Assembly (NCBI GenBank): GCA_030682615.1
Contig: JAUXNY010000084.1
Coordinates: 1-35,198 of the forward strand
Reading direction: 5' to 3'
Source of the DNA: Candidatus Aquicultor sp.
GTDB taxonomy: Bacteria > Actinomycetota > Aquicultoria > Aquicultorales > Aquicultoraceae
Length of the DNA: 35,198 nucleotides
Shown here: positions 1 to 35,198 of the stretch, piece by piece
How the letters are laid out: each line of letters starts with the position of its first letter
Position numbering within the stretch: the first letter of the stretch is position 1
Notes under the pieces: generated by a model
Told to the model about the DNA's origin: nothing
The model's database searches: none
What the model saw: only the letters and a program-made list of their open reading frames with translations
Program-made: the position numbers and the translations under genes

Positions 1-444
1 CTCAGCGATGCCAAGGGTAGGGTCATCGGCATCAACACGCTCATCATATCGAGCAGCGGCGTGACCGAGGGTGTCGGCTTTGCCATACCTTCGGAGACCG
101 TCCAGAATGTAGCCGACCAATTAATCAAAAAAGGCAAGGCGAGCCACCCGTATATGGGTATTCAAGGGAGCAATATCGATGACGTGCTCATCGATACCTC
201 TAAACTCGCGGTCTCGGATGGCGCTATCGTCCTCGACGTGCTCAAGGGGACCCCGGCTGAAAAAGCAGGCTTGAAGAAGAACGACGTCATAACCGCGATA
301 GACGGCAAGAAAATCTCGACGATGGACCAGTTGCTCGTCGAGATCAGGCAGAAGAAGGTCGGCGATAAGATAGAGCTGACCTATTATCGCGGTAAAGATA
401 AGAAAACGGTAGAGCTTACCCTCGTCGAGAAACCGAAGGGGTAA
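1..444 (+). CDS. htrA: HtrA/DegP-like trypsin-family serine protease, C-terminal part with PDZ domain (5' end outside window)
   Basis: Frame 1 is open from base 1 (LSDAKGRVIGINTLIISSSGVTEGVGFAIPSETV...), typical of the end of an S1C protease domain, followed by a PDZ domain (GAIVLDVLKGTPAEKAGLKKNDVITAIDGKKI). Confidence 0.88.
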   Translation, partial: LSDAKGRVIGINTLIISSSGVTEGVGFAIPSETVQNVADQLIKKGKASHPYMGIQGSNIDDVLIDTSKLAVSDGAIVLDVLKGTPAEKAGLKKNDVITAIDGKKISTMDQLLVEIRQKKVGDKIELTYYRGKDKKTVELTLVEKPKG

Positions 445-454
445 AAGGGCGACG

Positions 455-922
455 GTGCGGATAAAGGTCGTCGTTATAGGCAAAATAAAAGAGCGCTATT
501 TAAGGGAGGGCATAGACGACTATAAGACCCGGCTTTCCCGGTTTGCGAAAATCGAAGTCGTCGAACTTCCTGAAGAGGATATAGGGCAGTTGCCCGAGAG
601 CGAGGTAAAAGAGCGCGAAGCGGCCAAGATTCGAAAGCATCTCTTCGGGTCGTGGTTTACTGTCGCGCTCGACCGCGAGGGAGATGAGCTTTCTTCACCC
701 GGGTTGGCGCATAAGATAGAGATGCTGATGGTGGGGGGCACCAGCAGCATAGCGTTTGTTATCGGAGGCCCGCTCGGCCTCGCTGAAGAAATCCTTAAAG
801 CTGCGGACATGCGCCTCTCGATGTCTAAACTCACCTATACGCACCAACTCGCACGGTTGTTACTGCTTGAGCAGGTCTACCGGTCGTTTAAGATAATCAG
901 AGGCGAACCGTATCATTATTAA
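455..922 (+). CDS. rlmH: 23S rRNA (pseudouridine1915-N3)-methyltransferase RlmH
   Basis: 155 aa; FVIGGPLGL, SMSKLTYTHQLARLLLLEQVYRSFKIIRGEPYHY C-terminus is diagnostic for the SPOUT RlmH family; GTG start. Confidence 0.95.
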   Translation: MRIKVVVIGKIKERYLREGIDDYKTRLSRFAKIEVVELPEEDIGQLPESEVKEREAAKIRKHLFGSWFTVALDREGDELSSPGLAHKIEMLMVGGTSSIAFVIGGPLGLAEEILKAADMRLSMSKLTYTHQLARLLLLEQVYRSFKIIRGEPYHY

Positions 923-930
923 AATTTAAA

Positions 931-961
931 AGCCGTGCTCGTTAAGGGAGCACGGCTTTTT
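931..961. terminator. Intrinsic (probably bidirectional) terminator between convergent rlmH and blaI-like genes
   Basis: Perfect 10-bp stem AGCCGTGCTC (931-940) / GAGCACGGCT (948-957), then TTTT; A-rich on the opposite side. Confidence 0.9.
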
Positions 962-986
962 ACATACTATCGAAAGTTTTGTCGGA

Positions 987-1412
987 CTATTTTGCCGCGA
1001 GTTCTTTCTTTTTGTCCTGGATAGCCTGCTTGATTCTATCGAGTTCTTTCTCATCGATATCACCCTTGTTGAGCAGGAACGAGACAACCGGAGCGACCTT
1101 GCCGCCCATAACCTTTTCGACGACCTGAGTGATCATCGCGTTGGCCATATCCTCCTGGCTTACATTGGGCGTATACATGTATGCGGTGCCGGAACGGTCT
1201 TGCTTGAGAACGTTTTTGTTTGCCAAACGGCTCATCACGGTCATGATGGTTGTGTAGGCTAAGTGCTTATCGGGATAGAGTTCCTCGAAAACATCCTTGA
1301 CGGTCGCGCCGCCCATTCCCCATACGACTCTCATGATGTCAGCTTCAAGTTCACCTAGGCCAGAACCTACGCCAACCCGGTTCTTTCTGACTCTGACGGT
1401 CTTCTTTGTCAC
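987..1412 (-). CDS. BlaI/MecI/CopY-family transcriptional repressor
   Basis: 141 aa; LGELEADIMRVVWGMGGATVKDVFEELYPDKHLAYTTIMTVMSRLANKNVLKQDRSGTAYMYTP is typical of the BlaI winged helix. No BlaR1/M56 partner is adjacent. Confidence 0.9.
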   Translation of the reverse strand: MTKKTVRVRKNRVGVGSGLGELEADIMRVVWGMGGATVKDVFEELYPDKHLAYTTIMTVMSRLANKNVLKQDRSGTAYMYTPNVSQEDMANAMITQVVEKVMGGKVAPVVSFLLNKGDIDEKELDRIKQAIQDKKKELAAK

Positions 1413-1501
1413 GAAATACCTCCTAAATTACAGCTACATTCTTGTGATATTAGTACTGAAGCGCCTGTTTTAATAATGTAGCAGACGAATAACTGTCCTG
1501 T

Positions 1502-1530
1502 ATTATATTGTAGCGCTATTTACATGTCAA
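1502..1530 (-). promoter_or_regulatory. Consensus sigma70-type promoter for the BlaI-family gene
   Basis: Minus strand TTGACA (1530-1525) - 17 bp - TATAAT (1507-1502), both hexamers perfect; spacer contains the palindrome TAGCGCTA (1511-1518). Confidence 0.8.
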
Positions 1531-1627
1531 TAAACAGTGCTCTACATATATCGTTACGCTAAAACAGTACTATTGTCAAGTTACCTTTGGGTATTACGTG
1601 AATAATCAAGGGTATTTTCTGTTTTAT

Positions 1628-2473
1628 TCAAGCGGTTGCCTTGATTTCCCGGAGTATGGAGATGTTTTTAAGGTCATCGGCGACTGTCTGGCGCGGCGTC
1701 TCCAGGATGACCGGTTTTCCGGTCAGAAGCGGATGGTTGAGGAGATAGTCAAAACCGGCGTTTCCGATATAGCCCTCGCCGATGGCCGCGTGGCGGTCGT
1801 GTGCCGTGCCCAGCGGGTATTTCGAATCGTTGGCATGGATGAGGCCGACGCGCGCCATGCCGAGCGTCTTGTCGAGTGCGCGCAAGGTATTCTCTACACC
1901 AGTCTTGGTCGCGAGGTCGTAGCCGGCCGCGAAAGCGTGACACGTGTCGAAGCATATGCCCAGGCGCGCGCCGCCGCCCGCAATCTCGATTATCTCGGCA
2001 AGCTCCTCAAAGGTGACGCCCAAGCTAGAGCCGGCTCCGGCCATGTTCTCCAAAAGAATCGTCACACCAGAGCCGTCTGAGGCAATAAGCTCGGCGAGAG
2101 CGACTCCGACACGACGCATTCCATCGGACTTACTGGAAGCGACGGAGCTGCCGGTATGGACGACATAGTAGGGTGAGCCGATTATATCGCAGACCCGCAA
2201 GGCATTAGCGATTGCCCCTTTGGAGCGGGCATAGATTTTTTCATCAGGCGCGCCTAGGTTGACCAGATACGGCGCGTGGACGACGACCGGGCTTATCCCG
2301 TATTGGGCGCAGGCGGCTCTAAAGCCCGCCGCATCATGCTTATCGGGGTCCCAGCGATCCCAGTTGCGAGGGTTGCCGGCAAAGATTTGGATGGTCTCGC
2401 AGTTTCGCTTGCGAGCGCGCTCCACCGCCAACATGAGCGAGCCGGCGATTGAGATGTGCAGACCAAGCTTCAT
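1628..2473 (-). CDS. nfo: Endonuclease IV (deoxyribonuclease IV)
   Basis: 281 aa TIM-barrel AP endonuclease: MKLGLHISIAGSL, VVHAPYLVNLG, ILLENMAGAGSSLG, LGICFDTCHAFAAGYD, IHANDSKYPLGTAHDRHAAIGEGYIG. Confidence 0.95.
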   Translation of the reverse strand: MKLGLHISIAGSLMLAVERARKRNCETIQIFAGNPRNWDRWDPDKHDAAGFRAACAQYGISPVVVHAPYLVNLGAPDEKIYARSKGAIANALRVCDIIGSPYYVVHTGSSVASSKSDGMRRVGVALAELIASDGSGVTILLENMAGAGSSLGVTFEELAEIIEIAGGGARLGICFDTCHAFAAGYDLATKTGVENTLRALDKTLGMARVGLIHANDSKYPLGTAHDRHAAIGEGYIGNAGFDYLLNHPLLTGKPVILETPRQTVADDLKNISILREIKATA

Positions 2474-2480
2474 GAGAGGG

Positions 2481-4139
2481 CTACATCCTTTCCGGCGCGG
2501 CGACGCCGAGTACCGTCAGGACGCCTCGCAGAACCGTCCGCGTCGCGTCGCAGAGGGCCATCCTTGCGGTCGACAACTCTTTGTCTTCGGTGACGACCCG
2601 GCATTTCGTGTAGAAGAAATGGAAGACCGCGGCGAGTTCTTGCGCGTAAGCGGTGAGCGGATGAAGCGCCCGCTGCCGCGCGGCGCGCTCCAGCACCTCC
2701 GGCCATTCGGCGAGTTTTCGGATAAGGTCCAGCTCGGGCTCGGTCTCCAGCCGCCGGTAGTCGATATCACCGGACAGGTCGATATTCTCAGCCTCGGCGA
2801 ATCTCACGATGCTCGATATGCGGGCATGCGCGTATTGGACGTAATATACGGGATTCTCATTTGATTGCTCTTTGGCTAGTTCGATATCGAAATCGAGCGG
2901 GCTGTCGGTACTGCGCATCAGGAAGAAGAAGCGCACGGCGTCACGTCCGACCTCTTCGAGAAGCTCGTCGAGCGTGACCATCTCACCGGTCCGCTTCGAC
3001 ATGCGCACAGGCTCGCCTCCGCGCATTAGGTTTACGAGTTGCCCGATGACTATCTCCAGCTTGTCGGCAGGGTAGCCGAGCGCCTGCACAGCCGCTTTCA
3101 TGCGACCGATATAGCCGTGGTGGTCGGCGCCCCATATATTTATAAGTCTATCGAACCCTCGCTCGAGCTTGTTTTTATGGTAAGCGATATCGGCGGCGAA
3201 GTAGGTCGGCTCGCCGTTGGCGCGGATGAGCACGCGGTCTTTTTCTTCGCCGAACGCCGTCGCTTTAAACCAGACGGCCCCGTCCTCCTCGTAGACGTAA
3301 CCGCTTTCGCGCAGCCCGGCAATGGCTTTGTCGACCGCGGACGTCGCATGGAGTTCGCGCTCGCTAAACCAGGAGTCGAAGACGACCCCCATTTTCTCCA
3401 GCGTCACCTTCAAGTGCTCAAGCACCTGTTTATAGGAGCGCTCCAAGAAAAGCGATTCACGCTCGCTCTCCGCGACATCCAGATACGCGTCTCCTTCGGC
3501 TGCGCTTATCTCTCGCGCGATGTCTCTGATATATTCTCCCTGGTAGCCTTCTTCGGGGAAGGGGATATCCCGGCCGAGCAGCTGGACGTATCTAGTCGCG
3601 ACCGATTTGCCGAAGATGTTCATCTGGTTGCCGAAGTCGTTGATGTAGAACTCGCGCTCCACATCGTAGCCCTGAGCGGACAGGACATTGGCGAGCGTGT
3701 CGCCGACCGCCGCCCAGCGGCCGTGTCCGATATGCATCGGCCCTACCGGGTTGGCGCTGACGAACTCGACCTGAACGCGTTCTCCTTGCCCTGCGGTCGA
3801 ATGACCAAACGATTCGCCCTCGCGTTTTATATCCCGCAATACTTCATAGAGCCATTCGTTGCTCAGGTAGAAGTTGATAAACCCGGGCCCGGCTATCTCT
3901 ACTTTATCGATATATTTATCATCGCCGAGTGCGTCGGCGATGACTTGCGCCACCGCTCGCGGGGGCATCTTGGCCTTGCCCGCGAGGACCATCGCTATAT
4001 TAGTCGCCCAATCGCCGTGTGTTTTCTCGCGCGGCCGCTCGAGAACGATTTGGGGTATCTCCACGGCGGGCAGTCTCTCCTCGTTTTGGGCTTGGAGCAG
4101 CGCATCGCGTATCAGTTGGGCCAGTCTCTCGTTTATCAT
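2481..4139 (-). CDS. argS: Arginyl-tRNA synthetase
   Basis: 552 aa; VEFVSANPVGPMHIGHGRWAAVGDTLANVL (HIGH), MSKRTGEMVTLDELLEEVGRDAVRFFFL (KMSK-like), C-terminal anticodon-binding domain. Confidence 0.97.
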   Translation of the reverse strand: MINERLAQLIRDALLQAQNEERLPAVEIPQIVLERPREKTHGDWATNIAMVLAGKAKMPPRAVAQVIADALGDDKYIDKVEIAGPGFINFYLSNEWLYEVLRDIKREGESFGHSTAGQGERVQVEFVSANPVGPMHIGHGRWAAVGDTLANVLSAQGYDVEREFYINDFGNQMNIFGKSVATRYVQLLGRDIPFPEEGYQGEYIRDIAREISAAEGDAYLDVAESERESLFLERSYKQVLEHLKVTLEKMGVVFDSWFSERELHATSAVDKAIAGLRESGYVYEEDGAVWFKATAFGEEKDRVLIRANGEPTYFAADIAYHKNKLERGFDRLINIWGADHHGYIGRMKAAVQALGYPADKLEIVIGQLVNLMRGGEPVRMSKRTGEMVTLDELLEEVGRDAVRFFFLMRSTDSPLDFDIELAKEQSNENPVYYVQYAHARISSIVRFAEAENIDLSGDIDYRRLETEPELDLIRKLAEWPEVLERAARQRALHPLTAYAQELAAVFHFFYTKCRVVTEDKELSTARMALCDATRTVLRGVLTVLGVAAPERM

Positions 4140-4363
4140 CGCTTACCTTTGCTTTTATGGATGCATCAACAAACCATCATTATAACACTTTGAGGTGGTT
4201 TAACTGAAGCGGATTGTTTGCATTGCCTCTCGCTTGCATAGACGCTCAAGACCCTGCCCTACCTTTGACTATGCCGCAATCCTTATGTTAAACTTACTCA
4301 GTTGGCAGGCCGTAGCTTGTCATATTATTCTTCACGGGGAATCGTTTTTTCAGGAGGTTTTTC

Positions 4364-5665
4364 TTGGTCTTGCCGGTTACATCAAAGGTCAACTCAAAAG
4401 GACACCTGGAAATAGGCGGCTGCGATGCGGTTGAACTCGTCAAAGAGCACGGCACACCGCTTTTTGTCATGGATGAGGAGACGATTCGCGGGCAATGCCG
4501 CGCCTACATGGCGGCGTTTGCGAGCAAGATCGATGATTTCGAAGTAATTTACGCAAGCAAAGCGTTTATAGCGGTTGCGATGTGCCGGCTGGCGCAAGAA
4601 GAGGGTTTGTCGCTGGATGTCATGTCTGGAGGCGAGCTGTACACCGCCATAAAAGCGGGTTTTCCCATCGCGAAAGCTTTTTTCCACGGCAACAACAAGA
4701 CCCCCGCTGAGCTCAACCTGGCGTTAGAGCATGGTGTCGGCCGAATAGTAGTCGACGGTTTTCACGAACTCGAACTGCTCGACAAGATAGCGGCTGAAAA
4801 AGGCATGACCCAGGATATTCTCCTGCGAATCACGCCGGGGATAAAACCCCAGACCCACAACTTTATTCAGACCGGCCAGCTCGACAGCAAGTTCGGGTTT
4901 GGCCTTCAGGATGGCTTGGCGATGAGCGCGGTCAAAAAGGCGCGGACGCTCGGCAATATTAATCTTAAAGGAATCCACGCTCATATCGGGTCGAAGATAT
5001 TCGAAATCGGCTCGTTCGCCTAATCGATAGAGATAATCATGGGTTTCGTCCGCGATATCAAGGAGGAGACCGGTTTTGTCGTGGGTGAACTAAATACCGG
5101 CGGCGGCCTGGGTATCAAATACAAGGCGGTAGATGAGCCGTCGACCATCGAGGAGTACGCGAATGTCATCGTCGACGGCGTCAAGGAGCAAGCGGCGCAA
5201 CTCGGGCTCGCGGTTCCGAGAATCATGGTCGAGCCCGGTCGCTCGATAGTCGCGAATGCCGGCATCACGCTTTATACGGTAGGCACCATCAAGGATATCC
5301 CAGGTATTCGCACTTACGTCTCGGTCGATGGCGGGATGTCGGATAACCTGCGCCCGATGCTTTATGGCGCGGTATACGAGGCGCTCCTTGCTAACAGGGT
5401 GGAAGACGAGGCGCACGCGCTGGTGACGGTGGCCGGAAAGCATTGCGAGTCGGGCGATATTTTGGTGCGAGACACGATGTTACCGTATCCGAAAGCGGGG
5501 GATATACTCTGCACGCCGGCGACCGGCGCCTATGGGTACATGATGGCCAACAACTATAATCGCCAGCCGCGCCCGCCGGTCATCATGGTAAAAGAGGGGT
5601 CGGCCCGCGTAATAGTCCGGGGTGAGACGCTCGATGACTTGGTGCGGCTCGATACCGGGCTTTAA
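4364..5665 (+). pseudogene. lysA: Diaminopimelate decarboxylase, interrupted by one in-frame TAA at 5021-5023 (either a genuine disruption or a base error)
   Basis: ORFs 4364-5023 and 5039-5665 are in the same frame; together they read as one LysA (VIYASKAF, HIGSKIFEIGSFA*SIEIIMGFVRDIKEETGF, GGGLGI, VEPGRSIVANAG, GKHCESGDIL, NYNRQPRP). Confidence 0.85.
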
Positions 5666-5709
5666 TAAGAGTAAGATAATATTTTAATCTTAAAGGAATA
5701 GGAAGAGCA

Positions 5710-6993
5710 GTGAAAAAAGATATAGGCATTGGAATCTTAGGTTTCGGCACGGTAGGCTCGGGAGTCTACCAGATTCTGAGCGCAAAAGCATCGAAGTTGG
5801 CGCAGCGCGTAGGTGCCGACCTGCGCGTCGTCTTAGTCGCCGAGAAGGCGCAGGAGCTTTTCAAGGACAAAGTACCGGTCGAGAAGCAGTCGGGCGACGC
5901 CAACGAGGTTATCAATCATCCCGACGTAGACATCGTTGTCGAGGTGATAGGGGGCATCGAGCCGGCTTACACCTTTATCAAGAATGCGCTCGAAAACGGC
6001 AAACACGTGGTCACCGCGAACAAAGCGTTGATGGCGAGCCGGGGCGGCGCGCTCCTTGAGCTAGCCGAGAGAAAAGGCGTAGACCTCTTTTTCGAAGCCA
6101 GCGTCGGCGGGGGTATCCCGATAATCCGCCCGCTTAAATATTCCCTGGTAGGTAATACTATCTCTCGGGTGATGGGCATTGTAAACGGCACCACTAACTA
6201 TATCCTCACCAAGATGGTCGATGAGGGGATGCCGCTGGAGGCGGCGCTCAAGGAAGCCCAGGAGCTGGGATTTGCGGAGGCCGACCCTACGGCCGATGTC
6301 GAGGGCCACGATGCCGCGGCCAAGATAGCGATTCTGGCATCGATTGCTTTTAACAGCCGGGTCGTCGCGGAGCAGGTCTACACCGAGGGTATCATGGATA
6401 TAACGCAGGCGGATATCGCGTACGCCAAGGAAATGGGGTATGCGATTAAACTGCTGGCATTGGCTAAAGAGGACGAAGACGGGGTCGACGTGCGGGTTCA
6501 TCCCGCGATGATTCCGGCGGACCACCCGCTTGCGCAGGTCTCCGGCGTGATGAACGCCATCTTTATCGAGGGCGACGCGGTCGGCGAGGTCATGTTTTAC
6601 GGGCCGGGCGCGGGGAGTCTGCCCGCGGCGAGCGCCATCGTCGGCGATGTCTTTGAAGTGGCGCTCAATATCAGCCTCAACAAAGTCGGAAGCGCGGCTT
6701 GCAGTTGCTTCGAAAGTAAGAAGGTCAAAACCATTGATGAGGTAACGTCGCGCTACTATATGCGCCTGGAAGCGGCCGATAGGCCCGGAGTGCTTGCCAA
6801 AATATCGCAGGTATTCGGCGAGGACGGCGTGAGCATAGAGAGCGTTATCCAGAAGAACACCCGCCGTGACGGCGCGGAACTGGTCTTCGGTTTTTATATG
6901 GTCAAAGAGAAGAACTTTAGGGAATCACTAAAGAAGATAGAGCGGCTGGATGTTGTCAATAAAATCTGTAATGTGATAAGGGTGGAAGAGTAA
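5710..6993 (+). CDS. hom: Homoserine dehydrogenase (with C-terminal ACT domain)
   Basis: 427 aa; GILGFGTVGSGVYQIL, VTANKALMA, GIVNGTTNYILTKM, GFAEADPTADVEGHDAAAK, ACT-like YYMRLEAADRPGVLAKISQVF. Confidence 0.96.
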   Translation: MKKDIGIGILGFGTVGSGVYQILSAKASKLAQRVGADLRVVLVAEKAQELFKDKVPVEKQSGDANEVINHPDVDIVVEVIGGIEPAYTFIKNALENGKHVVTANKALMASRGGALLELAERKGVDLFFEASVGGGIPIIRPLKYSLVGNTISRVMGIVNGTTNYILTKMVDEGMPLEAALKEAQELGFAEADPTADVEGHDAAAKIAILASIAFNSRVVAEQVYTEGIMDITQADIAYAKEMGYAIKLLALAKEDEDGVDVRVHPAMIPADHPLAQVSGVMNAIFIEGDAVGEVMFYGPGAGSLPAASAIVGDVFEVALNISLNKVGSAACSCFESKKVKTIDEVTSRYYMRLEAADRPGVLAKISQVFGEDGVSIESVIQKNTRRDGAELVFGFYMVKEKNFRESLKKIERLDVVNKICNVIRVEE

Positions 6994-6996
6994 GCT

Positions 6997-8052
6997 ATGG
7001 GCTGGCGAGGATTGATCGAAGAGTACAGGGAGTTTCTCCCGGTGACCGAGGCGACCCCGGTATGTACGCTCCACGAGGGCGACACCCCGCTGATTCGCTC
7101 GGAGAGCATTAGTAAGAAGGTCGAATGTGATGTCTACTTCAAGTACGAGGGTCTAAACCCGACCGGCTCCTTCAAGGACCGGGGTATGACGGTCGCGATA
7201 AGCAAAGCGCTGGAAGAGGGCTCGCGGGCGGTTATCTGCGCCTCGACCGGCAACACCAGTGCGTCCGCGGCGGCGTATTCGGCGCGAGCCGGCATCAAGT
7301 GTGTCGTGCTCATCCCTGAGGGTAAGATAGCGCTAGGCAAGCTCTCGCAAGCGTTGATGCACGGTGCGCAGGTATTAGCGATACGGGGCAACTTCGACGT
7401 GGCTCTTAAGATAGTGCGCGACCTTGCCCAAGAGTACCCGATAACGCTGGTCAACTCGCTCAACCAATATCGGGTCGAAGGGCAGAAGACCGGGGCGTTC
7501 GAGATTTGCGACGCGCTCGGCTCGGTGCCGGATTATCTCTCAATCCCGGTGGGCAACGCCGGTAACATCACTGCCTATTGGCAGGGTTTTAAGGATTACG
7601 CGGCAGCGGGTAAGGTGGAGAGGCTGCCCAAGATGATAGGCTTTCAAGCGGCGGGTGCCGCGCCGATTGTCTTAGGGCACCCGGTGGATCACCCCGAGAC
7701 TATAGCGACCGCTATTCGAATCGGAAATCCGGCCAGGTGGCAGGAGGCGGTTTCAGCCGCGCAAGATTCGGGTGGCTTCATAGATATGGTGACCGATGAC
7801 GAGATAATCGAAGCGTACCAACTCATCGCGGCAACGGAGGGCGTCTTTGCGGAACCGGCTTCAGCGGCGTCGGTGGCGGGCCTGATAAAGATGGTCGAGG
7901 CTGGGCGCGTCTCCAAGGGCGTGAGAGTTGTCTGTGTCCTTACCGGCCACGGGCTTAAAGACCCCGATACCGCAATAAAGACGGGCGGCAAAGTCATCGA
8001 GACAGAGGCGACGCTGACGGCGGTCGAAAAGATTATTTTCGGGGGCATGTAA
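6997..8052 (+). CDS. thrC: Threonine synthase
   Basis: 351 aa; [21 protein letters not shown] lysine motif, [33 protein letters not shown]. Confidence 0.96.
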
Positions 8053-8135
8053 AATAGCGGCCAGGGTTGGCAAGCGCCGGCGCGCCTTTTAACACACGTG
8101 CAAAATCAGTTGAAAAATAATCCGAGGGTAAGGTT

Positions 8136-9035
8136 ATGGTACAGGCCATTGTGCCGGCTACAACTGCGAATCTGGGACCGGGCTTTGACGTCTTAGGCCT
8201 GGCCTTGAATCTATATAATACGTTCACGCTTTCCGAAATCGAAAGCGGGCTCGTTGTCGAGGCTTCCGGAAACGGGGCCGAGCGTCTTTCCAAGGATGAA
8301 AATAACCTCGCATATATCGCCGCGAAGCGGCTCTTCGATGAGACCGGCCACAGTGTCGGCGGCCTTCGTATCGGCATCGATATGGGCGTGCCCCTGGGGA
8401 GGGGGTTGGGCAGCAGTTCGACGGCGATTGTCGGCGGGTTGGCAGCCGCCAATGAGCTTTGCGGCGGGCAGCTATCCAGGCAGGATATCTTTGCGCTTGC
8501 TACCGAAATAGAAGGACATCCCGACAATGTAGGCCCAGCCATCTTTGGTGGCTTTACCATATGTTATGCACGTCAAGAGGCTGTCCACGCCGTTTCGCTG
8601 AAACCGTCTAACAACATCAAACCGGTGGTGCTTATACCATCGAGCATGCTGGAGACGAAAAAAGCCCGTTCGGTCTTGCCGGAAAGCGTCGCTATGGCCG
8701 ATGCAGTCTTCAATATCGGTAGGTCGAGCATTTTAGTCGCGGCGCTTCTCGAAGGAAGGCCGGATATGCTAAGAGACGCCATGGAAGACCGTCTCCACCA
8801 GCCATACAGAGCGCCCCTTGTACCGGGTATGGACCTGGTAATCGAGGCGCTTAGCAGTTATTCCGATATCGGCGTAGCGCTGAGCGGCGCCGGCCCGAGC
8901 ATTCTCTGTCTCGTAGCGAGGTCGAAAGAGGCCGAATATGTGGAGCTTATTAAAGGGGTGCTCGCGGAGCTTGGCCAGGATTACGCGGTGGTTTCTCTGG
9001 AGTTCGATCTTGAAGGCGTAACTGTCAAGAATTGA
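8136..9035 (+). CDS. thrB: Homoserine kinase (GHMP family)
   Basis: 299 aa; VPATTANLGPGFDVLGLAL, GVPLGRGLGSSSTAIVGGLAAAN, EGHPDNVGPAIFGG, ALSGAGPSILCL. Confidence 0.95.
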   Translation: MVQAIVPATTANLGPGFDVLGLALNLYNTFTLSEIESGLVVEASGNGAERLSKDENNLAYIAAKRLFDETGHSVGGLRIGIDMGVPLGRGLGSSSTAIVGGLAAANELCGGQLSRQDIFALATEIEGHPDNVGPAIFGGFTICYARQEAVHAVSLKPSNNIKPVVLIPSSMLETKKARSVLPESVAMADAVFNIGRSSILVAALLEGRPDMLRDAMEDRLHQPYRAPLVPGMDLVIEALSSYSDIGVALSGAGPSILCLVARSKEAEYVELIKGVLAELGQDYAVVSLEFDLEGVTVKN

Positions 9036-9087
9036 CGAAGCCGGCCGGCAACAGCGTACATATGTCTCTGATTAATCGGTATTCAAG

Positions 9088-9115
9088 TTGACCTGGCAGC
9101 TAAAACGAGTAAAAT
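9088..9115 (+). promoter_or_regulatory. Candidate promoter upstream of the small ORF / phosphoesterase / cDPG operon
   Basis: TTGACC (9088-9093) - 16 bp - TAAAAT (9110-9115) in a 570-bp gap with no long ORF. Confidence 0.5.
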
Positions 9116-9342
9116 AGAATGCAATCAAAGCTTAAGATTACAAGACGGTTTTGATGGTACGCGCATGCGGGGGCTTTACAAAAGCGAACTATCCGTAACC
9201 CCTCGACCTATCCTGTGATTCCATACAGTATATTTTTGTCGGGCCACTGACGTTGTGGTTTCGTTCATCATAATTTGCTTGCATCGGTCGTAAAGGTACG
9301 GTAACATTGGTCGATGCTAAAGCTAGATAGTCAGGAATCGAG

Positions 9343-9447
9343 ATGGGTTTTTTTAAACGATTACTGCGCTCGTTTGTTCGGGCTGCGCTTATAGCAGTGA
9401 TTCTCTGGTTTATCGAGTGGCTTGTCGAGCCAAGGACCGATGCCTAG
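9343..9447 (+). CDS. Putative 34-aa single-pass membrane protein (below the ORF-track length cutoff)
   Basis: ATG...TAG reads MGFFKRLLRSFVRAALIAVILWFIEWLVEPRTDA: basic N-terminus, hydrophobic helix, acidic/polar tail; AGGA 8-11 nt upstream. Confidence 0.5.
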   Translation: MGFFKRLLRSFVRAALIAVILWFIEWLVEPRTDA

Positions 9448-9606
9448 CGCGCCTCGAAGCGTTTCCTCAGAATTGAGCATTTTCGCGTATAGCCGGCAAT
9501 AAATCCTGTGATTTTATGCGTGTGTTGTTTTCCGATAGAGGAATGATACGCGAAGGCGTAGCGCCTTGATTTGTCGAGAGCGCGTCGTGAAAGGAAAGGA
9601 ATTCTT

Positions 9607-10416
9607 ATGGGCGATAAAGCCCCTATTACAATTGCACACATCTCTGACCTGCATATAGGGTCACAATATTTTATACCGAACCTTTTGAGTAGAACCATAG
9701 AGGAGCTCAACGAACTCAAACCCGACGCCGTTATATGCACCGGTGATTTTACAGACGCGGGCTTTCGCCAGGAGTACACGACGGCGCAGATGTTTTTGTC
9801 GACGATAGAGTGCGAGCGTCGTCTCTTCATACCCGGCAATCACGATTCGAGGAATGTAGGATACGTCCACTTCGAGGAATTGTTCGGCGAGCGCGACCGC
9901 GTGCTCACGTTCGACCGTATGATGATAGTCGGCACCGATTCAAGCGAGCCCGACCTCGACAACGGCCGTATCGGCCGCGAGCGGTATGCTTGGTTGAAAG
10001 ATGCTTTCGAAGACGACAACTACTTCAAGGTTCTCGCTCTCCACCACCACCTACTTCCGATTCCCGGCACCGGTCGCGAGCGAAGCATGGTTTACGATGC
10101 CGGCGATTTGCTTGAAGTCTTGATCGATTGCGGCATCGACCTCGTTCTATGCGGCCACAAGCATGTGCCGTATGTGTGGAGGCTCGAGAGCCTGGTGGTA
10201 GTAAACGCGGGTACCGCTTCCAGCCTGCGGCTTCGCGGCAAGACGAAACCATGTTATAACATCATCGAGATAGATGAGCGGGACAACATAAAAATATACC
10301 GGAAATATCCCTACGGGGGTCGTGAGCTTATCGCCGAATTCTCGTGCGATGATAGGAATTACTGCAAGTGGGAGCGGGTTGAGGTTGATGTAGTATCGGG
10401 AGGTGGCCGGCCATAA
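9607..10416 (+). CDS. Calcineurin-like metallophosphoesterase
   Basis: Likely ATG start at 9607 after AAAGGAAAGG. Metal-binding motifs: HISDLHIG, CTGDFTDAG, PGNHDSR, ALHHHLLP, LCGHKHVP. Confidence 0.92.
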   Translation: MGDKAPITIAHISDLHIGSQYFIPNLLSRTIEELNELKPDAVICTGDFTDAGFRQEYTTAQMFLSTIECERRLFIPGNHDSRNVGYVHFEELFGERDRVLTFDRMMIVGTDSSEPDLDNGRIGRERYAWLKDAFEDDNYFKVLALHHHLLPIPGTGRERSMVYDAGDLLEVLIDCGIDLVLCGHKHVPYVWRLESLVVVNAGTASSLRLRGKTKPCYNIIEIDERDNIKIYRKYPYGGRELIAEFSCDDRNYCKWERVEVDVVSGGGRP

Positions 10417-11771
10417 CTCGGGCGATCGCGCTTATCGATGGCGAACACTATCCCCCGGTCATCAAGTCCGCTTTGGAAACCCTCGCGAATAATCATGACT
10501 ATAATGTGGTCGGAGCGGTCTTCGTCGGCGGTCTCGAGAAGCTATCCGAAAAGGGCGAGTTCGATGACCTTGGTTGCCCGGTTATCAAAGAAGAGAACGC
10601 TCTGACGGCAATCCTGACGGCGATTGAGCGTTTTGACCCGGAAATCGTTGTAGACCTTAGTGACGAGCCGGTCATAGGATATAAGGAGCGATTTTTCTAC
10701 GCCAGCCACGTGTTGGCGAAGGGTATCCCGTATATCGGGGCCGATTTTTGGTTCTACCCGCCGACTTTCCAGAAAGTCTTGAAGAAACCATCGCTTAGTG
10801 TGATCGGGACTGGTAAGCGCGTGGGTAAGACCGCGCTTACCGGCTTTATCTGCCGTCACCTCGATGAGGCGGGTTACAGGCCGGGAGTTATCGCGATGGG
10901 GCGCGGAGGGCCGCCCGCGCCGGAGTTGATAGAGGGTCGAAAAATCGAGCTGACCCCGGAATATTTGCTAAACCTGGCGCGCTCGGGCAAACATGCCGCC
11001 TCCGACTACTTGGAGGACGCCCTGACGAGCCGTATCACGGCAATCGGGTGTCGCCGCTGCGGCGGGGGGCTTGCCGGTCAACCGTTTATTTCAAATGTAT
11101 CCGCCGGCGCCAAACTCGCCAATGAGCTCGACATCGACCTCGTCGTTTTAGAGGGGTCCGGCTCGGCGTTGCCGCCGGTCCATGCGGACGCTCATATTCT
11201 TACAATCGGGGCCGGACAGCCGATAGACTATATCGATGGATACTTCGGGACATACCGGGTGCTCTTGTCCGATTTGGTTATCGTATCGATGTGCGAGCCG
11301 CCAATCGCGGACAAAGACAAGGTCGAGCAGCTAGACCAAGCGATAAGAAGTATTAAACCGGAAGCGAAGATAGCGCATACGATTTTCAGGCCGAAGCCGC
11401 TCCAGCCGATAGCGGGCAAACGCGTGTTTTTTGCGACAACGGCTCCGCCCTCGATGAAGGGCAAGCTCGCGTCTCACCTTGAAAAGACATACGATGCCGA
11501 GGTGGTCGGCGTAAGCACCAATTTATCTAACCGTAAATTGTTGCGTCAAGATATCGAAGCGGCCGAAGGGAAGTTCACGACGCTTTTGACCGAATTGAAG
11601 GCGGCGGCGGTCGATGTGGTGACAAGCATCGGTTTCGACCTGGGCCTCGAAGTCGTATATATGGATAACTTGCCCATTGTTATCGGGGGCGATGGCGACC
11701 TCGAAGAGTTGGTCACCTGGGTTGCCGACCGGGCAAAGGAAAACTTTACAGGCGGGAAGAGCAGTGATTAG
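10413..11771 (+). CDS. Cyclic 2,3-diphosphoglycerate synthetase-like protein (track start 10473 is probably too short)
   Basis: P-loop SVIGTGKRVGKTALTGFI; cDPGS-like sequence. The open frame upstream of TTG 10473 encodes ITRAIALIDGEHYPPVIKSA, with a conserved-looking N-terminal GEHYxPV segment. Confidence 0.78.
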   Translation: MTRAIALIDGEHYPPVIKSALETLANNHDYNVVGAVFVGGLEKLSEKGEFDDLGCPVIKEENALTAILTAIERFDPEIVVDLSDEPVIGYKERFFYASHVLAKGIPYIGADFWFYPPTFQKVLKKPSLSVIGTGKRVGKTALTGFICRHLDEAGYRPGVIAMGRGGPPAPELIEGRKIELTPEYLLNLARSGKHAASDYLEDALTSRITAIGCRRCGGGLAGQPFISNVSAGAKLANELDIDLVVLEGSGSALPPVHADAHILTIGAGQPIDYIDGYFGTYRVLLSDLVIVSMCEPPIADKDKVEQLDQAIRSIKPEAKIAHTIFRPKPLQPIAGKRVFFATTAPPSMKGKLASHLEKTYDAEVVGVSTNLSNRKLLRQDIEAAEGKFTTLLTELKAAAVDVVTSIGFDLGLEVVYMDNLPIVIGGDGDLEELVTWVADRAKENFTGGKSSD

Positions 11772-12714
11772 AGACAACGAGGACAGACCACAAATCGTAA
11801 TCAGCGACGACCAGCACGGCTTGCCTTTTTCGAAGGGATTGGTAGCAACCTCGTTAACGGCAACGGGTTTATCTCCGAGCCGGTCGCATAAGATAGCCAG
11901 GATTATCGAGCAGCATTTGATTAAGACCGGCAGGTTTTCGATAGGCGTTGAGGAACTGCGCCAAGTCGTTTACGAACAGCTTCTTTCACATGAGGGCAAA
12001 GGGTATGCCGATACTTACAGGCGTTGGCAGACGTTGCTCCATATCGACCGCCCGATGATAATTCTTATCGGCGGGACCACCGGTGTCGGAAAATCGACCA
12101 TTGCGACCACGCTCGCTCATCGCCTGGGAATCACTCATATCGTCGCTACAGATGCATTGCGCGAGGTCATGAGAATCGTTCTCTCGGAAGAATTGATACC
12201 GGCACTCCATGAGTCGACTTTCTTGGCGTATAAGGCGATTAACAGGCCAATCGAGGGCGACCCGCTGGTAGCGGGCTTTCGCGAGCAGACCAAGGTCGTC
12301 GCGGTAGGTGTGAGAGCCGTTGTGGACCGGGCGATCAAGGAAGGTCTAAACATGGTCATCGAGGGCGTCCACGTCGTGCCCGGTTTTATTCGAAGCCGGT
12401 TATCCGAAAAAGCGGTCATCATACCGCTGATAATAACGGTCGACAGCGAGGAGCTGCACCGGAGCCACTTCTATGTCCGAGACGTGCAGACCGAAGGCTC
12501 ACGGCCTTACGAGCGTTACCGCGAGAATTTTGAATCGATTCGCAGGATCGGCAAGTATATCGTAGATTTGGCCCACGAGTACGATATTCCGGTTTTGACC
12601 AGCCACAGCCTGGATAAGACGATAATCGCCGCCCAAGAAGTCGTATTGAATCGTGTTTTAGGGCCGGTCGAGGATGCCGTCAAAGGCTCGCTCGACGAGG
12701 AGCCAGAGGATTAA
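11764..12714 (+). CDS. 2-phosphoglycerate kinase-like protein
   Basis: Likely GTG start at 11764, overlapping the previous CDS by 8 nt. N-terminal ATP-cone-like segment, then MIILIGGTTGVGKSTIATTLAHRLGITHIVATDALREVMR and IEGVHVVPGFI. Confidence 0.82.
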   Translation: MIRDNEDRPQIVISDDQHGLPFSKGLVATSLTATGLSPSRSHKIARIIEQHLIKTGRFSIGVEELRQVVYEQLLSHEGKGYADTYRRWQTLLHIDRPMIILIGGTTGVGKSTIATTLAHRLGITHIVATDALREVMRIVLSEELIPALHESTFLAYKAINRPIEGDPLVAGFREQTKVVAVGVRAVVDRAIKEGLNMVIEGVHVVPGFIRSRLSEKAVIIPLIITVDSEELHRSHFYVRDVQTEGSRPYERYRENFESIRRIGKYIVDLAHEYDIPVLTSHSLDKTIIAAQEVVLNRVLGPVEDAVKGSLDEEPED

Positions 12715-12833
12715 GGACCATACCCTCACGAACTCTTAAGCTCACGCTCGTAGCGTCTTCTGGGGCGCCGTGTGGAAGTATACTCAACAGCATCGTTAGA
12801 CGCTTGTTGAGCGATTTATTCTAGGAGGATTAA

Positions 12834-13490
12834 ATGAAGCTTTTTATCGATACCGCCAACATCGAGCATATCAAGGAGATGAATTCGCTCGGGATTATCT
12901 GCGGCGTAACGACAAACCCCTCTCTTTGCAGCAAGGAGGGCGGGGATTTCAAGACGTCGATTGCCGAGATAGCGTCGATTGTGGATGGTCCCATCAGTGC
13001 GGAGGCGGTCAGCGTGACGCGCGAGGGTATCGTCGAAGAAGGCCGTGAACTGGCCGCCATCGCCCCGAACGTCGTTGTCAAGATACCGATGATGGAAGAG
13101 GGGCTTGCCGCGACTAAAATTCTCAGCGCCGAGGGTATAAAGGTGAACATGACACTAATATTCTCGGCAAACCAGGCACTCTTGGCTGCGCAAGTCGGAG
13201 CGTCTTTCGTCAGTCCGTTCATCGGGAGGCTCGATGATATTGGCCAAGATGGTGTAGAGCTACTTGACAGCATCGGCTCTATCTACGATATTTATGGTAT
13301 CAAAACCGAAATCATATCAGCCAGTATCCGGCATCCTCTCCATGTAACTCAATCCGCATTAGCGGGCGCGGATATAGCGACGGTTCCGCATAATATTCTA
13401 AAAGCAATGGTCAAGCATCCGCTTACAGACATCGGAATCGAGAGATTTCTCGAGGATTGGAAAAAACTTCAGGAGACCGCGTGCAAATAA
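12834..13490 (+). CDS. Small (FSA/TalC-type) transaldolase
   Basis: 218 aa; [78 protein letters not shown]. Confidence 0.93.
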
Positions 13491-13557
13491 AGAAATATTC
13501 CGCCCAACGCCAAAATAGACCACAGAGCAATATTTATTTAGTAAAGAAGGTGAAGAC

Positions 13558-14961
13558 GTGAACAAAACACAACTTGAATCGAAGACATTAGCGGAGTTGC
13601 GACCTATCGCAATGGAGTTGGGTATAAAGAGTGTCGCGACGCTAAGAAAGAGCGAACTCGTAGACGCGATTACGGGCGCTCACGAAAAAACCGGGGCAAG
13701 GCCGGCAAGCACCCAGCAACCAGCGCTTGCCGCGCAACCGAGCCATGCGGCTCTAGCAGAGGCGCCGTCGGCGGGGGCAACGGTGACCGAAACACATACG
13801 GAAGCGAGACGGGCGCCAAGGGTGCAGGTAGCCGAGGAGGCTCGAGACGAGAAGTTGCTTCTGCGTAAAGGCATTCTCGACATCTTGGGAGACGGCTACG
13901 GCTTTTTACGGACGCAAGGGTATCTGCCGAGCGAAGGCGATATTTATGTTTCGTTGTCGCAGATACGCCGCTTTAGCCTGCGGCGCGGAGACGAGGTGGA
14001 GGGCCAAGTTAGGTCACCTAAGGATACCGAGAAGTACAACGCGCTTCTTCGTATCGAGGCAGTCAACGGGGCGGAGCCGGACGCCGCGCGCACGCGCGCA
14101 CAGTTCGAGTCGCTCACGCCTATCTATCCGAACGAGAGATTTATCCTGGAAACCAAGCCAAACGATGTGACGACACGAATTATCGACTTGGTCGCACCGA
14201 TTGGAAAAGGGCAGCGTGGTCTGATCGTATCGCCGCCGAAGGCCGGTAAGACGACCATTCTGAAGCAGATAGCCAATGCGATAACCACCAACAACCCGGA
14301 AGTCCACATGATGGCTTTGCTCGTCGATGAGCGACCCGAAGAGGTCACCGATATGGAGCGCTCCATCAAGGGCGAGGTCGTGAGTTCGACCTTCGACCAG
14401 CCGGCGGATAACCATGTCCAAGTCGCCGAGCTCGTTCTCGAGCGGGCAAAACGCCTGGTCGAGCACGGACGCGACGTAGTCATCATGCTCGACAGTGTTA
14501 CCAGACTGGCCAGGGCATACAACTTGACGATACCGGCGAGCGGGAGAATTCTCTCCGGCGGTGTCGACTCGACCGCGCTCTTTCCACCGAAGCGATTCTT
14601 TGGAGCGGCGCGAAATATCGAATTCGGTGGTAGCCTGACAATTTTAGCTACGGCCCTGGTCGATACCGGCAGCAGGATGGACGAGGTCATCTTCGAGGAA
14701 TTCAAAGGGACCGGCAATATGGAACTCCATCTCGACCGCCGACTCGCCGACAAGCGAATATTCCCGGCAATCGATATCGACAAGTCCGGAACGCGTAAGG
14801 AAGAGCTTATCCTGCCACCCGATGAGGCCCAGCTTATCTGGAAACTCAGAAGGGTGCTTCATGCGCTCGACTCGGGCGCGTCGATCGAGCTTCTCATCGA
14901 TAAAATGAGGGAGACTAAGTCGAATACAGAGTTTTTGATGCAGATTTCGAAATCGCGGTAG
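13558..14961 (+). CDS. rho: Transcription termination factor Rho
   Basis: 467 aa; Rho N-domain, [77 protein letters not shown]; short Ala/Pro-rich insert near the N-terminus. Confidence 0.97.
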
Positions 14962-15016
14962 CGGTCCTTGCACCGATAGCCATTTCAAAGCTATTTTCGG
15001 AGTAGGTCTTCTTTTG

Positions 15017-15045
15017 TTGTCAATCAAAACCTGATATGTTATAAC
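15017..15045 (+). promoter_or_regulatory. Candidate promoter for rpmE, located between rho and the hairpin at 15083
   Basis: TTGTCA (15017-15022) - 17 bp - TATAAC (15040-15045) with extended -10 TGt (15037-15039). Confidence 0.65.
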
Positions 15046-15082
15046 ATTAGTGCAGTTTTAACTAATTTTAACTGAGGTTAAA

Positions 15083-15124
15083 GTTCACGGCAGCGGGATA
15101 TATTCTGCTGTGAACTATTTTTTT
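15083..15124 (+). terminator. Terminator-like hairpin plus T tract in the rpmE 5' leader (candidate attenuator)
   Basis: GTTCACGGCAG (15083-15093) / CTGCTGTGAAC (15105-15115), 11-bp stem with one G-U pair, followed by TATTTTTTT and then the SD GGAGGTG at 15125-15131. Confidence 0.75.
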
Positions 15125-15137
15125 GGAGGTGAAAGTC

Positions 15138-15380
15138 GTGAGAAAAGGGATTCATCCCGACTATGTCAAGTCGCAGGTGTCCTGCTCATGTGGCGAGACT
15201 TTTGAGACGCATTCAACGAAGTCTGAGTTGAAGATAGAGCTTTGCTCGAAATGCCATCCGTTCTATACCGGAAAGCAGAAACTTGTCGATAGCGGCGGCC
15301 GTGTACAGCGATTCCAGAAGAAATATGGTCTGGCCGTCACAAACGCCGAAGAGGAAGAGAAGAAAGCCGAAAAAGAGTAA
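15138..15380 (+). CDS. rpmE: 50S ribosomal protein L31 (zinc-ligand form)
   Basis: GTG start at 15138 after [71 protein letters not shown]; CxC...CxxC. Confidence 0.96.
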
Positions 15381-15443
15381 GCTTAAGCAACACGATAATT
15401 CGATAATCACACGTAGTAATAAGGGCGATATAGGCTAGGTATT

Positions 15444-16406
15444 ATGGCTAAACCATATTTCGGCGGGCAGGCGGTCATCGAAGGCGTAATGATGAAAGGG
15501 CCTAAGCATTGGAGCCTTGCCGTCCGCTCAACCGATGACACGATTGTCTCTGTAGACGAACCATTCAAATCGATTAGCGAGCGCTGGCCTATCTTCAAGA
15601 AACCTCTTTTCAGGGGTATTGTCGTGCTAGCGGAGACCTTTGTTCTCGGCATCAAGACGATATCGCTCTCCGCGAACCTTTCGTTAGGCGAGGCGGAAGA
15701 GGAGATAAGCTCGAAAGAGATGGTGGGGACGCTGGTTCTGGCGTTCGCCCTTGTAGTCGGGCTTTTCATGGTCCTCCCGTTTTATTTGACGAGGACGGCG
15801 AGTGCCGTAATAGAGAACCGCTTTCTTTTCGCGCTCACCGAAGGCGTCTTTCGCATAAGCATCTTTGTCCTCTATATCCTGGTGATATCCCGCGTCAAAG
15901 ATATTCAGCGCGTATTTCAGTACCATGGCGCCGAGCACATGGTCATCCATGCGTACGAGGCGGGGGAAGAGCTTACCCCGCGGAACGCCGCCAAATACAG
16001 CCCGCTTCACATAAGATGCGGCACCGCGTTTATGCTCATAGTCATGGTCGTTGCCATCTTCAGCTTCTCGTTTTTGCCCACGACAAACGTATTGACCAGA
16101 GTCGCCGGCAAGCTTATCTTGATTCCGATAGTGGCGGGCGTTTCTTATGAGATTACGCGAATCGCGGCAAGATATGCGCATCTTTCGGTTATGAAGGCCC
16201 TGATGTGGCCGGGGTTGATGCTCCAAAAACTGACCACCGGCACTCCGGATGAGTCGCAGCTCGAAGTCGCCATCTATGCGCTCAACAACGTGCTCATAGC
16301 AGAAGGCGTGAAAGAAGCCCCGGCACCCCTGGAGGCTCCTGAATTTGACGAAACAGACGAAGAGGAGCCTGTTCCGGTCGCCGTCGACCAGACAGCAGCG
16401 ACGTAA
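15444..16406 (+). CDS. DUF1385 (YqhQ-like) membrane protein
   Basis: 320 aa; YFGGQAVIEGVMMKGPKHWSLAVR, QYHGAEHMVIHAYEAGEELTPRNAAKYSPLHIRCGTAFMLIVM; multiple TM segments. Confidence 0.93.
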   Translation: MAKPYFGGQAVIEGVMMKGPKHWSLAVRSTDDTIVSVDEPFKSISERWPIFKKPLFRGIVVLAETFVLGIKTISLSANLSLGEAEEEISSKEMVGTLVLAFALVVGLFMVLPFYLTRTASAVIENRFLFALTEGVFRISIFVLYILVISRVKDIQRVFQYHGAEHMVIHAYEAGEELTPRNAAKYSPLHIRCGTAFMLIVMVVAIFSFSFLPTTNVLTRVAGKLILIPIVAGVSYEITRIAARYAHLSVMKALMWPGLMLQKLTTGTPDESQLEVAIYALNNVLIAEGVKEAPAPLEAPEFDETDEEEPVPVAVDQTAAT

Positions 16407-16449
16407 TACCTGCTTTAGCGCTTATGCCCACTCCAGGCCCACGGCTCGG

Positions 16450-16478
16450 TTTACTGCGTCCGGCTCTTCCAGTATAAT
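16450..16478 (+). promoter_or_regulatory. Candidate promoter for prfA
   Basis: TTTACT (16450-16455) - 17 bp - TATAAT (16473-16478), 46 nt upstream of the prfA ATG. Confidence 0.6.
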
Positions 16479-16524
16479 TATTAAGGTTATAGATACAGAG
16501 ATTCTGCGATTAGGTGATTAAAAC

Positions 16525-17592
16525 ATGTTCGAAAAATTACAGGAAGTCTTAGACAGGTACAACGAAATAACGGAAAATTTGAGTGACCCCGAGGTCATAG
16601 GCGACCAAAACAGGTATCGTGAACTCGCAAAGACCCATGCGAGCATGACGCCGCTTATTGTCTTGATAAACCGCCTGGATGAGCTGGAGAAGGGCGCGGC
16701 CGAGGCGAGCGAGATGCTCAAGGGAGAGCAAGACCCCGAGATGCGCGACTTTCTCCACGCCGAGTTCAACACCTTTAAAGAGAAGCGGGAGAAGGTCGAA
16801 GAAGACATCAAGTTCTTACTGGTAGCGGCGGATCCGAATGATGAGAAGGATATCCTCGTCGAGATACGGGCCGGTGCCGGCGGGGATGAGGCAAGCCTCT
16901 TTGCGGGCGAACTCTACCGCATGTATTCGCGTTACGCGGAGGCGCATAGATGGAAGACGGAGACGCTGAGCTCAAGTCCGGCCGATGTCGGCGGCTTCAA
17001 AGAGGTCATCTTTGAGATTAAAGGGAAAGGCGCGTACAGTCGCTTTAAATACGAGTCCGGCGTGCACCGGGTGCAGCGGATTCCGGTGACGGAATCGGGA
17101 GGGCGCATCCATACTTCGACAGTGACGGTAGCGGTCCTTCCGGTGGTCGAAGATGTCGAGGTCGAAATCGGTCCCAACGATGTCAAGGTCGACGTCTTTA
17201 GGTCGGGCGGCCCCGGCGGCCAGTCGGTAAACACGACCGACTCGGCGGTGCGCGTCACGCACCTGCCGACCGGGCTGGTCGTCTCCTGCCAGGACGAGAA
17301 GAGCCAGCTGCAAAACCGCGAGCGCGCGATGACGATCTTGCGCGCTAGGCTTTATGAAAAGATGATGGAAGAGCAGAACGCGGAGCTTGCGGCGGAGAGG
17401 CGCTCCCAGGTCGGGACGGGTGACCGTAGTGAGCGAATCCGTACCTTCAACTTCCCGCAAGGCAGGGTCACCGACCACCGCATATCGTATACAGTTCACA
17501 ATCTCCCCGCCATTTTAGAGGGCGAGATAGATGATATCATCGACGCGCTGGCCGCGGCCGACCGCGCGGAAAAGCTCAAACAGGTGGTGTGA
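16525..17592 (+). CDS. prfA: Peptide chain release factor 1
   Basis: 355 aa; [73 protein letters not shown] (GGQ). Confidence 0.97.
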
Positions 17593-18428
17593 TGCCTTTG
17601 GCGGCCATGACCATCGGTGAGGCGATAAAACAGGCCACCCTTCAGCTGGAGGGTGGCTCTTTAATAAGCGCCCGGGTCGAAGCCGAGCGAATCGTTGGGG
17701 AGGCGCTCGGACTCGAGCGGTCCGACCTGTACTTGTATAGCGAGCAGAAGCTGACCGCGAGCGCGCAGGCCTTTATCACCAAGGCGGTGGCCGAGAGGCT
17801 CGGCGGCAGGCCGCTTCAATATATCTTAGGGCACCAGCACTTTCGTCATCTCGACTTCATCTGTCGAGAGAATGTTCTTATCCCGAGGCCGGAGACCGAG
17901 CTTCTGGTCGAGGAGGTTCTTGCCGGTCTGGACGATTTGCGTACGCTCGGAGTGCCGCTCGTGCTCGACATCGGCTCCGGTACCGGCGCAATCGCATTGA
18001 GCATCGCGCATGAAAACGGTGTTGCGCGCATCATCGCGGCGGATGTCTCGGATGAGGCGGTTGCGCTCAGCCGGGAGAACGCAGAGCGCCACGGACTGTT
18101 GGACCGCGTAACGGTGGTCCAAAGCGACCTCTTCGACGGGTTGCAGGATTACCGTCGGTGCGTCGACATAGTCGTGTCGAACCCGCCCTATATTAGAACC
18201 TCCGACCTGGACGGTCTCCAAGGTGAGGTTCGGCGGGAGCCGCGGCTCGCGCTCGACGGCGGCGTGGACGGCCTCGATTTTTACCGGGCAATAATAGAAG
18301 GGGCACCGGCGTTTCTCAAACCCGGCGGGCTGCTGTTCTTTGAGATAGGTTTTGACCAGGCGGCCGACGTCGTAGCTATCTGCGAAAAGAGCGGCAGTTT
18401 CAAAGATGACGAAGTCAGAAAAGATTAA
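17589..18428 (+). CDS. prmC: Release factor glutamine methyltransferase, apparently truncated: in-frame TAA at 18426-18428 followed by a recognisable C-terminal tail up to TGA 18465-18467
   Basis: [37 protein letters not shown]. After ...DDEVRKD* the same frame encodes LENDRIIKARRI*, resembling the usual PrmC C-terminus (RKDxxxxDRxxxAR). Confidence 0.93.
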
Positions 18429-18468
18429 CTCGAAAACGACCGCATTATAAAAGCGCGAAGGATTTGAT

Positions 18469-19125
18469 ATGGCTACCTTTAAAGAGCAGATGACCGAATT
18501 AATTGCGGTAGACCCCGATAATCCAGCCGAAGCCGACCTTTTCGCGGCGGCGAAGGCCGCGAGCGAGGGCGCGCTAGTCGTATTCCCGACAGACACAGTT
18601 TATGGGGTTGGCACCAGCGCCCTCATCCCGGAAGCGGCGCGTGATATATATGCCGCGAAAGAGCGCCCCGCCGACAAGCCGCTTATTCTGCTCATCGCAG
18701 ACCCGGAAGATGTCTATAAGTATGTTACCGGGGTCGACGAAGTCGCCAGGGAGCTGATGCGCGCATACTGGCCGGGGGCACTGACACTTATCTTCAAGAA
18801 GTCGCCGGTTGTGCCGGCGGAGGTGACGGCGGGTGGCGACACGGTCGGCGTGCGCTGCCCCAACAATGCGGTCGCGCGGATGCTGATACGGTTAGCGGGC
18901 GTTGCTCTGGCAACGACCAGCGCGAATATCGCGGACAACCCGAGCCCGAAAAACGCGGAAGCGGCGGGAGAACAGCTTGGGGGTCGCGTCTCCTACATCA
19001 TCGACGGGGGCGAATCGGCGCTCGGCATCGAGTCGACGGTCTTGGATGTCTCGACCGCAAGACCCGAGTTGCTTCGCGAGGGCTATGTGACTTGGGACGA
19101 GTTAAAGGAAAAACTCGCGCTGTGA
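18469..19125 (+). CDS. Threonylcarbamoyl-AMP synthase (Sua5/YwlC/TsaC family)
   Basis: 218 aa; GALVVFPTDTVYGVG, ERPADKPLILLIAD, YWPGALTLIF, VGVRCPNNAVARML, TTSANIADNPSP, STVLDVS. Confidence 0.94.
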   Translation: MATFKEQMTELIAVDPDNPAEADLFAAAKAASEGALVVFPTDTVYGVGTSALIPEAARDIYAAKERPADKPLILLIADPEDVYKYVTGVDEVARELMRAYWPGALTLIFKKSPVVPAEVTAGGDTVGVRCPNNAVARMLIRLAGVALATTSANIADNPSPKNAEAAGEQLGGRVSYIIDGGESALGIESTVLDVSTARPELLREGYVTWDELKEKLAL

Positions 19126-19239
19126 GGCTGCCCTTTACACGGCCGTAAGCAGCAGGTATCCTTTTTATCAGGGATTTATTGGCGGTGCGGGCACGTGCGC
19201 CGCTTTACAGAACGTATAGCTTGGAAAGGCGGTAGAGGT

Positions 19240-19698
19240 GTGAAGGTCGTAATAGGGTCCGACCACGCTGGATATGATTTAAAAGAAGAGCTCAAAGACG
19301 TGCTCAAAGAAGAGGGCGTCGAGTTTTTGGATGTCGGCACCATCAACGGCGACGACTCCGTCGACTACCCGGACTTCGCCGAAATGGTGGCGCTAAAAGT
19401 CGTCGGAGGGGAGTACGACCGCGGGGTCATCGTATGTGGTACCGGGGTCGGAGTGGCAATCGCCGCGAACAAAGTCAAAGGAGTCCGCGCGGCAAACTGC
19501 AATGAAACAGTATCCGCGCGCTTTAGCCGCGAGCACAACGACGCCAATATCCTCACCCTGGGGTCGAGGATAATAGGCGGGGCGGTCGCGATAGAGATAT
19601 TGAAAGTATGGTTAGCTGCCGGCTTCGAAGGCGGTAGACACGCCCGACGGGTCGAGAAGATAAGCATGATAGAGGAACGAGCAGGAGTGAGCGAATGA
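19240..19698 (+). CDS. rpiB: Ribose-5-phosphate isomerase B
   Basis: Likely GTG start at 19240: [83 protein letters not shown]. Confidence 0.94.
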
Positions 19699-20948
19699 CA
19701 TTAAGGGAAAGCGATTCGGAAATATGGCAGGCCATCCAGGACGAGGTTGAGCGCCAGCGGCACACCCTCGACCTTATCGCGTCTGAAAACTATGTGAGTG
19801 AGGATGTAATCGAAGCGCAGGCTTCGGTCATGACAAATAAATACGCCGAAGGCTACCCCGGACACCGCTATTACGGCGGTTGCACGCATGTCGATACGGC
19901 GGAGACGATAGCTTGCCGGCGCGCCAAGGAACTCTTCGGCGCGGAGTACGCCAATGTCCAGCCACACTCGGGCGCCCAGGCAAACACAGCGATTTACCTG
20001 GCGCTGCTCAAGCCGGGCGATACGGTCATGGGCTTGATGCTCCCGCACGGCGGCCACCTTACCCACGGCAGCCCGGCCAATATCTCGGGCCAGATATATA
20101 ACTTCGTCGCTTACGGGGTCAACCCCGAGACGGAGCAGATGGATTACGATGAGATTCGAAAGATTGCCTGTGAGAATAAGCCCCGCATGATCGTCACAGG
20201 CGCGAGCGCTTATCCGCGCATCATAGATTTCGAAGCATTCCGCTCGATAGCCGACGAGGTCGACGCATATCTTATGGTCGATATGGCGCATATCGCGGGA
20301 TTAGTAGCAGCCGGGGTTCACCCGAGCCCCGTACCCCATAGCGATGTGGTATCGACCACGACGCACAAGACGTTGCGCGGCCCGCGCGGCGGTTTGATTC
20401 TGGCGCGCGAGAAGTACGGTAAAGCGCTGGATAAGGCGGTCTTTCCGGGGACGCAGGGCGGCCCCATGATGCATACGATAGCGGCTAAAGCGGTCTGCTT
20501 CAAAGAGGCCATGGCCGGTGATTTTAAGACCTACGCCGAGCAGGTCGTGATTAACGCGCGCGCAATGGCCGAGGTCTTAGCGGCGCGCGGGTTTCGGATA
20601 TGCTCCGGCGGCACCGATACACACCTAATGCTAGTCGATTTGACGAGCAAAGGGATAACCGGAGCAGATGCCGAACAAGAGCTTGGAATGGTCGGTATCG
20701 TCGCCAACAAAAACACCATCCCGTTCGAGACGCGAAGCGCCTCGGTCACGAGCGGCATCCGCTTAGGTACGCCGGCGATTACGACCCGTGGTTTAAAGGA
20801 AGACGAGACCCGATTTCTGGCAAACCTTATCGCGGACACCCTCGAGAGCATGGGCGATGAGAGGGTGCACGGGAGGGTCGCGGCCGAGGTAAAGCGGCTG
20901 TGCGAAGAGCACCCTGTCTACAGCAACCTCGCTGCCGTAGGGCGCTAG
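19695..20948 (+). CDS. glyA: Serine hydroxymethyltransferase
   Basis: 417 aa; [74 protein letters not shown]. Confidence 0.97.
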
Positions 20949-20984
20949 ATAATTTCTAATAACAGGATAATCGACCGTAACGGC

Positions 20985-21016
20985 AGGTGGCGCGTCGGAT
21001 AGGTGGCGCGTCGACC
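20985..21016. repeat. Tandem duplication of a 16-bp unit (aggtggcgcgtcggat / aggtggcgcgtcgacc) in the glyA-dCMP deaminase gap
   Basis: AGGTGGCGCGTCG occurs at 20985-20997 and again at 21001-21013. Confidence 0.9.
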
Positions 21017-21049
21017 CGAAAAGCGTTGTAAAGACTGGGAGGCGCTGGG

Positions 21050-21565
21050 ATGAGCATGGACTATGATGTCGAGGAGAGCGGCCTGCCTCTTTCGGAGCCG
21101 GATTCTGACTTGAGGCCCTCGTGGAACGAGTATTTTTTAAACATCACTAAGCAGGTTGCGCAACGCGCGACATGTGTCAGGCGAAAAGTCGGGGCGCTCC
21201 TCGTGCGCGATAAGCGCATCCTTGCGACCGGCTACAACGGTGCGCCGTCAGGTGTCCGGCACTGTATAGACATCGGCTGCTTGCGTGAGATCCAGGGTAT
21301 CGCATCGGGTGAGCGTCATGAACTCTGCCGCGGCCTTCACGCCGAGCAGAACGCGCTTATTCAGGCGGCGCTCTACGGTATCGCGGTCGGGGGTGCGACG
21401 ATTTATTGCACTCACCAACCGTGTGTGCTCTGTGCTAAGATGCTGATTAACGCGGGCATTAAAGAGATATTTTTTGAGCAAGGTTACCCCGACCTTCTTG
21501 CGCAAGAGTTGCTTCAAGAGGCTGGGGTCAGGCTTTTGCAGATTTCCTTTGACAGCGGTATCTGA
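21050..21565 (+). CDS. dCMP deaminase / ComEB-like cytidine deaminase family
   Basis: 171 aa; CHAEQN-type motif [12 protein letters not shown] and [17 protein letters not shown] zinc site. Confidence 0.9.
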
Positions 21566-21618
21566 TAATATTTTGATTATTAATTAGCGATATGGGGCAG
21601 AATCTGGCAATCAAGCTA

Positions 21619-21647
21619 TTGCATGAGCCTATGATTTACTTTATTAT
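21619..21647 (+). promoter_or_regulatory. Candidate promoter of the ATP synthase operon
   Basis: TTGCAT (21619-21624) - 17 bp - TATTAT (21642-21647), 26 nt upstream of the atpZ ATG. Confidence 0.5.
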
Positions 21648-21673
21648 AGTTCAAGGACCGGTGTTCGTAATAA

Positions 21674-22078
21674 ATGTTACAATCTGATGATGACCGCTGG
21701 CCTATGTGGGAGACTCGACACGCTTCGGATGAAGACGTCGAGAGAACCGGCAAAGGCGAAGCGGTCGAAAAAAAACCAACCGAACACAAGGAATCTGACA
21801 AGAAAATAACGACAAGCAAGGACGTTAATTCGAGGAAAGCCAACTCGTCAAAGCGTGAGTTGATAAAGCTTGGGCATCTTGGGACCGAGCTTTTGGCCGC
21901 TGTTCTAGTCGGTACGCTCATAGGTTGGGCGATAGGACGGCTAGTGCCCCGATACGCGACAGCCATCATGTTGGTGAGCATCATTCTCGGCGCAGCAGCC
22001 GGTTTCTTGAATATCTACAGAGCGGTCATCGAGATGGAGCAAGAAGAGGAGCGCCAAAAACGTGACTTCTCTGAGTAG
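21674..22078 (+). CDS. atpZ: AtpZ/AtpI-type F0F1 ATPase accessory membrane protein
   Basis: 134 aa; charged N-terminus, then LGTELLAAVLVGTLIGWAIGRLV...IMLVSIILGAAAGFLNIYRAVIEM, first gene of the atp cluster. Confidence 0.8.
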   Translation: MLQSDDDRWPMWETRHASDEDVERTGKGEAVEKKPTEHKESDKKITTSKDVNSRKANSSKRELIKLGHLGTELLAAVLVGTLIGWAIGRLVPRYATAIMLVSIILGAAAGFLNIYRAVIEMEQEEERQKRDFSE

Positions 22079-22463
22079 GAAACGTCCAAGCCCACGGTAC
22101 AAATCTCTTTTCGATACTGGGGCGATTTTACTGCATGGCTTGCCATTCTGGATAGCAGCGCCTATTATAGGATGGTATATCGACGGGTGGCTCGGGCTCA
22201 AAAGCTCGCTCATCGGGCTTCTTATACTCGGTCTATATGTAGGAAGTACAGTCACTGTCGCCAAAAAGTCCCAGAAGATATCCGCTAAGAAAGCGGTCGC
22301 CTTTGCAGTAGGCGGCTTTTGGGTACGACTCATCGGTCTTTGGATAGTCGTTTTTTCATTGTCTCGTTTTCTTGAGTTTAACCTGACGCTGCTGCTCTTA
22401 ACGGTAGCAGTCGGATTCACTGTGGTATTGGCCATGAGCGTTAAGAACTGGCTGCGGGATTAA
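22062..22463 (+). CDS. atpI: ATP synthase subunit I-like membrane protein
   Basis: 133 aa with several hydrophobic segments, overlapping atpZ and directly upstream of atpB. Confidence 0.65.
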   Translation: MTSLSRKRPSPRYKSLFDTGAILLHGLPFWIAAPIIGWYIDGWLGLKSSLIGLLILGLYVGSTVTVAKKSQKISAKKAVAFAVGGFWVRLIGLWIVVFSLSRFLEFNLTLLLLTVAVGFTVVLAMSVKNWLRD

Positions 22464-22494
22464 TGTTTGATCCAAAACAGGAAAGGAGCGATAC

Positions 22495-23334
22495 ATGTCA
22501 GCAGAACAAGCAGCTACGGCCGAGCATTCGGCTGAAGGCGGCGGCTCGATAATGTCTCATATACTTGAGGAGTTTAGCCTGACAAACGAGCATGCCTATC
22601 AATTCTTCGGAATCCCATTGCCACACGGCTCCGGTATGCATTTTTTCGGCCTTGATTTTTCTATAAATAAAGCAGTCGTCGTGGTATGGTTGGCAACATT
22701 TCTAACGATTGGCCTTGTCTGGTACACAGGTAGGGGCGGAGGACTCGTCGCGAGAGGTCGGCTTAGGAATCTTGTCGAAGCGATCGTGCAATTCATCAAG
22801 GTCGACATCGTTGACGCGAATATCGGGGCTCACGAGGGCAAGAAATGGTTGCCGTTTATCGGTAGTCTATTCTTCTTGATTCTCTTCAGCAATCTCCTCG
22901 GGCTTATTCCAGGCTCGAACTCCCCGACCAGCAACATCAACATGACCGCAACGCTCGCGATCATCGTCTTCCTCACCTTTGTGGGTGCGGGAATGGTGAA
23001 ACAGGGGCCGTTCGCGTATATGAAGAACCTGGCTCCGCACGGTATGCCGGGATGGCTCTACGTCATCCTTTATCCATTAGAGATATTCAGTCAGCTTGCT
23101 AAACCGCTCTCGCTGGCCTTGCGACTCTTTGCCAACCTGCTGGCGGGGCATATACTCATTCTGTCTTTGCTCGCTCTGATAATCATGTCCGGCAGTATCA
23201 TCGTCGCACCTATCCCATTCGCATTCTCCATTATCATGTATGCGTTTGAGATATTTGTCTCTTTTATCCAGGCGTATATATTCGCCGTATTGTCCGCGAT
23301 ATATATTGGTGCAGCTATCCATCCTGAACACTAG
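22495..23334 (+). CDS. atpB: ATP synthase F0 subunit a
   Basis: NLLGLIPGSNSPTSNINMT, PLSLALRLFANLLAGHI with the essential Arg, EIFVSFIQAYIFAVLSAIYIG. Confidence 0.96.
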   Translation: MSAEQAATAEHSAEGGGSIMSHILEEFSLTNEHAYQFFGIPLPHGSGMHFFGLDFSINKAVVVVWLATFLTIGLVWYTGRGGGLVARGRLRNLVEAIVQFIKVDIVDANIGAHEGKKWLPFIGSLFFLILFSNLLGLIPGSNSPTSNINMTATLAIIVFLTFVGAGMVKQGPFAYMKNLAPHGMPGWLYVILYPLEIFSQLAKPLSLALRLFANLLAGHILILSLLALIIMSGSIIVAPIPFAFSIIMYAFEIFVSFIQAYIFAVLSAIYIGAAIHPEH

Positions 23335-23340
23335 GATTAA

Positions 23341-23583
<243 letters not shown>

Positions 23584-23625
23584 GAAACGGGCTGAACTTT
23601 TCTGGAAGGAGTAAGTGGGTTACGG

Positions 23626-24114
23626 ATGATTGAATTAAACCAACCACTGATAATCTATGTGACTTTAGCATTCATCGTGTTGGTGATTGCTTTAGCCAAA
23701 TTTGGTTTCGGCCCCATCGTAAACATGTTGGATGAGCGCGAGAAGACGATACGCGAATCCATCGAGCAGGCGGAGAACGCTCGGCTTGAGGCAGAGCGCA
23801 TGCTCAAAGGTTATGAGGAGAAATTGGCCGAGGCACGTGCCGAGGCGCATAAAATCATCGCCGAAGGCAAGCAACTTGGCGAAAATCTTAGAGCTGAGAT
23901 TAAAACCAAAGCTGATGAAGAGGTCAAGCTTATGATCGCGAAAGCGGAAGACCAGATCAACCGCGATGTAGAGCAGGCGATCAAAGAGCTAAGGACGGAG
24001 GTAGGCGACCTTAGCGTTACCTTGGCCGCAAAAGTAATCGAGAAAGAGCTGGATAAAGCTGCGCATGAGCAGCTTATCGAGAGCTATCTAAGTGAAGTAG
24101 GTCATATCTCATGA
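23626..24114 (+). CDS. atpF: ATP synthase F0 subunit b
   Basis: One N-terminal TM segment followed by a long charged coiled coil (MLDEREKTIRESIEQAENARLEAERML). Confidence 0.95.
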   Translation: MIELNQPLIIYVTLAFIVLVIALAKFGFGPIVNMLDEREKTIRESIEQAENARLEAERMLKGYEEKLAEARAEAHKIIAEGKQLGENLRAEIKTKADEEVKLMIAKAEDQINRDVEQAIKELRTEVGDLSVTLAAKVIEKELDKAAHEQLIESYLSEVGHIS

Positions 24115-24650
24115 GAGACGGACACGTAGCGAAGGAGTATGCGGAAGCGCTATTTGAAGCAGCGTTAAATGATAACGCGCTTGAGAAAGTCGCCAAAGAG
24201 GTCGAACTCGTGGGCGAGCTTCTCACCGACCCGGAGTTCGAAGGGTATTTTCAGTCGGCAAAAGTTGGCGGTGAGCAGAAGAAGAGCGTTTTTAATAAAG
24301 TCTTTCTACATGAAGTATCGGTTATGACGCGCAACTTTTTCTGGATACTCTTCGACAACGGTAGGGAGAACTTGTTCTTAGCGATTCGCGACGAGTTTGA
24401 CCGCCTATTGGACGAGCAGCAAAAGCGGGTTATGGCCCGGGTCATCACAGCGATACCGCTCTCCGATGACCTGCGAGCGAAAATCCAAGCTAAGCTCGAA
24501 GAATCTACCAAGAGAGAAGTAATACTTGAAACCGTTGTCGACCCGACAATTCACGGCGGAATGATGGTCTACGCGAATGGGCAGATCGTCGACGCCAGCG
24601 TAAAATCACGTTTAAGCGACTTACGCGACAGGCTAATTCAAGCGCGGTAA
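24111..24650 (+). CDS. atpH: ATP synthase F1 subunit delta
   Basis: 179 aa; [15 protein letters not shown]...[34 protein letters not shown]. Confidence 0.95.
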
Positions 24651-24661
24651 GGAGTAGGTTT

Positions 24662-26179
24662 ATGAAAATAAAGTCGCGAGAGATTGCCTCACTGTTGAGG
24701 CAGGAAATCGAAAAGTATGAGCCTCAAATCGAGGTCGAAGAGGTTGGAACGGTTCTAGAGGCCAGAGATGGCATCGCGATAGTCCACGGCGTACGTGGCT
24801 GCATGGCCATGGAGATGCTCGAGTTCCCCAACGGCGCGTTCGGTCTTGCCCTCAACCTTGAGGAAGACAACGTCGGCGTCGTTATCATGGGTGACTACCT
24901 CGACATCGCAGAGGGCGATATCGTAAAGCGCACCCGCAGGATCGCTGAGGTCCCGGTGGGCGACGGTATGCTCGGCCGCGTAGTCAACTCGTTAGGCCAG
25001 CCGATCGACGGCAAAGGCGCAATAACACCGGAGGCACACCGCCCGATAGAGTGGCTGGCCCCGGGTGTGGTCCACAGGCAACCTGTTAAGGAGCCATTGC
25101 AGACCGGCATTAAGGCTATCGACTCGATGATACCTATCGGTCGTGGACAGCGCGAGCTTATCATCGGCGACCGTAGAACCGGAAAGACGGCGATTGCGAT
25201 TGACGCAATCATCAATCAAAAAGACACGGGCGTTATCTGTGTCTATGTCGCTGTCGGCGGCAAAGCATCGACATGTGCGCAGGTCGTTGAGACCCTTGAG
25301 CGCCACGATGCGATGAAATACACAATCGTTGTAGCCTCTCCGGCCAGCGACCCCGCACCGATGCAGTATATCGCACCGTACGGCGGCTGCGCTATGGCGG
25401 AGCACTATCTCTACAACGGCAAGCATACGCTGGTCATCTATGATGACTTGAGCAAGCAAGCTCAAGCGTATCGCCAGATGTCGTTATTGCTAAGACGCCC
25501 GCCGGGCCGCGAAGCGTATCCGGGCGACGTCTTCTATCTACATTCGAGGTTACTGGAGAGGGCGTGCAAGCTCAGCGACGAGCTCGGCGGCGGTTCTCTT
25601 ACGGCGCTGCCGATCATCGAGACGCTCGCGGGTGACGTTTCGGCGTATATTCCGACGAACGTTATTTCGATTACGGACGGCCAGATATTCCTCGAGTCGG
25701 ACCTCTTCTATTCGGGCGTGCGCCCGGCGGTCAACGTCGGTATCTCGGTATCCCGAGTCGGCGGTAACGCGCAGATCAAAGCGATGAAGCAGGTAGCCGG
25801 ACGTCTAAGACTAGACTTGGCGCAGTTCCGTGAACTGGAAGCCTTTGCGCAGTTCGGCTCAGAGCTGGACAAAGCGACGCTTGCACAGTTGGCGAGAGGC
25901 CAGCGTATGGTCGAGTTGCTGAAACAAGGGCAGTTCGTGCCGATGGTGGTTGAAGATCAGATTATATCCATCTTTGCCGGTGTCCGCGGCTTCCTGGACG
26001 ACATCGACGTAACCAAAGTCGGTGCGTTTGAGAAGGGCCTACTCGAGTTCGTCCGCAGCAACTACGCGGACTTGGCGAAGAACATCGTCGAAGAGAAGGT
26101 CATTTCAGAAGAGAATGAGAAAAAGCTCGGCGAAATCATCAAGGAATTTAAGACATCCTTCGCCGGCATGGCTCTATAG
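24662..26179 (+). CDS. atpA: ATP synthase F1 subunit alpha
   Basis: 505 aa; [53 protein letters not shown]. Confidence 0.98.
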
Positions 26180-26196
26180 CTTGGGGATGATTATCC

Positions 26197-27090
26197 ATGT
26201 CAAAGGCAAGAGCAGTACTTAGCAGAATAAAAAGTGTCGAGAGCACTCGCCAAATCACCAAGACTATGGAGATGGTGGCGACCGCTAAGATTAAACGGGC
26301 GCAATCCCGAATCGAGGCGGCACGGCCGTATGCGATAAAAATGGTCGATGTCTTGAACAGCGTCGCCCAGCATGTCGGGGCAGGCAGCCACCCGTTGCTC
26401 GAAGTGCACGAAGAGACCAAGAATGTCGTGATTATTCCGATCACTTCCAACCGCGGGCTCTGCGGGGCGTTCAATATGAACATTCTGCGGCGCTCGGAGG
26501 CGATATACCGCGAGGAGACGGCGCAAGGCCGCGAGGTATCTTTTGTAGCCGTCGGCCGCAAGGGCGCGGGTTATTTAAGATTTGCCGAATATAACATTAT
26601 CGCGGCGCATACCGAGTTTACGGACCGCCCGACCTTTATCGAGGCGAAAGCGGTTGCGGATGAAGTAGTCGAGATGTATCAGGAAGGCTCCATCGACAAG
26701 GTATACATCGTGTTCAATCATTTCAAATCGGCGCTGGAGCAAAAGCCGACGATCCATCAACTACTCCCTGTAAAACAAGCGGAGATATCGGGTGGCGGCG
26801 GCGAGGCCGAAGCGGGCGGGATGAGTGTCGAGCACGAGTTCGAGCCGGATGCGGTGCGAGTGCTATACGACCTGTTGCCGCGCTATGTCAATACCGTGGT
26901 TCTTAGAGCGCTGATGGAATCGGCCGCTAGCGAGCACGCCGCACGCCGGATAGCGATGAAGAACGCGACCGACAGCGCGACAGATATGATAGAGAATCTC
27001 ACCAGGTGGTACAACCGGGCGAGGCAGGCGCAAATCACGCAAGAGATCGCCGAGATCGTCGGCGGCGCCAATGCCTTGCAAGAGGCATAG
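26197..27090 (+). CDS. atpG: ATP synthase F1 subunit gamma
   Basis: 297 aa; RIKSVESTRQITKTMEMVATAKIKRAQ, ITSNRGLCGAFN, C-terminal RQAQITQEIAEIVGGANAL. Confidence 0.97.
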   Translation: MSKARAVLSRIKSVESTRQITKTMEMVATAKIKRAQSRIEAARPYAIKMVDVLNSVAQHVGAGSHPLLEVHEETKNVVIIPITSNRGLCGAFNMNILRRSEAIYREETAQGREVSFVAVGRKGAGYLRFAEYNIIAAHTEFTDRPTFIEAKAVADEVVEMYQEGSIDKVYIVFNHFKSALEQKPTIHQLLPVKQAEISGGGGEAEAGGMSVEHEFEPDAVRVLYDLLPRYVNTVVLRALMESAASEHAARRIAMKNATDSATDMIENLTRWYNRARQAQITQEIAEIVGGANALQEA

Positions 27091-27154
27091 ATTCGTTTTG
27101 TAAGTTTTATCGATGCCGACATGTTCGGCAATAGAATTGAGGTGAAGAGTTTAA

Positions 27155-28567
<1,413 letters not shown>

Positions 28568-28589
28568 GGGGCGTTTACTGGAGGTTTAA

Positions 28590-29000
28590 ATGGCTGATCG
28601 CAAGCTTCTATGCGAAGTGGTAAGCCCTGAGAATATCGTCTATAGTGGAGAAGCCGACATGGTAGTCGCTCTCGGCGTCGAGGGAGAGCTGGGCATCATG
28701 CCGCAGCATATCCCTATCGTCACGCCGCTTGCCCTTGGTGAGTTGCGCATATTCAATGGCGGGCAGCGCGAATTTGTTGCCGTGTTGGGCGGATATCTCG
28801 AGTTCAGAGAGAACAAGTTGACGATTCTGGCGGACGCCGCGGAGCTTTCGCACGAAATCGACATTGCCCGGGCCGAGGCGAAACGCATCGCGCGGGAACA
28901 CGAGATAGCCGAGGCGAAAGCATCAGGCAAGATGCTCCTTGAGGCTGAGGTAAGCTTGAGAAAAGCGCTTATCAGGCTCAGGGTGGCACAAAAAGGCTAA
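28590..29000 (+). CDS. atpC: ATP synthase F1 subunit epsilon
   Basis: 136 aa; LLCEVVSPENIVYSGEADMVVALGVEGELGIMPQHIPIVTPL. Confidence 0.96.
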   Translation: MADRKLLCEVVSPENIVYSGEADMVVALGVEGELGIMPQHIPIVTPLALGELRIFNGGQREFVAVLGGYLEFRENKLTILADAAELSHEIDIARAEAKRIAREHEIAEAKASGKMLLEAEVSLRKALIRLRVAQKG

Positions 29001-29026
29001 CCAACGCTGGAATAATTTTATAATCG

Positions 29027-29077
29027 GAAGCCAGAGAAGGATTTCAAGGTTCGAGCCTGAATTCTTTGTCTGGCTTC
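29027..29077 (+). terminator. Long imperfect hairpin downstream of atpC (possible operon-end structure; weak T tract)
   Basis: GAAGCCAGA (29027-29035) pairs perfectly with TCTGGCTTC (29069-29077); additional inner pairing AAGGA/TTCTT and TTCA/TGAA. Confidence 0.55.
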
Positions 29078-29136
29078 TGTGTTGTTGGGTGATATCGGTT
29101 ATACTATAAGCTCCACAGTTGAGGAGAATTAAGGTA

Positions 29137-30435
29137 ATGAGCAAGGGTTCCAGGTTCGTTGTCGAAGGCGGCAACCGGCTCTCAGGAAAAATAAAGGTGG
29201 GCGGCGCGAAAAATTCCGCGCTCAAGCTGATGGCCGCGGCTTTGCTGACGGAAGAGACGACGATTCTCACGAACGTCCCGATAATAAACGATGTCAAGAC
29301 GATGGCTGCGGTGCTCGAAAGGTTGGGTGCCAGGGTCGCGTATAGTGAACCCGGCGTCGTCGAGATAAAGCCGACGTACCCGCTTTATCCTGAAGCCCCT
29401 TATGAGCTGGTAAGCCAGATGAGAGCCTCTATCATCGTCTTGGGACCGCTATTGGCACGGCTTGGAAAAGCCCGGGTCGCGATGCCCGGCGGTTGCAATA
29501 TCGGCTTGCGTAAAATAGATATGCACATACGGGGCTTGGAGGCGTTCGGGGCACGGTTCGAAGTCGGCCACGGCTTTATCGAGGCATACTCGGAGAAGCT
29601 GGTCGCCGCGAAGATAGCTCTGGATTACCCGAGCGTGGGCGCGACCGAGAACCTGTTGATGGCGGCTACGCTGGCAGAGGGTGAGACGGTAATCGACAAT
29701 GCCGCCAGGGAGCCGGAGATAGTCGACCTCGCCGACTTTCTCAACATGATGGGCGCCAGGATAAAAGGCGCCGGCACGTCGACTATCATGGTCGAGGGAG
29801 TCAATAAGCTCCACGGGGGCGAATACCGCGTCATGCCCGACCGTATCGAGGCCGGGACATTCCTGGTCGCCGCCGCAATCACCAAAGGCGATGTCGTGCT
29901 CGAAGACGTATCCCCGGAGCACCTGGAACTCGCCATCAACAAGCTTCGCAGCATCGGGGCTATCGTCAAGGTGGGCAATAACGAGATTCGAGTCATCGGG
30001 CGCGACGTAATCCGCCCGGCAGACATAGCCACACTACCGTATCCGGGGTTTCCTACCGACCTCCAGACCCAGTTCATGACGATTCTGGCGATTGCCGAAG
30101 GGACGAGCATCATCACCGAGAACATCTTTGAAAACCGCTTCATGTTCGTCGCTGAACTCAACCGGATGGGTAGCGATATCAAGACCGAAGGGCGTCACGC
30201 CATCATTCGAGGCGTATCCGGATTGAGCGGGGCGCCGGTAAACGCACCCGACTTAAGGGGCGGGGCCGCCCTGGTCGTTGCCGGCCTGGTCGCCGAAGGC
30301 GTCACCGAGATAGCCGACATCTACCACATAGACCGGGGCTATCACAATTTCGAGCAAAAACTGCGGGCGGTAGGCGCGAGCATCGAGCGAGTGAGCGACA
30401 CCGACCGTTCGAACAGGTTGAAAATCGTGAGGTGA
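29137..30435 (+). CDS. murA: UDP-N-acetylglucosamine 1-carboxyvinyltransferase
   Basis: ATG at 29137; the track start 29119 lies in the Shine-Dalgarno region. LSGKIKVGGAKNSALKLMAAALLTEE, MPGGCNIGLRKIDMHI (catalytic Cys), FPTDLQTQFMTILA. Confidence 0.96.
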   Translation: MSKGSRFVVEGGNRLSGKIKVGGAKNSALKLMAAALLTEETTILTNVPIINDVKTMAAVLERLGARVAYSEPGVVEIKPTYPLYPEAPYELVSQMRASIIVLGPLLARLGKARVAMPGGCNIGLRKIDMHIRGLEAFGARFEVGHGFIEAYSEKLVAAKIALDYPSVGATENLLMAATLAEGETVIDNAAREPEIVDLADFLNMMGARIKGAGTSTIMVEGVNKLHGGEYRVMPDRIEAGTFLVAAAITKGDVVLEDVSPEHLELAINKLRSIGAIVKVGNNEIRVIGRDVIRPADIATLPYPGFPTDLQTQFMTILAIAEGTSIITENIFENRFMFVAELNRMGSDIKTEGRHAIIRGVSGLSGAPVNAPDLRGGAALVVAGLVAEGVTEIADIYHIDRGYHNFEQKLRAVGASIERVSDTDRSNRLKIVR

Positions 30436-30443
30436 GTTCTTAA

Positions 30444-30647
30444 CTTTTACAGGTAATTGGACTACCGCTTGGCAATGGACCACTGACCGGTCTCGATAGC
30501 CTACTGTCAACGGTGCAAATGCCTCCGGGGGTGCCAGTAGCCATCGTAGCCATCGACGGGGCGCGCAATGCCGCCATACTGGCGGCTCGGATACCGGCGC
30601 TGAAATACCCGGAAATCGATAAGACCCTGGCAAAACTTACCACCTGA
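30444..30647 (+). pseudogene. purE: C-terminal fragment of N5-carboxyaminoimidazole ribonucleotide mutase (PurE)
   Basis: Open frame after TAA 30441-30443 reads [67 protein letters not shown], the PurE C-terminal signature; no N-terminal half or start is present. Confidence 0.9.
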
Positions 30648-30673
30648 AAAACAGAGATACAGGAGTCTGCTTA

Positions 30674-31306
30674 ATGAAAGATATTGAACGTTTCATAACC
30701 GGCTTCCGCACCTTCCAGAAAGACTATTTCGGCCCAGAGTTCTCACAGTTCGAGCCGCTCAAGCAGGGGCAAAGCCCCAAGACCATGATCATCGGCTGTT
30801 CCGACTCGCGAGTTGACCCGGCCCTCCTGACCAACTGCTCACCCGGAGACATCTTCATCGTCCGTAACGTAGCCAATTTGGTGCCCCCTTACGAGAAAAG
30901 CAGCGGCCTGCACGGCGTCAGCGCAGCTCTCGAATTTGCCGTATGTCACCTAGGTGTGGAACATATCATAGTGCTTGGCCATTCGCAGTGCGGCGGCATT
31001 AATATGCTTATGGCCGGCAGTTGCGGCTGCAAAGGAGACGGGTTCATCTCCAGCTGGATGTCCATCGCCGCACCGGCCAGGGATAAGGTACTGGCGGAAT
31101 TGCCGGGAAAGGATGCAATGCTGCAACAACGGGCTGCCGAACAGGCGGCCATTCTGCTTTCACTGGAGAACCTGCACTCCTTTCCCTGGATCGATCAACG
31201 GGTCACAAACGGCATCCTTTCACTCCATGGCTGGTATTTTGACCTAAACGCCGGGGAACTTTTGGAGTATCAGCCCTACTCGGGACTGTTCCGGAAAATT
31301 AACTAA
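30674..31306 (+). CDS. Beta-class carbonic anhydrase
   Basis: 210 aa; MIIGCSDSRVDPALL, GDIFIVRNVANLVPPYE, HIIVLGHSQCGGI zinc ligands. Confidence 0.96.
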   Translation: MKDIERFITGFRTFQKDYFGPEFSQFEPLKQGQSPKTMIIGCSDSRVDPALLTNCSPGDIFIVRNVANLVPPYEKSSGLHGVSAALEFAVCHLGVEHIIVLGHSQCGGINMLMAGSCGCKGDGFISSWMSIAAPARDKVLAELPGKDAMLQQRAAEQAAILLSLENLHSFPWIDQRVTNGILSLHGWYFDLNAGELLEYQPYSGLFRKIN

Positions 31307-31399
31307 ACTGAGCAAAAAGGGAGGCCAGATTCGTTTTCTTAAAAACAAAACGGCAAAAATCGCCGAACCAGGCGCTTGAGTGGACGGCGGGATTTCGGC

Positions 31400-31627
31400 G
31401 CATTGCTTTTTATCTATCGCCAAGCCGTAAAAGACGCAGCCGCAAAGATCCAATTGACCAAGCGAGCTACCTGTCATACCTTCCGACATTCATTCGCAAC
31501 CCACCTGTTAGAAGCCGGTTACGATATCCGAATACTCTAAGAACTCCTGGGTCACAATGACGTAAAAACAACGATAATTTACCCCCATGTTCTCAACCGC
31601 GGACCAACGGAGTTTGCAGCCTGGTAG
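31400..31627 (+). pseudogene. C-terminal remnant of an integron-integrase-like tyrosine recombinase
   Basis: Frame reads [74 protein letters not shown]; HxxR box and HVLNRG are IntI-like. In-frame TAA at 31538-31540. Confidence 0.88.
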
Positions 31628-31659
31628 ATATGCTGTAAGGTTAAATAAGGCGGTTGCAA
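31623..31659. repeat. Direct repeat copy A (37 bp exact)
   Basis: GGTAGATATGCTGTAAGGTTAAATAAGGCGGTTGCAA, identical to 32854-32890; weaker similarity continues about 35 bp further. Confidence 0.97.
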
Positions 31660-31685
31660 GGAGGGTTAAATAATGATCCGTATAA

Positions 31686-31850
31686 GACGCGTTATGGGCA
31701 AAGGAAGCCGAGAATCGGATTGAAGAAATCAGAACCGGAAAAGTAAAAACCATGCCCGGTGAAGATGTTTTTAAAGAAATCAATCAAAGCTGCCGCACCA
31801 AGCCTTTGCGGGCGAGTTGTCGAACATTGATCGACAGCCATAACCGTTAA
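31686..31850 (+). pseudogene. C-terminal remnant of an addiction-module antitoxin
   Basis: Frame reads DALWAKEAENRIEEIRTGKVKTMPGEDVFKEINQ..., similar to the C-terminus of RelE/ParE-partner addiction-module proteins. TAA lies just upstream in frame and no toxin follows. Confidence 0.7.
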
Positions 31851-31885
31851 AACCAGCGATATTGTGACCAGTATTCACGGTTATG
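31839..31885. repeat. Inverted repeat adjacent to the Fic promoter
   Basis: CATAACCGT (31839-31847) and ACGGTTATG (31877-31885) are exact reverse complements separated by 29 nt, ending 1 bp before the -35 hexamer. Confidence 0.85.
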
Positions 31886-31912
31886 TTGACAAAAGCGTGA
31901 AAAACCTATAAT
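31886..31912 (+). promoter_or_regulatory. Promoter of the fic gene, probably giving a leaderless or near-leaderless mRNA
   Basis: TTGACA (31886-31891) - 15 bp - TATAAT (31907-31912); ATG at 31921 with no Shine-Dalgarno. Confidence 0.65.
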
Positions 31913-31920
31913 TTAACGGT

Positions 31921-32802
31921 ATGGCTAAGATCCTGAATGTCTACAATAAGATCAATACCCTTCGGGAGCGATACTACAGGGCGTCAATAGGCAAAGACGC
32001 GCTTATTAGAATTATCAACGAGGCTGAAGTTGCCGAACAGGTATTTAACTCAAACGCCATCGAAAACAGCACTCTCACTTTAGAAGAAACAGAAAAGATT
32101 CTGCTCCAGATCGACCTCGATCGATATATCTCCGAACGTGAAATATTTGAGGCGAAGAATCTCGCCAGAGTCGTAACGTATATAGATACTAAGGCCAAAG
32201 AGCAAGAACTTTCCCTAAACGTCATTTTAATGCTGCACAAAATGCTTATCTCCAATATCCGCGATGATATTGCCGGCAGGTTTAGGCAAGATCAGGAATA
32301 TGTTCGCGTAGGGAGTCATATCGCGCCTGACCCTCAGGTGGTCGTCGGTCGCCTCGAAAAAATGCTCGCGGAGTTCAATGCCGAAAGTCATATAAATATC
32401 ATTAAGCGTGTAGCAAAGTTGCACCTCGTCTTTGAACACATTCATCCGTTCGTTGACGGTAACGGCCGTATCGGGCGTGTCGTTAATAACTATTTGCTGA
32501 TACGCGAGGGCTTCGTTCCGATCAACATTAAATTTATTGAGAGAAAAAAATATTACGAGGCTTTTCAGGAATTCGACTTAAAGGGTTCGACCAAGATCAT
32601 GGAAGAGATAGTAGGCAAAGCCCTCACCAGCAGTTACCATAAACGGCTGGCATATTTGGAGGGCGCGGAAATAATGACGCTTGCCGATTATGCAAAAAAG
32701 TTTAAATTATCGCACCCAAATATGATTAATAAGGCAAAAAGGCAGACCATCGAAGCGTTTTTGGAGAAGGGCATCTGGAAGATCGGAGTCCCCAATAAAT
32801 AA
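31921..32802 (+). CDS. Fic/DOC-family protein (predicted AMP-transferase) with N-terminal inhibitory motif and C-terminal winged-helix-like region
   Basis: 293 aa; HPFVDGNGRIGRVVNNYLL matches HPFxxGNGRxxR; SNAIEN matches the [S/T]xxxE[G/N] inhibitory helix. Confidence 0.93.
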   Translation: MAKILNVYNKINTLRERYYRASIGKDALIRIINEAEVAEQVFNSNAIENSTLTLEETEKILLQIDLDRYISEREIFEAKNLARVVTYIDTKAKEQELSLNVILMLHKMLISNIRDDIAGRFRQDQEYVRVGSHIAPDPQVVVGRLEKMLAEFNAESHINIIKRVAKLHLVFEHIHPFVDGNGRIGRVVNNYLLIREGFVPINIKFIERKKYYEAFQEFDLKGSTKIMEEIVGKALTSSYHKRLAYLEGAEIMTLADYAKKFKLSHPNMINKAKRQTIEAFLEKGIWKIGVPNK

Positions 32803-32853
32803 TATGAACGAAGCCGAAACCAGAGCCGGGAATAGGGGATTCTCCTAAGTCCC

Positions 32854-32890
32854 GGTAGATATGCTGTAAGGTTAAATAAGGCGGTTGCAA
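32854..32890. repeat. Direct repeat copy B (37 bp exact)
   Basis: Identical to 31623-31659; with copy A it brackets the antitoxin remnant and fic. Confidence 0.97.
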
Positions 32891-33095
32891 AGGGAGTTAG
32901 ATATTGATTCGTATAAAACGCCATGATAAAACAGCGTTTCGTGTCAACAGCTACATCTAGCACTGATTATATCCGCAAGTGACATGTTTTCGCAGGTGTC
33001 TTATATAGCACTAGCAGCAAGTTTGGAGTATTATGTGGGTCAGTATAAACATAATTAGATGTAAAATAGAGTAAAGACGCATGGAGGTGTAAGTT

Positions 33096-33314
33096 ATGAA
33101 GAAAATATCGGCTGCTGATACCCTTGACTTATCCATTCCAGAGAGGATTCAACTGGTGGAAGACATTTGGGACACGATAGCGGAGGGGGCCGACTCTATC
33201 GACTTGAGCGAGGAAGAGAAGAAAATAATTGACGAACGGCTTGACGCATATCATAAAAACCCTAACGCGGGATCGCCATGGGAAGATGTTTTTCAAAGAA
33301 TCGCGAATAGATGA
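33096..33314 (+). CDS. Addiction-module antitoxin (TIGR02574-like)
   Basis: 72 aa; LSIPERIQLVEDIWDTIAEGADSIDLSEEEKKIIDERLDAYHKNPNAGSPWEDVFQRI; GGAGGTG upstream; 4-nt overlap with the toxin. Confidence 0.88.
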   Translation: MKKISAADTLDLSIPERIQLVEDIWDTIAEGADSIDLSEEEKKIIDERLDAYHKNPNAGSPWEDVFQRIANR

Positions 33315-33595
33315 AAAAATATCGTGTTTTAATAAGGCCGGAAGCTGAAGATGATTTAAGGGAAGCATTTTCGTGGTATGAAGACAAAAGACGCGGCCTG
33401 GGACACGATTTTCTTTTACAGGTCGAGGCTGGCTTAAGATTCATAGAAAGATGCCCGTCAATTAATTCACCAGGTTATAAGGAAACAAGGAATCGTCTCA
33501 TTAAAAGATTTCCGTACAAAATAATCTACCTGACAGAGGAAAGTCGAGTAGTCGTTAAGCTCAACCCCCACAAAGCAGCCCGCTTTTACTGGTAA
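33311..33595 (+). CDS. RelE/ParE-type toxin
   Basis: 94 aa; VLIRPEAEDDLREAFSWYEDKRRGLGHDFLLQVEAGLRFIERCP...RFPYKIIYLTEESRVVV. Confidence 0.9.
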   Translation: MKKYRVLIRPEAEDDLREAFSWYEDKRRGLGHDFLLQVEAGLRFIERCPSINSPGYKETRNRLIKRFPYKIIYLTEESRVVVKLNPHKAARFYW

Positions 33596-34650
33596 TCCAC
33601 CCTCATCGTCGCGGGGTCTACCAGCTCTATCCAGGTTTGTCCCCGGTTGAACTTGATTTCGCTTCCTGCGGAATCGAAATAGCGCGTTATTTCCGAGACG
33701 GTTTGGCGCTGCCAGGTGGCAAAAATGACCCTGCCGTCTTGAAAGACCATCGCTTGTCCCGTCCCGCGCAGGTTGAGCTGCATCCTGCCCTTGGGGTCAT
33801 CGGCTATCTTGGCAACCGGGACGTATTGCACGACCACGTTCTTTGCCGATATCAGCTCGTTGTTGGCGGCATCTTTATGCGGTTGTCCCGCCATGAAGCG
33901 GTTATAGGTGTTTTTGTTGCGGTCATATTCGTAGTGGACCCTAAACTCGGGCTTGGAAAAATCCAGGTTGATAGACGCGTTCGACGGGCGCAGCTCGGGT
34001 GCATCGTCGTCCTTGAAGTTCGGCTTCTGATAGAAGACCTGCGATTCAAAGCCCCGGTCCTTAGCTTTGCTCCACAATTTCTCGGTAGAAGTGTAGAGGT
34101 TATGTGGCGCTTTGCGCTTTTTTATGCGCCAGTAAGCCTCGCTGTTGGCGAACTCATCGAGGTCGGCTACGTCCAGGTTCTTTATGACTTCGTAGACGGT
34201 CGCCGGGCCGCCGCAGTGCACATACAACGCATTGTACGCCCGGGCGAGGTCGACGAAGTACTCGCGCGCGCTCCGCACCGGCCCAATCGTCGCGACACCT
34301 TCGTGGAGAAAGACCGCCATGAAGCGCGTGATACCGCCTTCGGCGACGGTCTCATATACGACGCACGCGTCGCTCAAACCGGATTGCGGACGCGCGTCGA
34401 CGTGGTTTTCAATCATGACTGCGAGTGGGCGGCGCGTCGCGTTAGGTTCATGGGTGTATTCGCCGTCTATGGGACAGGGGAACTCGGGTTGTGGAGCTTC
34501 CGTCGTAGTCGTAGTAGGAGTCTGCGCAATCGCTTGCTCGTCTTCCAAGACCGGTCGCTCATTGACGAGCGGCCATATAACGGTAGCCGAAACTGCTGTC
34601 ATCAACAGCAACGATAGCAATATCGCTAGTATGATATAGATTGGTTTCAT
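33586..34650 (-). CDS. DUF3048 (YerB-like) membrane-anchored protein
   Basis: 354 aa; N-terminal TM/signal segment, then PLAVMIENHVDARPQSGLSDACVVYETVAEGGITRFMAVFLHE...GPVRSAREYFVDLARAYNALYVHCGG. Confidence 0.93.
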   Translation of the reverse strand: MKPIYIILAILLSLLLMTAVSATVIWPLVNERPVLEDEQAIAQTPTTTTTEAPQPEFPCPIDGEYTHEPNATRRPLAVMIENHVDARPQSGLSDACVVYETVAEGGITRFMAVFLHEGVATIGPVRSAREYFVDLARAYNALYVHCGGPATVYEVIKNLDVADLDEFANSEAYWRIKKRKAPHNLYTSTEKLWSKAKDRGFESQVFYQKPNFKDDDAPELRPSNASINLDFSKPEFRVHYEYDRNKNTYNRFMAGQPHKDAANNELISAKNVVVQYVPVAKIADDPKGRMQLNLRGTGQAMVFQDGRVIFATWQRQTVSEITRYFDSAGSEIKFNRGQTWIELVDPATMRVDYQ

Positions 34651-34800
34651 ATAATAAAGCAGCTCTCAAACAGTACTGTATGCAAGCCCCTTGCGGGGTT
34701 CCTTTGTAGGATAAACCTGGTCGAGCCATTAGTCAAGCTGTCCCGAGCGTTCGCGATAACGTCCCTGCCGGGTAGCGGTCCTTAATAAAGCCATAATAAT

Positions 34801-34829
34801 TTGATTCGTACCGCTAAAATGACTAAAAT
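34801..34829 (+). promoter_or_regulatory. Candidate promoter for fabZ
   Basis: TTGATT (34801-34806) - 17 bp - TAAAAT (34824-34829), 33 nt upstream of the GTG start. Confidence 0.55.
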
Positions 34830-34862
34830 CGTAAGAGAGATCGATAATTGGAGGATAAGCTT

Positions 34863-35198
34863 GTGCTAGGAATAGAAGAGATAAAGCGGATAATACCGCA
34901 CCGTTACCCGTTCTTGCTCATCGACCAGATTCTCGAATATGAACCCGGCAAATGGGCAAAAGGTCTTAAAAACGTCACGGTCAATGAGCCGTTTTTCGCG
35001 GGACATTTCCCGGACTACCCGGTGATGCCGGGCGTTCTTATCGTCGAAGCATTGGCGCAGGTAGGCGCGGTATCCATCTTGAGCCTCGAGGCGAACAAGG
35101 GAAAAATCGCGTTTTTCGCCGGCATCGACGGATTTCGCTTCAAAAGACAAGTTCTGCCGGGAGACCAGCTCACCCTCGAAGTGGAAATCACGAAGTCC
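34863..35198 (+). CDS. fabZ: 3-hydroxyacyl-ACP dehydratase FabZ (3' end outside window)
   Basis: GTG start after [78 protein letters not shown]. Absent from the ORF track because no stop lies in the window. Confidence 0.96.

Follow-up and report, generated by a model that had tools for sequence, protein, structure and literature searches.

Cyclic 2,3-diphosphoglycerate (cDPG) was said in a 2023 structural paper to occur exclusively in hyperthermophilic methanogens (PMC10690619), and three genes in a contig of Candidatus Aquicultor sp. (Actinomycetota) raise the question of whether a bacterium encodes its synthesis, and for what use. The window, i.e., the whole stretch of 35,198 nucleotides that was analysed (GenBank contig JAUXNY010000084.1), comes, as a single contig, from a genome of 2.1 Mb, which genome scoring gave as 100% complete and 1.15% contaminated. 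Three overlapping genes on the + strand, encoding a phosphoesterase (PE), a cDPG synthetase (cDPGS) homologue and a 2-phosphoglycerate kinase (2PGK) homologue, span positions 9607–12714. The coordinates bore out the original prediction of an overlapping operon, with the start of cDPGS corrected to an ATA codon:

9607–10416, + strand: PE, calcineurin-like metallophosphoesterase, 269 aa (Metallophos match, E 9.2e-22)
10398–10406, + strand: Shine-Dalgarno sequence GGGAGGTGG, 6 nt before the ATA (read from the sequence; a GGAGG/GGGGG-type motif is kept in 11/11 family loci)
10413–10415, + strand: ATA, apparent non-canonical cDPGS start; forms an ATAA overlap with the PE stop TAA (10414–10416)
10413–11771, + strand: cDPGS homologue (full-length homology to solved cDPGS; overlaps the PE stop by 4 nt)
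11764–12714, + strand: 2PGK homologue, 316 aa, GTG start at 11764 (NF003259, ATP-cone; overlaps cDPGS by 8 nt)

This block is likely an intact, anciently conserved bacterial operon for making and, if PE is a hydrolase, unmaking cDPG, with cDPGS apparently starting at AUA. Its neighbours in the window include homoserine-pathway genes, a gene for a transaldolase-family protein and rho. A small ORF (9343–9447) coding for a hydrophobic peptide of 34 residues sits in the gap that precedes the operon. Farther upstream, a diaminopimelate-decarboxylase-like gene (4364–5665) is broken by an in-frame TAA at 5021–5023, where relatives have lysine; assembly error and recent damage cannot be told apart here.

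cDPGS Homologue and Its Ligand Contacts

The product of the second gene matched the cDPGS of Methanothermus fervidus (PDB 8oru/8ork) over its full length (phmmer, residues 3–446, E 8e-138), with 49% identity in the alignment, and also PDB 9sxb (phmmer, E 5.5e-118). An HMM comparison with both enzyme families, proposed as a check in the original prediction, gave a match for one of the two proteins: 2PGK matched the NCBIfam 2-phosphoglycerate kinase model NF003259 with an E-value of 1.3e-96 and a score of 323.5 bits, short of the 343 set as curated cut-off, whereas cDPGS had no match among the Pfam or NCBIfam models and was assigned by phmmer. Chance resemblance is excluded by these E-values, together with that of PE, and by the recurrence of the block across Actinomycetota.

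Ten cDPGS residues contacting ADP, Mg2+ or 2,3-diphosphoglycerate (2,3-DPG) are given in PMC10690619, and nine of them were mapped, P335 not being placeable by numbering. The contacts E42, K43, K135, R136, T140, D198, T343 and E394 were identical in 58/58 archaeal and bacterial sequences, and E295 (E305 of the published numbering) was E in 56 and D in two of the 58. The residues binding 2,3-DPG in the M. fervidus enzyme are E45, K145 and R146, with K46 nearby (PMC10690619), and their equivalents were unchanged in all 58 sequences. The second gene is a cDPGS homologue; homology fixes the family and not the substrate, and ATP-dependent cyclisation of 2,3-DPG is the predicted reaction. The window protein resembles the M. 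fervidus enzyme (8ork/8oru, PMC10690619) in its homology over the full length and in the retained nucleotide and 2,3-DPG contacts, but it is bacterial, shares its operon with PE and 2PGK, has an apparent AUA start in Aquicultoria and belongs to a clade of its own.

2PGK Homologue and Pathway Context

The third gene is a 2PGK homologue, for which the gene context suggests conversion of 2-phosphoglycerate into 2,3-DPG. Both an ATP-cone and a P-loop kinase domain (P-loop GGTTGVGKST) are present, and the match to the archaeal 2-phosphoglycerate kinase (NF003259/PRK04220) covers nearly the whole protein; the window protein differs from that family in scoring under the curated cut-off and in adjoining cDPGS. 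P-loop kinases were the nearest structures to its AlphaFold model (pLDDT 79), weakly, and a mevalonate-3-phosphate 5-kinase model also matched the protein, less strongly than NF003259. The score below the cut-off and the existence of family relatives with other substrates count against a cDPG operon. A Poribacteria homologue encoded beside cDPGS scores 374, above the NF003259 cut-off.

A cDPGS match was found in 47 of 60 related genomes, one of them weak. In the same 60 genomes both genes were present in 45, neither in 12, cDPGS alone in one (at a contig end) and 2PGK alone in two (partial), a co-occurrence with a Fisher p of 8e-10 when kinship is ignored. In Poribacteria (L055) and Omnitrophota (L061) the gene order is 2PGK, cDPGS, archaeal-type phosphoglycerate mutase and CBS protein, which supports a cDPG pathway, and Gemmatimonadota (L070) have 2PGK followed by cDPGS. 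The conserved ligand contacts, the co-occurrence and these independent operons with phosphoglycerate mutase uphold the predicted identities of genes 2 and 3.

In Bacillota (L048, L053) and Thorarchaeota (L064), the genes in the vicinity of cDPGS encode ABC transporters and a phosphoglycerate mutase. This mutase (L048:12247–13812, L053:6382–7962, L064:4379–6004) matches its model in swapped order, with model positions ~215–504 first, which suggests a circularly permuted iPGM. In four Bacillota loci (L048, L049, L050, L053), cDPGS follows a GntR/UTRA regulator and precedes an ABC transporter resembling 2-aminoethylphosphonate importers; the assignments were checked in L048–L050. No 2PGK was found in the one cDPGS-bearing Bacillota genome examined (G067), so that in this genome 2,3-DPG may be supplied in another way or cDPGS may use a different substrate; this case also weighs against a cDPG operon.

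Distribution, Gene Order and Phylogeny

In a scan of genome contigs, at least 470 loci were found to encode cDPGS relatives, and 80 loci were kept; all come from genome assemblies, many of them metagenomic. Among the matches listed, cDPGS is present in Actinomycetota, Bacillota, Poribacteria, Omnitrophota, Gemmatimonadota, Coatesbacteria, Thorarchaeota, Methanopyri and Methanobacteriaceae, including Methanobrevibacter. Among the matches listed that come from named genomes, the closest cDPGS belong to Actinomycetota MAGs, one being Candidatus Aquicultor primus with 96% identity, which places the host in or near that genus. Viral cDPGS copies were looked for and none were found.

Within Actinomycetota, the order PE-cDPGS-2PGK recurs upstream of rho, mostly with a transaldolase-family gene and then rho. 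In the cDPGS tree the Actinomycetota form one clade with moderate support (81/88), the Methanobacteriota (100/100) and the Bacillota (100/98) form others, and the deep branching is not resolved. The original prediction had implied methanogen-type enzymes set in an otherwise bacterial genome, and a recent transfer from methanogens, or contamination of the contig, would be in keeping with an archaeal best solved homologue and with cDPG being classically an archaeal solute. The Actinomycetota sequences, however, do not fall inside the Methanobacteriota, and the separation of the two clades argues against recent transfer. The gene order relative to rho is conserved, the contamination score of the genome is low, and the operon has rho and homoserine-pathway genes at its sides in relatives as well, so that it is not an archaeal contaminant. 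Transfer or contamination is scarcely credible; the operon is an old one that keeps its synteny across Actinomycetota, and it is no recent archaeal import.

When compared with open-licence papers, a predicted complete two-enzyme cDPG pathway conserved in the bacterial phylum Actinomycetota stands in contrast to the exclusivity stated in PMC10690619, and cDPGS occurs in at least five further bacterial phyla.

Start Codon of cDPGS

The cDPGS frame of the window contains no ATG, GTG or TTG in the stretch that leads from the preceding in-frame stop to the invariant DGEHY (IDGEHY) motif. The start at TTG 10473, called in the ORF list, was rejected since it would delete the conserved IDGEHY motif; gene callers restricted to ATG/GTG/TTG shorten cDPGS by 20 residues, as in that list. 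The homologous start appears to be the ATA at 10413, a putative initiation codon. At the aligned position, 20 of 25 loci of the same class have ATA, two have ATC, two have canonical starts nearby and one is unclear. All 11 loci of the window's family have ATA, with the adjacent codons varying. The locus L012 (G020) shows GCT or GTA only, neither ATA nor a canonical codon. Homologues outside the class often have ATG, GTG or TTG exactly at the ATA position, several as ATGA, GTGA or TTGA overlaps. The cDPGS gene thus has the sequence marks of a non-AUG gene, i.e., no canonical in-frame start, a Shine-Dalgarno sequence at the proper distance and a codon conserved among varying neighbours.

As a control, the aligned starts of five neighbouring genes were inspected under a lenient criterion, and 140/140 had a canonical codon; for cDPGS, the criterion left 14 of the 24 loci with ATA lacking a canonical codon, and the other 10 had one in a less likely place. 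The infC gene (IF3) of the same genomes served as a positive control for non-AUG start calls. In the window's family it has an ATC start, no canonical one and a strong Shine-Dalgarno sequence in 11/11 genomes (L157, G000:C97 1450–1947 region), and most of the other genomes read (among L145–L163) have ATC, ATA or ATT. Non-AUG initiation is therefore normal for this lineage, at least at infC, and the AUC start of the IF3 gene in the same genomes makes IF3-sensitive initiation of cDPGS plausible. Frameshifting from PE into cDPGS in place of AUA initiation was rejected, since several loci leave only two codons between the stop and the ATA and there is no conserved slippery sequence. A start survey covered one contig of 112 kb from another genome of the genus, and 4/62 conserved genes were flagged, namely cDPGS, rho (a false positive) and two others. 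A conserved frame of 316 codons (G002:C1:10794–11742) can be aligned with relatives for a further 34–36 residues before its first canonical start codon, which possibly marks another non-AUG start.

AUA starts are described for infC and ccpN in Staphylococcus, and in S. aureus reporters non-AUG starts gave ~10% of AUG and the ccpN AUA up to 30% (PMC13009471); a passage of the same paper cites pcnB of E. coli as starting at AUU. The cDPGS gene shares with these cases, as presented there, a conserved non-canonical start and a strong Shine-Dalgarno sequence, but it is a metabolic biosynthesis gene within an operon and overlaps the upstream stop. It is conceivable, although not the favoured view, that the ATA merely followed from drift of the stop codon it overlaps (TGA to TAA/TAG) and carries no regulatory meaning. 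Relatives outside the class have ATGA, GTGA or TTGA overlaps with TGA stops, the overlap in Aquicultoria loci is ATAA or ATAG, and TGA stops are uncommon in the Aquicultor genus (9/75 genes). A 4-nt overlap, however, cannot explain the ATC at this place in two deeper lineages (L020, L021) or the ATA in L024–L026, where the upstream stop is 5 nt away, and a small shift could restore a canonical start. Initiation at an AUA directly at the PE stop should hold cDPGS synthesis low, couple it to upstream translation and make it IF3-sensitive.

Proposed Function

In the proposed cDPG operon, 2PGK would convert 2-phosphoglycerate and ATP into 2,3-DPG, and cDPGS would use a second ATP to close an intramolecular phosphoanhydride, giving cDPG. 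Passages of PMC1224877 and PMC4302986 describe cDPG in methanogens as a phosphate, carbon or energy store and as a potassium counter-ion; by analogy, the product could serve here as a trivalent phosphate, carbon and energy reserve and as a counter-ion to potassium. The specifically thermal or osmotic role that had been suggested for the operon is unsupported. No reverse gyrase above the cut-off was found in the window's genome, and thermophily was set aside; an IVYWREL-based estimate on 20 housekeeping proteins was judged unreliable and kept out of this assessment. Judged from names and sources, many cDPGS hosts among the matches listed are probably mesophiles, e.g., gut Methanobrevibacter, and the AUA start is weak. 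Given the Actinomycetota pathway, the at least five further bacterial phyla and Methanobrevibacter, presence of the cDPGS gene should not be taken as a sign of heat adaptation.

The enzymes might act on phosphoglycerates and yet make no bulk solute: cDPG might be an intermediate or a signal at low level, or the useful product might be 2,3-DPG (e.g., as phosphoglycerate mutase cofactor). By the S. aureus reporter values given above, the AUA start should hold cDPGS low, which makes bulk cDPG synthesis somewhat less likely; probable mesophiles among the hosts and phosphoglycerate mutase genes beside cDPGS in other phyla point the same way. The strong Shine-Dalgarno sequence may nevertheless compensate, and a supply of 2,3-DPG needs no cyclising enzyme; this alternative has a considerable chance of being right, if somewhat short of even. 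A shift of the bacterial enzymes to another small phosphorylated substrate, with the cDPG name inherited by homology, is improbable. The ~49% identity to the archaeal cDPGS leaves room for it, as does the Bacillota arrangement of regulator and importer-like transporter without 2PGK; it is opposed by the invariance of the 2,3-DPG-binding residues in all 58 sequences and by the phosphoglycerate enzymes that are partners of cDPGS in Actinomycetota and two other phyla.

Phosphoesterase

With a cDPG operon as the preferred reading, PE is a candidate cDPG turnover enzyme, and cDPGS is a metabolic gene whose apparent non-AUG start is conserved. Its nearest solved relatives, both by sequence and by fold (model pLDDT 82), are the glycerophosphodiesterase GpdQ and the phosphodiesterase Rv0805. 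The metal-ligand motifs DLH, GD, GNH, HH and GHKH are retained and were invariant across 21 operonic homologues; PE differs from GpdQ and Rv0805 in its ~20% identity to them and in its operon linkage to cDPGS. Across Actinomycetota, PE lies directly upstream of cDPGS, and this linkage and the membership in the metallophosphoesterase family make it, tentatively, a candidate hydrolase of cDPG or 2,3-DPG; within the pathway it would break one of these down again.

A membrane-bound cDPG hydrolase activity, which PE would need if cDPG were its substrate, is known biochemically in Methanothermobacter (cited in PMC1224877). The passage of that paper names no gene for it, PE has no obvious membrane segment, and the PE homologues of archaea show no specific sister relationship with operonic PE. 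Homologues of ~41–50% identity are common in Methanobacteriota, but they are also present in 5/8 genomes without a cDPGS match and absent from six with one. A role of PE as a cDPG hydrolase shared with methanogens was not established, since the homologues track cDPGS poorly and are not specific sisters of operonic PE; this relationship and the breadth of the PE superfamily also count against a cDPG operon. It is unlikely that all parts of the fullest reading hold together, namely that cDPG metabolism is ancestral in deep Actinomycetota, that cDPGS is under an IF3-sensitive AUA start coupled to PE, and that PE is a cDPG hydrolase. A second PE copy, 49% identical, is encoded elsewhere in the window's genome (G000:C26:9512–10222, L127).
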